Positions 1 through 64,000 of a stretch of DNA of 64,000 nucleotides are shown here, in pieces. The stretch lies in NCBI RefSeq assembly GCF_004803755.1, contig NZ_CP032311.1, positions 308,501-372,500 of the forward strand, written 5' to 3'. Source of the DNA: Pseudomonas sp. DG56-2 (GTDB lineage Bacteria; Pseudomonadota; Gammaproteobacteria; Pseudomonadales; Pseudomonadaceae). The notes below the pieces were generated by a model, which had not been told where the DNA came from, did not search any database, and saw only the letters and a program-made list of their open reading frames with translations. Numbering within the stretch: position 1 is the first letter of the stretch; each line of letters opens with the position of its first letter. A program made the position numbers and the translations under genes.

Positions 1-952
1 GGTCTTGCATACCAAGGTAGAGCAACTGCGGGTTCTGCTCCCACACCACACCTTGATAGAGGCCTAGCGGCCACAGGCGATTGCCGGTGTTGAGGGCCAG
101 ATCGTCCGGCAGGAACGGGAAGTGATGCTGATAGCCGGTGCAAAGAATGATCGCATCAACGCGCTTGCTGGATCCGTCGGCAAAATAGGCCATGTCGCCT
201 TCAACACGCTGCAGCTGCGGCCGTTCTTCCCAGCCCTTGGGCCACTTGTAACCCATGGGCTGGGTACGCCAGGCGCTGGTGATCGAGCGTGCGCCATACT
301 TGAAGCATTGCGAACCGATATCCTCGGCGGAATAGCTGCTACCGACAATCAGCACATCCTTGCCTTTGAATTCCAGCGCGTCGCGGAAGTCGTGGGCATG
401 CAGAATGCGTCCGGAAAACCGTTCGAAGCCGCTGAAGTCTGGCACATGCGGGGTAGAGAAATGCCCGCTGGCCACCACCACATAATCGAACACCTGCTCG
501 ATACCCTGGCCGATGGCGTAGTCGTAGGCGTTGACCGTAAAGGTACGGCTGGCTTCATCAAAGCGCACGGCCTTCACCGCCGTATTGAAACGAATATAGT
601 CGCGCACGCCGGCCTTTTTCACCCGGCCCTGAATGTAATCCCACAACACCTCACGCGGCGGATATGAAGAAATCGGCCGTCCGAAATGTTCATCAAAACT
701 GTAGTCGGCAAACTCCAGGCACTCCTTCGGCCCGTTCGACCACAGGTAGCGATACATACTGCCGTGCACCGGCTCGCCGTGCTCATCCAGCCCGGTGCGC
801 CAGGTGTAGTTCCACATCCCGCCCCAGTCGGCCTGCTTTTCGAAACAAACCACCTCGGGCATCGGAGCACCCTGGGCGTGAGCGGATTGAAAGGCACGCA
901 GCTGCGCCAGGCCGGAAGGGCCTGCGCCGATAATGGCAACACGAATAGTCAT
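1..952 (-). CDS. tmm: Trimethylamine monooxygenase-like flavoprotein, 3' part cut by window edge
   Basis: The first 317 or so codons of a flavin-containing monooxygenase are visible, starting at the ATG at 952; the C-terminal third lies outside the window. The protein has an N-terminal FAD loop (GAGPSG, residues 9-14), the FMO signature [11 protein letters not shown] and an NADPH-binding loop GSSYSAED. Stretches such as [35 protein letters not shown] and [11 protein letters not shown] match bacterial trimethylamine monooxygenase (Tmm) as I remember it, rather than generic Baeyer-Villiger enzymes. Tmm oxidises trimethylamine to trimethylamine N-oxide with NADPH and O2 in the cytoplasm. A methylated-amine substrate fits the betaine, dimethylglycine and sarcosine catabolism at the other end of the window. 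Family assignment is strong; substrate is inferred. Confidence 0.85.
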
Positions 953-1370
953 AAAAATTCCTGACAGAAAACACTGAAAAAAATCCAAAGCGTCTCCAGC
1001 CCTGAACGGTGAAACCGAGGGCAATGGAAAGCGAAAAATTCAGATGTCAGCGGGCAGGTGGAGGAACAGGGCGTTTGCGTTTATGCGCGAGCAGAATGTC
1101 GCGGGGTGGAATCGACAGGGTGTGGAAGAGTGTCGAAAGCGGAGAGCTGAGCTGCGAAACACTAGCAACAGCGATGGGCCCGCAAGACTTGCCAAACAGC
1201 GCGGCAAACGGGCCTTGGGGGCGAAAGATACGTGTGATCTCATTCATGACGGGCTGATTCTGCCTCTTCTGGTTATGGATGCCTTTTTAGCTATAACGGA
1301 TGGGACACGAGATTTCAAGGCTGGCGCCCTCGGCTTGCCTCACCTGACGATGAACGTTAGGCTTCCCGGG

Positions 1371-1609
1371 TCGCTGCAAAATCAGCGATCGGGTTTGGTC
1401 GCCCGTTCCCACAATTAGACGTTTCAGCGTCCAACTACGAATGCTGACGAGATGTTCGTCTGCACCTTCGTTTTATGGCGGCTGTGCGCGGGAGGCATTC
1501 GTGCCTGCCGGGTTTGTCTATTGTCTCGGTCGACCAACCTGCGTACAGCTGTCACCCAACTTGCTTGGTCGCGAGTGGTGCCAGTTCCACCACAATAGAG
1601 ATGTTCACA
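1371..1609 (+). promoter_or_regulatory. Hairpin-rich 5' leader of the DUF3077 ORF
   Basis: The stretch before the small ORF at 1610 contains a run of perfect short stem-loops: TCGCTG/CAGCGA (1371-1376 with 1383-1388), CGGG/CCCG (1390-1393 with 1402-1405), AGGCA-TTCG-TGCCT with a UUCG tetraloop (1493-1506), CGACCAA/TTGGTCG (1531-1537 with 1565-1571) and GTGGTG/CACCAC (1575-1580 with 1588-1593). The last ends just before the TAGAG Shine-Dalgarno sequence. I infer a structured leader, perhaps a translational control element. From 953 to 1370 I see no gene or clear element. Confidence 0.5.
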
Positions 1610-1930
1610 ATGACAAAAATAGTCCCGGATCCCCCGCAGTCCCTCTTCGGCAAAACCGCCGAATCCACCTTCGGCGCCTGCAACGCCGGCCACCCACCCC
1701 TGTTTACCGTGCGCGAAGGCATCGAAGCTGAAGACGCACTGGTCCACGTCTCGCTATTGCTCGAAGGCATCTACGACACCGCCCAGCAAGCTTGCGAGCA
1801 TATTCATGACCTACCCAAGAAAGGCCTGCTCTGGTCTACCCTGCATTCGGCGGACCTGGCGAAAGGGCTGGTGGATGCAGTGTTGGATGGGATTGATAGC
1901 GAGGGATTGAAGCGCAAAGGGCGGGGGTGA
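1610..1930 (+). CDS. DUF3077 domain-containing small protein
   Basis: A 106-residue ORF beginning MTKIVPDPPQSLFGKTAEST and containing HPPLFTVREGIEAEDALVH, which resembles the DUF3077 proteins found in many copies in Pseudomonas genomes. Function is unknown. The ATG at 1610 is chosen because TAGAG lies about ten bases upstream; a second in-frame ATG nine bases earlier sits too close to that site. No signal peptide or membrane segment is visible. The mid-region (LLLEGIYDTAQQACEH) is helical and weakly amphipathic, reminiscent of small four-helix regulators. It stands alone behind a strongly structured leader. Confidence 0.7.
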   Translation: MTKIVPDPPQSLFGKTAESTFGACNAGHPPLFTVREGIEAEDALVHVSLLLEGIYDTAQQACEHIHDLPKKGLLWSTLHSADLAKGLVDAVLDGIDSEGLKRKGRG

Positions 1931-2230
1931 GTTGAGTGAAAATGCGGGGCTGGAGTGACCGCTTGAGAGGGGCTGCTTGGCGGCCCTTCGTCTGGGGTGG
2001 GGGTTTGTTCAAGCGGATGTGCCAAGCGTCGAACCCATGGCCGAGCGCAGGCAACTGATGAGGACTGATGAGGGCGAGGCCCTGCTTGCCACGGTGCGCG
2101 AACGTCTTGCGGCCCCCCAGCGGGTGAAGGTTTTGCTGGATGACCTATAGGTTTTAAAAAAAGTGGCAGATCGGTCAGATGCTTGCCTCTGAGAGCAATT
2201 GCATCGAAATCTAATGAAATGCCAAAACGA
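1931..2230. other. Intergenic region, possible gene remnant
   Basis: No confident gene. An open stretch on the plus strand from the ATG at 2037 to the TAG at 2150 would encode 37 residues (MAERRQLMRTDEG...) and the frame stays open further upstream without an earlier good start. It could be the 3' remnant of a lost gene. It has no clear ribosome-binding site and I recognise no family. Confidence 0.3.
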
Positions 2231-2256
2231 AAAAACCCGCCAGAAGGCGGGTTTTT
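2231..2256 (-). terminator. Rho-independent terminator of tRNA-Thr
   Basis: AAAAACCCGCC and GGCGGGTTTTT form a perfect 11-bp stem with an AGAA loop. Read on the minus strand it lies about 45 bases past the 3' end of tRNA-Thr and ends in a U tract. The flanking A and T runs make it usable in both directions. Confidence 0.85.
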
Positions 2257-2299
2257 CGGGGGTTCCAGAGATTTTGAAAGCTTTCTATGGAACCTTGAA

Positions 2300-2375
<76 letters not shown>

Positions 2376-2386
2376 ACAGGGGCGTC

Positions 2387-2414
2387 ATTATAGCGATCGG
2401 TTTGCGTCTGTAAA
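2387..2414 (-). promoter_or_regulatory. Sigma-70 promoter of tRNA-Thr
   Basis: On the minus strand TTTACA (2414-2409) and a perfect TATAAT (2392-2387) are separated by 16 bases, ending 11 bases before the mature tRNA 5' end. The bases after the -10 box (GACGCCCCT) are G+C rich, like a stringently controlled discriminator. Confidence 0.8.
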
Positions 2415-2472
2415 CTACTTCTGCACGATTCTTTGAAATACTTGTTTCTAAAAGGTATTTCGGCCCGTTTTC

Positions 2473-2709
2473 CTACCAGCCACGGTGCAGTGAAGTGGCG
2501 TCTGGTTCGGCTTTGGTCGGGTCGAAAAGCATGGGTTTGTGGTCGTGGCAGCCACGCTTGTTGCAGTGCATGTAAGGCTGTGCCGGCAGGCCGTTGTCGC
2601 CCAGTACCTGCATCTTTGGCATTTCCCAGTCCGGGGTGTAGCTGGCGCTGCTGCAGCCGGTCAGGGCGAGGATGAAGGTGAGTAAGGCAAGGCTATGTAT
2701 TTTGTTCAC
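2473..2709 (-). CDS. Small predicted lipoprotein
   Basis: A 78-residue protein with an N-terminal lipoprotein signal peptide (MNKIHSLALLTFILALTGCSS) in which LTGC is the lipobox, so Cys19 would be lipidated. The mature part is about 60 residues and has two further cysteines (CNKRGC, followed by HDHKP) that could form a disulfide or bind metal. It follows a second small lipoprotein gene on the same strand with 23 bases between them, so the two may be cotranscribed. I do not recognise a characterised family. Confidence 0.7.
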   Translation of the reverse strand: MNKIHSLALLTFILALTGCSSASYTPDWEMPKMQVLGDNGLPAQPYMHCNKRGCHDHKPMLFDPTKAEPDATSLHRGW

Positions 2710-2732
2710 TGTAAATTCCGTTTTCTTCAGGT

Positions 2733-3113
2733 TTATTCTTTATTGAGGATGCGCTGGATGGTGCCGCCGCAGCTCTGGTAGCAGCTGTCGTAGTCGTTGC
2801 CGCAGCTGTAGCTTGAGCCGCTGCCGTACGGGTAGCTGGGGTAGTAGCAGCTTTTGCGGGCTTCTTTTTTGCTCTTGCCGTTCTGGCAGTGCTGGTAGCT
2901 TCTGAGGTTGGCCTGGTACAGGGCCTGGTCGCTGTTTTCCTGCAGGCGCGCCATTTGTTTGCAGTGGTTGCGTTCGGTGGCGCAGCTGTTGATGCAGTTC
3001 ATGCCCATCATGCTGGGTGGGGGCGAGTATCTATAGGTGTAACTAGGGCCGCAGCCGCCGAGCAGGGCGGCAGCCAGCAGCAGCGCAGGGCGCCACTTGG
3101 GTGAATTGCTCAC
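2733..3113 (-). CDS. Cysteine-rich predicted lipoprotein
   Basis: A 126-residue protein starting MSNSPKWRPALLLAAALLGGCGPS, with a signal peptide and lipobox LGGC (Cys21). The mature domain holds about nine cysteines in a regular pattern (MNCINSCATERNHC, HCQNG, SCYYP, SCGNDYDSCYQSCGG), suggesting several disulfides in the periplasm or outer membrane. It lies 23 bases upstream of the other small lipoprotein gene in transcription order and 18 bases after the HTH gene, so all may form one operon. Function unknown. Confidence 0.7.
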   Translation of the reverse strand: MSNSPKWRPALLLAAALLGGCGPSYTYRYSPPPSMMGMNCINSCATERNHCKQMARLQENSDQALYQANLRSYQHCQNGKSKKEARKSCYYPSYPYGSGSSYSCGNDYDSCYQSCGGTIQRILNKE

Positions 3114-3131
3114 GAGTTGCTGGTTCCTTGA

Positions 3132-3338
3132 TCATTCCTCGCTGAACTCCAGCAGATCACCTGGCTGGCAGTTCAACGCGCGACAGAGCTTCTCCAGGGT
3201 CTCGATTTTGAAACCCTTGATTTTGCCGTTTTTCAGCAACGACAGGTTCGCTTCCGTAATCCCGATAATTTCGGCCAGATCCTTGGAGCGGATCTTGTTT
3301 TTGGCCATGACCACGTCGAGGCGGATGATTATCGGCAT
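3132..3338 (-). CDS. Cro/C1-type HTH regulator (YozG-like)
   Basis: A 68-residue protein that is essentially one XRE helix-turn-helix: IRSKDLAEIIGITEANLSLL is the first half of the HTH, followed by KNGKIKGFKIETLEKLC and the usual LNCQPGDLLEF tail. The start at 3338 gives the conserved N-terminus MPIIIRLDVVMAKNK of the YozG type. It begins nine bases after the stop of the DUF2975 gene. The pairing of a DUF2975 membrane protein with this kind of small repressor is common in bacteria, and the regulator probably controls the pair. Targets are not known. Confidence 0.85.
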   Translation of the reverse strand: MPIIIRLDVVMAKNKIRSKDLAEIIGITEANLSLLKNGKIKGFKIETLEKLCRALNCQPGDLLEFSEE

Positions 3339-3347
3339 AGGGGGAAG

Positions 3348-3926
3348 CTAGACATAACAGTTGTGTTCATCGCTGATGGTTTTGGCGTCACGCATGAGGA
3401 GTGAAAAGGCGCAGAGCAATATCCCTTTCATGATCTCGTAAACCGCCACGGATGATACACCGATCGATACGCTGAAGCTTCTTTCCCCCGCAGGCAGGTC
3501 GATGGCAAATGCCAAGCCTTGGAGGGTGCCGATCACCGGCCACAGCATCGGTGTGCAGATGCACAGCAGGCCAACCCACCACAGCAGTTTGATGTTTTCT
3601 GCTGTCCAGGTTTGACCCTTGGACAAGCGCAGGAAGAACAAGCCGGTGAAGAACAACGCCAGCACCGATAGGCTGCTGGGGATCAACTCCAGGGCCAGCA
3701 CCAGGCTCAGGGCCAGGATGGAGGGTTGGTAGTCCGGTGCCAGCAGCAATGGCATTTGGTCGCCATAGCTTTGCAGGTAAGCGCTCTGCATCTGGGCCTT
3801 GTCGAAAATCCACAGCATTGCTGTGCTGCCGAATTCGACGACGGCAGTCGTCCAGGCAAGTAGAGCGGCGAATGCGCCGATCACTCGAAGACGCGAGCGC
3901 GCATAGGCCACTGTTTTACTGTTCAT
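3348..3926 (-). CDS. DUF2975 integral membrane protein
   Basis: A 192-residue protein with four likely membrane segments: LRVIGAFAALLAWTTAVVEF near residue 13, ILALSLVLALELIPSSLSVL near 70, LLWWVGLLCICTPMLWPVIG near 115, and a last one near 160. The segment LSKGQTWTAENIKLLWWVG is the DUF2975 hallmark. Function is unknown. GGAGG lies seven bases before the ATG at 3926. It is first in a probable operon with the YozG-like regulator and perhaps the two lipoproteins downstream. Confidence 0.85.
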   Translation of the reverse strand: MNSKTVAYARSRLRVIGAFAALLAWTTAVVEFGSTAMLWIFDKAQMQSAYLQSYGDQMPLLLAPDYQPSILALSLVLALELIPSSLSVLALFFTGLFFLRLSKGQTWTAENIKLLWWVGLLCICTPMLWPVIGTLQGLAFAIDLPAGERSFSVSIGVSSVAVYEIMKGILLCAFSLLMRDAKTISDEHNCYV

Positions 3927-4400
3927 GTTTTGCCTCCGTTCGATGTTGAGCGGTGGGCATTATTTTCTAGAAATTATCGTAATACAATAATTAATTGTTG
4001 TTTTAGCTGCAGTGTGACGTTTTGACTCGATCGCGGGGCAAGCTGCTCCGGTAGCAACGTATCCACACAGAGGGAAGGGATAGTCCTAAGATCTTGGGAA
4101 ATATAATTTACGAAGCTTTCGGCAACCTTTAAGGGCTTTCACCTGGATACGGTTTAAAAGGCGCGAAATTTAATTAGTAATTTTCTATCGATTTGACTTT
4201 TGCGATGCCTTGAGCTAATTTGTTGTTCATTATGTTGAACAGTAAAGCGTTTCTGCTCCCCTCCTCTCGTCTGGCTTCCTGTGAAAATCACTGGACCGGC
4301 GGTCTCTAGCGCCTCCCCCGACAAACAGCTTTTTCTTTGGTTTTGTCTGTAACCCGTCGCCGCTTGTGCGCCCGGTTTGTTTCGCCCGTGGGAGGGCATC
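3927..4400. other. Intergenic region upstream of mdtJ-like gene
   Basis: About 470 bases without a gene. A degenerate half of a REP element (TCGCGGGGCAAGCTGCTCCGG) lies near 4031-4051. The part before mdtJ contains a short GACC/GGTC hairpin near 4294-4304. I looked for the paired ACGR-loop hairpins of a guanidine-II riboswitch and did not find them. The divergent promoters must lie here but I see no strong consensus. Confidence 0.4.
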
Positions 4401-4760
4401 ATGCGTTCCTGGATCTATTTGTTTATCGCCATCATCGCTGAGGTGATTGGTACCGTTTCGATGAAATTCGCCGCTACTGCGCACCCGGTTTTGGGTCATG
4501 GCTTGATGTACGCCATGATCGGTCTGTCGTATTTCTTCCTCGCGCTGGCCGTTAAGCGCGTGCCGGTAGGTGTTGCCTACGCGCTGTGGGAAGGCATCGG
4601 CATCGTGCTTATTACCTTGGCCAGCGTTACCTGGTTGGGTGAAAGCCTGGGCTTGCTCAAGGCCGCCGGCCTGGGTGTGATGATTGCCGGTATCTTGCTG
4701 ATCAAGTCTGGTACCCGCCCAGCACCTGCCGAGCGCAACAGGGAGGCGCTGCCATGCTAA
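4401..4760 (+). CDS. mdtJ: SMR transporter, MdtJ-like subunit
   Basis: A 119-residue four-helix small multidrug resistance protein. The SMR glutamate is present in helix 1 ([13 protein letters not shown]), and [19 protein letters not shown] and IKSGTR closely match MdtJ of Escherichia coli as I recall it. MdtJ works as a heterodimer with MdtI, exporting spermidine and other cations using the proton gradient. Start chosen at 4401, with GGAGG at 4391-4395; an in-frame upstream ATG at 4377 has no such site. It overlaps the next gene by seven bases, as expected for a paired SMR system. Substrate is inferred from the family. Confidence 0.85.
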
Positions 4761-5083
4761 GCATGAATTGGATTCCTTTCGCTTGGCTTGGCCTGGCGAT
4801 CGTGCTCGAAGTTATCGCCAACCTGTTGCTCAAGTATTCCGATGGTTTTCGCAAGCGCGGCCTGGGGATCGTTTCGATTCTTTGTGTACTGGCGGCGTTT
4901 ACTGCGCTGGCCCAGGCTGTTCGCGATATTGAACTGTCGCTCGCTTATGCCATTTGGGGTGGCTTCGGCATTCTCGCCACCGTGGCCATGGGGTGGGCAC
5001 TTTTTGGCCAGCGTTTGGCCGGGCGAGGCTGGTTGGGCTTGCTGCTGTTGCTGGCGGGTATGAGTCTGCTGAAACTGGCCTGA
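4754..5083 (+). CDS. mdtI: SMR transporter, MdtI-like subunit
   Basis: A 109-residue four-helix SMR protein and partner of the preceding gene. Helix 1 holds the essential glutamate ([18 protein letters not shown]), and [16 protein letters not shown] and [12 protein letters not shown] match E. coli MdtI. Reading starts at the ATG at 4754 inside the end of mdtJ; an ATG at 4763 is also in frame. The 238 bases after it hold no gene but contain one perfect DnaA-box 9-mer (TTATCCACA, 5292-5300). Confidence 0.87.
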
Positions 5084-5321
5084 TTTTGCTGCTTAGAGCT
5101 ATTTGCTGGAACGCTTATGCACAAGGCGCGTGCCAGCAGGGCCGCGCGTATGTCGGCTCGAGGCGCTCCTTTGGTCTTTGCGCAAATAGCTGTTTTTGCT
5201 GGCGATAAACCGCTGAGCAAAAAACGATCAATCGCTGAAAGCGTTTGGATCCAAGGTTTTTGAGGGTTTTTTCAAAAGGTTGCCCACAGACTTATCCACA
5301 GGCTGCGCACAGTTGTTGAAG

Positions 5322-6542
5322 TCAGTGGCGTTCGGCCAGCAGCATCAGATTGCGCGGCGTCAGTGGCTGGTCACAGAACACCCCCAACTGCACCCGGTAG
5401 CCTTGCTCTTGCAGGTACAGGGCGCGGTCCAATACTAGCCATATCTCGAGGGGGCGACGGAACAGATTGCGCAGCAGCTCAAGGTTACGGACCTCGGCCA
5501 GACGCTGCCAACCCAGGGCCTGCAAGCTAGTCCAGTCTGGTATGGGGTCGATGGGCAGGCCTTTGAGTGCTGCCAGCTCCTGGCAGTAGTCCGCGAACGG
5601 CTTGTGCAGCCAACTGACCGGTAATGATGGTGTCGGCAGGTACTCATCTACACCCCGCAGCTGACGCTGCAGCAGATCAAAGCCCAGGCGCCTGGCCATC
5701 GATTCGTCGCGCTGGCGGCGTACCCGCGCGCCGGCGGTGACGGTTTCACTCAGTGGCAGGCCAAGATCATCGATTGAAAGCTGCAACCCCGAGGCAATCG
5801 CGGCGCCAGACAACGGCTGGTAGTGCGCGGCCTGAATGCGGTTGTAGCAGCACGGGGCAATGGCCAGTTGTCGACAACCTTGCTGACTGGCCAGTTTGAT
5901 CAAGCGCACATGCAGGTCGCCGCAGGCATGCAGGGCCACCGCCGTATGTTCGCTGCCCAACTGGCGGCAGGTTTCCTCTGCCATCACGTCTTGCAGCAAG
6001 TGCTGGCTCGGTAGGCCATGGTGCTCGCTGAGGGCATGGCCGGCTTGTACCAGTGCAGGGTCGTATTCCAGGCAGGTCAGCTTGTGCCGCTCGGCTTGCA
6101 GTAGCCGTCGGCCAAGGTGGCCCTTGCCGGAGCACCAGTCGAGCCAGTGTTGGGGGTCGTGGGTGAACGCCAGGTGTCTGGCGAATGCCTCGATCTGCTG
6201 CCACTTGCGACCAGGCACATCCACATTCAGGCGATGGCTTGCTGAGTGCAGTTCGATGGCAGGTAGCTCGCCGACTTCGGACAACTGGTGTGCCAACTGC
6301 GCCAACTGCGGGAATGGCTGGGGTGCGGGCAAAAGCTCGGGGTGGTTGTGCGCCGCCTCTGCCTCGCTCAACGAGCGTTGCCTTAACCAGTTCGCCAAGG
6401 CTGGGTGCTCGCTTTCCCAGGGCAATTGCAGCTGGGTGAAGGGGCGGGGGCGCCAAAGCGCTTGATGCTCGCGCAGAAAGCTGTCCAGGGCCTGGAAGCG
6501 GCCAAGCATGTGCGTATCTGTTAGCGGGCGGGGCGTGGTCAT
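5322..6542 (-). CDS. METTL25/GSTCD-like SAM methyltransferase
   Basis: A 406-residue protein with a C-terminal-half methyltransferase domain of the Methyltransf_32 type. SAM motif I is WCSGKGHLGR near residue 140, the acidic ribose-binding position follows in LTCLEYDPA, and HACGDLHVRL and APCCYN form the conserved later motifs seen in METTL25, RRNAD1 and GSTCD. The N-terminal 110 residues are family-specific. The substrate is unknown; relatives are suspected to act on RNA or ribosomal protein. It stands alone downstream of the amino-acid ABC transporter, separated from it by a stem-loop. Confidence 0.75.
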   Translation of the reverse strand: MTTPRPLTDTHMLGRFQALDSFLREHQALWRPRPFTQLQLPWESEHPALANWLRQRSLSEAEAAHNHPELLPAPQPFPQLAQLAHQLSEVGELPAIELHSASHRLNVDVPGRKWQQIEAFARHLAFTHDPQHWLDWCSGKGHLGRRLLQAERHKLTCLEYDPALVQAGHALSEHHGLPSQHLLQDVMAEETCRQLGSEHTAVALHACGDLHVRLIKLASQQGCRQLAIAPCCYNRIQAAHYQPLSGAAIASGLQLSIDDLGLPLSETVTAGARVRRQRDESMARRLGFDLLQRQLRGVDEYLPTPSLPVSWLHKPFADYCQELAALKGLPIDPIPDWTSLQALGWQRLAEVRNLELLRNLFRRPLEIWLVLDRALYLQEQGYRVQLGVFCDQPLTPRNLMLLAERH

Positions 6543-6555
6543 AGGCAGTCAAGCG

Positions 6556-6579
6556 AACGGGGCTGTGATCAGCCCCGTT
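6556..6579. terminator. Stem-loop between ABC operon and methyltransferase gene
   Basis: AACGGGGCTG and CAGCCCCGTT form a perfect 10-bp stem with a TGAT loop, placed between the stop of the permease gene (6588) and the methyltransferase start (6542). There is no strong T tract on the minus strand, so it may be a weak terminator or an RNA 3'-end stabiliser. Confidence 0.55.
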
Positions 6580-6587
6580 ATACAGGT

Positions 6588-7277
6588 TTAGCGACCCTGG
6601 CAGGCGTCGACGCGCAGCCAGCGTTCAAGCACCTTGAAGCCTTGCACCAGCAGGAAGGAGATCAGCAGGTAGAACAGCCCCGCTGCGAAGAAGATCTCTA
6701 CCGGCAGGTAGGTGCGGGCGATGATGGTCCGCGCCATGCCGGTCAGTTCCAGCAGGGTTACGGTACTGGCCAGGGCACTGGCCTTGAGCATCAGGATCAC
6801 TTCGTTGCTGTACGCCGGCAGGCCGATGCGCGCGGCGCGCGGCAGCATGATGTAGAACAGCGCCTTGGCTCTGGACATGCCCAGCGCCCGCGCCGCCTCG
6901 ATTTCACCGCGCGGAATGGCCTGCAAGGCGCCGCGCAGAATCTCGGCGATGTAGGCCGCGGTGTGCAGGGTCATGGTCAGCACCGTGCACCAGAACGGGT
7001 CGCGCAAGTATGGCCAGAGGGAGCTATTGCGCACCACTTCAAACTGGGCCAGGCCGTAATACACCAGGAACAGTTGCACCAGCAGTGGCGTACCACGGAA
7101 GAAGAAGATGTAGCCGTAAGGCAGGGCGCGTACATACCAGTGCCGCGATGAGCGCGCGATACCAAGCGGAATGGCAATGATCAGGCCGGCGATAACGGCG
7201 ATTGCCACCAGCTCCAAGGTCAGTGTGGCGCCTTGGGCAAGCCGTGGCAGCCACTTGATAATGACTTCCCAGTTCAT
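6588..7277 (-). CDS. Basic amino-acid ABC transporter permease (HisM type)
   Basis: A 229-residue polar amino-acid permease beginning MNWEVIIKWLPRLAQGATLT. The EAA loop is EAARALGMSRAKALFYIMLP near residue 130, followed by ARIGLPAYSNEVI. The start at 7277 is preferred because its ATGA overlaps the stop of the other permease; the frame is open further upstream but without homology. The HisM-type subunit pairs with the HisQ-type subunit below to form the membrane channel for histidine, lysine, arginine or ornithine. Last gene in the operon. Confidence 0.88.
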   Translation of the reverse strand: MNWEVIIKWLPRLAQGATLTLELVAIAVIAGLIIAIPLGIARSSRHWYVRALPYGYIFFFRGTPLLVQLFLVYYGLAQFEVVRNSSLWPYLRDPFWCTVLTMTLHTAAYIAEILRGALQAIPRGEIEAARALGMSRAKALFYIMLPRAARIGLPAYSNEVILMLKASALASTVTLLELTGMARTIIARTYLPVEIFFAAGLFYLLISFLLVQGFKVLERWLRVDACQGR

Positions 7278-7969
7278 TGGTTGGCCCTCGCGAAGCCGCG
7301 TGCGGCGCGTTTTTCCAAGAAGTGCATGCCGGTCATTGCCAGTACGGTTAGCGCCAGGTAGATGATGGCGGCAACCATGTAGAAGGTGAATGGCTGCTTG
7401 CTCACAGTCACTGCGATTTGTGAGTGACGCATGATTTCTTCCAGGCCGATCACCGATACCAGTGCGGTGTCTTTCATCAGAATCATGAACAGGTTGCCGA
7501 GGCCGGGAAGGGCGATGCGCCACATCTGCGGCAGGATGAGTTTCGAGAAGATCCGGCCTTTGGACAGGCCCAGGGCCAGGCCCGCTTCACGATGGCCCTT
7601 GGGGATCGCCAGGATCGCACCACGGAAGACTTCGGTGGCGTAGGCACCAAAGCACAGGCCCAGGGCAATCACGCCCGCAGAGAAGGCGCTGAGCTCAAGG
7701 CCCGGAATATTCAGGGCTTCGCCAAGCTGATTCATCATGCTGACGGTGCCGAAGTAAATCAGTAACACCCAGAGCAGTTCGGGCACGCCACGCACCAGCG
7801 TGGAGTAAAAGCCACCCAGCCATTGCAGGGGTTTGTACGGTGAGGTTTTCGCCAGGGCGCCAAGCAGCCCCAGTACCAGACCCAGACACAGGGCTGACAA
7901 CGCAAGTTTAACGGTCATCAGCGTCCCGGCTAACAGGGCCGGACCGAATCCGTATAGATCAATATTCAT
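7274..7969 (-). CDS. Basic amino-acid ABC transporter permease (HisQ type)
   Basis: A 231-residue inner-membrane permease starting MNIDLYGFGPALLAGTLMTV, with about five membrane segments and the EAA motif HREAGLALGLSKGRIFSKLI near residue 130. It is the HisQ/ArtQ-type partner of the HisM-type protein, with which it overlaps by four bases. It lies 57 bases after the binding-protein gene. Which basic amino acid is preferred cannot be read from the sequence. Confidence 0.88.
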   Translation of the reverse strand: MNIDLYGFGPALLAGTLMTVKLALSALCLGLVLGLLGALAKTSPYKPLQWLGGFYSTLVRGVPELLWVLLIYFGTVSMMNQLGEALNIPGLELSAFSAGVIALGLCFGAYATEVFRGAILAIPKGHREAGLALGLSKGRIFSKLILPQMWRIALPGLGNLFMILMKDTALVSVIGLEEIMRHSQIAVTVSKQPFTFYMVAAIIYLALTVLAMTGMHFLEKRAARGFARANQ

Positions 7970-8026
7970 GGGCAGGTTTGTTCAAGGGACCGGCATCGCC
8001 GTAGGGGCGACGCCGGTCGGGGCGAA

Positions 8027-8788
8027 TCAATAGATGCTGAAAGGGAAGTACTTGTCGTTGATCTTCTTGTAAGTGCCGTCGGCAACGATTTCCTTCAGTG
8101 CAGCGTTCAGCTTGTTGCGCAGTTCGTTGTCACCTTTGCGCACAGCGATGCCGACCTTGTCGCTCTCGTTCACTGGCTCGCCTTTGAACTCGTAGTTCTT
8201 GCCGGCATCGGACTTCAGCCAGTCGTAGTTGGCGTATTTGTCGGCCAGCAGGGCGTCTACACGACCCGAGGTGAGGTCCAGGTAGGCGTTTTCCTGGGTG
8301 TCGTAGAGGTTGACCTTGAAGTTGCCGTCCATGCCGCCGTGATCGTCCAGCCAGATTGCTGCCTGGGTGGCGCGCTGGGTGCCCAGGGTCTTGCCTTTGA
8401 GCGACGCGTCGTCGGTTTTGAAATCGACGTTTTTCGGGGCGATGAACTGCTGTTTGTTCGAGTAGTACGGGTCGGTGAAGTCAACGGCTTGCTTGCGCTC
8501 GTCGGTGATCGACAGCGACGAGACGATGAAGTCGAACTTCTTGGCGTTCAGGGCTGGAATGATGCCATCCCAATCGGAGGTGACGACTTCGCATTCAGCC
8601 TTCATCTTGGCGCACAGGGCGTCGCCGATGTCTTTGTCGAAACCTACGACCTGGCCACTGGCATCCTTGTTGTTGAACGGCGGGTAGGCCGCTTCGATGC
8701 CCATCTTCAGTTTCTCGGCAGCCATTGCATTGGCCGAGAACACCAGCGTGGCGGCAGCGGCCAGGAGGAATTTCTTATAGTTCTGCAT
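8027..8788 (-). CDS. Periplasmic lysine/arginine/ornithine/histidine-type binding protein
   Basis: A 253-residue class F substrate-binding protein. It has a cleavable signal peptide (MQNYKKFLLAAAATLVFSAN, cleavage after AMA), then KLKMGIEAAYPPFN and FDFIVSSLSITDERKQAVDF, the amino-acid contact regions of the HisJ/ArgT/AotJ group. Two cysteines (CAKMKAEC) form the disulfide typical of this group. GGAG lies eight bases before the ATG at 8788; the upstream extension of the frame is discarded. It sits between the ATPase and permease genes in a four-gene operon. Confidence 0.88.
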   Translation of the reverse strand: MQNYKKFLLAAAATLVFSANAMAAEKLKMGIEAAYPPFNNKDASGQVVGFDKDIGDALCAKMKAECEVVTSDWDGIIPALNAKKFDFIVSSLSITDERKQAVDFTDPYYSNKQQFIAPKNVDFKTDDASLKGKTLGTQRATQAAIWLDDHGGMDGNFKVNLYDTQENAYLDLTSGRVDALLADKYANYDWLKSDAGKNYEFKGEPVNESDKVGIAVRKGDNELRNKLNAALKEIVADGTYKKINDKYFPFSIY

Positions 8789-8801
8789 GCGTGTTGCTCC
8801 G

Positions 8802-9575
8802 TTAGCGGTTGCTGGACATGAATTGTTTACAACGCGCCGAGGTCGGGTTTTCGAAAACCTGCTGCGGCGTTCCCTGCTCTTCGACCAACCCTTGGTGCAG
8901 GAAGACAACTTCACTGGACACCTGGCGGGCGAAGCCCATTTCGTGTGTAACCAGTAGCATGGTACGGCCTTCTTCGGCGAGGGCACGGATAACGTTAAGC
9001 ACTTCCTGGACCATTTCCGGATCCAGCGCCGAGGTCGGTTCGTCGAACAGTATGACCTTGGGTTTCATTGCCAGCGTGCGGGCAATGGCTGCGCGCTGCT
9101 GCTGGCCGCCGGAAAGTTCGGCCGGGTAGCTGTGGCGCTTGTTGTGGATCCCCACTTTGTTGAGCAGTGCTTCGGCATGCTCGATGGCCTCGGCCTTGCT
9201 TTGGCCGAGCACGCGCCGGGGCGCCTCGATGATGTTGTCGAGGATACTCATGTGCGGCCACAGGTTGAAATTCTGGAACACGAAGCCGATCTCGCTGCGC
9301 AGGCGATTGATCTGCTTGTTGTCGGCGGCTACCAGGTCGCCGTTTTTTGCGGCTTTCAAACGCAGCTCTTCACCAGCGACCAGGATCTGCCCCTGGTGCG
9401 GGTTTTCCAGCAGGTTGATGCAGCGCAGCAGAGTGGACTTGCCGGAGCCGGAGGATCCCAGGATCGAGATCACATCGCCATCGCGGGCGGTCAGCGAGAT
9501 GCCCTTGAGGATCTCCTGGTCGCCGTAGCGTTTGTGCAGGTTGCGGATTTCCAGCGCGGGCGTGGCCTCAGCCAT
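8802..9575 (-). CDS. Amino-acid ABC transporter ATPase (HisP type)
   Basis: A 257-residue ATP-binding subunit with Walker A GSSGSGKST near residue 37, Q loop FVFQNFNLWPH, ABC signature LSGGQQQRAAIAR, Walker B VILFDEPTSALDPE and H-loop VTHEM. The insertion AAKNGDLVAADNKQINRLRS before the Q loop is typical of HisP. First gene of the operon ATPase-binding protein-HisQ-HisM; it would power uptake of basic amino acids. It is divergent from gabP across a 610-bp region. Confidence 0.9.
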   Translation of the reverse strand: MAEATPALEIRNLHKRYGDQEILKGISLTARDGDVISILGSSGSGKSTLLRCINLLENPHQGQILVAGEELRLKAAKNGDLVAADNKQINRLRSEIGFVFQNFNLWPHMSILDNIIEAPRRVLGQSKAEAIEHAEALLNKVGIHNKRHSYPAELSGGQQQRAAIARTLAMKPKVILFDEPTSALDPEMVQEVLNVIRALAEEGRTMLLVTHEMGFARQVSSEVVFLHQGLVEEQGTPQQVFENPTSARCKQFMSSNR

Positions 9576-10185
9576 GTGCGGTCCTCATGTGTTCTGGTGC
9601 GCTCCTGCTTGTTGGCGGCCTTCCTGGCTGCGCCAAGCTAGCATAGCGGCGGAATGACAGCCAACAAGGTCGGGAGGGGCAAGCAGTTGCCAAGAGGGCA
9701 AGTGTCGCATCGCTGCAGCGGACTGTCGCGCCGATGACCACTTCCCTCGTTTCCAGGGCCGGAGCCTTGATGAAAAAAGGCGCGATGGTGCCAGTTTTGG
9801 CCGGTGCTGGAAAGTCGTTTCTGACCTTGGGCACAGCTTTGGCGCGTAACTGCGGCAAATGGTTGCGCCTGTGGGTTGCGCCTTTTTGCGCAAAAAATGT
9901 GCGCGAGGTGTTACCGCCGATGGGTTTTGGTGCACCCGGGTATTTGTAAGTGGGTATTTCAGTAATCGTGTTTTTCCGTTGTGATTTGATGGCCTTTCGG
10001 TCATGTCTTGGCAGCAAAGACATGGAGCCCTTTATTTCCGCGGCCTGAGCAGTTGCGGCTACGAACGGTCATGTCGCTGGCGCATTTATTGCCTTATCCA
10101 CCACCAACAGGATGTAGCACGCTTTGCGAAGTGTGCGCCTGACGAAATCAGGATGTAGAAAGCCACTCCCTTCAAAGGTAGTTTT
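9576..10185. promoter_or_regulatory. Divergent control region between the ABC operon and gabP
   Basis: No convincing gene in 610 bases. Near gabP the ten-base sequence CAGGATGTAG occurs twice in direct orientation (10108-10117 and 10149-10158), 41 bases apart, within 80 bases of the gabP start. A short imperfect hairpin (GCAC/GTGC) lies between them. The repeats could be regulator half-sites; no regulator is indicated. Confidence 0.4.
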
Positions 10186-11580
10186 ATGAGCGGTACGCAC
10201 AATTCCAATGACCTCGCTCAGGGGCTCAAACAACGGCATGTCACCATGCTGTCTATTGCGGGTGTAATCGGTGCTGGTTTGTTCGTGGGTTCTGGCCATG
10301 CCATCGCCCAGGCAGGTCCCGCGGTATTGCTGGCTTATGCTGCTGCCGGCACGTTGGTGATTCTGGTGATGCGCATGCTGGCCGAGATGGCCATTGCTTC
10401 CCCGGACACCGGATCGTTTTCCACCTATGCCGACAGGGCTATCGGCCATTGGGCAGGTTTTACCATTGGTTGGCTGTACTGGTGGTTCTGGGTGCTGGTG
10501 ATTCCGCTGGAGGCCAACGCCGCCGCAACCATTCTGCATGCCTGGTTCCCTGACGTAGGTATCTGGGTATTTACCCTGGTCATCACCTTACTGCTGACCG
10601 CTACCAACCTGTTCAGCGTGAAGAACTACGGTGAATTCGAGTTCTGGTTCGCCTTGCTCAAAGTGGTCGCGATCATTGGCTTCATCATTCTTGGCCTGGC
10701 AGCGGTGTTCGGCTTCCTGCCTAACAGCCAGGTCAGCGGCGTCAGCCATCTGTTCGACACTCAAGGCTTCATGCCTAATGGCCTCGGCGCGGTACTGGCG
10801 GCAATGCTCACCACCATGTTCTCGTTCATGGGTACCGAGATCGTCACTATTGCTGCCGCCGAGTCCAAGGACCCAGGCAAGCAGATCACCAAGGCCACCA
10901 ATTCTGTGATCTGGCGGATCTTCCTGTTCTATCTCGTGTCGATCTTCCTGGTGGTGGCACTGGTGCCATGGAACCACAGCGACTTGGCCGAAGTGGGTTC
11001 GTACCAGACCGTGCTGAACCTGATGGGCATCCCTAATGCCAAGCTGATCGTCGATATCGTTGTCTTGATCGCAGTAACCAGCTGCCTGAACTCGGCGCTT
11101 TACACTTCTTCGCGCATGCTCTTCTCCCTGAGCAAGCGTGGTGATGCCCCGGCCATGGCCCAGCGCACCACTTCCAGCGGCACCCCGTACGTTGCTGTGG
11201 TGCTGTCGACTGCGGCGGCATTTCTGACTGTGTTTGCCAACTATGTGGCCCCTGCTGCGGTGTTCGAGTTCTTGCTGGCAAGCTCCGGCGCTATTGCCTT
11301 GCTGGTGTATCTGGTGATCGCAGTATCGCAACTGCGCATGCGTCGCCAGCGTATGGCGCGTGGCGAGAAAATCGCGTTCAAGATGTGGCTGTTCCCGGGC
11401 CTGACCTGGGCGACCATCGCTTTCATCGTGGGCATTCTTACCGTGATGCTGATCCGTCCGGATCACCGTATCGAAATCGTTGCCACCGGCTTGCTGTCCA
11501 TAGCTGTGGTAGCGGCGGGCCTGCTGGTGGCGCGCAAGCGCAAGGCCGAGGCGGCTGGGCGTGCGGTGCTCAGCAACTGA
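10186..11580 (+). CDS. gabP: GABA permease, APC superfamily
   Basis: A 464-residue amino acid transporter with twelve predicted membrane helices. Helix 1 carries the substrate-binding GVIGAGLFVGSG motif and helix 6 region shows FSFMGTEIVTIAAAES, both typical of the amino acid transporter (AAT) family. Overall sequence, including VPWNHSDLAEVGSYQTVL and SSRMLFSLSKRGDAP, resembles Pseudomonas GabP. It would import 4-aminobutyrate by proton symport. An AAAGG site precedes the ATG at 10186. A strong hairpin terminator follows. Related permeases take proline or other amino acids, so substrate is somewhat uncertain. Confidence 0.8.
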   Translation: MSGTHNSNDLAQGLKQRHVTMLSIAGVIGAGLFVGSGHAIAQAGPAVLLAYAAAGTLVILVMRMLAEMAIASPDTGSFSTYADRAIGHWAGFTIGWLYWWFWVLVIPLEANAAATILHAWFPDVGIWVFTLVITLLLTATNLFSVKNYGEFEFWFALLKVVAIIGFIILGLAAVFGFLPNSQVSGVSHLFDTQGFMPNGLGAVLAAMLTTMFSFMGTEIVTIAAAESKDPGKQITKATNSVIWRIFLFYLVSIFLVVALVPWNHSDLAEVGSYQTVLNLMGIPNAKLIVDIVVLIAVTSCLNSALYTSSRMLFSLSKRGDAPAMAQRTTSSGTPYVAVVLSTAAAFLTVFANYVAPAAVFEFLLASSGAIALLVYLVIAVSQLRMRRQRMARGEKIAFKMWLFPGLTWATIAFIVGILTVMLIRPDHRIEIVATGLLSIAVVAAGLLVARKRKAEAAGRAVLSN

Positions 11581-11594
11581 TTCAGCTGGCATGT

Positions 11595-11630
11595 AAAAAG
11601 GCCGCGATCTGAACAGATCGCGGCCTTTTT
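11595..11630. terminator. Bidirectional terminator after gabP
   Basis: AAAAAGGCCGCGATCT and its exact complement form a 16-bp stem around a GAAC loop, with A and T runs at both ends. It separates the convergent gabP and the gene at 11684-12124 and should stop transcription from both sides. Confidence 0.95.
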
Positions 11631-11683
11631 ATTGGGCATTGCACGCAGGCTTGTGGCGGCCTTATCGCGAGCAGGCCCGAGTG

Positions 11684-12124
11684 TTAGCCATACATTTTCT
11701 GCTGGGTCTTGGCCACGGCTTCAGAGGCAGAAATGTAGGCTTGCTGGAACTCGTCACTTTCCAGCCAGGCCATGGTGGTGGCTTCGTCGGCGCCATCCAG
11801 CCATTGGCGGTAGGCCGTGAAGACCATGACGATGTAGTCGGTGGCGTGTTCTTCCTTGTGGCCTTTGAGTACCAGGGCCAGCAGTGGGTCGACCAGGAAC
11901 ACCGAAATCAACGAAACAAGCCCGTCTTCCTGGGCTTGTTTCATTTTTTCGAACAGCGCGGTGTAGCTGCCCGAGTCCATGGCCTTGTTAAATACCTGCT
12001 CGACGCTGGCGCTGGAGCTTTCGCCGCTGCTCTTCACTGCCTGGCCACTACGCACCATGCGGTTTTCACGAGCCTTGTTGGCGGCGCGCTTGGCGCGTTT
12101 CTGCTGCTTGCTGTTAGAGGCCAT
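11684..12124 (-). CDS. Conserved hypothetical protein with basic N-terminus
   Basis: A 146-residue protein starting MASNSKQQKRAKRAANKARE, with a strongly basic first 30 residues that could bind nucleic acid, followed by an acidic helical domain (VFNKAMDSGSYTALFEKMKQ, HKEEHATDYIVMVFTAYRQW). The ATG at 12124 has AGGA upstream; an in-frame TTG at 12142 is less likely. No signal peptide or membrane segment is visible. I know it only as a conserved Pseudomonas protein of unknown function. It follows ppk2 on the same strand with a 78-base gap. Confidence 0.65.
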   Translation of the reverse strand: MASNSKQQKRAKRAANKARENRMVRSGQAVKSSGESSSASVEQVFNKAMDSGSYTALFEKMKQAQEDGLVSLISVFLVDPLLALVLKGHKEEHATDYIVMVFTAYRQWLDGADEATTMAWLESDEFQQAYISASEAVAKTQQKMYG

Positions 12125-12202
12125 CGGTGAATCCTGAGTCAAAAAATTTTGCGTATTGAAGCCTAGTTGGCAAAGAAACCCAAGTGTATCCGACGGCCTC
12201 GC

Positions 12203-13240
12203 TCAGGCAGGCTGTACCAGCTCGCCACGGTCTTCCTCGGCATGCACCCGCGCCGCACGCTCAACCAGCAGCGGATCAGGCTGGTGGGCCACGCGCAGGT
12301 CCTTGCCGGGATAGTCCAGCGAATGCAGGAAGTGGCGTATGCAGTTGATGCGCGCACGCTTCTTGTCGTCGGACTTGATGACCGTCCATGGCGCATCAGC
12401 GGTGTCGGTGTGGAAGAACATCGCTTCCTTGGCAGCGGTGTATTCGTCCCACTTGTCCAGCGACTTGATATCGATGGGCGACAGCTTCCAATGCTTGAGC
12501 GGGTCGTCACGACGCGAGATGAAGCGGCGCAGTTGCTCTTCGCGGTTTACCGAGAACCAGTACTTGAACAGCAGAATGCCGGAATTGCACAGCATGCGTT
12601 CCAGGTCGGGGGCCTGGCGCATGAACTCGAGGTATTGCAGCGGCGAGCAGAAGTCCATCACCCGCTCGACACCGGCGCGGTTGTACCAGGAGCGGTCGAA
12701 GAAGACCATTTCACCGGCGGTGGGCAAATGCTGGATGTAGCGCTGAAAGTACCACTGGCCCTTTTCCTGTTCGGAAGGCTTCTCCAGGGCAACGATACGT
12801 GCGCCGCGCGGGTTCAGGTGCTCCATGAAGCGTTTGATCGTGCCGCCTTTACCCGCTGCGTCCCGTCCTTCGAACAGTACGACGATACGCTGGCCGGTTT
12901 CCTTGGCCCAGCTCTGCACCTTGAGCAGTTCGATCTGCAAATCGTGCTTGGCCTTATCGTATTCTCCCCGGCGCATACGCGTGCGGTAGGGGTAACTGGC
13001 CGGTAGCTTCGCTGCGGTGCTGTCTTCGTTGGAGCCGCGTGGGGCGGACGCGACCTTGAGAGCGGCAGGTTGCTGGCTGATCGCGACGATTTCGCTTTCA
13101 GCGGCTGCTACGGCTGGTTTGCGGGTGGTGCGCGCGCGCCGTGGGCGTGGGGTTGCAGGCTTGGCCGGGGTGGGGCTGGTGTTGGCCGAAGTATCTGGGG
13201 TCGGCACGGGCAGAGGCAGGGCTGTGGATTCTTCGCTCAT
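12203..13240 (-). CDS. ppk2: Polyphosphate kinase 2
   Basis: A 345-residue class I PPK2 that transfers phosphate between polyphosphate and nucleotides, favouring GDP or ADP phosphorylation at the expense of polyphosphate. The first 80 residues are a low-complexity Pro/Thr/Ala/Arg-rich extension. The catalytic domain follows: Walker A FEGRDAAGKGGTIKR near residue 123, the lid and Walker B region FFDRSWYNRAGVERVMDF near 180, and SRRDDPLKHWKLSPID. It is the last core gene before the tRNA-Phe insertion. Confidence 0.93.
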   Translation of the reverse strand: MSEESTALPLPVPTPDTSANTSPTPAKPATPRPRRARTTRKPAVAAAESEIVAISQQPAALKVASAPRGSNEDSTAAKLPASYPYRTRMRRGEYDKAKHDLQIELLKVQSWAKETGQRIVVLFEGRDAAGKGGTIKRFMEHLNPRGARIVALEKPSEQEKGQWYFQRYIQHLPTAGEMVFFDRSWYNRAGVERVMDFCSPLQYLEFMRQAPDLERMLCNSGILLFKYWFSVNREEQLRRFISRRDDPLKHWKLSPIDIKSLDKWDEYTAAKEAMFFHTDTADAPWTVIKSDDKKRARINCIRHFLHSLDYPGKDLRVAHQPDPLLVERAARVHAEEDRGELVQPA

Positions 13241-13491
13241 GTAGGTGGGCCTGTTGGTTTTTTCGAATTTCCACCAAATAGCATACGAGGGTGCGGCGAG
13301 AAGGTACTGATGTTGGTCAAAAGCCTTGGGGGTTCTCGCCCAAACCTAAAGTTTCAGCCGCGTTGAAGCGACGAGTGCGCAACCCCGTTGTTCCATTGAG
13401 GGCTTAAGGTGTGCAGGCGGTATGCGCCGGTCGGCTTGTAGCTGCGGCGTGAGTTGGGCTAATCAGGAAAGGGGCGGGAATTTCAGGCAAT

Positions 13492-13519
13492 AAAAAACCC
13501 GCTCGAAGGCGGGTTTTTT
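13492..13519. terminator. Terminator, probably the original tRNA-Phe terminator
   Basis: AAAAAACCCGC and GCGGGTTTTTT form an 11-bp stem with a six-base loop. It lies 40 bases past the displaced 3' end of tRNA-Phe (13561) on the minus strand, where the native tRNA terminator would be before an insertion. The rest of 13241-13560 shows no gene. Confidence 0.8.
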
Positions 13520-13560
13520 ATGTGTTTCAGATGATGCTGACACCACCTGAAAGCGAAAGG

Positions 13561-13604
13561 TGGTACCCAGAGACGGAATCGAACCGCCGACACGGGATTT
13601 TCAA
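13561..13604 (-). repeat. Displaced copy of the tRNA-Phe 3' end (att-like repeat)
   Basis: Bases 13566-13596 are identical to 18460-18490, the 3' half of tRNA-Phe (31 bases including the whole T arm). The match continues with one missing G (ATTTTCAA, 13597-13604 with 18492-18499) and then stops. One mismatch lies on the acceptor side (A at 13565). The copy has the same orientation as the intact tRNA, as expected for the distal attachment site of an element integrated in the tRNA 3' end. Confidence 0.85.
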
Positions 13605-13812
13605 AACCTGTGAAAGTCCTTACCCGTTTGGCAAACGGCTGGTTTTCCTGGGCCTATCTCAAAGACGGGGCGGTAAACACCGGCCAGAAACGGGCCAGAT
13701 GGCTTGAAAGTGTTCCGTACGGTCCGGAGGAGCACCGGAGCGGGGTGAGCTGATTGCCGCTGCGTTTCCATGCACCGCGCGCACCGCGTGACTTTTGAGC
13801 CAGCAAGAAATG

Positions 13813-14811
13813 CTATTCCAGTTGGTAGTACAGGGCCTGAAAATTGGTGGTGAATTCTGGAATGAGCTCTTTGAGGCGGCTGTAAGGGTTCTCGTCAAAG
13901 AAAAAAATGATGACCTCGCTTTCTCTCACTCCCTTGTTTGAAAGCTTGCCAGGCTTTAAGTCGTAAGGCTTGCTGATGTTTGCTGCTAGCTTGCGCAGTG
14001 CTTGTAGGCGCCGTTTTTTGTGGGCAGCAATGTCAAGACCGTCCTTGGGGACAGCAGCGTACTGGTTGATGCGTAGGTAGGTTCTCCCGGAGCGGGAGTC
14101 AACTCTCCAAAACAACGTTTCGTTTTTTTCCTCGTAGTAGTTCTTTCGTTGGCAAAAATCTAGCTGAGTCCATGGGGAACCGTTTTTATTTACCCCTTTC
14201 TTGAATTTCAAACAAGCATCACTGCCCTTCAATTGCTCATAGAGTTCACCGATGAAGTGTCGTTGGCCTATGGCGCTTTTGAACGCGTCAGGACACGAAG
14301 CCGCTAGGTTTTTTAGGGCTTCTTCTTCCTTGGAAATCCAATTGTCCTTTAGAAAAGCGCAGTATTGATGAATGATTGGATGGAAGTTAGCTAAGAAGCT
14401 AACGGTATTATAAAAGTCATGGGCGGAGATGAGCTCATACTTCCCTAAGCTCTGTCGTTCCAATGTGTCGATATAGCCGATTTTGAAGTAAATATATTTG
14501 TAACAGTCGGGGAAGCGTTTTTGGTAAGTGTTAAGTTGATCTGAGTGAATGGTTGATGAAGTTTTATTCTCAAATAAAATATTGCGGCGCTCGTCGTTCA
14601 CGTCAAAGCTCAGCATTAAATCAACACTGCCGGACTGTAATTTTGAGTGAATGTTAACGGGCGTTTCGCCCTCTTTGGTGAACCCCAAAGCATTGAACAC
14701 ATGTGAGCGATATAGGCTGATGTCCGGATTTTCATCCAGTTCTTTGAAGAACCAAGCTAGGAAGGCATCTGTACTGAGTTCCTTGCTGGCATATTCGAAT
14801 AAATTGTTCAA
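13813..14811 (-). CDS. PD-(D/E)XK nuclease superfamily protein (PDDEXK_4-like)
   Basis: About 332 residues if read from the TTG at 14811, giving MNNLFEYASKELSTDAFLAW, a typical start of the PDDEXK_4 family; another TTG at 14841 adds ten residues, and neither has a clear ribosome-binding site. The nuclease core is visible as SVDLMLSF (Asp64), LFENKTSS (Glu81-x-Lys83) and SDQLNTYQKRF (Gln92 and Tyr96). It probably cuts DNA with a divalent metal. Substrate unknown. It is the gene nearest the distal att repeat and converges with no neighbour; the A+T-rich codon use sets it apart from core genes. Confidence 0.7.
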   Translation of the reverse strand: MNNLFEYASKELSTDAFLAWFFKELDENPDISLYRSHVFNALGFTKEGETPVNIHSKLQSGSVDLMLSFDVNDERRNILFENKTSSTIHSDQLNTYQKRFPDCYKYIYFKIGYIDTLERQSLGKYELISAHDFYNTVSFLANFHPIIHQYCAFLKDNWISKEEEALKNLAASCPDAFKSAIGQRHFIGELYEQLKGSDACLKFKKGVNKNGSPWTQLDFCQRKNYYEEKNETLFWRVDSRSGRTYLRINQYAAVPKDGLDIAAHKKRRLQALRKLAANISKPYDLKPGKLSNKGVRESEVIIFFFDENPYSRLKELIPEFTTNFQALYYQLE

Positions 14812-14936
14812 TGTCAGGGTCCATGCGCAATGGTACGTCAACGGTGAAGGCTAGGAAAGGAGCCAAGCCTCAGGAATGTGTAGTCAGCGATCGGATTATG
14901 AGTTTTGTACATAATGATCCGAGGGCACTTAATGCA

Positions 14937-15497
14937 CTATTTCTTTGTATACTGGTCTTTTACGGGGACCCAGCGGAGATTAGGGAATATTTCTTCCAGA
15001 ATTGTTGTAAGCGAATCGAAAGTGGTCACTGAGTGTTCGACGCCTGTAGCACAATAAGCCGTGAAGCGGTGGCAGTTGTTGAAAATTAAATTGTATCCGC
15101 TTTTATTGCCCACTGCGGCACTAGCTCTATCAGAGATTTCCGGGCTGCTAATTATTTTTCCATTGGAATAGGCGGCATAAAGGGTTATGCCCGTTCGAAG
15201 TCCATGGGAGTTCATAAAGGCGTGTGGAGTGACTTTTTTAATTTTTCCGTCACCGTTTCGCTCTACAATTCGATTATTTTGTCCAATATATATTCCCGTG
15301 TGATCTGCAAAGCTTCCCGCAAGGTCACAGACGACTATGCAGCCCGGTACAAGATCGGCCTCTTTGCCCAAGCCTGCACAGATGAATGTTTTTGCAAGGC
15401 TTCGCTCCGTTCGCTTTGTTGAAGTAAATTTGAATGTTGGATTAATAGTGGTGCGGATGCTTGGAACTAATAAGGTTTTAAAAATTTTTCCCAGCAT
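14937..15497 (-). CDS. LRAT/NlpC-P60-like papain-fold protein
   Basis: A 186-residue protein whose core resembles the lecithin:retinol acyltransferase (LRAT) branch of the NlpC/P60 superfamily. His66 lies in DHTGIYIG and the candidate catalytic Cys142 in NNCHRFTAYCATG, the circularly permuted His-then-Cys order of that branch. An aspartate-rich stretch PGCIVVCDLAG precedes the His motif. Such enzymes act as acyltransferases, thioesterases or amidases on lipids or modified proteins. No signal peptide is evident. Start at 15497 with AGGG upstream. It lies between the nuclease and the ATPase genes of the island. Function there is unknown. Confidence 0.65.
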   Translation of the reverse strand: MLGKIFKTLLVPSIRTTINPTFKFTSTKRTERSLAKTFICAGLGKEADLVPGCIVVCDLAGSFADHTGIYIGQNNRIVERNGDGKIKKVTPHAFMNSHGLRTGITLYAAYSNGKIISSPEISDRASAAVGNKSGYNLIFNNCHRFTAYCATGVEHSVTTFDSLTTILEEIFPNLRWVPVKDQYTKK

Positions 15498-16233
15498 TTT
15501 CTGTCCCTAAAAAGCTGTGATCGATATGTACTCTATGGCGAAGCTTATGGCACCGATAATCATGCTGCCATCATTATGATATCGCAAGATCTATCGTTCT
15601 TTTGGGCAGTTTTAGGGGCATCTCACTTCTCTTTCTCTCCGCTGAGTCTCTTCTGGCTTATGGAGGCTACCTTGCTACAGGAGAAAGGTACGCTGGTCAC
15701 CAGATGCCAGCGCGACCAGTCCATGCTGACTACGGATCTTTAGATCAGTCTCACTGGAGTATTGGGGGCCATATGTATCTTTAGCTACCGTTGTCGTCTT
15801 TAAGGCAGGTCAATAAAACGGTCTGCAATGGAAAAAATAATATAACGGTGGCAATTCAATGTAAGAGGCTTTTAAAGCCTGTAAGCAATAAAGCTGATCA
15901 GGAGGCATTTGCAGGCATGCAGTTCGTAAAAGGTAATTTTCCGTAGTCGTCACAAATTCAAGTTACACACCAGGAGCTTGAGAGATCACGAGAGAAGCTG
16001 GCACACATTTTTGTTTAATGATAACGATCTCCCTCAGCTTGGGTCACTAACTAAGCAGAGGTGTACACTTTACTGAAAAATTTCCTACACCGCTAAGCCA
16101 CAGTCCGCTTTTGGCTGCTTTCTGCCTGTGGTGAGAGGCAGAAAACGACCAGAAGCGGTCATCGTCGAGAGCAGTCTCCGATCGCGGCTTCTAGCGTCTG
16201 CCCCAGGGTGACAGAGTCAGGTTAACCGGCAGG
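15498..16233. other. Gene-poor stretch inside the island
   Basis: No ORF here shows a believable protein or ribosome-binding site; a 60-codon reading frame at 15602-15784 looks random. The stretch is A+T rich in its first half. The second half holds the nested palindrome listed separately. The promoter for the LRAT-like gene should lie just above 15497. Confidence 0.4.
16105..16158. repeat. Nested palindromic element
   Basis: CCGCTTTTGG (16105-16114) pairs with CCAGAAGCGG (16149-16158) with one G-U pair, and inside it TTTCTGCCT (16119-16127) pairs perfectly with AGGCAGAAA (16136-16144). A related but decayed sequence containing CCAAAAACGA and AAGGCAGGTTTTGGTCG lies at 17942-17980. I recall this type of sequence as dispersed in Pseudomonas genomes; it may be a short repetitive element or serve as terminator of the ATPase gene. 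Confidence 0.5.
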
Positions 16234-17844
16234 TCAGTAGGGTAGTGCTATTTCCGGCAGTACGTCTCGCAAAGCTTTGACGAGTCCGGGCACCTTATTA
16301 TTAAGAAGCACTCTTGCCAGCCACGCTTCAAACGGGGCGCGGCTAGTGTTTTTTAAGCGACTGGAAGCTTTAGCCAGCATTCCTTTATTATCGAATAAAG
16401 ACAGGAGAGTTGGGATATCACCTTGAGCGATTGCGGTCTCAATTCTGGTTCGACGCTCTTTGGCAATTGCTGTGATATCTATGCTTTGAGTCTGCAGGAT
16501 GTAGGCGTTTTTCATCCCTTCGATCGAATCTTGCTTGCTGAGATCAGTTTTCTTGAGTGCGCGATCAATACGCCGCATACAGTACATCCGCACAACCCGA
16601 TCAGTTAGATCAGACTGGCCTGCCAGAGTTAGAATGTCATCCTTAAGCCCGTCAAGGCGCACTTCAATTTCTTCAGGGGCTAGGTGCTCGGCGTTTGCGA
16701 TTTCCCGACTGATTTCGGGGAGCAAAAACAGATTTTCAATTTCTGATACCGGTAAAACGGCCACACCCATTTGTTCGAAGGCATCGATGTCCGTGGTGTC
16801 GTAGCCATCGGCATCAATAATCCCTGCGCATTGGACGCGTGTGAGCTCGGTGTTAGCTCTCAACGTTGTTACAGCGTGTACAACTTCTTGACACGAGCCG
16901 CGTGGCACAACAGTCCATTGAGGGTAAGCGCATCGATAAACTGCTTTATCAAGACTCTTGGCATCGCCTTCAACGAAAAGAATTGGCCGACGGCTACCGA
17001 GAAGTAAGGTGGTGATTTCTTCAGTGAAACCGGTGTCGGTGGGCACCGTATCGATGGTCCAGCGTGGTCCTACGGAATTATAGTCGCGGATCACAAATTT
17101 TTGACCTACTCGGCCAGCAGCGAACTCTAGGTCATGTGTGATAAACACAAAGGCGCAGTCGGGGCGGGCGCTTTCAAGATGATCCCATAGCTTGTTCATG
17201 ATCGAACGGTGAACATGCAATTCAGGCTCATCTACGATGAGCACGGAATTTTCCGCTGCAACCAAAACTTGGCCAATTAAGTAGAAAATTGCCCGCTCTC
17301 CGTCACTCATGTCGGTTGCGCTGTACGTAGCCCCAGTAGTAGGTGATATCACTTGAATATCATCACCACTGATTTCGAGAACGCGGTGCGGTAACAAGAG
17401 CTGCCAAATTTTCTGAAGTTTCTCGAATTTCGTATCGTTAGCCGCCAGGTTCTTTCCGTCCCGTACACTCTTATGAGTTTCGAGGGAGGTTCGCGACTGT
17501 TCGGCAAACATCGCCTGGAGTACATAGTCGAAATCGTTCAGTAGCGCGCTGGCTTCTTTCGATTGCCAGCGAGACCCCGTGCGATGGTATAAGGCTGCAC
17601 TCTCGTCTGGATGACCGAACCTCAATCCCGCTAACGCTTGCCTTTCACGGATTTTCGGAACGCCAGGATTCAGTGTGAGTGCGCGATGTGCCGAAATTCG
17701 ATGGGCGCTTTCCCCTCCAAATGCTTCTATATGAATTGCGAGTCGAGTCTTGCCACTCCCATTAGCTCCTACAAAGACAACAGATGTTCCTTGCACTACA
17801 TCAATTTCGATGGGATCGCCATTCGTTGGAACTGTAAATTGCAT
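16234..17844 (-). CDS. ABC-type ATPase fused to DUF4435 TOPRIM domain (PARIS/OLD-like defence protein)
   Basis: A 536-residue two-domain protein. Residues 1-260 are a compact AAA_21-type ABC ATPase: Walker A GANGSGKT (26-33), signature-like DMSDGER (178-184), Walker B VLIVDEPE (201-208) and H-loop THD (236-238), without a long coiled-coil insert. Residues 285-400 form a DUF4435 TOPRIM-like domain with Glu292 in FVEGD and Asp344/Asp346 in IIDADG, the metal-binding acidic residues. This order matches OLD-family nucleases and, more closely, the ATPase (AriA) and DUF4435 nuclease (AriB) of the PARIS phage-defence system joined in one chain. It likely senses phage proteins and triggers TOPRIM cleavage, but that is inference. 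It is the gene closest to tRNA-Phe. Confidence 0.75.
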   Translation of the reverse strand: MQFTVPTNGDPIEIDVVQGTSVVFVGANGSGKTRLAIHIEAFGGESAHRISAHRALTLNPGVPKIRERQALAGLRFGHPDESAALYHRTGSRWQSKEASALLNDFDYVLQAMFAEQSRTSLETHKSVRDGKNLAANDTKFEKLQKIWQLLLPHRVLEISGDDIQVISPTTGATYSATDMSDGERAIFYLIGQVLVAAENSVLIVDEPELHVHRSIMNKLWDHLESARPDCAFVFITHDLEFAAGRVGQKFVIRDYNSVGPRWTIDTVPTDTGFTEEITTLLLGSRRPILFVEGDAKSLDKAVYRCAYPQWTVVPRGSCQEVVHAVTTLRANTELTRVQCAGIIDADGYDTTDIDAFEQMGVAVLPVSEIENLFLLPEISREIANAEHLAPEEIEVRLDGLKDDILTLAGQSDLTDRVVRMYCMRRIDRALKKTDLSKQDSIEGMKNAYILQTQSIDITAIAKERRTRIETAIAQGDIPTLLSLFDNKGMLAKASSRLKNTSRAPFEAWLARVLLNNKVPGLVKALRDVLPEIALPY

Positions 17845-18454
17845 GGTATTTGCCGAAGAGAGTTAATGACTAGTTAACAGGGTGCCTGATTCAGGATGGG
17901 GCTGTCATCTCCTGAGGCGGATTCCAGCAAGAGGTATTTAGGCCAAAAACGATCGCTCCTGAAAGGCAGGTTTTGGTCGATCTCTGCCGGTCAGGGCCAC
18001 GAAGGGTAATGGTCAAAGTCTATGCATATGACTAATCAGTCGAATGCAAATGGGTGGGCAAGTCGGTGCATTTCCCCGGTTGCATCGGAAGTCCAGTATT
18101 TTGTCCTGATGTTCGACTCCAGGGGCTGGTTTATGCGTGCCGCGCATGCAGCGTGACTTGTAAGTGTCTGGAGTGAAGGGCGGTCGAGAGTGCTCAGAGG
18201 CCCTGTGGTGTGCCAGGGGAAGCGGAAGGGCTATGCTGGGCGGGCCTGTATTGCCGACGTCTCAGCTTGTCTGAGGGAGGCTCTCAAGCTGACAATTCAA
18301 ATTAGATTAAAACTACCCAGTTTTGGGGTCGGTACCGAAAGTCCGTTGGACTCCTTTCAATCACGCTGCCGAAGCGCCATGGTCCAGCTGCCATTAAATC
18401 GCAGGCAATAAAAAACCCCAAGGACACATTGTTCCTTGGGGTTTCTCGGTATTT
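17845..18454. other. Intergenic stretch between island ATPase gene and tRNA-Phe
   Basis: About 610 bases with no convincing gene. It contains the decayed repeat at 17942-17980, and the tRNA terminator at its right end. Codon bias and reading frames give no sign of an intact integrase here. The promoter of the ATPase gene should lie above 17844. Confidence 0.4.
18413..18444 (-). terminator. Terminator of tRNA-Phe
   Basis: AAACCCCAAGGA and TCCTTGGGGTTT form a 12-bp stem with an eight-base loop, 11 bases beyond the tRNA 3' end on the minus strand and followed by a U-rich tract. Confidence 0.9.
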
Positions 18455-18530
18455 TGGTGCCCAGAGACGGAATCGAACCGCCGACACGGGGATTTTCAAT
18501 CCCCTGCTCTACCGACTGAGCTATCTGGGC
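18455..18530 (-). tRNA. tRNA-Phe (anticodon GAA), CCA encoded
   Basis: The reverse complement is a full 76-nt tRNA: acceptor GCCCAGA/TCTGGGC, D arm TAGCTCAGTCGGTAGAGCA, anticodon arm GGGGATTGAAAATCCCC with GAA, and T arm GGCGGTTCGATTCCGTC. The 3' CCA is encoded. Its 3' half is duplicated at 13561-13604, marking it as an integration site. Confidence 0.97.
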
Positions 18531-18540
18531 AACGGGGCGC

Positions 18541-18569
18541 ATTAAAAGGCTTTTTCAGGTTTAGGTCAA
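18541..18569 (-). promoter_or_regulatory. Sigma-70 promoter of tRNA-Phe
   Basis: On the minus strand TTGACC (18569-18564) and TTTAAT (18546-18541) are separated by 17 bases and followed by the G+C-rich discriminator GCGCCCC just before the tRNA, as in stringently controlled stable RNA promoters. Confidence 0.8.
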
Positions 18570-18621
18570 ACACTTTTTGAAAATTTTTTAAATTAATTCC
18601 GTCGCTTACGGTTTTTGGGGG

Positions 18622-18894
18622 TTATTCGGCAGGTGGAACGTAGCCTTCGGCCTTTTCGTATTCCTGGCCGGAGAAAAACTTGTCCATCTCGCCCTGGAGG
18701 AATTTGCGGTCCTCGGCGTTCATCATGTTCAGGCGCTTCTCGTTGATCAGCATGGTCTGTTCCTTCTGCCAATCGGCCCAGGCCTTCTGCGAGATATGCT
18801 CGTAGATGTCCTGACCCTTGGCGCCCGGGTACGGTGGACGCTCCAGGCCTGGAAGTTCTTCGTTGTATTTGCGGCACATTACGGTGCGGGTCAT
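18622..18894 (-). CDS. yggX: Fe(2+)-trafficking protein YggX
   Basis: A 90-residue member of the YggX family: [20 protein letters not shown] with the conserved Cys7, then [20 protein letters not shown] and [10 protein letters not shown]. YggX protects iron-sulfur clusters from oxidative damage. The ATG at 18894 overlaps the mutY stop by one base (TGATG) and has GGAGA upstream, so the two are translationally coupled. The mutY-yggX pairing is common in gammaproteobacteria and makes sense because MutY carries a 4Fe-4S cluster. Confidence 0.95.
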
Positions 18895-19958
18895 CACGAC
18901 TCTCCTGCAATCAAAACATCGGCCGCGCGTTTGAGCAGCTTTTTGACCGGGGCAGCAAGGCCCAGGCGCGGCGGGGTGGCGAGGTTATACCAGAGCCAGT
19001 CGGGCTCGACCATGTCGGCCCGGGAGTCATCGACCCGGACCAGCCAGGGTTCGATGGCCAACTGGAAATGGCTGAAGGTGTGAGTCAGGCCGTCCAGCGC
19101 CTGGCGAGTGACAAGGGTAAGGCCATGCTGATCGGCTAGGTCGTCGAGCTGTTCCAACTGCTCCAGCTCCGGCAAGCTCCACAAGCCACCCCATAGCCCC
19201 GTAGAGGGACGACGATAAAGCAGGATGGCACCTTGGCCGTTTGCCAGTAGCGGCATTAGCGTGCGGCGCTGTGGTAGCTCCTTGCGGGGTTTGGGGATCG
19301 GGTAGCGAATCTCCTGACCCAACAAGTGTGCTTCGCAGCCAACCTTGAGAGGGCACAGCAGGCAACTGGGCTTGCTGCGGGTGCACAGGGTGGCGCCCAG
19401 GTCCATCATCGCCTGGGTGTAGTTGTTGACTCTGGCGTGCGGGGTATAGCGTTCGGCATTGGCCCACAGCACTTTGGCCACCTTGGGTTCGCCCGGGTAG
19501 CCTTCCTGGGCGGTGTAGCGGGCCAGCACGCGTTTAACGTTGCCGTCGAGGATCGGCGCACGCAGGCCCATGCTGATACTGGCAATGGCCCCGGCTGTGG
19601 ATAAGCCGATGCCAGGCAGGTCGGTGAGCTTTTCGACATCGCGCGGAAATTCGCCGCCGTAGTGTTCGACGACGATTTTCGCGGTCTTCTGCAGGTTGCG
19701 CGCCCGGGTGTAATAGCCCAGGCCCGTCCACAGGTGCAGCACTTCATCTTCCGGCGCTGCGGCCAGTGCCTCTACGGTCGGCAACGCTTGCATAAAGCGA
19801 TCGAAGTAGTTGAGCACGGTGCTGACCTGGGTCTGCTGCAGCATGATCTCCGAAACCCACACCCGATAAGGGGTGATCCCCTGTTGCCAGGGCAGGTCAT
19901 GACGGCCATTACGGTCGTACCACTCCAGCACAGCGCTGGAAAACTGCTCGGGGCTCAT
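18894..19958 (-). CDS. mutY: Adenine DNA glycosylase MutY
   Basis: A 354-residue A/G-specific adenine glycosylase that removes adenine mispaired with 8-oxoguanine. The helix-hairpin-helix and catalytic region ([36 protein letters not shown]) is in the first 140 residues, followed by the iron-sulfur motif C-x6-C-x2-C-x5-C in [17 protein letters not shown]. The C-terminal NUDT1-like domain ([27 protein letters not shown]) recognises oxoG. It overlaps the upstream AsmA-family gene by four bases and yggX by one, forming a tight three-gene operon. Confidence 0.97.
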
Positions 19959-22207
19959 CGCTTGAACAGCCCCTTCAGCGCGTCCTTGAGTTCAGGGCTG
20001 ACCTTGTCACCGAGTTTCTCATCGATCTTGTCGCTGAGTTTTTCGCTGACTTTGTCTCCGGCAAGCTTGGCTGCAACTTTGCCCAGGCCTTCCTTGTCCA
20101 GGCGGCAGGCCTTGGCACCCAGCTCCAGCGGGCCACGGCAACGCAGTGGCAACTCCAGGCCGACGTAGCGCTGGCCGACCTGGCAGGCCGGATCCGGCAT
20201 CTCACGTTTGTCGCCTTCAACGATCACGCCCACGCGGTAGTCCATACCCAGCACGCGCAGATCGAGGTCGCCATGACCGTTGACGGTAAGGCCGGGAATA
20301 CGCGCCTTGAGGTCCGGGTTGCTGGCTACCCCATTGCGCAGTACCAGGCTGCCCTTGAGCTCCTGGAACGGTGTGTCCTTGCCGCGTGGCTCACCGCTCA
20401 ACGCCTTGCGGTTGAGGGTGGCGATGGCCTGGCAGAGTTGCTGTTCAAGGTTGGCGTTGACCAGGATGCCGTCGTTGATAACGAAGCTGGCATTGCCGTT
20501 GAGGGTATCGACCAGTGCCTTCTGGCTGTTGCCGGTGGCGGTCAGGCTGCTGCTCAGGGTCAGCAGGCCTTTGACCGGCGAGGTTTCAGTCTGGCTCTTG
20601 ATGAAGTGCTCGACCGGTACCCGATTGACCTTGGTGTTGAGACCTATCTGCGGAACTGCCGGGCGCACGTCGAGGGTGCCCTTGGTTTCGAAGTCGCCGT
20701 CGTAGAGGCCGCCGCGCAGGGTTTCAAGGGTGATCAGGCCACCTTGGCCCTGGGTCTTGAGATGGGCATTGTCGATGGGCAGCTTTTCCAGCGTCAGTTG
20801 GCCGAAGCTCAGGTCTGCCTGCAGGTCGAGCTGGCGCAGGCGATCGACCGGCAACAGTTTGTCGCTGCTCCAGGCCACCTGGGTTGGGGCGTCGGGCAGC
20901 GGGGTGTTGCCGGCACTGGCCAGGGCGCTTTGCTCCTTGCTCTTGACCTCAGCCTGGCGCGCAGCCGTGGCGCTGGCGGCAGCCTCGCTCTTGGCCGGCA
21001 TGTAGCGGTCGGCATCGAACTTGTCGGCTTTGAGTTGCATACGCAGGGCTTGCTTGGCGAAGTCTTCCACGGCCAGGCGGCCGCTGAAGGTGCTTTCATC
21101 CAGTTTTACGGCCAGGTCTTCCAGCGCCAGGCTGTTAGGGCTGCCTTGCAGGCGGGTGACCATCTCGAACTTGCTCAGCGCAGTGGCGTCCGCGGTGGCC
21201 GGCAGGGTGCGGCCGATGCTGTCGAGGAAGGTGCGCAGGTCGATCTGGGCAATGGACAGGCCACCCGTCAGTTGCGGGGTCTTGTCCAGATCGCGCACGT
21301 TCAGTTCGCCCAGGGCGCGTAACTGGTTGGCCGAAAGTTTCAGGCCGTTCCACTCGGCGACATTGGCGGCCAGGTCGACCAGCAACTGGCCTTGGGCTGC
21401 ATAGGTCAGGGTCTTGCCTTGCAGAGGTTCACCCGACGCTTCGCCGCTAAGCTTCATGTCTTCGAACTGATAGCGCTTGAGGCGACGGTCGAAACGCAGC
21501 TCGCCGCTGAGCTCGGTACGGGTCTTGAGCGCGGGTTGCGCGGTGCTTACGAAAGCGGTCATTTTCAGCGGAATATTGACCCCTTCGTGCACGGCGCCGG
21601 TGCTCAGTTGGATGCTTTCAGCGCTGATCGTCTGGCCGCTGCGCGCATCACTGTATTGAACGCGGGCGTTGTTGACGGTCAGGCTGTCGATATCCAGTTT
21701 GACCGGACGCTCATTGGCGTCGGCCTTGCTGTCGGCCTTGGCGGTGCTGTCACCGGCAGGTGCGGAGGGCGCGCCGTCGGCGGGCGCGGTGGCTGCCGTC
21801 GGCAACGGTTTGCCGATGTCTTCCCAGTTGCCATGGCCGTTTTCATCGCGGCTCAGAATCAGGTTGAGGCCTTCGACACGTACATCGCTCATTTGCACTT
21901 CGCGGCGTAGCAGGGGCAGGACGCGAACCGACAGTCCAAGCATCTGCAAATCGGCAAATGCGACTTTCGGGTTGTTCAGCGTAGCGATGCTGGCTTCATG
22001 CAGCTCCAGCCCCAGCCAGGGGAACAGGCTCCATCCAATATCGCCATTGAGTGTTAGCTCAACGTGGGCTTTGTCGCGTGCAAGCTGGCGAATCTCGTCT
22101 TTGTAGTCGTTGGGATCGAAGAGGTGGGTCAAGGCAAAGCCTAGAGCCACAATGATCAGCAACAGCCCGAGAAGCACTAGCCCCAGGATTTTGCCGAACG
22201 CTTTCAT
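19955..22207 (-). CDS. AsmA family protein
   Basis: A 750-residue protein with one N-terminal membrane anchor (ILGLVLLGLLLIIVALGFAL) followed by a large periplasmic AsmA domain. The N-terminal DPNDYKDEIRQLA and GDIGWSLFPWLGLELHEA are typical, and the C-terminal AsmA_2 region includes NGNASFVINDGILVNANLEQ. AsmA-like proteins form repeating-beta-groove channels thought to move phospholipids to the outer membrane. The tail (GLGKVAAKLAGDKVSEKLSD) is charged and repetitive. A low-complexity Ala-rich linker lies near residue 150. First gene of the asmA-mutY-yggX operon. Confidence 0.9.
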   Translation of the reverse strand: MKAFGKILGLVLLGLLLIIVALGFALTHLFDPNDYKDEIRQLARDKAHVELTLNGDIGWSLFPWLGLELHEASIATLNNPKVAFADLQMLGLSVRVLPLLRREVQMSDVRVEGLNLILSRDENGHGNWEDIGKPLPTAATAPADGAPSAPAGDSTAKADSKADANERPVKLDIDSLTVNNARVQYSDARSGQTISAESIQLSTGAVHEGVNIPLKMTAFVSTAQPALKTRTELSGELRFDRRLKRYQFEDMKLSGEASGEPLQGKTLTYAAQGQLLVDLAANVAEWNGLKLSANQLRALGELNVRDLDKTPQLTGGLSIAQIDLRTFLDSIGRTLPATADATALSKFEMVTRLQGSPNSLALEDLAVKLDESTFSGRLAVEDFAKQALRMQLKADKFDADRYMPAKSEAAASATAARQAEVKSKEQSALASAGNTPLPDAPTQVAWSSDKLLPVDRLRQLDLQADLSFGQLTLEKLPIDNAHLKTQGQGGLITLETLRGGLYDGDFETKGTLDVRPAVPQIGLNTKVNRVPVEHFIKSQTETSPVKGLLTLSSSLTATGNSQKALVDTLNGNASFVINDGILVNANLEQQLCQAIATLNRKALSGEPRGKDTPFQELKGSLVLRNGVASNPDLKARIPGLTVNGHGDLDLRVLGMDYRVGVIVEGDKREMPDPACQVGQRYVGLELPLRCRGPLELGAKACRLDKEGLGKVAAKLAGDKVSEKLSDKIDEKLGDKVSPELKDALKGLFKR

Positions 22208-22566
22208 GGGCGAGTCCTTGTAGTCCGATTCTAAAATTTAGCCGCAGAGTATAGCGCTGTGGTTGTCGTCACTGGAGCTAGTCGAAGGTTGATGCGTAAT
22301 TCTCCTACAGCACGAACAAACCCCGATTGTGCCGAGGTTAGCGTGGCCAAGGTTTCGACAGTGGAGGCAGCGACAGTTCAGTTGCAGTACAAAACACCGC
22401 ATCAGTGTGCTTTCAAAGCCGCAGGCGAATGCTACTCTTGCGCCGCTCACACAGCCTTCTGCGACGAAATGTCGCGTTTTGTAGGGCAAAAGCGCCAAAA
22501 ACGATCAGTTGCCGATGGGCCAAGATCGAGAGCCGTGAGCTGACCATCTACGAGGGGAACACAATA
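22208..22566. other. Divergent intergenic region between AsmA and MFS genes
   Basis: About 360 bases with no gene of its own; the reading frame of the MFS gene stays open through part of it but without homology or a ribosome-binding site. It must hold divergent promoters. I see no clear operator or structured element. Confidence 0.4.
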
Positions 22567-24228
22567 ATGAGTAGCAGTATCACGGCGGGTGCTATCAGCA
22601 ATAGCCCCGGCTTCTTATCGAAAGAGCGGATTATCGCCGCCCCCGGGTTCAACCGATGGTTGGTGCCGCCAGCCGCCTTGGCCATCCATTTGTGCATTGG
22701 CATGGCGTATGGCTTTTCGGTGTTCTGGTTGCCCTTATCCCAGGCCATCGGCATTACGGCGCCGCTGGCCTGTGCCCCGGACATGAGCTTCTTTGCTCGT
22801 CTGTTCAGCGCCGAGTGCGACTGGCAGATCTCGATGTTGAGCTGGATCTACACGCTGTTTTTTGTGTTCCTGGGCTGCTCGGCCGCTATCTGGGGTGGCT
22901 GGCTGGAACACGCCGGGCCGCGCAAGGCCGGCGTCGTCTCGGCGCTGTGCTGGTGTGGTGGCCTGCTGACTTCGGCGTTTGGCATTTATACCCACCAGTT
23001 ATGGCTGATGTGGCTGGGCTCGGGTGTTATTGGTGGTATCGGCCTGGGCCTGGGTTACATCTCTCCGGTGTCGACCCTGATCAAGTGGTTCCCGGACAAG
23101 CGCGGCATGGCTACTGGCATGGCGATCATGGGCTTTGGTGGTGGTGCCATGGTCGGTGCGCCGTTGGCGGCTGCCCTGATGAACCATTTCGCCAGCCCCG
23201 AAGACGTAGGCGTGTGGCAAAGCTTCGTGGTAATGGCGGCGATCTACTTCGTGTTCATGATCGGTGGCGCCCTGGCCTATCGCGTACCGCCGACGGGCTG
23301 GAAGCCCGAAGGTTGGACAGCGCCGCTGAAGAAAGCCAGCAATGCAATGATCACCCATCGTCATGTGCACGTAAGCGTGGCCTGGAAAACCCCGCAGTTT
23401 GTATTGATCTGGCTGGTACTGTGCCTGAACGTGTCGGCGGGTATCGGCATTCTGGGTATGGCCTCGCCGCTGCTGCAGGAAGTGTTCGCCGGCAAATTGC
23501 TGGGTAATGACCTGAGCTTCAGCGAGCTCAGCAGTACACAACTGGCGCAGATTGCTGCCATCGCGGCCGGGTTTACCGGGCTATTGAGCCTGTTCAACAT
23601 TGGCGGGCGTTTCTTCTGGGCCTCGTTCTCCGACTACATCGGGCGCAAGAATACCTATTTTGCGTTTTTTGCCCTTGGCGTAGCCCTGTACGCATTGGTG
23701 CCGAACATGGGCCATTTGGGCAACGTCGCCCTGTTCGTGGCCGCGTTCTGCATCATCCTGTCGATGTACGGTGGCGGCTTCGCCACCGTGCCGGCCTATC
23801 TTGCCGACCTGTTCGGTACGCAGATGGTCGGTGCCATTCACGGGCGTTTGTTGACGGCCTGGGCGGCAGCAGGCGTGCTCGGTCCGGTGCTGATCACTTA
23901 CCTGCGTGAGTACCAGTTGGCCCTGGGCGTGGAGCGCGCAGCGGTTTACGACATCACCTTGTACATTCTGGCCGGTTTGCTGGTGCTGGGTTTTATCTGC
24001 AATGCGCTGGTACGCCCGGTTGCCGACAAATACTTCATGACCGACGCACAGCTGGCCGCCGAGCAAGCGCTAAGCCATGACCAGGGCAGCGGCAATGCCC
24101 GCGTGCTGGAGTGGCATGCCGCGCCGGGGAGCCTGCCGCTGGTGATCGCTGCCTGGCTGGCGGTCGGGGTGCCGCTGGCCTGGGGTATCTGGGTGACGCT
24201 GCAAAAGACGGCTGTGCTGTTCAATTAA
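22567..24228 (+). CDS. OFA-family MFS transporter (oxalate/formate antiporter-like)
   Basis: A 553-residue major facilitator protein with twelve core helices and an extra C-terminal pair. The N-terminal half has the OFA pattern: FNRWLVPPAALAIHLCIGMAY and PLSQAIG, then a cysteine-bearing loop (ACAPDMSF, SAECDW). The MFS loop motif occurs as GWLEHAGPRKAG, and KWFPDKRGMATGMAIMGFG is the classic OFA signature. Anionic carboxylates such as oxalate, formate or pyruvate are usual substrates; the true one is not evident. Start at 22567 with GAGGGG about ten bases upstream, rather than upstream in the open frame. Confidence 0.82.
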   Translation: MSSSITAGAISNSPGFLSKERIIAAPGFNRWLVPPAALAIHLCIGMAYGFSVFWLPLSQAIGITAPLACAPDMSFFARLFSAECDWQISMLSWIYTLFFVFLGCSAAIWGGWLEHAGPRKAGVVSALCWCGGLLTSAFGIYTHQLWLMWLGSGVIGGIGLGLGYISPVSTLIKWFPDKRGMATGMAIMGFGGGAMVGAPLAAALMNHFASPEDVGVWQSFVVMAAIYFVFMIGGALAYRVPPTGWKPEGWTAPLKKASNAMITHRHVHVSVAWKTPQFVLIWLVLCLNVSAGIGILGMASPLLQEVFAGKLLGNDLSFSELSSTQLAQIAAIAAGFTGLLSLFNIGGRFFWASFSDYIGRKNTYFAFFALGVALYALVPNMGHLGNVALFVAAFCIILSMYGGGFATVPAYLADLFGTQMVGAIHGRLLTAWAAAGVLGPVLITYLREYQLALGVERAAVYDITLYILAGLLVLGFICNALVRPVADKYFMTDAQLAAEQALSHDQGSGNARVLEWHAAPGSLPLVIAAWLAVGVPLAWGIWVTLQKTAVLFN

Positions 24229-24235
24229 TCGATTC

Positions 24236-24305
24236 ATCGCGGGGCAAGCCTGCTCCCATTGGGTCACAGCAACCCGGTGGAAGCGGGCAAACCCTGCGAT
24301 AAATT
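24236..24305. repeat. Degenerate REP pair
   Basis: ATCGCGGGGCAAGCCTGCTCCCA followed by an inverted, worn copy (GCGGGCAAACCCTGCGATAAA). It matches the REP family seen intact at 27497-27549 and lies between the MFS gene and the his operon. Confidence 0.65.
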
Positions 24306-24350
24306 CCCCGCCGCGCGTCTTCTTCGTTCCAAGCCTGACGCTTCTAGGCC

Positions 24351-24356
24351 TATAAT
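24351..24356 (+). promoter_or_regulatory. Candidate -10 box of the his operon
   Basis: A perfect TATAAT lies 39 bases before the hisB start. No good TTGACA is found at 16-18 bases upstream, so this is a weak or activator-assisted promoter, or chance. Expected transcription would begin around 24363. Confidence 0.4.
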
Positions 24357-24394
24357 GACCGCCTTTTTCGCCCAATGATTTTGCGGAGCTGGTG

Positions 24395-24988
24395 ATGGTC
24401 GAACGTAAGGCTTCCGTCGAGCGCAATACTCTGGAAACCCAGATCAAGGCCTCGATTAACCTGGATGGCAGCGGCAAGGCTCGATTTGATATCGGTGTGC
24501 CTTTCCTTGAACACATGCTCGACCAAATCGCCCGACATGGGCTGATTGATCTCGACATCGAGTGCAAGGGCGACCTGCATATCGACGATCACCATACCGT
24601 CGAAGACGTCGGGATTACCTTGGGCCAAGCCTTCAATCAGGCCATTGGCGACAAGAAGGGCATCCGCCGCTATGGCCACGCCTATGTACCGCTCGATGAA
24701 GCGCTGTCGCGTGTGGTTATCGACTTTTCCGGCCGTCCAGGCCTGGAAATGCACGTGCCCTTCACCCGCGCCTCGGTAGGCGGTTTCGATGTCGACCTGT
24801 TCCAGGAGTTCTTCCAGGGCTTCGTCAACCACGCCAACGTCTCCTTGCACATCGACAACCTGCGTGGGCACAACACCCACCACCAGATCGAAACAGTGTT
24901 CAAGGCTTTCGGCCGCGCCCTGCGCATGGCTATCGAGCTGGATGAGCGCATGGCCGGGCAAATGCCGTCGACCAAGGGTTGCCTTTAA
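24395..24988 (+). CDS. hisB: Imidazoleglycerol-phosphate dehydratase
   Basis: A 197-residue monofunctional HisB that dehydrates imidazoleglycerol phosphate in histidine synthesis. The duplicated metal-binding motifs are clear: [13 protein letters not shown] and [15 protein letters not shown] in the first half, [20 protein letters not shown] and [15 protein letters not shown] in the second. GGAG six bases before the ATG at 24395 sets the start over the GTG three bases earlier. The stop TAA overlaps the hisH ATG by one base. Confidence 0.97.
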
Positions 24989-25626
24989 TGCAGACAGTTG
25001 CCGTTATTGACTATGGCATGGGCAACTTGCACTCGGTGGCCAAGGCACTGGAACACGTCGGCGCCGGCAAGGTACTGATCACCAGTGACGCGGCGGTAAT
25101 CCGCGAGGCAGATCGCGTGGTGTTTCCGGGTGTGGGCGCGATTCGCGACTGCATGGCTGAAATTCGTCGCCTGGGCTTTGACAGCCTGGTGCGCGAAGTC
25201 AGCCAGGACCGTCCGTTTCTCGGCATCTGCGTGGGTATGCAGGCGCTGCTGGACCACAGCGAAGAGAACGACGGCGTCGATTGCATTGGCCTGTTCCCCG
25301 GCAATGTGCGGTTTTTCGGCAAGGACCTGCATGAGGATGGCGAGCACCTGAAGGTGCCGCACATGGGCTGGAACGAAGTCACCCAGGCCATCGATCATCC
25401 GCTGTGGCACAACATTCCTGACCTTGCACGTTTCTACTTTGTGCACAGCTACTACATCACTGCGGCCAAGGCCTTGCAGGTGGTGGGGCGTGGTCACTAC
25501 GGCGTCGATTTCGCTGCAGCGCTGGCTGAAGGTTCGCGCTTTGCGGTGCAGTTCCACCCGGAGAAAAGCCATACCCATGGCCTGCAGTTGCTGCAGAACT
25601 TCGCCGCCTGGGATGGCCACTGGTAA
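24988..25626 (+). CDS. hisH: Imidazole glycerol phosphate synthase, glutamine amidotransferase subunit
   Basis: A 212-residue class I glutaminase. [17 protein letters not shown] opens the protein, the catalytic Cys81 lies in [15 protein letters not shown], and the His-Glu pair in QFHPEKSH. HisH supplies ammonia through HisF for ring closure to imidazole glycerol phosphate and AICAR. Its ATG overlaps the hisB stop, and its stop overlaps the next ATG, so the three are translationally coupled. Confidence 0.97.
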
Positions 25627-25889
25627 TGAGCAAGTCCAAGACCAAGGCACCGATTATCACCCTGGCCCCGGAGCAGGAGCGTGAAGCGCTGGATGTACTC
25701 AAGCGCTTTCTCGAAGACCGTTTCGAGCTGCAACTGGGGTCGTTCGAGGTCGCTGAGGTTCTGGACCTGTTCAGCAAGAAAATCGCTCCGCATTACTACA
25801 ATCGAGCGATTTTCGATGTGCAGAACCATCTCAAGGAACGCTTCGAAAGTATTGAAAGTGACCTCTGGTCGCTAGAAAAAAGCAGCTGA
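25626..25889 (+). CDS. DUF2164 protein inside the his operon
   Basis: An 87-residue protein ([20 protein letters not shown], then VLKRFLEDRFELQLGSFEVAEVLD split over residues 23-46) of the DUF2164 family. No membrane segment or known catalytic motif is visible; it is charged and mainly helical. Its ATG overlaps the hisH stop (TAATG), so it is coupled to his expression. The role is unknown; position between hisH and hisA is conserved in Pseudomonas as far as I recall. Confidence 0.85.
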   Translation: MSKSKTKAPIITLAPEQEREALDVLKRFLEDRFELQLGSFEVAEVLDLFSKKIAPHYYNRAIFDVQNHLKERFESIESDLWSLEKSS

Positions 25890-25890
25890 A

Positions 25891-25938
25891 AGCTACCAGC
25901 TGCAAGAGAACAGACGCGCACGCTTGCAGCTTGTAGCT
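25891..25938. repeat. Inverted repeat between DUF2164 gene and hisA
   Basis: AGCTACCAGCTGCAAG (25891-25906) pairs with CTTGCAGCTTGTAGCT (25923-25938) with one mismatch around a 16-base loop. Further CTTGCA copies and a CTCTTTTTA run follow directly. The AGCTTGTAGCTTGCAG type of sequence is a common Pseudomonas intergenic repeat. It could attenuate transcription into hisA-hisF or protect upstream mRNA. Confidence 0.7.
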
Positions 25939-25973
25939 TGCAACTTGCAGCTCTTTTTACGAAGGAAAACAGC

Positions 25974-26711
25974 ATGCTGATTATTCCCGCTATCGATCTT
26001 AAAGACGGTGCTTGCGTACGTCTGCGCCAGGGCCGCATGGAAGACTCCACGGTATTTTCCGATGACCCGGTGAGCATGGCCGCCAAGTGGGTCGAAGGTG
26101 GTTGCCGTCGCCTGCACCTGGTTGACCTCAATGGTGCTTTCGAAGGCCAGCCGGTCAACGGCGAAGTGGTAACTGCCATTGCCAAGCGCTATCCGAACCT
26201 GCCTATCCAGATCGGTGGCGGTATCCGTTCGCTGGAAACCATCGAGCATTACGTCAAGGCTGGCGTCAGCTACGTAATCATCGGCACCAAGGCCGTTAAA
26301 GAGCCTGAGTTCGTCGCCCAAGCCTGCCGCGCCTTCCCAGGCAAGGTTATCGTCGGCCTGGATGCCAAAGACGGTTTCGTTGCCACTGATGGCTGGGCAG
26401 AAGTCAGCTCGGTGCAAGTCATTGACCTGGCCAAGCGGTTCGAAGCCGACGGCGTCTCGGCGATTGTTTACACCGACATTGCCAAAGACGGCATGATGCA
26501 GGGCTGCAATGTACCGTTCACGGCGGCACTGGCCGCGGCTACCAAGATTCCGGTGATTGCTTCCGGTGGTATCCACAACCTGGGTGACATCAAGGCCCTG
26601 CTCGACGCCAAGGCGCCGGGCATCATCGGCGCGATCACCGGCCGGGCCATCTACGAAGGCACCCTGGATGTCGCCGAGGCGCAAGCCTTCTGCGACAGCT
26701 ACAAAGGCTGA
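25974..26711 (+). CDS. hisA: ProFAR isomerase HisA
   Basis: A 245-residue (beta/alpha)8 isomerase converting ProFAR to PRFAR. The start [20 protein letters not shown] contains the catalytic Asp8; the second phosphate loop and Asp in [12 protein letters not shown] match the family. An AAGGAAAA site precedes the ATG at 25974; the longer upstream frame is rejected. It follows the inverted repeat and is followed after ten bases by hisF. Confidence 0.97.
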
Positions 26712-26721
26712 GGACTCCCAC

Positions 26722-27492
26722 ATGGCATTGGCTAAGCGCATCATCCCCTGCCTCGATGTCGATAACGGCCGGGTAGTCAAAGGCGTCAAGTTCGAGAACA
26801 TTCGTGATGCCGGTGATCCGGTTGAAATCGCTCGCCGCTACGATGAACAGGGCGCTGACGAAATCACCTTTCTCGACATCACCGCCAGCGTCGATGGGCG
26901 TGACACCACGCTCCATACCGTTGAGCGTATGGCCAGCCAGGTGTTTATCCCGCTGACTGTAGGCGGTGGTGTGCGTACCGTGCAGGACATCCGTAACCTG
27001 CTCAATGCCGGTGCCGACAAGGTCTCGATCAACACTGCCGCGGTGTTCAACCCGGAGTTCGTCGGCGAAGCTGCCGCGCACTTTGGTTCCCAGTGCATTG
27101 TGGTTGCCATCGACGCCAAGAAAGTTTCCGGGCCGGGTGAAACCCCGCGCTGGGAAATCTTCACCCACGGTGGTCGCAAACCGACCGGTCTGGATGCGGT
27201 TGAGTGGGCGATGAAGATGGAAGGCCTGGGTGCCGGCGAGATTCTGCTGACCAGCATGGATCAGGACGGCATGAAGAATGGCTTTGACTTGGGTGTTACC
27301 CGGGCCATCAGCGATGCCTTGGGTATTCCGGTGATTGCTTCGGGTGGTGTGGGCAACCTGCAGCACCTGGCTGACGGAATTATCGAAGGCCATGCCAGCG
27401 CAGTGCTGGCGGCGAGTATCTTCCATTTCGGCGAGTACACGGTGCCGGAAGCCAAGGCCTTCATGGCCAAGCAGGGGATCGTCGTTCGCTGA
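26722..27492 (+). CDS. hisF: Imidazole glycerol phosphate synthase cyclase subunit
   Basis: A 256-residue (beta/alpha)8 cyclase and partner of His[21 protein letters not shown] holds the catalytic Asp11 and [13 protein letters not shown] the second catalytic Asp near residue 130 of the C-terminal half. Phosphate loops GGGVRT and ASGGVGN are conserved. GAGGA precedes the ATG at 26722. Last gene of the his cluster; a strong REP palindrome follows at once. Confidence 0.97.
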
Positions 27493-27496
27493 TGCC

Positions 27497-27549
27497 GCTA
27501 TCGCGGGGCAAAACCGCTCCCTGTGGGAGCGGGCTTGCCCCGCGATAGC
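27497..27549. repeat. REP palindrome between hisF and cbcV
   Basis: GCTATCGCGGGGCAA and CCGCTCCC form outer and inner arms complementary to GGGAGCGG and TTGCCCCGCGATAGC around a TGT loop. This is an intact Pseudomonas REP doublet (REPIN-like). It lies between two convergent genes and the cbcV stop falls two bases past it, so it may also work as a bidirectional terminator. Confidence 0.9.
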
Positions 27550-27550
27550 C

Positions 27551-28729
27551 TCAGCCCAGATTCTTGCCCAGCAACGCGTGATACAGCTCACTGTCGCCGA
27601 GAATTCCCACCACGGTATTACCTTCCTGAAGCACCAGCTTGTTACCGGTCTGGTAACGGATCTGCAGTGCTTCGCGCATTCCAATGCTGGCACTCACCAG
27701 GGTCGGTTTGCGGCCCAGTTCTTCTACCGCCTCACCCGGTGCCCAATTCTGCAGATCCATGCCGTTGGCGCCCTGACGCGCACCTTTGATGGTGTTGCCT
27801 TCGGCCAGATCCAGCCAGGAGTCGCCGCCTGGGTCCAGGCACACCGAACCGTTGATCCGTTTGCACTTGTCCAACGTGCGCATCAGGCTGCGGCCGCACA
27901 GTACGTTGAGTGGGTTGGTGTGGGCGACGAAGGTCCGCACGTACTCATCGGCCGGGTTCAGAACGATCTCTTCCGGCTTGCTGTACTGGATGATTTTGCC
28001 GTCTTTCATGATGGCGATACGGCTGCCGAGCTTGAGTGCTTCATCCAGGTCGTGGCTGACGAAAACAATGGTTTTGCTCAGCTTGCGTTGCAGCTCCAGC
28101 AGTTCGTCTTGCAAGCCCTGGCGGATCAGCGGGTCAAGGGCGGAGAAAGGTTCGTCCATCAGCAGGATATCGGCGTCCATGGCCAGGGCGCGGGCCAGAC
28201 CCACACGCTGCTGCATGCCGCCTGAGAGTTCGTCGGGCTTCTTGTTGCGCCATTGGGTAAGACCCACCAGCTCGAGCTTCTCGTCGACCAGTTTGCGCCG
28301 TTCCTTTTCCGGGCGACCCTGCATCTCCAGGCCGAAGCTGATGTTCTCGCGCACTGTCAGCCAAGGCATCAGGGCGAACTTCTGGAACACCATGGCGATG
28401 CGCTTGGTGCGCATCATTTTCAGCTCCGCCGGGGTGCAATGGGCGATGTCGATATGCGAGCCTTCATGCTCGACGAACAACTTGCCTCGGCTCACCGTGT
28501 TGAGTCCGTTGATACAGCGCAGCAGGCTCGACTTACCCGAGCCAGACAACCCCATCAACACGCAGATTTCACCTTTGTTGATATCCAGGTTGGCTTTTTC
28601 CACGCCGACTACCAACCCGGTTTTTTTCAGAATCTGCTCCCGCGAAAGGCCTTGGTCGAGCAGGCTGAGTGCCTCACGCGGTCGGCTGGAGAAGATAACG
28701 TCTACATCTTCGAAGCGAATAATGCTCAT
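27551..28729 (-). CDS. cbcV: Choline/betaine/carnitine ABC transporter ATPase
   Basis: A 392-residue ProV/OpuAA-type ATPase. Walker A GLSGSGKSS near residue 60, the Q loop VFQKFALMPWLTV, signature LSGGMQQRVGLAR, Walker B ILLMDEPFSALDP and H loop VSHDLDEAL define the ATPase core. The last 110 residues resemble the CBS-type regulatory region of this subfamily (PTLVSASIGMREALQ). With CbcW and the binding proteins CbcX or CaiX it imports quaternary ammonium compounds. Its ATG overlaps the cbcW stop by four bases. Confidence 0.92.
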   Translation of the reverse strand: MSIIRFEDVDVIFSSRPREALSLLDQGLSREQILKKTGLVVGVEKANLDINKGEICVLMGLSGSGKSSLLRCINGLNTVSRGKLFVEHEGSHIDIAHCTPAELKMMRTKRIAMVFQKFALMPWLTVRENISFGLEMQGRPEKERRKLVDEKLELVGLTQWRNKKPDELSGGMQQRVGLARALAMDADILLMDEPFSALDPLIRQGLQDELLELQRKLSKTIVFVSHDLDEALKLGSRIAIMKDGKIIQYSKPEEIVLNPADEYVRTFVAHTNPLNVLCGRSLMRTLDKCKRINGSVCLDPGGDSWLDLAEGNTIKGARQGANGMDLQNWAPGEAVEELGRKPTLVSASIGMREALQIRYQTGNKLVLQEGNTVVGILGDSELYHALLGKNLG

Positions 28730-29571
28730 GCTTCACTCCTTGCCGGTGCGTCGGGTTGTTTGCAGATACGGTCGAGCATGATCGCCAGCAGCACGATTGC
28801 AAGACCGGCTTCGAAGCCCAGGGCGATATCGGCAGTATTCAGTGCGTTGACTACAGGTTTGCCCAGGCCATCGGCGCCTACCAGCGCGGCAATTACCACC
28901 ATCGACAACGAGAGCATGATGCATTGGGTAACGCCGGCAGCGATGCTCGGCATGGCATGGGGCAGCTCGATGCGCGACAGCAGTTGGCGGCGCGAACACC
29001 CGAATGCCTTGCCGGCGTCGAGCAGTTCCTGGGGCACATCACAGATACCCAGGTAGGTGAGGCGGATCGGTGCGGCGATGGCGAACACCACCGTTGAGAT
29101 CAGACCGGGAACCACACCCAGGCCGAACAGCGTCAGGGTCGGGATCAGGTAGACGAAGGTGGGTACTGTCTGCATCAGGTCCAGCACTGGACGCATAGCG
29201 GTATAGAACATCGGTTTGTGCGCGGCGAGAATTCCCAGCGGTACGCCGATGGCCACGCAGACCATAGTGGCGAACAACACCTGTGCCAGGGTCTCCATGG
29301 TTTCTTGCCAGTAGCCAAGGTTGAGGATCAGCAGGAAAGACAGTGCGCAGAAAGCGGTCAGCGACCATTTACGCTGAATCAGATGCGCGATCACTGCAAT
29401 CAGGCCGATCAGGACGAAGGGGTTGAACCAGGTCAGTGCCCCGGTCACTCCATGAATCATCAATTCCAGTGCTTCAGCGAAGGCATCGAAGTAGTTGGCG
29501 CCATGTTGCGTCAACCAGTCAACGAAGCCTGCGATGTACTGGCCCAGTGGTATTTTTTGATCGATCAGCAT
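28726..29571 (-). CDS. cbcW: Choline/betaine/carnitine ABC transporter permease
   Basis: A 281-residue ProW/OpuAB-type inner-membrane permease with six or seven membrane segments. The EAA loop reads DAGKAFGCSRRQLLSRIELP, followed by HAMPSIAAGVTQ. It is the channel subunit for CbcV and accepts cargo from CbcX and, by homology, from CaiX encoded 8 kb away. It overlaps cbcV by four bases and lies 69 bases after cbcX. Confidence 0.92.
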   Translation of the reverse strand: MLIDQKIPLGQYIAGFVDWLTQHGANYFDAFAEALELMIHGVTGALTWFNPFVLIGLIAVIAHLIQRKWSLTAFCALSFLLILNLGYWQETMETLAQVLFATMVCVAIGVPLGILAAHKPMFYTAMRPVLDLMQTVPTFVYLIPTLTLFGLGVVPGLISTVVFAIAAPIRLTYLGICDVPQELLDAGKAFGCSRRQLLSRIELPHAMPSIAAGVTQCIMLSLSMVVIAALVGADGLGKPVVNALNTADIALGFEAGLAIVLLAIMLDRICKQPDAPARSEA

Positions 29572-29640
29572 GATAGCGAGCGTCCACCTGCATAAGATTG
29601 AAGACAGCCTGCGGCGGGGCGGGCCCGCCGCAGGTGGTGC

Positions 29641-30588
29641 TTACTGCGTCAGTTTGGCTTTGGCCGCCTCCAGGCCGGGTTTGCCGTCAACGGTGGTAAC
29701 TCCGGCCAGCCAGGTGTCGAGTACCTGCGGGTTCTTTTTCAGCCAGGCCTTGGCAGCTGCGTCGGGTTTCATCTTGTCGTCCAGGACGTTGCCCATCAGG
29801 GTGCTTTCCATGTCCAGGGTGAAGGACAGGTTTTTCAGCAACTGACCGACGTTGCTGCATTCCTGTACATAACCCTTGCGGGTATTGGTGAGCACGGTGG
29901 CCTTGCCGTATTCGGGACCGAAGAAGTCATCGCCACCATCGAGGTATTTCATCTTGAAGCGGGTGTTCATCGGGTGGGGCTCCCAGCCCAGGAACACCAC
30001 ATCGTTGCCACGGCGGGCAGCACGATCAACCTGCGAAAGCATCCCGGCTTCGCTGGACTCGACCACCTTGAAACCGGCGTCCTTGAGGCCGAAGGCGTTC
30101 TTGTCGATCATGCTCTGGATGGTGCGGTTGCCGTCGTTGCCGGGTTCGATCCCGTAGATTTTGCCGTCCAGTTCTTTCTTGAACTTGGGGATATCGGCGA
30201 AGGTTTTCAGGCCTTTGTCATACAGCGCCTGGGGCACGGCCAAGGTGTACTTGGCGTTCTCAAGGTTGGCTCGTACGGTCTCCACCGTACCGGCATCGCG
30301 GTACTGCTTGATGTCGTTTTCCATCGTCGGCATCCAGTTGCCGAGAAACACATCCATATTCTTGCCATCGGCCAGCGACTTGTAGGTTACCGGCACCGAG
30401 ATCATGGTGGTCTTGGTCTTGTACCCCAGCGATTGCAGCACGACGCTGGTAACGGCGGTGGTCACGGTAATGTCGGTCCAACCGACATCAGAGAAGTTAA
30501 CGGTATGACACTGCTCCGGCTCTGCGGCCTGGGCCAGCAGCGGCACACTCAACAGCGTGGCCAGCAATAGCGAGGGTGAACCTTTCAT
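29641..30588 (-). CDS. cbcX: Choline/betaine/carnitine-binding periplasmic protein
   Basis: A 315-residue substrate-binding protein with a signal peptide (MKGSPSLLLATLLSVPLLAQ, cleavage after AQA). The mature protein is of the ProX/ChoX type: VNFSDVGWTDITVTTAV, FLGNWMPTMENDI and FLGWEPHPMN contain the aromatic residues that cage a trimethylammonium group. AGGAG lies nine bases before the ATG at 30588; the frame extends upstream but the signal peptide fixes the start. First gene of cbcXWV. Confidence 0.92.
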   Translation of the reverse strand: MKGSPSLLLATLLSVPLLAQAAEPEQCHTVNFSDVGWTDITVTTAVTSVVLQSLGYKTKTTMISVPVTYKSLADGKNMDVFLGNWMPTMENDIKQYRDAGTVETVRANLENAKYTLAVPQALYDKGLKTFADIPKFKKELDGKIYGIEPGNDGNRTIQSMIDKNAFGLKDAGFKVVESSEAGMLSQVDRAARRGNDVVFLGWEPHPMNTRFKMKYLDGGDDFFGPEYGKATVLTNTRKGYVQECSNVGQLLKNLSFTLDMESTLMGNVLDDKMKPDAAAKAWLKKNPQVLDTWLAGVTTVDGKPGLEAAKAKLTQ

Positions 30589-31037
30589 TCGATGGACTCC
30601 TGATGTTTTTGTCGGATGTCCCACGGGACCGCCGTGCTTTATGTCTTGCATTCGGTCGGGCCGGGCTATCGGGCGATAGCGGGACAGGTGCCGTGCAATC
30701 GAGTCGATAACGATCATCTAACAGCGAAAATCAAACGCCTACAGGGTGCGTCGTATCCAGTACAGACAGGGTCGCTTCCAGTGTCGATGAGGTCGTTTAC
30801 AGATTTATCCGGCCCTGTAAACGTAGTTTTGCTGGCGCTGCACCGCAAAAAAACGGCGCAGCGGTGGTGCTGACAACTGGCGGCGTTGCTGGGCAAGAGT
30901 GCGTCGGTTGTAGACGTCAGACGTGCGTTCAAAAGCCTGATGATGCGCGAGTTCGGCGGATTGCCGCCTTTTCAGCGTAGCAGTTGCAACGCCCTTGGCT
31001 TGGGTTGCGGGTGGCTGCTCATTCAGGAGTTTGCGCC
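30589..31037. promoter_or_regulatory. Divergent cbcX / serine dehydratase control region
   Basis: About 450 bases with no gene. A perfect palindrome GCTATCGGGCGATAGC lies at 30665-30680, 77 bases before the cbcX start, followed by GGGACAGG. Divergent genes here are expected targets of GbdR. I cannot assign a binding site with certainty. Confidence 0.45.
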
Positions 31038-32414
31038 ATGGCCATCAGTGTGTTTGACCTGTTCAAGATCGGCGTTGGTCCATCCAGTTCTCATACCGTC
31101 GGGCCCATGCGTGCGGCAGCGCTGTTCGTCCAGGGCCTGCGTGAGCGTGACGAGCTTGAGCAGGTGCAACGCGTCGAGGTACGCCTGTATGGCTCGTTGT
31201 CGGCGACCGGCATCGGCCATGGCAGCGACAATGCGGTGATCATGGGCTTGATGGGCGAGTGGCCCGACGCAATCGATCCGTCGCAGATTGCGCCGCGTAT
31301 CGCTGCATTGCGCGAAACAGACACCTTGCTGCTCGCAGGGCGGCTGCAGATCGGCTTTGTCTGGCACCGCGACATGCTGCTGCTGGATGAAAACCTGCCT
31401 TACCATCCCAACGCCATGACCCTGATTGCTCAAGGCGTTGCCGGTGAGTTGCACCGGGATACCTATTACTCGGTCGGTGGCGGCTTTGTGGTCGATGCGG
31501 CGCAGGCAGCCAGCGGCGTGCTGGATGCTGACAACACCGAGCTGCCGTATGATTTCAACAGTGCTGCCGAGCTGTTGGCGCTGTGCAAGCAAAACGACAT
31601 GCGCGTGTCGCAACTGATGCTGGAAAACGAGAAAGTCTGGCGCAGCGAAGCAGAGATCCGAGCCGGTCTGCTCAAGCTTTGGCAGGCGATGCAGGCCTGT
31701 GTTGAAAACGGTCTGAAATACGAAGGCATTCTTCCCGGCGGGCTGAATGTGAAGCGCCGCGCCGCCAAGCTTCATCGCAGCTTGCAGGAACTGAACAAGC
31801 CCAATGTGATTGGTTCGACCTTGAGCGCTATGGAGTGGGTCAATCTGTATGCCCTGGCGGTCAACGAGGAAAACGCCGCGGGCGGGCGCATGGTAACCGC
31901 GCCAACCAATGGCGCGGCCGGGATCATTCCGGCGGTGCTGCACTACTACATGCGTTTTAGCGATCAGGTGAGCGAAGCCTGCGTGGTCGACTTTTTTCTC
32001 GGCGCGGCGGCGGTCGGTATTTTGTGCAAGAAAAACGCGTCGATCTCCGGCGCTGAGGTGGGCTGCCAAGGTGAGGTCGGTTCGGCCTGTGCAATGGCAG
32101 CGGCAGGCTTGGCCGAAGTGCTAGGCGCAACACCGGGACAACTGGAAAACGCCGCTGAAATCGGCCTTGAGCATAACCTGGGGCTGACCTGCGACCCGGT
32201 TGGCGGCCTGGTACAGGTGCCGTGCATCGAGCGCAACGCGATCGCTGCTGTAAAGGCAATCAACGCGGCACAAATGGCGCTGCGTGGTGACGGTGAGCAC
32301 TTCATCTCGCTTGACCGGGTGATCCGCACCATGCGCGACACCGGCGCCGACATGCACGACAAGTACAAGGAAACCTCACGTGGCGGCTTGGCCGTAAGCG
32401 CCGTCGAGTGTTGA
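31038..32414 (+). CDS. sdaA: L-serine ammonia-lyase (iron-sulfur type)
   Basis: A 458-residue single-chain serine dehydratase turning L-serine into pyruvate and ammonia. The N-terminal beta domain starts [20 protein letters not shown]; the C-terminal alpha domain holds [14 protein letters not shown] and the cluster cysteines in [43 protein letters not shown] eight bases before the ATG at 31038 fixes the start. Its place between cbcX and gbdR indicates that it finishes glycine betaine catabolism by removing the serine made from glycine. Pseudomonas annotations also call this gene sdaB. Confidence 0.93.
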
Positions 32415-32826
32415 TGTTGCCTGCGTCATTAGTGCCCGTGCCTGGCACGGCTGCCACCTTTTGGCGCGCGTCTTTATCAGGACCTTGGCAAGCTTGCTGA
32501 AGAAAGCTGTTACCCGGGTAACTTGTGCCTGGGGTGACACTCGAATATGTCGTTTCTGGGCATCCTTCCCACAAGTGCTACCGAATTGCTCAGGTCGCCC
32601 GTGCAGCGGCGCTAGCACGGTGTTTTGCGTTTAAAACCCAGGGTTGCAACAGTTGCCAGATAGACACTGCGCGACGTCGTTTTTGGGTTTTGTTGAATAG
32701 CCATTCAATTTCAGGCACGGCAATTGCGTTGTGATTATCAAAGCCCCTGCATTCGAATCGGGGCCGTGACAAAAAAAGCCCGCGCCTGCCTGAGGCGCAA
32801 CCTGCATTGTGTGAGGAGATACCGCG
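32415..32826. promoter_or_regulatory. gbdR upstream region with hairpins
   Basis: No gene in about 410 bases. CGTGCC-T-GGCACG (32448-32460) follows the serine dehydratase but lacks a T run. Before gbdR, GCCCC/GGGGC (32743-32747 with 32760-32764) and GCGCCT/AGGCGC (32782-32787 with 32793-32798) form two hairpins flanking an A7 run, the second ending 29 bases before the gbdR ATG. Confidence 0.45.
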
Positions 32827-33930
32827 ATGACGTCGTACAACTCCGGGACCCCAACCCAGAACCGCACGCCACAATCCATCGGCTTCCTGCTGTTGGACAA
32901 CTTCACTCTTATCTCCCTGGCTTCGGCCGTCGAGCCGCTGCGCATGGCTAACCAACTGTCCGGACGCGAGCTGTATCGCTGGAGTACCTTGAGCGTGGAT
33001 GGTGGTCAGGTGTGGGCCAGTGACGGCTTGCAAATCACTCCCGATGCGGCGATGCACAAGGCGCCGGCCATGGATACCGTCATTGTCTGTGGCGGCATCG
33101 GTATTCAGCGCACGGTTACCCGCGAGCACGTGACCTGGCTGCAGAGCCAGGCCCGCCAGTCGCGCCGTCTAGGTGCGGTGTGCACCGGCAGTTGGGCGCT
33201 GGCGTGTGCCGGCCTGCTCGACGGCTTCGATTGCAGCGTGCACTGGGAATGCCTGGCGGCAATGCAGGAAGCCTTCCCACGGGTGAGCATGAGCACCCGA
33301 CTGTTCACCCTCGACCGTAATCGCTTCACCAGCTCCGGCGGTACTGCACCGCTGGACATGATGCTGCACCTGATCAGCCGCGATCACGGCCGTGAGCTGT
33401 CGGCGGCGATTTCCGAGATGTTTGTCTACGAGCGAATCCGCAACGAGCAGGATCACCAGCGTGTACCGCTCAAGCACATGCTCGGTACCAACCAACCGAA
33501 GCTGCAGGAAATCGTTGCGCTGATGGAAGCCAACCTGGAAGAGCCAATCGATCTGGACGAATTGGCTGTGTATGTGGCGGTATCGCGTCGCCAGCTTGAG
33601 CGACTGTTCCAGAAATACCTGCATTGCTCGCCGTCGCGCTATTACCTCAAGCTGCGCCTGATTCGCGCCCGGCAATTGCTCAAGCAGACCCCCATGTCGA
33701 TCATCGAAGTGGCCTCGGTGTGCGGCTTCGTTTCTACCCCGCACTTCTCCAAGTGCTACCGCGAGTACTTCGGTATTCCGCCGCGTGACGAGCGTGTGGG
33801 TTCCAATACCGCGCAGCAGGTGGCGATGATGCCGATTCCACAGGCAATGGTGCTGTCGCCACTGGCGGGGCCTATGTCGGCGCTGAGCCAGGCGCGTAAC
33901 GAGTCGACATTTGCCAGCGTGAGGCTATAG
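32827..33930 (+). CDS. gbdR: Glycine betaine catabolism regulator GbdR
   Basis: A 367-residue GATase1-like AraC-family activator. Residues 15-200 form the DJ-1/PfpI-like sensor (SIGFLLLDNFTLISLASAVE, AVCTGSWALACAGLLDG) and residues 230-330 the two-HTH AraC domain (LDELAVYVAVSRRQLERLFQ, IEVASVCGFVSTPHFSKCYR). GbdR responds to glycine betaine and dimethylglycine and activates gbcAB, dgcAB, cbcXWV and related genes. AGGAG lies before the ATG at 32827. Its neighbours are exactly those targets. Confidence 0.92.
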   Translation: MTSYNSGTPTQNRTPQSIGFLLLDNFTLISLASAVEPLRMANQLSGRELYRWSTLSVDGGQVWASDGLQITPDAAMHKAPAMDTVIVCGGIGIQRTVTREHVTWLQSQARQSRRLGAVCTGSWALACAGLLDGFDCSVHWECLAAMQEAFPRVSMSTRLFTLDRNRFTSSGGTAPLDMMLHLISRDHGRELSAAISEMFVYERIRNEQDHQRVPLKHMLGTNQPKLQEIVALMEANLEEPIDLDELAVYVAVSRRQLERLFQKYLHCSPSRYYLKLRLIRARQLLKQTPMSIIEVASVCGFVSTPHFSKCYREYFGIPPRDERVGSNTAQQVAMMPIPQAMVLSPLAGPMSALSQARNESTFASVRL

Positions 33931-33942
33931 GTCAGGTTGGAT

Positions 33943-34005
33943 TTATCGCGGGGCAAGCCCGCTCCCACAGGTGATCAGCAACCTGTGGGAGCGGGCTTGC
34001 CCCTT
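33943..34005. repeat. REP doublet after gbdR
   Basis: TTATCGCGGGGCAAGCCCGCTCCCACAG is followed after GTGATCAGCAA by an inverted copy CCTGTGGGAGCGGGCTTGCC. It sits between the convergent gbdR and the small gene at 34013-34267 and can form a long hairpin. Confidence 0.85.
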
Positions 34006-34012
34006 GTTACTT

Positions 34013-34267
34013 TCAGCGATTGTTGAATTCGGCCAAGGCGGGCAACAACTGCTTTTCGATGGCCTGGCGCACCGCCGGCAGAATGGTCGCGTTGCCGGTG
34101 TACAGTTGCTCTACCAGGCCCTTCAGGGCTTTGGCCCTTTGCTCGCTCAAGCCACGCACCGCACATTCGCAGGCCTGCTCGGCACTGGCGTCGGTCGGCA
34201 TTTCGAAACCCAGAGCGCGCAATTGGCTCAACAGGTCGTCCTGATCAATCAAATCCGCATGCATCAT
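34013..34267 (-). CDS. Small helical protein of unknown function
   Basis: An 84-residue protein (MMHADLIDQDDLLSQLRALG, then EQACECAVRGLSEQRAKALK) with no signal peptide, membrane segment or known motif. AAGGA lies eight bases before the first of two adjacent ATGs. It is downstream of the carnitine genes on the same strand with a 124-base gap, so it may be the last gene of the cdh operon. I do not recognise its function. Confidence 0.6.
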   Translation of the reverse strand: MMHADLIDQDDLLSQLRALGFEMPTDASAEQACECAVRGLSEQRAKALKGLVEQLYTGNATILPAVRQAIEKQLLPALAEFNNR

Positions 34268-34391
34268 GGCTTTTGTCCTTGTTTGCAGGTGTGATCGTCA
34301 GTCGATTCTGTGGGCACCACTGCGGTGGGGCAAGCGCAGAATGTGGCAATGGCTGCTTTACCTAAGAGCAGGTCGTTTTTGGGGCAGGATG

Positions 34392-34862
34392 CTACTGGGG
34401 AAGAGCGATCAACCGGCCAACGAATTGTGCAGCTGGCTGGTCTGTCTGGTCAGCGCAAATTTCTTCCAAGCGCTCCACCGCCTCGGGCGCGAAGGGCGCC
34501 GAGCGAGGGCCGGCTAGGTCCACGTGCAGCAGCATCTGCTCGCTGGCCGCCAGCACCGGCTCAAAGCCTTCACGGTGCAGGCTGTGGTACAAGTGCAGGC
34601 GTTTGCGATCGAAGCCAATGACCTGTGTCTGCACCCAGACGTCGGTGCCCAGTTTTACTTCGTGCAAGTAGTTGAGGTGGCATTCCAGAGTAAACAAGGA
34701 GTTGCCGCTGGCGCTGCGGTTGTCGCTATCGAGCCCGATGCGGTCCATGAATGCATCGGTGGCATAGCTGAATATCAGCAGGTAAAAAGCATCGCGCAGA
34801 TGCCCGTTGTAGTCGACCCAGTCCGCCTGGACTGGGGTTTGGTAGGTGATCAGTGCGGGCAT
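34392..34862 (-). CDS. cdhB: Hotdog-fold thioesterase CdhB (betainyl-CoA thioesterase)
   Basis: A 156-residue 4-hydroxybenzoyl-CoA-type thioesterase. The hotdog active-site region is VDYNGHLRDAFYLLIFSYAT, with the conserved Asp and His. In carnitine catabolism it hydrolyses betainyl-CoA to glycine betaine and CoA. It lies 13 bases after cdhA in the operon caiX-cdhC-cdhA-cdhB. Assignment rests on fold plus context, which agree with the P. aeruginosa carnitine operon as I recall it. Confidence 0.85.
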   Translation of the reverse strand: MPALITYQTPVQADWVDYNGHLRDAFYLLIFSYATDAFMDRIGLDSDNRSASGNSLFTLECHLNYLHEVKLGTDVWVQTQVIGFDRKRLHLYHSLHREGFEPVLAASEQMLLHVDLAGPRSAPFAPEAVERLEEICADQTDQPAAQFVGRLIALPQ

Positions 34863-34875
34863 CAGAGGGCTCCGG

Positions 34876-35841
34876 TCAGTCGCTGAAGGTCATGCCGTGT
34901 TTGGCTTTGGTGGTTTTCACCGCCTCAAGTACAGCCAGCAGGCAATCATCACGATAGCGCTCCAGCGCGCTTATGCTGCGCTGGCCCAGTTGCTCGCTGG
35001 TGCCTTCGACCACGGCATCGATCAGGCCTTCAGTCAGCTCCGGCGCCGGCAGGTAGGTCCAGGGTAGCTGCAGCGCCGGGCCAAACTGCGCCATGAAGTG
35101 GCGCATGCCAGCGTCGCCGCCGGCCAGGGTGTAGGTTAGAAAGGTGCCCATGAATGACCAGCGCAGGCCTGCGCCAAAGCGAATTGCATCGTCGATTTCA
35201 CCGGTCGTCGCCACACCGTCGTTGACCAGGTGCAGGGCTTCGCGCCATAGCGCTTCGAGCAGGCGGTCGGCAATGAATCCCGGGACTTCCTTGCGTACAT
35301 GCAGGGGGCGCATACCCAAGGCGGTATAGACGGTTTTTGCAGCTTCGATGGCTTCAGGGGCGGTTTTGTTGCTGCCCACTATTTCCACCAAGGGCAGCAG
35401 GTACACCGGGTTGAACGGGTGACCGACCACGCAGCGTTCAGGGTGGGTTGAAGATTCATAGAACTCGCTGGGCAACAGTCCGGAAGTGCTCGAGCCGATC
35501 AAGGCGTTGGGCTTGGCGGCGGCGCTGATCTTGCTGTGCAGGTCGAGCTTGAGATCAAGACGCTCCGGGGCGCTTTCTTGAATGAAGTCGGCATCACATA
35601 CGCACTCCTCGATGGTGCTGACAAACCGCAAGCGTTGTTGTGAAGCTCCCGCTGCCAGACCCTGTTGCTCCAGCGTCGGCCAGGCATTGGCAATGCGTTT
35701 GCGCAGTACGGCTTCAGCGCCCGGTGCCGGATCCCAGGCCACTACATCAAGGCCATGCGCCAGGGCGCGAGCTACCCAGCCGCTGCCGATCACGCCACTG
35801 CCCAATGCTGCGAATGTCTTGATTTCGGTAATAAAGCTCAT
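34876..35841 (-). CDS. cdhA: L-carnitine dehydrogenase CdhA
   Basis: A 321-residue 3-hydroxyacyl-CoA dehydrogenase-like enzyme that oxidises L-carnitine to 3-dehydrocarnitine with NAD+. The NAD loop is [17 protein letters not shown] near residue 15, with Asp36 (VVAWDP) for the adenine ribose. The catalytic His lies in [19 protein letters not shown] and the C-terminal domain includes [18 protein letters not shown], typical of carnitine dehydrogenases. It lies 15 bases after cdhC in transcription order. Confidence 0.92.
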
Positions 35842-35856
35842 TTCTCACTCCACTGA

Positions 35857-36741
35857 TCAGCGACGGCTCAGGTTCATTTTTGCCCGGCCTTCGGCTGGGG
35901 TAAGGACGCGGGCACCAAGACGGCTGAGGATCTGGGTGGCGCGCTCGACCAACTGCCCGTTGCTGGCCAGGACGCCTTTGTCCAGGTACAGGTTGTCTTC
36001 CAGACCTACCCGTACGTTGCCGCCGAGCAGGACTGCTTGGGCCGCCATTGGCATCTGCATGCGACCAATGCCAAATCCGGCCCAGGTCACGCCAGCTGGC
36101 AGGTTGTCGACCATGGCTTTCATGGTGGCGGTGTCGGCTGGCGCTCCCCACGGGATACCCAGGCACAGCTGGAACAACGGATCGTTGAGCAGGCCTTCCT
36201 TGATCATCTGCTTGGCGAACCACAAGTGCCCGGTGTCGAAGATCTCCAGTTCGGCTTTCACTCCCAGCTCGGTAATGCGTTTGGCCCCGGCCCGCAATTG
36301 CGCGGGCGTCGAGACATAGATGCTGTTGCCGTCGCCAAAGTTGAGGGTGCCGCAGTCGAGCGTGCAGATCTCCGGCAACAGCGCTTCGACGTGCGCCAGC
36401 CGTTCCAGCGGGCCGATCAGATCGGTGCCGCTACCAAACTCAAGGGGTGTTTCACCTGGGCCAATTTCCAGATCGCCGCCCATGCCGGCAGTGAGGTTGA
36501 CGATGATGTCCACATCGGCTTCACGGATGCGCTCCATTACCTCGCGGTATAGCGCTACGTCACGGCTGAAGCGTCCGGTTTGCGGATCGCGAACGTGGCA
36601 ATGCACCACGGTTGCACCGGCCTTTGCCGCTTCCACGGCGGCTTCGGCAATTTGCTTGGGGGTAACCGGGACCAAGTGACTCTTGCTGGCAGTGTCACCC
36701 GCGCCGGTCAGGGCGCAGGTAATGATGACGTCGTGGTTCAT
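35857..36741 (-). CDS. cdhC: 3-dehydrocarnitine cleavage enzyme CdhC (BKACE family)
   Basis: A 294-residue beta-keto acid cleavage enzyme (DUF849). Zn ligands are in [16 protein letters not shown] near residue 46, with [11 protein letters not shown] and a later basic and Glu region completing the site. It condenses dehydrocarnitine with acetyl-CoA to release acetoacetate and betainyl-CoA. The ATG at 36741 has AGGAAG upstream; the upstream extension of the frame runs through the REP sequence and is rejected. Confidence 0.9.
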
Positions 36742-36750
36742 GGCGGCTTC

Positions 36751-36775
36751 CTGTAGGAGCGGGCTTGCCCCGCAA
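36751..36775. repeat. Single REP unit between cdhC and caiX
   Basis: CTGTAGGAGCGGGCTTGCCC followed by CGCAA is one REP arm in the 43-base gap between caiX and cdhC. It may reduce read-through or protect the caiX message so that the binding protein is made in excess over the enzymes. Confidence 0.7.
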
Positions 36776-36784
36776 TGGGATCTG

Positions 36785-37729
36785 TCAGTTGGCAGTGAGC
36801 TGAATATTTTCGGCAGCCGGTTTGCCATCGAAGGTGGTCACTCCCTCAAGCCAGCGCTTCTGGTCTTCAGGGTGATCCTTGAGCCACTGACGGGCGGACG
36901 CCAGGGCGTCTTTGTGGTCGAGCAGCGGTTGCATCATGCGGCTCTCGTCTTCGGCAGTGAATTTGAGGTTGGTCAGTAGCCGGTTGGCGTTCGGACAGCG
37001 CTCGGCGTAATCCGGGGCGGTGACGGTCCAGACCGTGGCCCGGCCCTCATCCGGACCAAGGGCGTCTTCGCTGCCGCTGAGGTAAGCCATATCGATATTG
37101 ACGTTCATCGGATGCGGCGCCCAACCGAAGAACACCACCGCCTGCTTGCGGCGTACCGCGCGATCTACAGCGGCGAGCATGCCGGCTTCGCTGGACTCCA
37201 CCAGCTGGAACTTGCCCAGGCCGAACTGGTTCTTGGTAATCATCGCCTTGATTTGAGTGTTGGCGCCGGAGCCAGGCTCGATTCCATAGATCTTGCCGCC
37301 TAGCTCTTTCTCGAATTTGGCGATATCGGCAAATGTCTTCAGGCCTTTGTCTGCCAGGTACTTGGGAACTGCGAGGGTCGCACGGGCGTCATCCAGGCTC
37401 GGGTTATCGAGAACTTTGACGTGTTTGGCAGTGACGAAGGGGGTGATGGTCTGCGTCATGATCGGGTTCCAGTAACCCAGGAACATGTCCAATCGGTCGT
37501 CGCGGATACCGGCGAAAATGATCTGTTGCGAGGCACTGGTCTGCTTGGTTTTGTAACCCAGGCCGTCAAGCAGAACCTGGGCCATGGCACTGGTGGCCAT
37601 GACGTCGGTCCAGTTGACCACGCCAAGGCGTACGTCTTTGCAGGCGGCGGGTTCGGCGGCTAACAGGGGAGTGGCGATTGTGGCGCTGAGGGTGAGGGAC
37701 AACAGGCTGCGGCGGATCAAGCTGTGCAT
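36785..37729 (-). CDS. caiX: Carnitine-binding periplasmic protein CaiX
   Basis: A 314-residue ProX/ChoX-type binding protein paralogous to CbcX. The signal peptide [20 protein letters not shown] is cleaved after LLA or a nearby site. The mature part has [31 protein letters not shown] and [10 protein letters not shown], the tryptophan-rich quaternary amine site. GGAGAG precedes the ATG at 37729. No ATPase or permease lies beside it, so it probably delivers carnitine to CbcWV. First gene of the carnitine operon, divergent from cdhR. Confidence 0.9.
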
Positions 37730-37810
37730 GGTGGCTCTCCAACGGCAGTGCATATTGTTATGGGGCCGGTCTCTGCGGACCGTTTACACACGCTACGCGG
37801 GTCGCGGGGT

Positions 37811-37852
37811 TGTAAAACGCACGGTGGCGACTAAAACTTGCACGCTGGCGAC
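37811..37852. promoter_or_regulatory. 21-bp-spaced direct repeat, candidate CdhR operator
   Basis: TGTAAAACGCACGGTGGCGAC (37811-37831) is followed by a near-copy ending CACGCTGGCGAC (to 37852). The cores GCACGGTGGCGAC (37819) and GCACGCTGGCGAC (37840) start 21 bases apart, the spacing of tandem AraC-family half-sites on one DNA face. It lies 21 bases before the cdhR ATG and 82 bases from the caiX start. Confidence 0.65.
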
Positions 37853-37872
37853 CAGCCAAGAGGGAGCATTCA

Positions 37873-38820
37873 ATGTCGCAATTGATCCAGTTTCTTCTCC
37901 TGCCGGGATTCTCTGCCATGGGTTTCATCTCGGCGGTGGAGCCCCTGCGAGTTGCCAATCGCTTCAGTGCTGCGCTTTATCGCTGGAGCGTAGTCAGTAT
38001 TGATGGCGGGCCCGTCCAGGCCAGTAATGGCATGTCGATCAACGCCGACGGCGTTCTGGGACGAGAGGCGGGCGCGAGTTTGTTGCTGGTGGTTGCCGGC
38101 TTCGAGCCGTTGGCCTGCTTTTCGTCGGCGATGCAGCAAACCTTGCGTCGTCTCGACCGCGATGGTGTGGTGCTCGGCGGTATTGATACCGGCGCGATGG
38201 TGCTGGCGCAGGCAGGTCTGCTCGATGGTCATCGGGTGACCTTGCACTGGGAGGCCATTGAAGCGTTCAAGGAGCGCTATCCGCGTCTTGAGGTGACGCA
38301 GGAACTGTTCGAGATCGATCGCCGGCGCATCACCTGTGCCGGTGGTACTGCTTCAATCGATCTGATGCTCGACCTCATCGCCCAGGCTCACGGCAGTGAA
38401 CTGGCTGTGCAAGTGTCTGAGCAATTCGTGCTTGGCCGCATACGTCAGCGCCAAGACCATCAACGCATGCAGATTGCGACACGCTACGGGATCAGCAACC
38501 GCAAGCTGGTGCAGGTGATCAGCGAGATGGAAAAGCATACCGAGACGCCGTTGAGCACGCTGGAGTTGGCGTCCAAGGTGATGGTGACCCGACGTCAACT
38601 CGAGCGACTGTTTCGCCTGCATCTGGACGATACCCCGGGCAATCTGTACTTGTCGCTGAGGTTGGAGAAAGCCCGCCAACTGTTGGCGCAGACCGACATG
38701 AGCGTCACTCAGATCAGCCTGGCTTGTGGCTTCGAATTACCGTCCTACTTTGCCCGACGCTACAAACGTCAGTTCGGCAACTGCCCACGCGAAGAGCGTC
38801 GATTGATGCGTGCTCATTAG
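37873..38820 (+). CDS. cdhR: Carnitine catabolism regulator CdhR
   Basis: A 315-residue GATase1-like AraC-family activator related to GbdR. The DJ-1-like sensor spans residues 1-185 (IQFLLLPGFSAMGFISAVEP, GGIDTGAMVLAQAGLLDGHR) and the AraC HTH pair 210-312 (TLELASKVMVTRRQLERLFR, QISLACGFELPSYFARRYKR). It is expected to sense carnitine and activate caiX-cdhCAB. GGGAG lies before the ATG at 37873. Its stop overlaps the convergent gene by four bases. Confidence 0.9.
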   Translation: MSQLIQFLLLPGFSAMGFISAVEPLRVANRFSAALYRWSVVSIDGGPVQASNGMSINADGVLGREAGASLLLVVAGFEPLACFSSAMQQTLRRLDRDGVVLGGIDTGAMVLAQAGLLDGHRVTLHWEAIEAFKERYPRLEVTQELFEIDRRRITCAGGTASIDLMLDLIAQAHGSELAVQVSEQFVLGRIRQRQDHQRMQIATRYGISNRKLVQVISEMEKHTETPLSTLELASKVMVTRRQLERLFRLHLDDTPGNLYLSLRLEKARQLLAQTDMSVTQISLACGFELPSYFARRYKRQFGNCPREERRLMRAH

Positions 38821-39458
38821 ACGTCAAGGAGTTGATCGAGCGTGGCAAATTTGTCGAGCTGGTCCTGCACTTTTTTGCGCTGGGAGTTGAATGCATCTTT
38901 GTCGAACACGGCTCCCAGGTGATCGAGCTCCAGTTTTAGTCGAGTCTTAGGGGCATCAGGGTCGTGAGTACACAGCACATGAAACAGAATGGCCGTCAGG
39001 GGTTCGCCAGGATCCGCTGCCAGGGTGATACTCAGGTGTGTCGAGCTGGTGTACTTCCGATACAGGTTGTCCTCCGACGCCTGCATTTCATTGAAAGCAT
39101 TTTTAGCCGCAGCGTGAAAGCTTGATTTTGCTGTCTGCGGGGGAGGAAGCCAGCCTTCGAAGACGTCTTTTAGCACATCGTCAGATGGGTTGTAGGGAAT
39201 CGCTTTGCGGGTGTGTTCGATCAGTTTGAAGCCAAGTTCTTTCAAGGTTTCCAGGAAACTGGCAAACCATTCCTTGGCCTGTATCTCCCGGACGAATCGG
39301 TCGTTGGCGATCAACTGCGCCAAGCGCAGGCATTGATACGTGTCCTCGACCAGGTCGGTGACAAGCCCTGCCTCCTGGCTGATTGATAGGGGCGAAGAGA
39401 ACAGCGCCGTACTGGGCATGTCCTGGGTGTTGGCGTTGGGGGGGAGACTTTGTGTCAT
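38817..39458 (-). CDS. Uncharacterised protein, paralogue of the next gene
   Basis: A 213-residue soluble protein of unknown function. Residues 45-77 align without gaps to residues 52-84 of the protein encoded at 39526-40242, sharing the pattern R-L-x2-L-x-A-N-x2-F-x4-Q-x2-E-W and later L-x3-G-(W/F). The C-termini also align (F-x3-R-K-x-V-x-D-x-L, ending LDV/LDI). The start at 39458 (MTQSLPPNANTQDMPSTALF) has AGGTGA upstream; a GTG at 39521 is the alternative. Probably cotranscribed with its paralogue, 67 bases apart. Confidence 0.65.
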   Translation of the reverse strand: MTQSLPPNANTQDMPSTALFSSPLSISQEAGLVTDLVEDTYQCLRLAQLIANDRFVREIQAKEWFASFLETLKELGFKLIEHTRKAIPYNPSDDVLKDVFEGWLPPPQTAKSSFHAAAKNAFNEMQASEDNLYRKYTSSTHLSITLAADPGEPLTAILFHVLCTHDPDAPKTRLKLELDHLGAVFDKDAFNSQRKKVQDQLDKFATLDQLLDV

Positions 39459-39525
39459 GGCGTCACCTGAAGCCGTTGAGTTGGCGTCAGGCCAGGCATC
39501 AACAGGTTGATACCTGGCCACAGGC

Positions 39526-40242
39526 TTAGATATCCAGATCGAGGATGTCGTTTGCCTGGCTGGCGAGCTTGTCGCTCACCGCTTTGCGCATGGCTTCGAA
39601 CTGGCGAACGCTGAAGGAGCCTTGCTGCGATGCACGGTAGACTCGAGTGTTGGACTTGTTGACTTTGCGACCTATGGAGCCTTGGGCTTTTTCTGCCTTG
39701 TCGTAGCTCATCTGGACGCTGGTCATGTGCATGACTGGCAAGCCTTGCGGGGTCATCTCACACGCTGCTACCTGGAGGGTGCTCGATTTACCCGAAACGC
39801 TCAGGCTGCTTTCCTCCAGCAGGTTCTGGGCTTTTGGCGTGCTCACGGTGACTTCGAAGGCACGCTTTACACACCGGGACAGACGATGATTGTGACCAAG
39901 GCTGACAGTGACGATATGCGCGGCCAGTGCGGCTGCGGTGATATCTTCTTTGTCGATAGCCTCTTCGGCGTGGGCTGCGCCGGTCAAGGTCCAGCCAAAT
40001 TTGCCCAGGCCGTCGTTGTAGTAGTTGTACCACTCGCGCTGTTGAGTTTCCTTGTCGAACTTTTTGTTGGCCGACAGGTTCATCAGGCGCATACCCGCCA
40101 GCACATCTTCTGCCACACCGGCCGGTACGTCAGGTGCGAAGATACACACGGTGTTGGCGACCATCAGTACGCGATCTTCGCCCTCTTTCTTCAGCTTCTC
40201 GATTGCTTTGTCCATGTCGGCTTGAGTGATGCTGGTGCTCAT
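39526..40242 (-). CDS. Uncharacterised protein, paralogue of the previous gene
   Basis: A 238-residue soluble protein (MSTSITQADMDKAIEKLKKE). It shares with its neighbour the N-terminal helical block around residues 50-85 (VLAGMRLMNLSANKKF, EWYNYYNDGL) and the C-terminal RKAVSDKLASQ block. The middle differs and contains TVSLGHNHRLSRCVKR. No signal peptide, membrane helix or catalytic motif is recognised. An AAGGA site precedes the ATG at 40242 rather than the upstream in-frame ATG. Likely first gene of a two-gene unit; function unknown. Confidence 0.65.
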   Translation of the reverse strand: MSTSITQADMDKAIEKLKKEGEDRVLMVANTVCIFAPDVPAGVAEDVLAGMRLMNLSANKKFDKETQQREWYNYYNDGLGKFGWTLTGAAHAEEAIDKEDITAAALAAHIVTVSLGHNHRLSRCVKRAFEVTVSTPKAQNLLEESSLSVSGKSSTLQVAACEMTPQGLPVMHMTSVQMSYDKAEKAQGSIGRKVNKSNTRVYRASQQGSFSVRQFEAMRKAVSDKLASQANDILDLDI

Positions 40243-40369
40243 ATCCAGGTTCCTTAACGTCAGATTCATGGCCTGCCTCAGGAAGAGCGGCCTGGGAGTG
40301 ACTTTGTCGGAACCTGCCGAGCACTTTCAGCAGCATGTTTTTCCATGCGCCGGGACTTTGGGACGAGCC

Positions 40370-40789
40370 TCAGCTGTGTTTGAGCAACAACGCACAGGCG
40401 CTCTTGTAGGCTTCGTGCTGGTACTTGTTCAGCGAGCCTGGCAACTCGAAATTATGTTTCTTGGCTTGCGCACTGACGGTCTGTGGTGAGACCAGTTCCA
40501 CCGTACAGTTATCCAGCAGTTGCAACACGCCTTCGATCTTGAAGGTTGTCGGGCCGCCAGCGAAATCGCCTTTCTTGCTGCGCTTTTTGATCGCCAGATG
40601 GCTGATGCCGTGCTCGGCAAAAAATTGTCGGGCCTGATTGGCGAAGGCTTTGACGTTTTCCGCCAGCTCGTCGTTTTCAAGCGCGATCTTTTTTGTCGCC
40701 AAGGCAACATGCACCGGATTGGCGCCGTCCAGCGTGGCGACGGCGAGCAGCGCCTCGCTGCCTTTAATTTCAATTCCGCAGATTTTCAT
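40370..40789 (-). CDS. DUF3010 family protein
   Basis: A 139-residue DUF3010 protein. The N-terminus MKICGIEIKGSEALLAVATL followed by acidic residues, and LAIKKRSKKGDFAGGPTTFK, suggest an RNase H/RuvC-like fold, as in other members of the family. No function is established. It lies seven bases after the LprI-like gene on the same strand, probably cotranscribed with it. Confidence 0.8.
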   Translation of the reverse strand: MKICGIEIKGSEALLAVATLDGANPVHVALATKKIALENDELAENVKAFANQARQFFAEHGISHLAIKKRSKKGDFAGGPTTFKIEGVLQLLDNCTVELVSPQTVSAQAKKHNFELPGSLNKYQHEAYKSACALLLKHS

Positions 40790-40796
40790 ACTGTTC

Positions 40797-41204
40797 TCAA
40801 TCGGAGTTCTGCAGCCCCAGGGACTGCAAGTATTCGGAGCGATCGTCGCTACGTTGCGCCAGGCAGGTGTTCATTGCCGTCTCAAAGGATTTACCCGGGG
40901 CCTGGTCGAAGGTTTCGACTTGGCAGTCGGCGTCACGTAGCTTTTTCCAGAGGTTTTGTGCGTTGCTCAAGCGTTGGCTGACTTCGCTGATCTTCGCACT
41001 CTGGCCGGCGAATTGTTCCTTGATCCGGTCCAACAGGTCGGCAAGCGCGGCGTTGAGCTCCCGTTCTGCGCTGGTGCGGCTGAACAGTGCGCAGTCATAG
41101 CTTTGCTGGTCGGTCTCGACGTTGTCACACGGAGTACTGTCCTCTTCAGTGGCGTTAGCCCCCAAGGCCAGCGTAGCGAGCAACAGCCCAATTATCGTTT
41201 TCAA
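40797..41204 (-). CDS. Secreted LprI/DUF1311-like protein, TTG start
   Basis: A 135-residue exported protein. The signal peptide LKTIIGLLLATLALGANA (initiated with Met) begins at the TTG at 41204, with GGAGGA seven bases upstream; no ATG fits as well. The mature domain has the LprI N-terminal or DUF1311 layout: CDNVETDQQSYDC, ELNAALADLLDRI, LWKKLRDADCQVE and a last Cys in NTCLAQR, giving two disulfides. Relatives include lysozyme inhibitors and cell-envelope proteins; the role here is unknown. Confidence 0.7.
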   Translation of the reverse strand: MKTIIGLLLATLALGANATEEDSTPCDNVETDQQSYDCALFSRTSAERELNAALADLLDRIKEQFAGQSAKISEVSQRLSNAQNLWKKLRDADCQVETFDQAPGKSFETAMNTCLAQRSDDRSEYLQSLGLQNSD

Positions 41205-41365
41205 GCAGACATCCTCCCCCCGGAACATGAAGACGAATTCTCTCTCAGCACCTTGCGAAAGAACAGTATTGGTGAGCACCGATAAGCGTATTTGGGGCGA
41301 CCCATGCAGACTGCGGCGACGGCGCTGGTGAAAATGAGGTGCAGCCCTGCGAACTCCCCCCCCTT

Positions 41366-41407
41366 TGACGCTTTCGGCAATTCCCCTGTCGTTTTTGCAT
41401 CGGGGCG
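41366..41407 (+). promoter_or_regulatory. Candidate activator half-sites upstream of the dgc operon
   Basis: TGACGCTTTCGGCAATTCCCC (41366) and TGTCGTTTTTGCATCGGGGC (41387) begin 21 bases apart and share TG(A/T)CG, the TT and the CA positions. They lie about 100 bases before the dipeptidase-like gene, where GbdR control of the dgc operon is expected. The match is partial, so this is a suggestion only. Confidence 0.35.
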
Positions 41408-41489
41408 ACCTGATCCCTAGGCATATGCTGGCCCTAAAGCGCCGGCACAAGATTTGGCGCAACCCAACTCAAAAAAAGGGGACCGCCTG

Positions 41490-42467
41490 ATGAGCCCAGC
41501 CGAGTTACACGCCGACAGCATCGTTATCGACGGGCTGATTATTGCCAAATGGAACCGTGAGCTGTTCGAGGACATGCGCAAAGGTGGCCTGACTGCCGCC
41601 AACTGCACGGTGTCGGTCTGGGAGGGCTTCCAGGCTACGGTCAACAATATTGCTGCCAGCCAGAAACTGATCCGCGAGAACGCCGACCTGGTGATGCCGG
41701 TGCGTAGCACTGCCGATATCCGCAAAGCCAAGGGACTGGGCAAAACTGGGATCCTTTTTGGCTTTCAGAATGCCCACGCTTATGAAGACCAGATCGGCTA
41801 CGTCGAGGTGTTCAAGCAGTTGGGCGTCGGTATCGTGCAGATGTGCTACAACACCCAGAACCTGGTCGGCACCGGCTGCTACGAGCGTGACGGAGGCTTG
41901 TCGGGTTTCGGTCGTGAAATCGTCGCTGAGATGAACCGTGTGGGGGTCATGTGCGACCTTTCCCATGTCGGTTCCAAGACTTCCGAAGAGGTCATTCTCG
42001 AATCGAAAAAGCCGGTGTGCTACTCCCACTGCCTGCCCTCCGGGCTCAAGGAGCACCCGCGCAACAAGTCTGATGAGGAACTGAAGTTCATCGCCGACCA
42101 TGGTGGCTTTGTTGGCGTGACCATGTTCGCGCCGTTCCTGGCCAAAGGCATCGATTCGACCATCGACGATTACGCCGAAGCGATCGAATACACCATGAAT
42201 CTCGTGGGTGAAGACGCTATCGGTATCGGCACTGACTTCACTCAGGGCCATGGCCAGGACTTCTTCGAGTACCTGACCCATGACAAGGGCTACGCCCGTC
42301 GTCTGACCAGCTTCGGCAAGATCATCAACCCGCTGGGGATTCGCACCGTAGGCGAGTTCCCCAACCTCACCGAGACCTTGCTCAAGCGCGGCCATAGCGA
42401 GCGCGTGGTGCGCAAGATCATGGGCGAAAACTGGGTCAACGTTCTTAAAGATGTCTGGGGCGAATAA
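41490..42467 (+). CDS. M19 (renal dipeptidase) family protein lacking key zinc ligands
   Basis: A 325-residue TIM-barrel protein of the M19 family and first gene of the dgc operon. The later motifs are present: CDLSHVGSKTSEEV and CYSHCLPSGLKEHPRNKSDE with two histidine ligands, and IGIGTDFTQGHGQD. The usual N-terminal H-x-D (as in DGHND) is replaced by VIDGLIIAKWNRE, and the bridging Glu region reads LFGFQNAHAYED. It is therefore doubtful as a dipeptidase and may act on a methylated amine or peptide-like intermediate. AAGGGGA precedes the ATG at 41490. Confidence 0.85.
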   Translation: MSPAELHADSIVIDGLIIAKWNRELFEDMRKGGLTAANCTVSVWEGFQATVNNIAASQKLIRENADLVMPVRSTADIRKAKGLGKTGILFGFQNAHAYEDQIGYVEVFKQLGVGIVQMCYNTQNLVGTGCYERDGGLSGFGREIVAEMNRVGVMCDLSHVGSKTSEEVILESKKPVCYSHCLPSGLKEHPRNKSDEELKFIADHGGFVGVTMFAPFLAKGIDSTIDDYAEAIEYTMNLVGEDAIGIGTDFTQGHGQDFFEYLTHDKGYARRLTSFGKIINPLGIRTVGEFPNLTETLLKRGHSERVVRKIMGENWVNVLKDVWGE

Positions 42468-42541
42468 GCCGCCAGTCACCGTCTTGCACCCCTGCCACCA
42501 GCGCAGGGGCAGCCAACCAAAATTTCTGGAGTTGAGTTTCC

Positions 42542-43072
42542 ATGGCCAAGATCGCCCCGCAATTGCCTATCGAAGTCGACAGCGAAACCGGTGTCTGGAC
42601 CAGCGATGCCCTGCCCATGCTCTATGTGCCACGGCACTTTTTCGTCAACAACCACATGGGTATCGAGGAAGTACTGGGTGCTGATGCCTATGCCGAAATT
42701 CTCTACAAGGCTGGCTACAAGTCCGCCTGGCACTGGTGCGAAAAAGAAGCTGAATGCCATGGCCTGGAAGGCGTAGCGGTGTTCGAGCACTACATGAAGC
42801 GCTTGTCGCAGCGCGGCTGGGGGTTGTTCAAGATCGAGGATATCGACCTGGAGAAAGGCACCGCCAGCGTCAGGCTCGAGCACTCGGCATTCGTCTATGT
42901 GTACGGCAAGGTCGGGCGCAAGGTCGACTACATGTTCACCGGCTGGTTTGCCGGGGCCATGGACCAGATCCTGGCAGCCCGCGGTAGCTCCATTCGTACG
43001 GTCGCCGAGCAGGTCTACGGCGGTTCGGAAGAAGGCCACGATGACGGCCTGTTCATCGTCAAGCCGCTGTAA
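42542..43072 (+). CDS. DUF5943 protein of the dgc operon
   Basis: A 176-residue protein (MAKIAPQLPIEVDSETGVWT) of the DUF5943 type, with a 4-vinyl reductase-like (4VR) small-ligand fold suggested by the ALYKAGYKSAWHW-like and RLEHSAFVYVYGK regions. It precedes dgcA by 15 bases and is retained with dgcAB in Pseudomonas as I recall. It may assist folding, cofactor delivery or ligand sensing; function is not established. No cysteine pair is arranged for a zinc site of the classic 4VR type apart from isolated residues. Confidence 0.75.
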   Translation: MAKIAPQLPIEVDSETGVWTSDALPMLYVPRHFFVNNHMGIEEVLGADAYAEILYKAGYKSAWHWCEKEAECHGLEGVAVFEHYMKRLSQRGWGLFKIEDIDLEKGTASVRLEHSAFVYVYGKVGRKVDYMFTGWFAGAMDQILAARGSSIRTVAEQVYGGSEEGHDDGLFIVKPL

Positions 43073-43087
43073 GTCGAGGATTTCTCC

Positions 43088-45148
43088 ATGGCTTTCGAAG
43101 CAATGTTCCAGCCGATTCAGATCGGCAAGCTGACCATCCGCAACCGCGTGCTCAGCACCGCTCACGCCGAGGTCTACGCCACCGATGGCGGGATGACGAC
43201 CGCGCGTTACGTCAAATACTACGAGGAAAAAGCCAAGGGCGGCCTTGGCCTGGCTATTTGCGGCGGCTCCTCGGTGGTGGCCATCGATAGCCCGCAGGAG
43301 TGGTGGGCGTCGGTGAACCTGTCCACTGACCGCATCATTCCGCACTTTCAGAACCTTGCCGACGCCATGCACAAGCACGGCGCCAAGATCATGATCCAGA
43401 TTACCCACATGGGCCGTCGTTCGCGCTGGGATGGCTTCAACTGGCCTACCCTGATGTCGCCGTCGGGCATTCGCGAACCGGTGCACCGTGCCACCTGCAA
43501 GACCATCGAGCCGGAGGAAATCTGGCGGGTGATCGGCAACTACGCACAAGCAGCACGCCGGGCCAAGGAAGGCGGCCTGGATGGCGTCGAGTTGTCGGCC
43601 GTGCACCAGCACATGATCGATCAGTTCTGGAGCCCACGGGTCAACAAGCGTACCGATGAGTGGGGCGGCAGCTTCGAAGGCCGGATGAAGTTTGGCCTGG
43701 AAGTGCTCAAGGCGGTGCGTGCCGAAGTGGGGCCGGATTTTTGTGTGGGCATGCGTATCTGTGGTGACGAATTCCATCCGGATGGTCTCAGCCACGAGGA
43801 CATGAAGGAAATCGCCAAGTACTACGACGCCACTGGCATGCTCGATTTCTTCGGAGTGATCGGTTCAGGTTGCGACACTCACAACACCCTTGCCAACGTT
43901 ATCCCCAACATGAGTTATCCACCGGAGCCGTTCCTGCACTTGGCGGCCGGGATCAAGGAAGTGGTCAAGGTTCCTGTTCTGCATGCGCAGAACATCAAAG
44001 ACCCGAACCAGGCCACACGTATTCTTGAAGGCGGCTATGTCGATATGGTCGGCATGACCCGCGCCCACATCGCCGACCCGCACTTGATCGCCAAGATCAA
44101 GATGGGCCAGATCGATCAAATCAAACAGTGTGTCGGTGCCAACTACTGCATCGATCGCCAGTACCAGGGCCTGGATGTGCTGTGTATTCAGAACGCCGCT
44201 ACCTCCCGTGAGTACATGGGCGTGCCGCACATCATTGAAAAGACCACCGGGTCCAAGCGCAAGGTGGTTGTAGTAGGCGCAGGCCCTGCCGGGATGGAAG
44301 CGGCGCGGGTATCGGCCGAGCGCGGACACGACGTGACCCTGTTCGAGAAAAAGGATGCCATCGGCGGCCAGATCAGCATTGCCGCCAAGGCCCCGCAACG
44401 TGATCAGATCGCCGGTATCACGCGTTGGTATCAACTGGAGCTGGCGCGCCTGAAGGTCGATCTGCGCCTGGGTACTGCCGCCGACATCGATACTATTCAG
44501 GATCTACGCCCGGATGTGATCGTGTTGGCGGTGGGTGGGCATCCATTCCTGGAGCAGAACGAACACTGGGGTGCGGCTGAAGGGCTGGTGGTCAGCAGTT
44601 GGGACGTGCTCGATGGCAAGGTTGCACCGGGCAAGAACGTGTTGGTCTACGACACCATTTGCGAGTTCACCGGGATGTCAGTCGCCGACTACCTCGCTGA
44701 CAAAGGCAGCCAGGTCGAGATTGTCACCGACGATATCAAGCCGGGCGTGGCCATCGGCGGCACTTCGTTCCCGACTTACTACCGCAGCATGTACCCCAAG
44801 GAAGTGATCATGACCGGCGACCTGGCGCTGGAGAAGGTCTACCGCGAGGGCGACAAGCTGGTAGCGGTGCTGGAAAACGAATACACCGGCGCCAAAGAGG
44901 AGCGGGTAGTGGATCAGGTCGTCATCGAGAACGGTGTGCGGCCAGACGAGGCGCTCTACTACGGTCTCAAGGAGGGTTCGCGCAACAAGGGCCAGATCGA
45001 TGTCGAGGCACTGTTCGCGATCCAGCCGCAGCCGATCCTCAGTCAGGCGGGCGATGGGTATTTGCTGTATCGCATCGGTGACTGCGTGGCGCAGCGCAAC
45101 ACGCATGCCGCGATCTACGACGCCTTGCGCCTGTGCAAGGACTTCTGA
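43088..45148 (+). CDS. dgcA: Dimethylglycine demethylase subunit DgcA
   Basis: A 686-residue flavoprotein related to trimethylamine dehydrogenase. Residues 1-345 are an FMN-binding old-yellow-enzyme barrel (GRRSRWDGFNWPTLMSPSG, GVELSAVHQHMIDQFWSP). A cluster region follows with C348, C354 and C366; the second cysteine of the usual C-x2-C-x2-C-x12-C motif is Ala351. The C-terminal half binds FAD or NAD(P) (VVVVGAGPAGMEAARVSAER). With DgcB it converts dimethylglycine to sarcosine, passing electrons to the adjacent ETF. Start at 43088 is 15 bases after the DUF5943 gene. Confidence 0.93.
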   Translation: MAFEAMFQPIQIGKLTIRNRVLSTAHAEVYATDGGMTTARYVKYYEEKAKGGLGLAICGGSSVVAIDSPQEWWASVNLSTDRIIPHFQNLADAMHKHGAKIMIQITHMGRRSRWDGFNWPTLMSPSGIREPVHRATCKTIEPEEIWRVIGNYAQAARRAKEGGLDGVELSAVHQHMIDQFWSPRVNKRTDEWGGSFEGRMKFGLEVLKAVRAEVGPDFCVGMRICGDEFHPDGLSHEDMKEIAKYYDATGMLDFFGVIGSGCDTHNTLANVIPNMSYPPEPFLHLAAGIKEVVKVPVLHAQNIKDPNQATRILEGGYVDMVGMTRAHIADPHLIAKIKMGQIDQIKQCVGANYCIDRQYQGLDVLCIQNAATSREYMGVPHIIEKTTGSKRKVVVVGAGPAGMEAARVSAERGHDVTLFEKKDAIGGQISIAAKAPQRDQIAGITRWYQLELARLKVDLRLGTAADIDTIQDLRPDVIVLAVGGHPFLEQNEHWGAAEGLVVSSWDVLDGKVAPGKNVLVYDTICEFTGMSVADYLADKGSQVEIVTDDIKPGVAIGGTSFPTYYRSMYPKEVIMTGDLALEKVYREGDKLVAVLENEYTGAKEERVVDQVVIENGVRPDEALYYGLKEGSRNKGQIDVEALFAIQPQPILSQAGDGYLLYRIGDCVAQRNTHAAIYDALRLCKDF

Positions 45149-45153
45149 TCCCC

Positions 45154-45226
45154 TGTGGGAGCGGGCTTGCCCCGCGATAGCGGTGTGTGAGCTTCATGGC
45201 TATCGCGGGACAAACCCGCTCCCACG
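45154..45226. repeat. REP doublet between dgcA and dgcB
   Basis: TGTGGGAGCGGGCTTGCCCC and an inverted copy GCTATCGCGGGACAAACCCG enclose a short spacer. The pair sits within the operon, 36 bases before dgcB, and can fold into a long mRNA hairpin that might tune expression of the downstream genes. Confidence 0.85.
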
Positions 45227-45262
45227 GTGTTTTTTAAAGCGCGATTGCTGTGGGAGTTTCCC

Positions 45263-47212
45263 ATGTTGAACACCCTGATCCCCATCCTGTTGTTCGCAGC
45301 CCTGGGCCTGGCGGTCCTCGGCGCCTTGCGGCGTGTACGGATGTGGCGCCAAGGCCGGCCTTCGAAGGTCGATCTGTTTGGCGGTCTGCTGGCTATGCCA
45401 CGACGTTACATGGTCGATTTGCACCATGTGGTCGCCCGTGACAAATACATGGCCAACACTCACGTGGCTACTGCAGGCGGTTTCGTGCTGGCTGCGGTGC
45501 TCACCATTGTGGTTCACGGTTTTGGCTTGCATAGCAAGATACTTGGCTATGCCTTGCTGTTTGCCACGGCATTGATGTTTGCCGGTGCAGTGTTCGTCTA
45601 CAAGCGCCGGCTCAATCCACCCTCACGCCTGTCCAAGGGGCCGTGGATGCGGTTGCCGAAAAGCCTCTTGGTGTTTGCCGCAAGTTTCTTCATTGCGACC
45701 TTGCCGGTGGCTGGCATTCTTCCCGAAGGCTTTGGGGGTTGGCTGTTGGTGGCCCTGCTTGGCGTTGGCGTGCTCTGGGGTGTGTCGGAGTTGTTCTTCG
45801 GCATGACCTGGGGCGGGCCGATGAAGCATGCATTCGCCGGTGCCTTGCACCTGGCTTGGCACCGGCGCGCCGAGCGCTTCAATGGCGGCCGTTCTACCGG
45901 CCTTAAACCCATCGATCTGGAAGACCCTCAGGCATTGCTGGGTGTCGAGAAACCGAAGGATTTCACCTGGAACCAGTTGCTCGGATTCGATGCCTGTGTG
46001 CAGTGCGGCAAATGCGAAGCGGCCTGCCCAGCCTTTGCTGCAGGACAGCCGCTGAACCCGAAAAAACTCATCCAGGACATGGTCGTTGGCCTGGCAGGTG
46101 GCACCGATGCCAAGTTTGCCGGTAGCCCGTATCCGGGCAAGCCCGTGGGTGAGCACGGCGGCAATCCGCATCAGCCGATCGTCAATGGTCTGGTCGATGC
46201 AGAAACCTTGTGGTCGTGCACCACTTGCCGTGCGTGTGTGGAAGAGTGCCCGATGATGATCGAGCACGTCGATGCCATCGTCGATATGCGTCGCCACCTG
46301 ACCCTGGAAAAGGGCGCGACCCCAAACAAGGGGGCCGAGGTGTTGGATAACCTGATCGCCACCGACAACCCGGGCGGCTTTGCACCGGGTGGGCGGATGA
46401 ACTGGGCGGCGGATCTCAACCTCAACCTGCTCGCTGACACCCAAAGTACGGACGTGTTGTTCTGGGTGGGTGACGGTGCTTTCGACATGCGTAATCAGCG
46501 CACGCTGCGCGCGTTGGTCAAAGTGTTGAAAGCGGCGCAGGTGGACTTTGCCGTGCTGGGTCTTGAAGAACGCGACAGTGGCGATGTTGCGCGGCGCTTG
46601 GGCGATGAGGCGACCTTTCAGCAATTGGCCAGGCGCAATATCCAGACCCTGGGCAAATACAGCTTCAAGCGCATTGTTACCTGCGATCCGCACAGCTTTC
46701 ACGTGCTAAAGAACGAATACGGCGCTTTTGGTGGCGAGTATCAAGTGCAGCACCACAGCACTTACATTGCCGAGTTGATTGGCGCTGGCGCCCTGAACCT
46801 GGGGCAGCACAAAGGGGGCAGTGTCACTTATCACGACCCCTGCTACCTGGGGCGCTACAACGGTGAGTATCAGGCGCCGCGTGAAGTACTCCGTGCCCTG
46901 GGCATCGAGGTGAAGGAAATGCAGCGCTCGGGCTTGCGTTCCCGTTGCTGTGGCGGCGGTGGCGGTGCACCTATAACCGATATTCCGGGCAAGCAACGGA
47001 TCCCCGACATGCGCATGGAGGACATTCGCGAGACCGCAGCCGAACTGGTCGCGGTGGGTTGTCCACAGTGCACGGCGATGCTTGAAGGTGTGGTCGAACC
47101 GCGGCCATTGATCAAAGACCTGGCGGAGTTGGTGGCCGACGCCCTGCTCGAAGAGCAGGCGCCGAGCAGCAAGCCTGCGCCAGCAAAGCGTGAACCTGCG
47201 GAGGTGCACTAA
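45263..47212 (+). CDS. dgcB: Dimethylglycine demethylase iron-sulfur subunit DgcB
   Basis: A 649-residue membrane-bound electron-transfer protein. Residues 1-190 include about five membrane helices (DUF3483 type). Two 4Fe-4S motifs follow: CVQCGKCEAACP near residue 255 and CTTCRACVEECP near 322. The C-terminal part holds CCG-type cysteine motifs (HDPCYLGRYN, SRCCGGGGGAP) as in heterodisulfide reductase D-like proteins. It works with DgcA and the ETF pair. Start at 45263 with GGGAG upstream. Its stop overlaps the next ATG by one base. Confidence 0.92.
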   Translation: MLNTLIPILLFAALGLAVLGALRRVRMWRQGRPSKVDLFGGLLAMPRRYMVDLHHVVARDKYMANTHVATAGGFVLAAVLTIVVHGFGLHSKILGYALLFATALMFAGAVFVYKRRLNPPSRLSKGPWMRLPKSLLVFAASFFIATLPVAGILPEGFGGWLLVALLGVGVLWGVSELFFGMTWGGPMKHAFAGALHLAWHRRAERFNGGRSTGLKPIDLEDPQALLGVEKPKDFTWNQLLGFDACVQCGKCEAACPAFAAGQPLNPKKLIQDMVVGLAGGTDAKFAGSPYPGKPVGEHGGNPHQPIVNGLVDAETLWSCTTCRACVEECPMMIEHVDAIVDMRRHLTLEKGATPNKGAEVLDNLIATDNPGGFAPGGRMNWAADLNLNLLADTQSTDVLFWVGDGAFDMRNQRTLRALVKVLKAAQVDFAVLGLEERDSGDVARRLGDEATFQQLARRNIQTLGKYSFKRIVTCDPHSFHVLKNEYGAFGGEYQVQHHSTYIAELIGAGALNLGQHKGGSVTYHDPCYLGRYNGEYQAPREVLRALGIEVKEMQRSGLRSRCCGGGGGAPITDIPGKQRIPDMRMEDIRETAAELVAVGCPQCTAMLEGVVEPRPLIKDLAELVADALLEEQAPSSKPAPAKREPAEVH

Positions 47213-48435
47213 TGAGCGACATTATCCGCCGCGATCCACGCGCCGAGTGGATTGCCCGTAATCGTCTGCATCCATTGCATGCGGCCATGCAACAGACTCA
47301 GCAGCATAGCTGGATGGGGCCTAACGGCATCATCCGCAAAAATCTTCACGGGATTGGTTTTATCGGTCCTAACGGCATCAAGCGCATTGACCGCAGCGGC
47401 GCCCAGCAGGGCACCAGCACCAAGCGAAGTGCTGCCGTGGCGGTGGAGTTGCCGCTGCATCAGGTTACGCAACCGACGTTCTACATTGCTGTTGTCCCGG
47501 ACATGGTCGGCGGTCGCCTGGGCAGCCACGACCGTGATCTGCTGGGGCTGGCGCGCAGTCTGGCGGGTAGTGATGGCGCGGTATTGGCCGTCGTGTTCGG
47601 TGAACACAAGGAAAGCAACTTTTCCACAGCCGGTGTTGACCGTCTACTGATCGTCGAGGGTGATGAATTCGCAGGTTATGCACCGGAGCAACTGGTGCAA
47701 GGTCTACGCGCTGTGGATAACCAGTTCAACCCGCGCCATTGGCTGCTTCCGGACAGCCGTACCGGTGGCGGCGAGCTGGGCCGCCGCTTTGCTGCCGCCA
47801 TCAACGAACGACCGGCAACCAGGGTCTGGCAGGTAAAGGAGGGTCAGTGCAGTGGTCGCGCCGGCGCAGGCCAGCAAGATCTTGTTCGTGGCCTGCCGCG
47901 GCTGATTCTGGCTGCAGCCGAATGTGCCGATCCGGTCAGCGAAACACGCCACGAAGCCTTGCCTGAACACTTATCCACAAGCGTGGCACGCTGCCTGTCG
48001 CGTATTGAAGACCTCGGCCCGGTAGCTGTGGATCCGGCCGCGATAGCCATGGCTGAAGCTGAATTCATCGTGTCTGGAGGCAACGGGGTCAAGGATTGGC
48101 AGTTGTTTCATCGCGCCACCGTAGCGTTGGGCGCCACCGAAGGTGCATCGCGGGTGGCTGTGGATGATGGCTTCATGCCGCGCAATCGCCAGGTCGGTGC
48201 CACGGGAACCTGGGTGACTGCACGCGTCTACATGGCTGTGGGTATTTCCGGGGCGATCCAGCATCTGCAAGGTATTGGTGCCTGCGACAAGGTGGTGGCA
48301 ATCAATCTGGACCCTGGCTGCGACATGATCAAACGTGCCGATTTGTCGGTCATCGGTGACAGTGCGGCAATTCTGCAGGCATTGCTCGAGTCTGTGGAAA
48401 ACTATCGCAACGGCGCCAAGCGCGACGCGGCATAA
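47212..48435 (+). CDS. Electron transfer flavoprotein alpha subunit
   Basis: A 407-residue ETF alpha, longer than the usual 310 or so because of a 75-residue N-terminal extension. The extension contains an internal near-repeat (MGPNGIIRKNLHGIG, IGPNGIKRI). The FAD domain at the C-terminus is standard: GGNGVKDWQLF, GASRVAVDDGFMPRNRQVGA and AINLDPGCDMIKRADLSVIG. It probably accepts electrons from DgcA/DgcB and passes them to ETF-quinone oxidoreductase. It overlaps dgcB by one base and precedes the beta subunit. Confidence 0.9.
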   Translation: MSDIIRRDPRAEWIARNRLHPLHAAMQQTQQHSWMGPNGIIRKNLHGIGFIGPNGIKRIDRSGAQQGTSTKRSAAVAVELPLHQVTQPTFYIAVVPDMVGGRLGSHDRDLLGLARSLAGSDGAVLAVVFGEHKESNFSTAGVDRLLIVEGDEFAGYAPEQLVQGLRAVDNQFNPRHWLLPDSRTGGGELGRRFAAAINERPATRVWQVKEGQCSGRAGAGQQDLVRGLPRLILAAAECADPVSETRHEALPEHLSTSVARCLSRIEDLGPVAVDPAAIAMAEAEFIVSGGNGVKDWQLFHRATVALGATEGASRVAVDDGFMPRNRQVGATGTWVTARVYMAVGISGAIQHLQGIGACDKVVAINLDPGCDMIKRADLSVIGDSAAILQALLESVENYRNGAKRDAA

Positions 48436-48449
48436 GGACAGGGTCAGCT

Positions 48450-49220
48450 ATGAACACCAAGGTCATCAGTCTTGTTTCGATCGGTGCTCATCCCAGCTCA
48501 GGTCGCACCCGGCGTGCCGAACAGGATGCACGCGCAGTGGAGCTGGGTTTGCAGTTGGCTGGGGATAACTTGCAGGTTCTGCATGCAGGTAATCCACAGG
48601 AGCCGGCTCTACGGGCGTACCTGGGCATGGGGCTTGGGCAATTGGATGTGCTGGAGCAGCCCTGCGGGGCCGATGCCCTGGGCGTTCTCGGCGACTATCT
48701 GCGAGACGCTGGCGCGCAATTGGTCCTCACCGGAACTCAGGCGGAAACCGGCGAAGGCTCGGGTATGCTGCCTTTTCTGCTGGCAGAGCGTCTGGGATGG
48801 CCCTTGGTAGTTGGGCTTGCCGAGGTGGAATCTATCGACAATGGCGTAGCTCAGGTGCTGCAGGCGCTGCCGCGTGGGCAGCGACGTCGGCTGAAGGTGC
48901 GCTTGCCGTTGCTGGCGACTGTGGACAACGCCGCGCCCAAGCCGCGTCAGAGCGCCTTTGGCCCAGCCCGCCGAGGGGTATTGGCCGCGCGCCAGGTGGA
49001 GGTCGTCGAGGACGCATTATTCACAGATGCCGAGCTGCAACCGGCCAAACCCAGGCCCAAGCGCTTGAAAGTCATCAAAGCCAAAAGTGGTGCCGACCGG
49101 ATGAAAGCGGCCACGGCCAAGGCCGGTGGCGGCGGTGGGCAAGTGCTCAAGGACGTTACGCCCCAGGCAGGTGCCGAAGCGATACTCAAGCTGCTGGTGG
49201 AAGAGGGGGTATTGCGCTGA
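48450..49220 (+). CDS. Electron transfer flavoprotein beta subunit
   Basis: A 256-residue ETF beta that pairs with the preceding alpha subunit and binds AMP. NTKVISLVSIGAHPSSGRTR opens the chain; VLTGTQAETGEGSGMLPFLL is the nucleotide-binding core. The last 60 residues form a basic, Lys/Ala-rich extension (PRPKRLKVIKAKSGADRMKA). AGGACAGGG precedes the ATG. It closes the operon dipeptidase-DUF5943-dgcA-dgcB-ETF alpha-ETF beta, followed by a hairpin at 49279-49299. Confidence 0.9.
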   Translation: MNTKVISLVSIGAHPSSGRTRRAEQDARAVELGLQLAGDNLQVLHAGNPQEPALRAYLGMGLGQLDVLEQPCGADALGVLGDYLRDAGAQLVLTGTQAETGEGSGMLPFLLAERLGWPLVVGLAEVESIDNGVAQVLQALPRGQRRRLKVRLPLLATVDNAAPKPRQSAFGPARRGVLAARQVEVVEDALFTDAELQPAKPRPKRLKVIKAKSGADRMKAATAKAGGGGGQVLKDVTPQAGAEAILKLLVEEGVLR

Positions 49221-49227
49221 GCAGTTG

Positions 49228-49733
49228 CTAACAAAGTCTGTTGGCTGATCTGTGGATAAAGTGTTTGTGTATGGCTGGAAGGCACGCATTGCGTGCCTTT
49301 CGGCCTTATGGTCAAAAAACAACCAGGCTAAGTAACGGATTTATCTGGGTTTTCTCTTAGCAACTGCAATGATATTGCCCACAATCGCTGTTGGCGGCTC
49401 TGTGGATAATATGTTTGCGTATGGCTGAGAGCCCCGTGGATCAAGGGCTGCACATTGTTGGCTAAAAAACATCCAATTACTGTGTTTGTTCCGTCGATGT
49501 CACGATAAATGGTGCGTGTGAGGTGTTATCCACAATCGTTTTTCGCTGCCACGCCGTTTGCACACAAAGTCTGTTGGCCTCTTTGTGGATAAGGTGTTGC
49601 CACTCCTCTACATGCCACGTATTTAAAGGACTGCATTGAATTGATCAAAATTTGATCGAAAAATTTCCTTGGAAAAAACAACCACTTGCGCACATTTGCT
49701 GTGGGCTGTCCTGTGGATAAAGTGTTTGCTGTA
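49228..49733. repeat. Array of direct repeats carrying perfect DnaA boxes
   Basis: Four related units of about 45 bases share CTGTTGGC, then TGTGGATAA, then a GTGTTTG-like end. TGTGGATAA, the complement of the DnaA-box consensus TTATCCACA, occurs at 49251-49259, 49401-49409, 49584-49592 and 49712-49720. A fifth box lies in the opposite orientation at 49526-49534. The first two units also share GTATGGCTG. No gene fits between 49221 and 49847; a worn REP arm lies near 49790-49817. Confidence 0.75.
49279..49299 (+). terminator. Hairpin after the ETF beta gene
   Basis: AAGGCACGC and GCGTGCCTT form a perfect nine-base stem with an ATT loop, 59 bases after the ETF beta stop. Only a short T run follows, so it is a moderate terminator. 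Confidence 0.65.
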
Positions 49734-49847
49734 TCGACGCGGCTAGTGGGGCCGGGGGATTGCGGGGATTGGTTGAAATTTGTACAGCATTGCGGGGCTA
49801 GCCCACTCCCACAGAAGCCAGGAGCAAGCACACCCCGCGATCAGGCG

Positions 49848-51140
49848 CTACTGAACGGCCACACCTTTAAGGTACGGCGCAGGCGCTGCTCCCAGGTTGC
49901 TCAGCATGCGCTCGCTGTACCAATCAACGAAGTTCACCACGCCAAATTCGTAGGTCTTGGAGTACGGTCCAGGTTGGTAGGCGGTGGAGTTGATGCCGCG
50001 CTGGTTCTCTTCGGCCAAGCGACGGTCCTGGTCGTTGGTGGCATCCCAGACTTCGCGCATGCGTGCCGGATCGTAGTCGACGCCTTCGACTGCGTCCTTG
50101 TGTACCAGCCATTTGGTGGTGACCATGGTTTCCTGCGCGCTGATCGGCCATACAGTGAAGACGATGATGTGATCGCCCATGCAGTGGTTCCAGGAGTGCG
50201 GCAGGTGCAGGATACGCATCGAGCCAAGGTCTGGGTTCTTGATCCGTCCCATGAGTTTCTGGCAACCCTGCTTGCCATCCAGGGTCATGGACACGGTGCC
50301 CTTGAGCAACGGCATGCGCACGATGCGGTTACGCAGGCCAAAGCTTGCGTGGGCGTAGGGAATCTTTTCGGCGTCCCAGGCCGCCGCTGAAGCGGCCACA
50401 TGGTCCTTGAATGCCTGGTCGGCGCGCGGGTCGGTTACGTCATCCCACTCCAGCAAGGTTTTCAGTAGCTCCGGATGCGACCCACCGCAGTGATAGCACT
50501 CGCGGTTGTTCTCCAGCACCAGCTTCCAGTTGGCCTTTTCCATCAAGGTGGTTTGCACCGCCACCTTGGTGTTCTCCATGTCATAGGGCTCCATGTAATG
50601 GGTCAGGGTGGCAAGGAAGTCGTCGATGGCGGGTGGATTCTCAGCCAGGCTGATGAAGATGTAGCCCCCGGCGGTTTTCACGTTCACCGGTTTGAGTCCG
50701 TACTGCTTCATGTCGAAGTCGGCGCCCATCTCAGTGCCGGCGAACAGCAGGCGGCCGTCCAGCTCGTAGGTCCATTGATGATAGTGGCAGACCAGCTTGG
50801 CGACCTTGCCCTTGTCGCTGGTGCACAAGCGTGAGCCACGGTGGCGACAGACGTTATGGAAGGCGTGTACCTGGCCCTCTGCACCACGCACTACGAGGAT
50901 GGGATTCTTGCCGATCTGCAGGGTGAGGAAGTTGCCCTTGGTCGGGATTTCGCAGGTCATCCCGGCGATCAACCATTCCTTCTGGAAGATCTCTTCCATA
51001 TCGATCTGGAACAGGCGCTCGTCGCAATAGAACGGCTGCGGCAGCGAGAACGTACGCTCGCGGCTCTGCAGCATCTCGGCAGTCGCCTTGCGCGCAGGTT
51101 CCAGTGGATCGCCCAGACTCAAAGTTGCGGTGACGTCCAT
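49848..51140 (-). CDS. gbcA: Glycine betaine monooxygenase, Rieske oxygenase subunit
   Basis: A 430-residue Rieske non-heme iron oxygenase that demethylates glycine betaine to dimethylglycine with release of formaldehyde. The Rieske 2Fe-2S site is CRHRGSRL plus CHYHQWTYELDG near residues 95-120. The catalytic iron ligands lie in NNRECYHCGGSHPEL, with the Asp further on. RTFSLPQPFYCDERLFQIDM opens the conserved region. It is divergent from gbcB, encoding its reductase, across a 283-base control region. Confidence 0.95.
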   Translation of the reverse strand: MDVTATLSLGDPLEPARKATAEMLQSRERTFSLPQPFYCDERLFQIDMEEIFQKEWLIAGMTCEIPTKGNFLTLQIGKNPILVVRGAEGQVHAFHNVCRHRGSRLCTSDKGKVAKLVCHYHQWTYELDGRLLFAGTEMGADFDMKQYGLKPVNVKTAGGYIFISLAENPPAIDDFLATLTHYMEPYDMENTKVAVQTTLMEKANWKLVLENNRECYHCGGSHPELLKTLLEWDDVTDPRADQAFKDHVAASAAAWDAEKIPYAHASFGLRNRIVRMPLLKGTVSMTLDGKQGCQKLMGRIKNPDLGSMRILHLPHSWNHCMGDHIIVFTVWPISAQETMVTTKWLVHKDAVEGVDYDPARMREVWDATNDQDRRLAEENQRGINSTAYQPGPYSKTYEFGVVNFVDWYSERMLSNLGAAPAPYLKGVAVQ

Positions 51141-51324
51141 CGTGTAGGTCCTCGTGGCCAGTGCTGTGGCCGGTGAAAGTGGCTAATCGTTGTTATGGCG
51201 ACGCAAGGCAATTACAGCAGGATCATTTGCGATGGAGTGTGCGTTCGAAGCGGGGGTGAACCATATCCATGGGCGACATGATCAGATCCGTTTCCGACGC
51301 CACAGCCCTTGTTACAGGGGGCTG

Positions 51325-51365
51325 GTCGCGATAAGCACGCAGATGTCGCGGATAGGAATGTGTCG
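51325..51365. promoter_or_regulatory. Repeated GTCGCG/TGTCG boxes in the gbcA-gbcB control region
   Basis: GTCGCGATAAG (51325) and GTCGCGGATAGG (51345) are direct near-repeats 20 bases apart, and a further TGTCG follows at 51361. The spacing is close to one helical double turn, as for AraC-family half-sites. GbdR is known to act on gbcA and gbcB, so this is a plausible binding region, but the assignment is inference. Confidence 0.45.
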
Positions 51366-51423
51366 AGCATGGCGCTTGAGCAGAATCGCAACCATGAGGC
51401 CGCAGTCGGCCGTGGAGATGAGC

Positions 51424-52524
51424 ATGTCCAACACCTTCCTCAATCCGGTCAGCACCCAGACCTGGGCCAACGGCCGCCACATCGTGCGTTGCGTAAAGGT
51501 GATCCAGGAAACCTGGGATGTGCGCACTTTCTGTTTCATGGCCGACCAGCCGATCATGTTCTTCTTCAAGCCGGGGCAGTTCGTGACCCTGGAGCTGGAG
51601 ATCGATGGCGAGCCGATCATGCGTTCGTACACCATTTCCAGCTCGCCTTCGGTGCCCTACAGCTTTTCCGTGACCATCAAGCGGGTGCCGGGGGGCAGGG
51701 TTTCCAACTGGCTGCACGACACCCTGCACGAGGGCCAGGAACTGGCGGTTCATGGTCCGGTGGGGTTGTTCAATGCCATCGACTTCCCGAGCCCCAAGGT
51801 GCTGTACCTGAGCGGTGGCGTCGGCATCACGCCGGTGATGTCCATGGCTCGCTGGTTCTACGACACCAACGGCAATGTGGATATGGTCTTTGTGCACAGC
51901 GCGCGCTCGCCCAAAGACATCATTTATCACCGCGAGCTTGAGCACATGGCGTCGCGGATCGACAACTTCAGCTTGCACATTATTTGCGAGAAGCATGGCC
52001 TGGGAGAGCCCTGGGCGGGCTATCGCGGTTATTTGAACCAGAAGCTGATGGAGTTGATTGCTCCGGACTATTTGGAGCGGGAGATTTTCTGCTGCGGGCC
52101 TACGCCCTATATGCATGCGGTCAAGCGCATGCTCGAAGGTAGCGGCTATGACATGAGCCGTTACCATGAGGAGTCTTTCGGGGCGACCCCGGCGGAGGTC
52201 AAGGCCGATGCGGTGGAGCTTGCCGAACAGGCTGCCGATGCCCCGGAGGTAGACAATGCCGACCTGCATCAGGTCGAGTTCACCGCCACTGGCAAGAGCA
52301 TTCGCGTGGCGCCTGGCGAAACCGTGCACGCGGCGGCGGCCAAACTTGGCTTGATGATTCCCAAGGCCTGCGGCATGGGAATATGCGGCACCTGCAAGGT
52401 GCTCAAACTGGGCGGCGAGGTGGAGATGGAGCACAACGGCGGCATCACCGATGATGATGTCGCCGAAGGCTATATCCTTTCTTGCTGCAGCGTGCCCAAG
52501 GGCGACGTGCGTATCGAGTTCTGA
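51424..52524 (+). CDS. gbcB: Glycine betaine monooxygenase reductase subunit
   Basis: A 366-residue ferredoxin reductase with fused ferredoxin. The FAD domain has RSYTISSSPS near residue 62, the NAD domain GGVGITPVMSMARWF near 133, and the C-terminal plant-type 2Fe-2S domain CGMGICGTCK with a final Cys in ILSCCSVPKG. It passes electrons from NADH to GbcA. GGAG at 51414-51417 is well spaced for the ATG at 51424, not for the ATG at 51418, so 51424 is chosen; this gives the usual length. Confidence 0.94.
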   Translation: MSNTFLNPVSTQTWANGRHIVRCVKVIQETWDVRTFCFMADQPIMFFFKPGQFVTLELEIDGEPIMRSYTISSSPSVPYSFSVTIKRVPGGRVSNWLHDTLHEGQELAVHGPVGLFNAIDFPSPKVLYLSGGVGITPVMSMARWFYDTNGNVDMVFVHSARSPKDIIYHRELEHMASRIDNFSLHIICEKHGLGEPWAGYRGYLNQKLMELIAPDYLEREIFCCGPTPYMHAVKRMLEGSGYDMSRYHEESFGATPAEVKADAVELAEQAADAPEVDNADLHQVEFTATGKSIRVAPGETVHAAAAKLGLMIPKACGMGICGTCKVLKLGGEVEMEHNGGITDDDVAEGYILSCCSVPKGDVRIEF

Positions 52525-52548
52525 CTGGGGGCTTTTGCCCCGCGATGA

Positions 52549-54174
52549 TCAGACGCTGAAGCGTGCCACCAGCCCGTTCAGGTCAACTGCCAGACGTGAC
52601 AGCTCGGCGCTTGCCGCGCTGGTCTGGTGGGCGCCGGTGGCCGATTGCACCGACAGGTCGTTGATATTGACCAGGTTGCGGTCTACTTCGCGAGCCACCT
52701 GGGCCTGTTCCTCGGCAGCGCTGGCAATGACCAGGTTACGCTCGTTGATTTCGGCTACGGCGCCGGTGATGGTGTCCAGCGCCAGGCCTGCGCCGCGGGC
52801 AATGTTGAGCGTCGACTCGGCGCGCTCGGTGCTGTTGCGCATGGAGTTGACCGCTTGTTCGGTACCGCCCTGGATACTGCCGATCATGCGTTCGATTTCG
52901 CTGGTTGATTGCTGGGTGCGATGCGCCAGGGCGCGGACTTCATCAGCAACCACGGCAAATCCGCGACCGGCTTCGCCGGCCCTTGCCGCTTCGATGGCGG
53001 CATTGAGTGCCAACAGGTTGGTCTGGTCGGCCAGGCCACGAATTACGTCGAGCACCTTACCGATATCGCGAGACTCTTCCGCCAGGTTGCCGATCAGATC
53101 GGCAGTACCCTGGACATCGACACTCATGCGCTCGATGGCGCTGACAGTTTCCAGCACCAGGTCGCGGCCATCACCTGCCGAGCGCGTGGCTTCCTTGGAT
53201 GCTTCCGAGGTGCTGACGGCATTGCGCGCCACTTCTTCGACGGCGCTGGTCATTTCGGTGACCGCCGTGGCGGCCTGTTCGATCTCGTTGTTCTGTTGTT
53301 GCAGGCCACGGGCGCTTTCGTCCGTAACACTGTTCAATTCTTCGGCAGCTGAAGCCAGTTGAGTGGCAGAACCGGCAATCAGCTGCAGTGTATCGCGCAG
53401 CTTGTCTTGCATCTTGGCCATGGCTCGCAGTAGGCGGGCGGCTTCATCATGGCCTTCGGTGTGGATGTTGCGGGTGAGATCGCCTTCGGCAATGCGTTCG
53501 GCGGCCTGCAGGGCATCATCGATAGGTTTGACGATACTGCGGGTCAGCAGCAAGGCGCAGCCCAGGGTCAGCACAGTGGCGACCAGCAGCAGGCTGATCA
53601 CCAGGGTAACGGCGTTGGAATACTGTTCTGCAGCCGTCTGGTTGATCGTACGGGTTTGCTCGGTGTTGATGCTGACCAGTTGATCCATGACGCTGTTGAT
53701 CTGCTCGGAACTGTTGAGCATGTCGCGGTTGATCAGGTTGCGCAGGGTTTCCAGGTCGTTGTTTTGCGAGGCCAGTTGCATGCGATTTTCCAACTCGCGG
53801 TACTGGCCGAGCAACTGCACATACTGGTTATAGGCGGCGCGCTCTTGAGCGCCATAGATGAGCGGTTCGTAGACCTTGCGGGCTTCGTCGATCTGCTGGT
53901 TGCGCTGGGCGATCAGATTGCGCGTGTTCTGCAACGTGTCGGCTTCGCGATTGAGTAGCAACCGATAGGACAGGGTGCGCAGGCGCAGAGTCAACTGGGT
54001 GAGCTGATCGACGTTGGTAATGCTGGGTACGGTGGAGTTCTCGATAATTTCGCCGGCCTGGCGAATCTTGCTCATTTGGTTCAGCGCAAACAGACCCAGC
54101 CCCAGCATCAGCGCGCCAATCAGGGCAAACCCCAGCAGCGCGCGCGGGGCAATATTCATGTTACGAAGGGACAT
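52549..54174 (-). CDS. Methyl-accepting chemotaxis protein, four-helix-bundle sensor
   Basis: A 541-residue transducer. TM1 ([20 protein letters not shown]) is near residue 15 and TM2 ([20 protein letters not shown]) near 195, enclosing a periplasmic 4HB_MCP-type domain of about 155 residues. A HAMP domain ([20 protein letters not shown]) and a signalling domain with [20 protein letters not shown] at the tip follow. The start at 54174 is the ATG with GGAAG upstream. Its ligand is unknown; location beside gbcAB makes a methylated amine or amino acid worth testing. Confidence 0.9.
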
Positions 54175-54448
54175 AGTGGTCTTCCGGAGGGGGAAAATAG
54201 CGCGCACTTCATGCGACAGATTGAGGATTGCCTTGCCTATCGGTCAACATTTGGCAGACTTGAGGGGTGGATGATCAAACTGTGAGGCAGCAAGCAACTT
54301 TCCTGACAAGCGGACATCTGTAGCGGGAACCAGACTGCCTAAGCCAGGTCAATCTGCACCAGGCCGAAGCGTCTAACCCGATATCCCTGGCTAGCACGCG
54401 GACTTTTCTTTATCGTGTGCGCCCCCTGAAAAACCCGAGAAGGCAATC

Positions 54449-54679
54449 ATGTTGGAAACTTCCCTCAGTCAATTGGAACAACTCGTCAGCGACCTGGTAC
54501 AAAAGAATCAGGAATTGAGCGAACGCAACGAGCAGATCAACGCGCAACTGGCCCAGGCCAAGGATGAAAACGAGAGCCTGCAACTGGCGCTGATGGAACA
54601 GGAAGAAAAGCAGGGCTCTACTGCTGCACGCATCCAGGCTCTGGTTGAGCGCGCAAGCGCTGGTGCCGTCAACGCATGA
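54449..54679 (+). CDS. ZapB-like coiled-coil protein (TIGR02449 type)
   Basis: A 76-residue protein that is almost entirely coiled coil (LSQLEQLVSDLVQKNQELSE, NEQINAQLAQAKDENESLQL). It matches the TIGR02449 family found just upstream of zapA and is analogous to ZapB, linking Z-ring proteins. AAGG precedes the ATG at 54449. Its stop overlaps the zapA ATG by four bases, giving translational coupling. The region 54175-54448 holds no other gene. Confidence 0.85.
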   Translation: MLETSLSQLEQLVSDLVQKNQELSERNEQINAQLAQAKDENESLQLALMEQEEKQGSTAARIQALVERASAGAVNA

Positions 54680-54978
54680 GAACTTCAGCACAGCCGATCA
54701 ATGTCGTGTCGATTCTCGGCAGCGATTATTCGATCAAGGCTCCCGAAGGCCAGGAGCAGGCCCTGGCGCAGGCCGTGCAGATGCTCAACGCCTCGCTGGC
54801 CGAAACCAAACGTAAATATCCGACGCTGATCGGTGACAAGCTGCTGGTTCTTGCAGCTCTCAACCTCTGCTCGCAGCAGATCGATCTGCAAGCGCAGCAC
54901 CAGCAAGCCCTCGACCGTTACCAAGAGCAAGTCAGCGCCACGGTCGATGCCATTGCCCGGACCATCGGCGACAGCTGA
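54676..54978 (+). CDS. zapA: Cell division protein ZapA
   Basis: A 100-residue ZapA that bundles FtsZ filaments. [20 protein letters not shown] is the N-terminal globular part and [20 protein letters not shown] leads into the C-terminal coiled coil. It overlaps the coiled-coil gene by four bases. In most Pseudomonas zapA is followed by the 6S RNA gene, but here only 155 bases separate it from a chemoreceptor gene, so this may be a second copy. Confidence 0.88.
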
Positions 54979-55011
54979 CAGGCCCCCGCAACTCCCATTT
55001 TCTCTTTTGCT

Positions 55012-55038
55012 CGCTCACTGCCCCGCTGGCAGTGAGCG
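55012..55038 (+). terminator. Stem-loop after zapA
   Basis: CGCTCACTGCC and GGCAGTGAGCG form a perfect 11-bp stem with a CCGCT loop, 33 bases after the zapA stop. A weak T run follows (ATTGTTG), so it is likely a terminator. Confidence 0.7.
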
Positions 55039-55133
55039 GCATTGTTGTGGGTCAATGGAATTATTGTATTTCCACCTGTATACAATTGGCCTGGCTATTG
55101 CAGCACAAGGCTTATTTACCCGGGGGAAGATTC

Positions 55134-57071
55134 ATGCAGTTTTGGCGGCGCAGCATTCAGTGGCAATTGATCGCAAGCATGGGCGCAGCCCTGTTGGTGA
55201 GCATTCTTATCGTGGTCGGAATCTACTCGGTGGCCGTCAATCGCCTGACCGAACGTTACCTGGTCGATACCGCCTTACCAGCGAGCATTGAGGCAATTCG
55301 TAACGACATCGAGCGCATGTTGAGCCGTCCGCTGACCGCTGCGGCCGACATTGCCAACAACACCCTGCTGCGCGACTGGCTGGCCGCAGGTGAAGACAGT
55401 GCCCAAGCGCCGCAATTCATTGAGTATCTCGAAGCCTTGCGCCAGAAAAACCAGGCGTTCACGGCATTGTTCGCAGGCACCGAAACCAATCACTACTACA
55501 ACGAAAAAGGCCTGGACCGGACCCTGAGCCGCAGCAACCCGGCGGACAAATGGTTTTACGGTTTCATCGACAGCGGCAACCCGCGCCTGCTCAACATCGA
55601 CACCGATGGCAGCACCGGTGAGTTGGCGCTTTTTATCGACTATCGGGTGGAGAAGGCCGGTAAGTTGGTGGGGATCGCCGGGCTTGGCCTGCGCATGACC
55701 GAGCTGTCGGAGCTGATCCACAACTTCAGCTTCGGTGAGCGTGGACGGGTGTTTCTCGTGCGCAGTGATGGTCTGATTCAAGTTCACCCGCAACAGGAGT
55801 TGAGCGGCAAGAAAAAACTCTCCGAGCAAATCGGCGAGTCCGCAGCCCAGGCTGTGCTGAGCAAGGGTGATGGTTTGCACAGTAGCCGTTTCGAGCGCGA
55901 TGGCGAGGGCTTCTTGGCGTTGAGCCTGCCGCTTCGCGACTTGAACTGGACCCTGGTTGCCGAAGTACCAGAAGCGCAGATCTACGCTCCTGTACGTGAA
56001 ACGGTCTGGTTGACCAGCCTGATTGGCGGCGCGGTGGCACTGGTATCGCTATTGCTGGTGGTGTTGTTGGCCCGTGGCATTGTCCGGCCGATTCGTCGGG
56101 TAACTGGCGCCCTGTTGGCGATTGGTAATGGGGGCGGTGATCTGAGCCAGCGCCTGGATGAATCGCGCGCCGATGAACTGGGCGATCTGGCCCGTGGATT
56201 CAATCGCTTTATTGATAGCCAGCGGACCTTGATTGGCGAAGTGCTGCGCACCAGCGAGCGTTTGCACAGGGCTGTTGCACAAGTGACCCAGGTGGTGGAC
56301 AACACTGCCGAACGTTCCGGACGTCAGCAGGAAATGACCGAGATGGTCGCCACGGCGGTGCATGAAATGGGCCTTACCGTACAGGACATTGCCCAGAATG
56401 CTGGCAATGCCGCGCAGGCATCGGAAACAGCCCGCACAGAAGCGCTCGAGGCGCGTGAAGTGGTCCGGCGCTCGATTGCCCATATAGAGGGCATGTCGGG
56501 TGAGATTGGCCAGGCCGCCCACGCCGTGGGTGAATTGGCCAATGAAGTGGCATCGATTGACGAAGTATTGGCAGTGATTCGCAGTATTTCCGAGCAAACC
56601 AACCTGCTGGCGCTCAATGCAGCCATTGAAGCTGCACGGGCAGGTGAGATGGGCCGCGGCTTTGCCGTGGTTGCCGACGAGGTGCGCACATTGGCCCGGC
56701 GTACCCAGGTGTCTACCGATGAAGTGCAGCAGATGATCCTGCGTCTGAAGCACGGCGCCGGTAGCGCTGTGGCGTCGATGCAGGCTGGGCAGGTGGCAAC
56801 GGGCACCGGGGTGCAATCCAGCCAGCAGACCGGCGCTTCACTGAGCACCATTACCGATAAGGTCGAACACATCAGCGATATGAACCATCAAGTGGCGACG
56901 GCAACTGAAGAGCAGTCGGCGGTGACTGAAGAGATCAATCGTACTGTTCAGGGGATATCCGATCTGGCGCGGCAAACAGCGTCGGAAGTGCAGGGGTGTC
57001 GAGAGGAATGCCAGGCACTGCGCGGCTTGGCGGATGACCTGGCGCGGCAGATGGGCGGCTTCAGGTTGTAG
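55134..57071 (+). CDS. Methyl-accepting chemotaxis protein with dCache sensor (McpH-like)
   Basis: A 645-residue transducer. TM1 ([20 protein letters not shown]) is near residue 13, followed by a periplasmic double-Cache domain of about 280 residues ([53 protein letters not shown]). TM2 is near residue 290, then HAMP and a signalling domain with [20 protein letters not shown]. The position next to ltaE and glyA recalls McpH of P. putida KT2440, a purine-derivative receptor, but ligand identity is inferred from synteny memory only. Start at 55134 with GGGGGAAG upstream. Confidence 0.88.
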
Positions 57072-57077
57072 ATCGAT

Positions 57078-57128
57078 TCGTGGGGCAAGCTGGCTCGTGC
57101 AACTGCGACGACTCGGCTTGCCCCACGA
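57078..57128. repeat. REP-like palindrome between chemoreceptor and ltaE
   Basis: TCGTGGGGCAAGC (57078-57090) and GCTTGCCCCACGA (57116-57128) are perfect inverted arms around 25 bases. It lies between convergent genes and can serve both as a terminator. Confidence 0.8.
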
Positions 57129-57136
57129 TATGGCTG

Positions 57137-58177
57137 TCAGGCACTCATCACTTGACGGATGTCCGCTGCCAGCTCCCGCACCCGCGCCTCTTCGGTGTCC
57201 CACGAGCACATGAACCGTGCGCCACCGCTGCCGATGAAGGTGTAGAAGCGCCAGCCCTTGTTGCGCAAGGCTTCCAAAGCAGGTTCGGACATCTGCAGGA
57301 ACACCCCGTTGGCTTCGACCGGGAACATCAGCTCCACACCCGGCACGTCGCTCACCAATTGGCTGAGCAACTGTGCGCAGCGGTTGGCGTGGGCGCCGTA
57401 TTTGAGCCAGGCGTCACCTTCGAGCAGGCCCACCCAAGGGGCAGACAGAAAACGCATTTTCGAAGCCAACTGACCGGCCTGCTTGCAGCGGTAGTCGAAA
57501 TCCTCAGCCAGATCGCGATTGAAGAACAAGATCGCTTCACCCACGGCCATGCCGTTTTTGGTGCCACCAAAGCACAGTACATCGACGCCGGCTTTCCAGG
57601 TCAGCTCGGCTGGCGAGCAGCCAAGGTAAGCGCAGGCGTTGCTGAAGCGGGCGCCGTCCATGTGCAGGTTCAGTCCCAGCTCTTTGCAGGTGGCACTGAT
57701 TGCCTTGAGTTCGTCCGGGCGGTAGACGCTGCCCACCTCGGTGGCTTGGGTAATGGTGACCACGCGTGGCTTGGGGTAGTGGATGTCCTGGCGTTTCAGC
57801 GCGACTTCACGAATCGATTCGGGGGTCAGCTTGCCGGCCACGCTGCGGGCAGTCAGCAGTTTTGAGCCGTTGGAGAAGAACTCCGGAGCGCCGCATTCGT
57901 CGGTTTCGACGTGGGCGGTTTCCGAGCAGATTACGCTGTGATAGCTCTGGCACAAGGACGACAGCGCCAGCGAGTTGGCCGCGGTGCCGTTGAAGGCGAA
58001 AAACACTTCGCAGTCGGTTTCGAACAGTTTGCGAAAGTACTCGGCGGCACGGGCAGTCCATTGGTCGTCGCCGTAGGAACGGTCGTGACCCTGGTTGGCT
58101 TTTTCCATCGCGGCCCAGGCTTCCGGGCAGATACCTGAGTAGTTGTCGCTGGCGAATTGCTGGCTTTGATCTGTCAT
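57137..58177 (-). CDS. ltaE: Low-specificity L-threonine aldolase
   Basis: A 346-residue PLP enzyme splitting L-threonine into glycine and acetaldehyde. FASDNYSGICPEAWAAMEKA opens the chain; the PLP lysine is in CFGGTKNGMAVGEAI near residue 205, and the Asp that binds the pyridine nitrogen in HMDGARFSNACAY. It is placed among genes that produce and consume glycine, divergent from glyA. The 251 bases between them hold a worn REP arm near 58256-58303. Confidence 0.93.
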   Translation of the reverse strand: MTDQSQQFASDNYSGICPEAWAAMEKANQGHDRSYGDDQWTARAAEYFRKLFETDCEVFFAFNGTAANSLALSSLCQSYHSVICSETAHVETDECGAPEFFSNGSKLLTARSVAGKLTPESIREVALKRQDIHYPKPRVVTITQATEVGSVYRPDELKAISATCKELGLNLHMDGARFSNACAYLGCSPAELTWKAGVDVLCFGGTKNGMAVGEAILFFNRDLAEDFDYRCKQAGQLASKMRFLSAPWVGLLEGDAWLKYGAHANRCAQLLSQLVSDVPGVELMFPVEANGVFLQMSEPALEALRNKGWRFYTFIGSGGARFMCSWDTEEARVRELAADIRQVMSA

Positions 58178-58428
58178 GACACTGTCCTGTGAACGACGCA
58201 GATCAGCACTCTAAACCAAGAAATGTGGCGTCGCCTATACAAAGCATCGGGGGGAAGCCTGCTCCTGGCTAGCGCGGTTGGAGCGGGCTTGTCCTGCGAT
58301 GAGGCTGCATGTCGTAAACGCACCACTGCAAGGCGTGCGTAGGCATCTAGGCTGTCTGCGTCGGTCATACCATCGCTGAAAAGGGCAATTGCCCCATAAG
58401 AACCGATGCCGCTGCCGGGAGAGACGCA

Positions 58429-59682
58429 ATGTTCAGCAAGCAAGACCAGATCCAGGGTTACGACGATGCACTGCTGGCGGCGATCAATGCCGAAGAGCAA
58501 CGCCAGGAAGATCACATTGAACTGATCGCCTCGGAGAACTACACCAGCAAGCGCGTCATGCAGGCCCAAGGCAGCGGCCTGACCAACAAATACGCTGAAG
58601 GCTATCCGGGCAAGCGCTACTACGGCGGTTGCGAGCATGTGGATAAAGTCGAGCAACTGGCTATCGATCGCGCCAAGCAATTGTTCGGCGCCGACTATGC
58701 CAACGTCCAGCCGCATTCAGGCTCTTCGGCCAACAGCGCCGTGTACCTGGCCCTGCTGCAAGCGGGTGACACTATTCTGGGCATGAGCCTGGCGCATGGC
58801 GGTCACTTGACGCACGGTGCCAAGGTGTCGTCTTCGGGCAAGTTGTACAACGCCGTGCAGTACGGCATCGATACCGACACAGGGTTGATCGACTACGATG
58901 AAGTCGAACGTCTGGCTGTGGAAAGCCAGCCGAAGATGATCGTTGCCGGTTTCTCGGCTTACTCGAAAACTCTCGATTTTCCACGTTTTCGTCAGATCGC
59001 TGACAAGGTCGGGGCCTACCTGTTCGTCGACATGGCGCACGTTGCCGGCCTGGTTGCCGCGGGCCTCTATCCAAACCCGCTGCCATATGCCGACGTGGTC
59101 ACTACTACGACGCATAAAACCCTGCGTGGTCCGCGTGGCGGCCTGATCCTGGCGCGCAGCAACGAGGAAATCGAGAAGAAGCTCAATGCAGCCGTATTCC
59201 CTGGCGCACAAGGTGGCCCGCTGATGCATGTGATCGCGGCCAAGGCGGTGTGCTTCAAGGAAGCTCTGGAACCTGGCTTCAAGGCCTATCAGCAGCAGGT
59301 CATCGACAATGCCCAGGCCATGGCCAAGGTGTTCATCGATCGCGGTTTCGATGTGGTTTCCGGCGGCACCGACAACCACTTGTTCCTGGTTAGCCTGATT
59401 CTCCAGGGCCTGACCGGCAAGGATGCCGACGCTGCCCTGGGCCGCGCGCACATCACCGTCAACAAGAACGCCGTCCCGAATGACCCGCAGTCACCGTTCG
59501 TCACTTCTGGCCTGCGGATCGGCACCCCGGCCGTCACCAGCCGTGGCTTCAAGGTGGCCCAGTGTGAAGAGCTGGCAGGCTGGATCTGCGACATTCTCGA
59601 TAACCTCGGTGATGCCGATGTCGAGGCCGATGTTGCGAAGAACGTGTCGGCACTGTGTGCAGATTTTCCGGTTTATCGCTGA
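58429..59682 (+). CDS. glyA: Serine hydroxymethyltransferase
   Basis: A 417-residue PLP enzyme interconverting serine plus tetrahydrofolate and glycine plus methylenetetrahydrofolate. [20 protein letters not shown] is near the start and the PLP lysine is in [16 protein letters not shown] near residue 229. Lying 20 bases before soxB, it captures the methylene-THF made by sarcosine oxidase and turns glycine into serine for the dehydratase at 31-32 kb. This is the catabolic copy; another glyA is expected elsewhere in the genome. Confidence 0.96.
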
Positions 59683-59702
59683 GTGGTCCAGGAGTGAAAA
59701 CT

Positions 59703-60953
59703 ATGCAACGTTACTCGGGCTTCGGCCTCTTCAAACACTCGCTCAGCCATCACGAAAACTGGCAGCGCATGTGGCGCACGCCGACCCCGAAAAAGGTCTA
59801 CGACGTGGTCATCGTCGGCGGTGGCGGGCATGGCCTGGCCACTGCCTACTACCTGGCCAAGCAACACGGCATCACCAACGTTGCAGTGGTCGAGAAGGGC
59901 TGGCTGGGCGGTGGCAACACTGCACGCAACACCACCATCGTGCGCTCCAACTATTTGTGGGATGAGTCGGCGCACCTTTATGAACACGCCATGAAGCTTT
60001 GGGAAGGCTTGTCTCAGGACATCAACTACAACGTGATGTTCTCCCAGCGCGGGGTCTACAACCTGTGCCACACCCTGCAGGACATGCGTGATTCGGAACG
60101 TCGGGTCAGTGCCAACCGCCTCAACGGTGTCGATGGCGAACTGCTCAATGCCCAGCAGGTCGCCGACGAGATTCCTTACCTGGACTGCTCGAAGAACACC
60201 CGCTACCCCATCATCGGTGCCACCGTGCAGCGGCGCGGTGGCGTCGCCCGTCATGACGCCGTGGCCTGGGGCTTTGCCCGCGCCGCCGACGCCTTGGGCG
60301 TTGACCTGATCCAGCAGACCGAAGTGATCGGTTTTCGCAAGGAAAACGGCGTGGTCATCGGGGTCGAGACCAACAAGGGCTTCATCGGCGCCAAGCGCGT
60401 CGGTGTGGTCACCGCAGGTAACTCCGGGCACATGGCCAAGCTTGCCGGCTTCCGTCTGCCGATCGAATCGCATCCGCTGCAGGCACTGGTGTCCGAGCCG
60501 CTCAAGCCGATCATCGACAGTGTGATCATGTCCAACGCCGTGCATGGCTACATCAGCCAATCCGACAAGGGTGATCTGGTCATCGGTGCCGGTATCGATG
60601 GATGGGTCGGCTACGGTCAGCGCGGTTCCTACCCGGTAATCGAGCACACCTTGCAAGCCATCGTCGAAATGTTCCCGATTCTTTCGCGGGTGCGCATGAA
60701 CCGCCAGTGGGGCGGCATCGTCGACACCACGCCGGACGCTTGCCCGATCATCTCCAAGACCCCAGTCAAGAACATGTTCTTCAACTGTGGCTGGGGCACC
60801 GGTGGCTTCAAGGCCACGCCGGGTTCGGGCAACGTCTTTGCCGCCAGTCTGGCCAAGGGCGAAATGCACCCGCTGGCCAAACCTTTTTCCATCGACCGTT
60901 TCCACAACGGCGCACTGATCGACGAACACGGCGCTGCCGCTGTCGCCCACTAA
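59703..60953 (+). CDS. soxB: Heterotetrameric sarcosine oxidase, beta subunit
   Basis: A 416-residue FAD and FMN-binding subunit. The FAD fingerprint is [20 protein letters not shown] near residue 35. [14 protein letters not shown] near 178 contains the histidine expected to bind FMN covalently. [18 protein letters not shown] and [17 protein letters not shown] are typical of the C-terminal part. The complex oxidises sarcosine to glycine with methylene-THF and H2O2. AGGAG precedes the ATG at 59703. Second gene of glyA-soxBDA. Confidence 0.95.
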
Positions 60954-60967
60954 CAGGAGAAGTCCCC

Positions 60968-61297
60968 ATGTTGCATATCTTCTGTCCCCACTGCGGCGAG
61001 CTGCGCTCCGAGGAAGAGTTCCACGCTGCAGGCCAGGCGCATATTCCGCGGCCGCTGGACCCTAACGCCTGCTCCGACGAGGAGTGGGGCGATTACATGT
61101 TCTTTCGCGACAACCCCCGCGGCCTGCATCACGAGCTGTGGATACACGCTGCCGGATGCCGCCAGTACTTCAATGCCACCCGTGACACGGTGACCTACGA
61201 AATTCTGGAAACCTATCCGATCGGCGCCAAGCCGCAAGTGACCGGCAAAAGCACCAGCCCGCAGTTGGCAGTCAGTGGTCAGGGAGAAAAGGTATGA
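60968..61297 (+). CDS. soxD: Heterotetrameric sarcosine oxidase, delta subunit
   Basis: A 109-residue subunit with the zinc site formed by MLHIFCPHCGELRSEEEF near the start and a His and Cys in HELWIHAAGCRQYFNATRD. It stabilises the oxidase complex. The start at 60968 follows soxB by 14 bases with AGGAGA upstream. Its stop overlaps the soxA start by four bases (ATGA). Confidence 0.94.
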   Translation: MLHIFCPHCGELRSEEEFHAAGQAHIPRPLDPNACSDEEWGDYMFFRDNPRGLHHELWIHAAGCRQYFNATRDTVTYEILETYPIGAKPQVTGKSTSPQLAVSGQGEKV

Positions 61298-64000
61298 GCC
61301 AGGTCTATCGCCTGTCCAGCGGCGGTCGTATTGATCGCAGCAAAGTGTTGAACTTCACTTTCAACGGCCAGACCTATCAGGGCTACGTTGGTGACACCCT
61401 GGCTGCAGCATTGCTGGCCAACGGCGTGGATATTGTCGGGCGCAGTTTCAAGTACTCGCGTCCTCGCGGGATTATTGCCGCAGGCTCCGAAGAGCCAAAC
61501 GCGATCCTGCAGATCGGTGCGACCGAAGCCACCCAGGTACCAAACGTGCGTGCCACTCAGCAGGCGCTGTATGCGGGCCTGGTGGCCACCAGCACCAACG
61601 GCTGGCCGAGCGTGAACACCGACATGATGGGGATTCTCGGCAAGGTAGGCGGCAAGTTGATGCCACCGGGTTTTTACTACAAGACCTTCATGTATCCGCA
61701 GTCATTCTGGATGACTTACGAGAAGTACATCCGCAAGGCAGCGGGCCTTGGTCGCGCGCCCCTGGAAAACGATCCGGACAGTTACGACTACATGAGTCAG
61801 CACTGCGATGTACTGATCGTTGGCGCAGGTCCCGCCGGTCTGGCGGCGGCGTTGGCAGCGGGCCGTAGCGGCGCGCGGGTGATTCTTGCCGATGAACAGG
61901 AAGAGTTCGGCGGCAGCCTGCTCGACAGCCGTGAGAGCCTTGATGGCAAGCCCGCAGTTGAATGGGTTGCTGCTGTTGTAGCCGAACTCAAAGGCATGCG
62001 TGAAGTCACCCTGTTACCTCGGGCGACGGTCAATGGCTATCACGACCACAACTTCCTCACCATTCACGAGCGCCTGACCGACCACCTCGGCGACCGGGCG
62101 CCGATAGGTAGCGTACGCCAGCGTATGCATCGGGTGCGGGCCAAGCGTGTGGTTCTGGCAACCGGCGCTCATGAACGTCCGCTGGTGTATGGCAACAACG
62201 ATGTGCCGGGCAATATGCTTGCCGGTGCGGTCTCTACCTATGTGCGTCGTTATGGTGTCGCGCCGGGCCGTAACATGGTGCTGTCGACCAATAACGACCA
62301 CGCCTACCGTGTGGCCCTGGACTGGCACGACGCGGGCCTGAAAGTGGTCGCCATCGCCGACGCCCGCCACAACCCTCGTGGATCGCTGGTGGAAGAGGCG
62401 CGGGCCAAGGGCATTCGGATTCTCACCTCCAGTGCGGTCATCGAGTCCCGCGGCAGCAAGCACGTAACCGCTGCGCGCGTGGCCGCGATTGACGTCAATG
62501 CACATAAAGTCACCAGCCCGGGCGAATGGCTGGACTGCGATCTGGTGGCCACCTCCGGCGGCTACAGCCCGGTGGTGCATCTGGCTTCGCACTTGGGCGG
62601 CAAGCCGACCTGGCGTGAAGACATTCTTGGCTTCGTGCCCGGTGATGCACCGCAAAAACGCGTGTGTGTCGGTGGCATCAATGGCGTTTTCGCCTTGGGC
62701 GATTCGCTGGCTGATGGCTACGAAGGTGGCGTGCGCGCTGCAAGTGAAGCGGGGTTCAAGGCTGTGTCGGGGACGCTTCCAAAAGTCTTGGCGCGTCAGG
62801 AAGAAGCGACGATCGCGCTGTTTCAGGTACCCCACGACAAGAACACTGCGCGGGCGCCGAAGCAATTCGTCGACCAGCAGAACGACGTGACCGCTGCGGC
62901 TATCGAACTGGCCACGCGGGAGGGCTTCGAGTCGGTCGAGCACGTTAAACGCTATACCGCGCTGGGCTTTGGTACCGACCAGGGCAAGCTGGGCAATATC
63001 AATGGCCTGGCCATTGCTGCCCGCTCCATGGGCATTACCATTGCGCAGATGGGCACCACCATGTTCCGTCCCAACTACACGCCGGTCACCTTCGGCGCCG
63101 TGGCAGGGCGGCATTGCGGGCATCTTTTCGAACCGGTGCGTTTCACCGCACTGCATGCCTGGCACCTGAGAAACGGTGCCGAGTTCGAAGACGTTGGGCA
63201 GTGGAAGCGGCCATGGTACTTCCCGCGCAATGGCGAAGACATTCATGCCGCGGTTGCTCGTGAATGCAAGGCCGTGCGCGACAGCGTCGGCCTGCTCGAC
63301 GCCTCGACCCTGGGCAAGATCGACATCCAGGGCCCGGACGCACGCGAGTTCCTCAACCGTATCTACACCAACGCCTGGACCAAGCTGGATGTGGGCAAGG
63401 CCCGTTATGGCCTGATGTGCAAGGAAGACGGCATGGTCTTCGACGATGGCGTGACCGCCTGTGTCGGCGAAAACCATTTCATCATGACCACCACCACGGG
63501 CGGCGCGGCGCGTGTACTGCAGTGGCTGGAAATTTATCAGCAAACCGAATGGCCTGACTTGAAGGTGTACTTCACCTCGGTCACCGACCACTGGGCGACC
63601 CTGACCCTGTCTGGGCCAAACAGCCGCAAACTGCTGAGTGAAGTCAGCGACATCGACCTGGACAAGGACGCTTTCCCGTTCATGACCTGGAAAGAAGGTC
63701 TGGTCGCTGGCGTACCGGCGCGGGTATTCCGTATTTCCTTCACCGGGGAGCTTTCGTACGAGGTCAACATCCAGGCCAACTACGCTATGGGCGTGCTGGA
63801 GAAAATCGCCGAGGCTGGCAAGCAGTACAACCTCACCCCTTATGGCACCGAGACCATGCACGTCCTGAGGGCCGAGAAGGGTTTCATCATCGTCGGCCAG
63901 GACACCGATGGCTCGATGACGCCGGATGACTTGAACATGGGCTGGTGTGTAGGCCGGACCAAGCCGTTCTCATGGATCGGCTGGCGCGGTATGAACCGTG
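61294..64000 (+). CDS. soxA: Heterotetrameric sarcosine oxidase, alpha subunit, cut by window edge
   Basis: The first 902 codons are present; the full protein is about 1000 residues. Residues 15-100 form a 2Fe-2S-ferredoxin-like fold without its cluster (FTFNGQTYQGYVGDTLAAAL). The NAD-binding domain has CDVLIVGAGPAGLAAALAAG near residue 172, and the C-terminal half from about residue 620 is the folate-binding aminomethyltransferase-like domain (GLLDASTLGKIDIQGPDARE). It starts at the ATG at 61294 with AGGGAG upstream and overlaps soxD. soxG is expected just beyond the edge. Confidence 0.96.
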   Translation, partial: MSQVYRLSSGGRIDRSKVLNFTFNGQTYQGYVGDTLAAALLANGVDIVGRSFKYSRPRGIIAAGSEEPNAILQIGATEATQVPNVRATQQALYAGLVATSTNGWPSVNTDMMGILGKVGGKLMPPGFYYKTFMYPQSFWMTYEKYIRKAAGLGRAPLENDPDSYDYMSQHCDVLIVGAGPAGLAAALAAGRSGARVILADEQEEFGGSLLDSRESLDGKPAVEWVAAVVAELKGMREVTLLPRATVNGYHDHNFLTIHERLTDHLGDRAPIGSVRQRMHRVRAKRVVLATGAHERPLVYGNNDVPGNMLAGAVSTYVRRYGVAPGRNMVLSTNNDHAYRVALDWHDAGLKVVAIADARHNPRGSLVEEARAKGIRILTSSAVIESRGSKHVTAARVAAIDVNAHKVTSPGEWLDCDLVATSGGYSPVVHLASHLGGKPTWREDILGFVPGDAPQKRVCVGGINGVFALGDSLADGYEGGVRAASEAGFKAVSGTLPKVLARQEEATIALFQVPHDKNTARAPKQFVDQQNDVTAAAIELATREGFESVEHVKRYTALGFGTDQGKLGNINGLAIAARSMGITIAQMGTTMFRPNYTPVTFGAVAGRHCGHLFEPVRFTALHAWHLRNGAEFEDVGQWKRPWYFPRNGEDIHAAVARECKAVRDSVGLLDASTLGKIDIQGPDAREFLNRIYTNAWTKLDVGKARYGLMCKEDGMVFDDGVTACVGENHFIMTTTTGGAARVLQWLEIYQQTEWPDLKVYFTSVTDHWATLTLSGPNSRKLLSEVSDIDLDKDAFPFMTWKEGLVAGVPARVFRISFTGELSYEVNIQANYAMGVLEKIAEAGKQYNLTPYGTETMHVLRAEKGFIIVGQDTDGSMTPDDLNMGWCVGRTKPFSWIGWRGMNR

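Follow-up and report, generated by a model that had tools for sequence, protein, structure and literature searches.

Two-gene PARIS, known structurally from the Escherichia coli proteins (PDB 8ux9, 8v45-8v49), is encoded by separate ariA and ariB genes; the AriA hexamer holds up to three copies of AriB, and binding of the trigger frees AriB, which then dimerises (PMC11455837). AriB is described as a ribonuclease with two metal ions whose products carry 3'-OH and 5'-phosphate ends, and cleavage is lost in the E26A mutant; in the same report, K60 and K64 of the E. coli protein are predicted to grip the anticodon loop and are required for defence (PMC12409363). In a published tree of the OLD family, two-gene PARIS forms class 4, which is nested within class 3 next to the retron OLD proteins (PMC12796447). 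In addition, Rousset et al. 2022 describe ariAB "as a single-gene fusion" and provide models for the AAA_21 and DUF4435 fusion (PMC9122126), and a review, in its remarks on this form, leaves undecided whether it is a class of its own (PMC10568477). No test of fused PARIS was found in the literature that we searched, although defence-finding models detect it.

Other defence proteins share parts of this build. OLD family nucleases and GajA of Gabija carry an ATPase and a TOPRIM domain in the same order in one chain, whereas the PtuA ATPases of retrons and Septu are paired with PtuB, an HNH nuclease on a chain of its own, according to the account in PMC12409363. IbfA of plasmids R64 and pUA1135, a 518-residue protein with an ATPase and a TOPRIM domain, is reported to reduce phage plating down to 0.05 and to lower the burst size when cloned alone (PMC12111858).

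The single-chain gene and its closest counterparts

The window, a stretch of 64,000 nucleotides from Pseudomonas sp. DG56-2, contains one gene that combines relatives of both PARIS proteins, with the following features.

16234..17844, minus strand: single-chain AriAB-type gene, one open reading frame with an ATG start, 536 amino acids; stop codon at 16234-16236
17047..17844, minus strand: ABC ATPase (AriA-like) part, residues 1-266
17746..17769, minus strand: Walker A GANGSGKT, residues 26-33; invariant core G26, N28, G29, G31 and K32
17296..17307, minus strand: ABC signature SDGE, residues 180-183
17221..17244, minus strand: Walker B VLIVDEPE, residues 201-208; D205, E206, P207 and E208 invariant
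17134..17136, minus strand: switch histidine H237; T236 and H237 invariant in 66 of 66 rows
16237..17037, minus strand: DUF4435/TOPRIM (AriB-like) part with a helical C-terminus, residues 270-536
16969..16971, minus strand: catalytic-type Glu292, matching E26 of AriB
16813..16815, minus strand: Asp344 of the TOPRIM DxD pair, placed by alignments
16807..16809, minus strand: Asp346 of the TOPRIM DxD pair, placed by alignments
16735..16737, minus strand: Glu370, a fourth conserved carboxylate, aligned with E108 of a two-gene AriB (L034)

The sequence-only reading had proposed a complete ABC ATPase joined to a TOPRIM-like DUF4435 domain with Glu292 and Asp344/346, and both halves of this proposal held: the three ATPase motifs lie at the residues that it gave, and G26, N28, G29, G31, K32, S180, G182, E183, D205, E206, P207 and E208, like T236, H237, E292, D344 and D346, are invariant in all 66 aligned rows. 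Glu370 is an acidic residue beyond those named earlier; it is nearly invariant (90% or more) in the 66-row alignment, and in a 27-row alignment of the C-terminal part, drawn mostly from distant members, it is invariant together with G283, E292, D344 and D346 (27/27).

The PADLOC AriAB model PDLC02982 matches the 536-residue protein along its full length (E=4.1e-142, profile positions 28-567 of 570), in agreement with the earlier suggestion of a fused PARIS-like system. This match and the conservation over 66 rows exclude a chance reading frame, and the gene is not half of a split system, since both halves sit in one frame. The earlier reading had named AAA_15 or AAA_21 together with DUF4435 as the profiles to be found; AAA_21 passes comfortably (46.6 bits, cut-off 27) and DUF4435 marginally (27.4 bits, cut-off 27), whereas AAA_15 stays below its threshold (29.6 bits, cut-off 32.1). 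An AAA_21 ATPase and a DUF4435 domain are thus joined in one protein, as fused PARIS is defined, and both the full-length model match and the ATPase motifs with the TOPRIM carboxylates agree with that assignment. Among the 25 of 53 NCBIfam matches listed, no model scored above its cut-off.

The window protein is therefore an intact member of fused PARIS, a kind already known: it resembles the single-gene AriAB proteins in whole length, domain order and compact size, and nothing was found that sets it apart from the PADLOC model. Any novelty of the fused form, as the earlier reading had it, falls away, because the form is in Rousset et al. 2022 (PMC9122126) and in PADLOC, and 2985 protein clusters among 7997 candidates scored match at E<=1e-10, most of the best 120 being 530 to 560 residues long. 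Likewise, the statement that PARIS consists of two proteins is right for the two-gene form, but single-gene fusions are among the systems that PMC9122126 reports.

IbfA is, like the window protein, a single-chain ATPase-TOPRIM protein, and was considered as a characterised member of the fused AriAB family. It belongs to a different family: the R64 protein matches the HEC-04 model (9.1e-42) and not DUF4435, which the window protein does match, and its alignment with the window protein or its family is confined to the ATPase part (BLASTP with R64 IbfA gave one significant stretch, 69 residues of ATPase). Among the 25 of 65 PADLOC models listed for the window protein, HEC-04 does not appear. Because the R64 copy matches HEC-04 and not DUF4435, IbfA shows only that a single chain of such build can defend alone.

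The folds of the predicted models are AriA-like and AriB-like. For the first half, AriA shares the top rank of structural matches with others, and for the second half AriB is the best match in VIA-align; a PDB profile search with the C-terminal alignment returned a single, unrelated match (E 1.3). These comparisons bear on the idea that the protein works as OLD or Gabija proteins would, with a TOPRIM domain that nicks or cuts DNA, not RNA, and is gated by ATP binding. OLD family proteins and GajA share the domain order and rank first in Foldseek. In VIA-align, AriB stands above OLD for the C-terminal part (220 residues aligned, as against 155-159 for OLD); the protein matches the models for DUF4435 and AriAB, whereas the Pfam matches listed at E<=1 include none for an OLD TOPRIM domain. 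We consider a DNA-cutting enzyme of this type unlikely.

An own branch for the compact fused proteins

What sequence comparison adds here is that the compact fused type forms an own, well-marked branch of the family. We cut 33 fused proteins in two ahead of the catalytic Glu and placed the parts in separate trees, together with 12 AriA and 21 AriB proteins (45 rows in the ATPase tree and 54 in the nuclease tree; a partner AriA was found for only 12 two-gene cases). Second copies of loci (L065, L068, L073, L074 and L075) and sequences that were fragments or had no usable frame (L033, L058 and L061) were left out, as were L005-L016 and L076-L083, where only the ATPase core matches, and five further matches without a locus. 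L052 was also omitted because the search pattern missed its catalytic Glu, and with L074 gone as well, genome G914 is absent from both trees; L001 and L031 stand for the gene of the window itself.

The same 29 fused proteins lie on one side of a branch in both trees, apart from every two-gene PARIS sampled. Bootstrap and SH-aLRT support for this branch are 100/100 in the ATPase tree, where it is present in 100% of 200 bootstrap trees, and 100/97 in the nuclease tree, where it is present in 99%. Its members are 26 compact proteins and three (L024, L027 and L069) with long N-terminal extensions; four others (L030, L032, L059 and L060) are single chains too, yet are placed among the two-gene rows. 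Since the same 29 proteins form one branch in both trees, the ATPase and nuclease halves, to judge by these trees, have travelled together in the fused lineage. The trees are unrooted, so that an origin of the two-gene form by splitting and an origin of the fused form by fusing look alike in them, and several two-gene rows are long branches whose placement the program flagged as unsure.

The branch is also marked in its sequences. From Walker A to the signature there are 154 residues in the window protein and 141-161 in all 29 fused proteins, in contrast to 220-365 in the 12 AriA proteins, with no overlap between the ranges; the insertion that AriA carries in this interval is absent from 29/29 branch members. 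Together with the AlphaFold2 model, in which the longest helix of the ATPase part has 24 residues, this bears out the earlier description of a compact ATPase that lacks a long coiled coil. The second signature letter is acidic in every row of the branch (SDGE in 27, SEGE in 2) and in 0/12 AriA proteins, and 86-96 residues separate Walker B from the catalytic Glu in 29/29. In the three extended members, Walker A first appears at residues 160, 184 and 135 (L024, L027 and L069, respectively), and in place of the AriA insertion these proteins are lengthened at the N-terminus by some 105-155 residues. The proposal of a distinct minimal form that could act alone is plausible, with some backing: the compact proteins form one branch in both trees, and the gene occurs singly in both small-plasmid annotations that were read, but the fused kind as such was known before.

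Because the AriA insertion is missing and the nuclease is tied at a short, nearly fixed distance, the published AriB-release switch hardly applies unchanged to these proteins. On the evidence of the alignments, the switch is likely to be a rearrangement within the chain or oligomer rather than release of the nuclease. If a fixed chain does switch in this way, the published release-and-dimerise model needs a second mode.

Nuclease centre and possible mode of action

Four acidic residues are invariant in 12 two-gene AriB proteins (E27, D83, D85 and E108 in L034), and in a profile-profile comparison with the fused family they fall on E292, D344, D346 and E370 (96.2% probability, E 2.5e-9). The region between them differs from that of E. 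coli AriB. There, with E26, K60 and K64 placed by counting along the chain, K60 and K64 lie between E26 and the DxD-like pair and the E-to-D spacing is 62, whereas in the window protein the spacing is 52 and the loop reads VPRGSC; by this comparison of spacing and loop, the K60/K64 loop is absent. The spacing is exactly 52 in 24 of the 29 core fused rows, a rough figure because the pattern used for counting misplaces some rows (for example L024, L034, L036, L044, L054, L055 and L062). In several of the two-gene AriB proteins sampled, the spacing is no longer than in the fused proteins; we therefore dropped the K60/K64 loop as a general mark of PARIS, since it marks the E. coli kind only, and for the same reason the target of PARIS nucleases in general is not to be inferred from E. 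coli.

We propose, at about even confidence, that the gene encodes a compact single-chain PARIS relative that acts by abortive infection. The ABC ATPase would keep the fused TOPRIM domain, which is predicted to be a nuclease, in an inactive state; sensing of a phage protein would bring two TOPRIM domains together; and the paired domains would cut RNA, probably tRNA, so that the infection is aborted. Oligomerisation, ATP-dependent switching in cis that leaves the nuclease attached, and TOPRIM pairing are steps that we infer, and the RNA target, the growth arrest and the phage trigger are likewise presumed. On this proposal, a single gene would likely suffice to shut down an infected cell, through cleavage of RNA.

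A bolder version, which we offer tentatively and hold to be somewhat less probable, is that compact fused AriAB may be a separate class of defence ATPase-nuclease and not two-gene PARIS glued together. It would be an old lineage, free of the AriA insertion from the start, whose single polypeptide senses infection, switches in cis with its nuclease at a fixed distance and cuts an RNA other than tRNA-Lys(UUU). At the opposite end, the protein might work exactly as two-gene PARIS does: an AriA-like hexamer would sense anti-restriction proteins such as Ocr, and the nuclease would swing free on its linker, dimerise and cut tRNA-Lys(UUU). The two folds are indeed the same, and anti-restriction triggers could make sense in a host with one match to the HsdM-type N6 methylases (PF02384, E 1e-55), although 13 of 14 control genomes match this family as well. 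However, the AriA insertion and the K60/K64 loop are missing, the 86-96 residues between Walker B and the nuclease Glu in all 29 rows leave little room for release, and the branch stands apart in both trees; an unchanged two-gene mode is thus distinctly improbable. The marks of the branch, namely the lack of the AriA insertion, the acidic signature residue, the nearly fixed spacing and the separate placement in both trees, lead to testable predictions.

The islet at tRNA-Phe and the distribution of relatives

The gene lies in a mobile-looking islet at a tRNA gene, bounded as follows.

18455..18530, minus strand: tRNA-Phe(GAA), the likely integration site (Rfam tRNA, 70.9 bits)
13561..13608, plus strand: 48-bp imperfect copy of the tRNA-Phe end, 88% identical to 18455-18502, at the far boundary of the islet

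The distance from the tRNA-Phe end to its copy is 4894 bp (a 4.9-kb islet), and third-position GC is 0.475 in the AriAB gene as compared with 0.735-0.767 in five flanking genes (mutY, asmA, ppk2, permease and yggX). A match to the tRNA-Phe DNA with its adjoining gene is present in 59/59 genomes of the genus, the DG56-2 genome itself counted. Among 12 loci from that search, ppk2 falls inside the 1.5-kb flank in two, G056 and G009, with about 0.6 and 0.9 kb between the tRNA and the start of ppk2 as against about 5.2 kb in the window; with ppk2 so much nearer, these two resemble empty sites. In G008, G029 and G036, a partial copy of tRNA-Phe at a distance of 12-17 kb hints at further islands that adjoin this gene.

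A gene left inactive as its islet decays is scarcely credible to us: none of the 19 integrase-domain matches in the genome lies within the islet and the tRNA copy is imperfect, as such decay would have it, but the frame is full-length and free of stops, and the invariant residues are kept. The other islet frames found encode PD-(D/E)XK_4-like and LRAT-domain proteins and lie about 740 bp or more downstream of the AriAB gene. The first (13813-14841, minus strand, 342 amino acids) has a weak PD-(D/E)XK_4 match of 17.8 bits, below the cut-off, and matches PADLOC candidate PDC-S26 at 9.7e-5; it is possibly a second defence gene, to go by these profile matches. The second (14937-15497, minus strand, 186 amino acids) carries an LRAT domain at 31.1 bits, above the Pfam cut-off. 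A regulatory RNA was also considered and dropped, since the Rfam scan of 13000-19000 gave tRNA-Phe alone above the gathering score, and promoter and terminator scans did no better than on shuffled sequence.

Of 298 genomes of the genus, 12 have a relative of full or nearly full length (E<1e-45), and the nearest relative, in Pseudomonas sp. JM0905a (L019), is 78% identical and of equal length. A plain count with the AriAB model would have given 194/298 genomes at E<=0.001; we rejected it, as the best match beyond the top 12 reaches only 2.8e-9 and the weak matches listed beyond them cover about 65-130 ATPase positions. The sequence-only reading had staked its case partly on homologues lying in mobile or defence regions. 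We surveyed 13 loci, namely that of the window, L019 and 11 further regions from the genus of the window, the scan being limited to neighbours picked by eye. Integrases lie near AriAB in L019, L101 and L103; L106 has a tRNA and a prophage tail gene nearby, L099 has defence-like genes and the window has the tRNA-Phe copy, whereas the other seven gave no sign of mobility among those neighbours. In the L019 island, a NACHT ATPase (L019:4789-7884) and a putative methyl-directed restriction enzyme (L019:9514-10644, 2e-10) lie beside AriAB. In L021, a 274-residue gene (2253-3077) overlaps the end of the fused AriAB by 4 bases and matches PADLOC candidate PDC-S13 at 7.6e-119; it is a possible accessory in that lineage.

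Plasmids also carry such genes: 55 plasmid records match, 46 of them covered at least 80%, and the list includes pPspP11G5f (5.8 kb). A distant AriAB gene is present on E. coli and Salmonella plasmids (among H67-H91), mostly of 5.3-6.5 kb, with two of about 10.7-10.9 kb. On two small plasmids whose annotations were read, AriAB is the longest gene and stands singly, beside replication or mobilisation, toxin-antitoxin and unnamed genes. This position adjoining replication and toxin-antitoxin genes would suit a role in plasmid or islet maintenance, or in the exclusion of other mobile DNA, in place of phage defence, but chromosomal copies occur in varied surroundings and there are defence-like neighbours at L019, L099 and L021, which makes such a role very unlikely. 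L018, the protein of a 6.4-kb E. coli plasmid, reaches 4.4e-43 against the AriAB model and falls inside the core branch of the trees. Copies from such E. coli plasmids of 5-6 kb would make a natural test gene for work in a laboratory host. On the L018 plasmid, AriAB shares the replicon with a ToxN/AbiQ toxin gene. Among 50,697 phage records, two match, which are one Oenococcus phage under two accessions, 68% covered.
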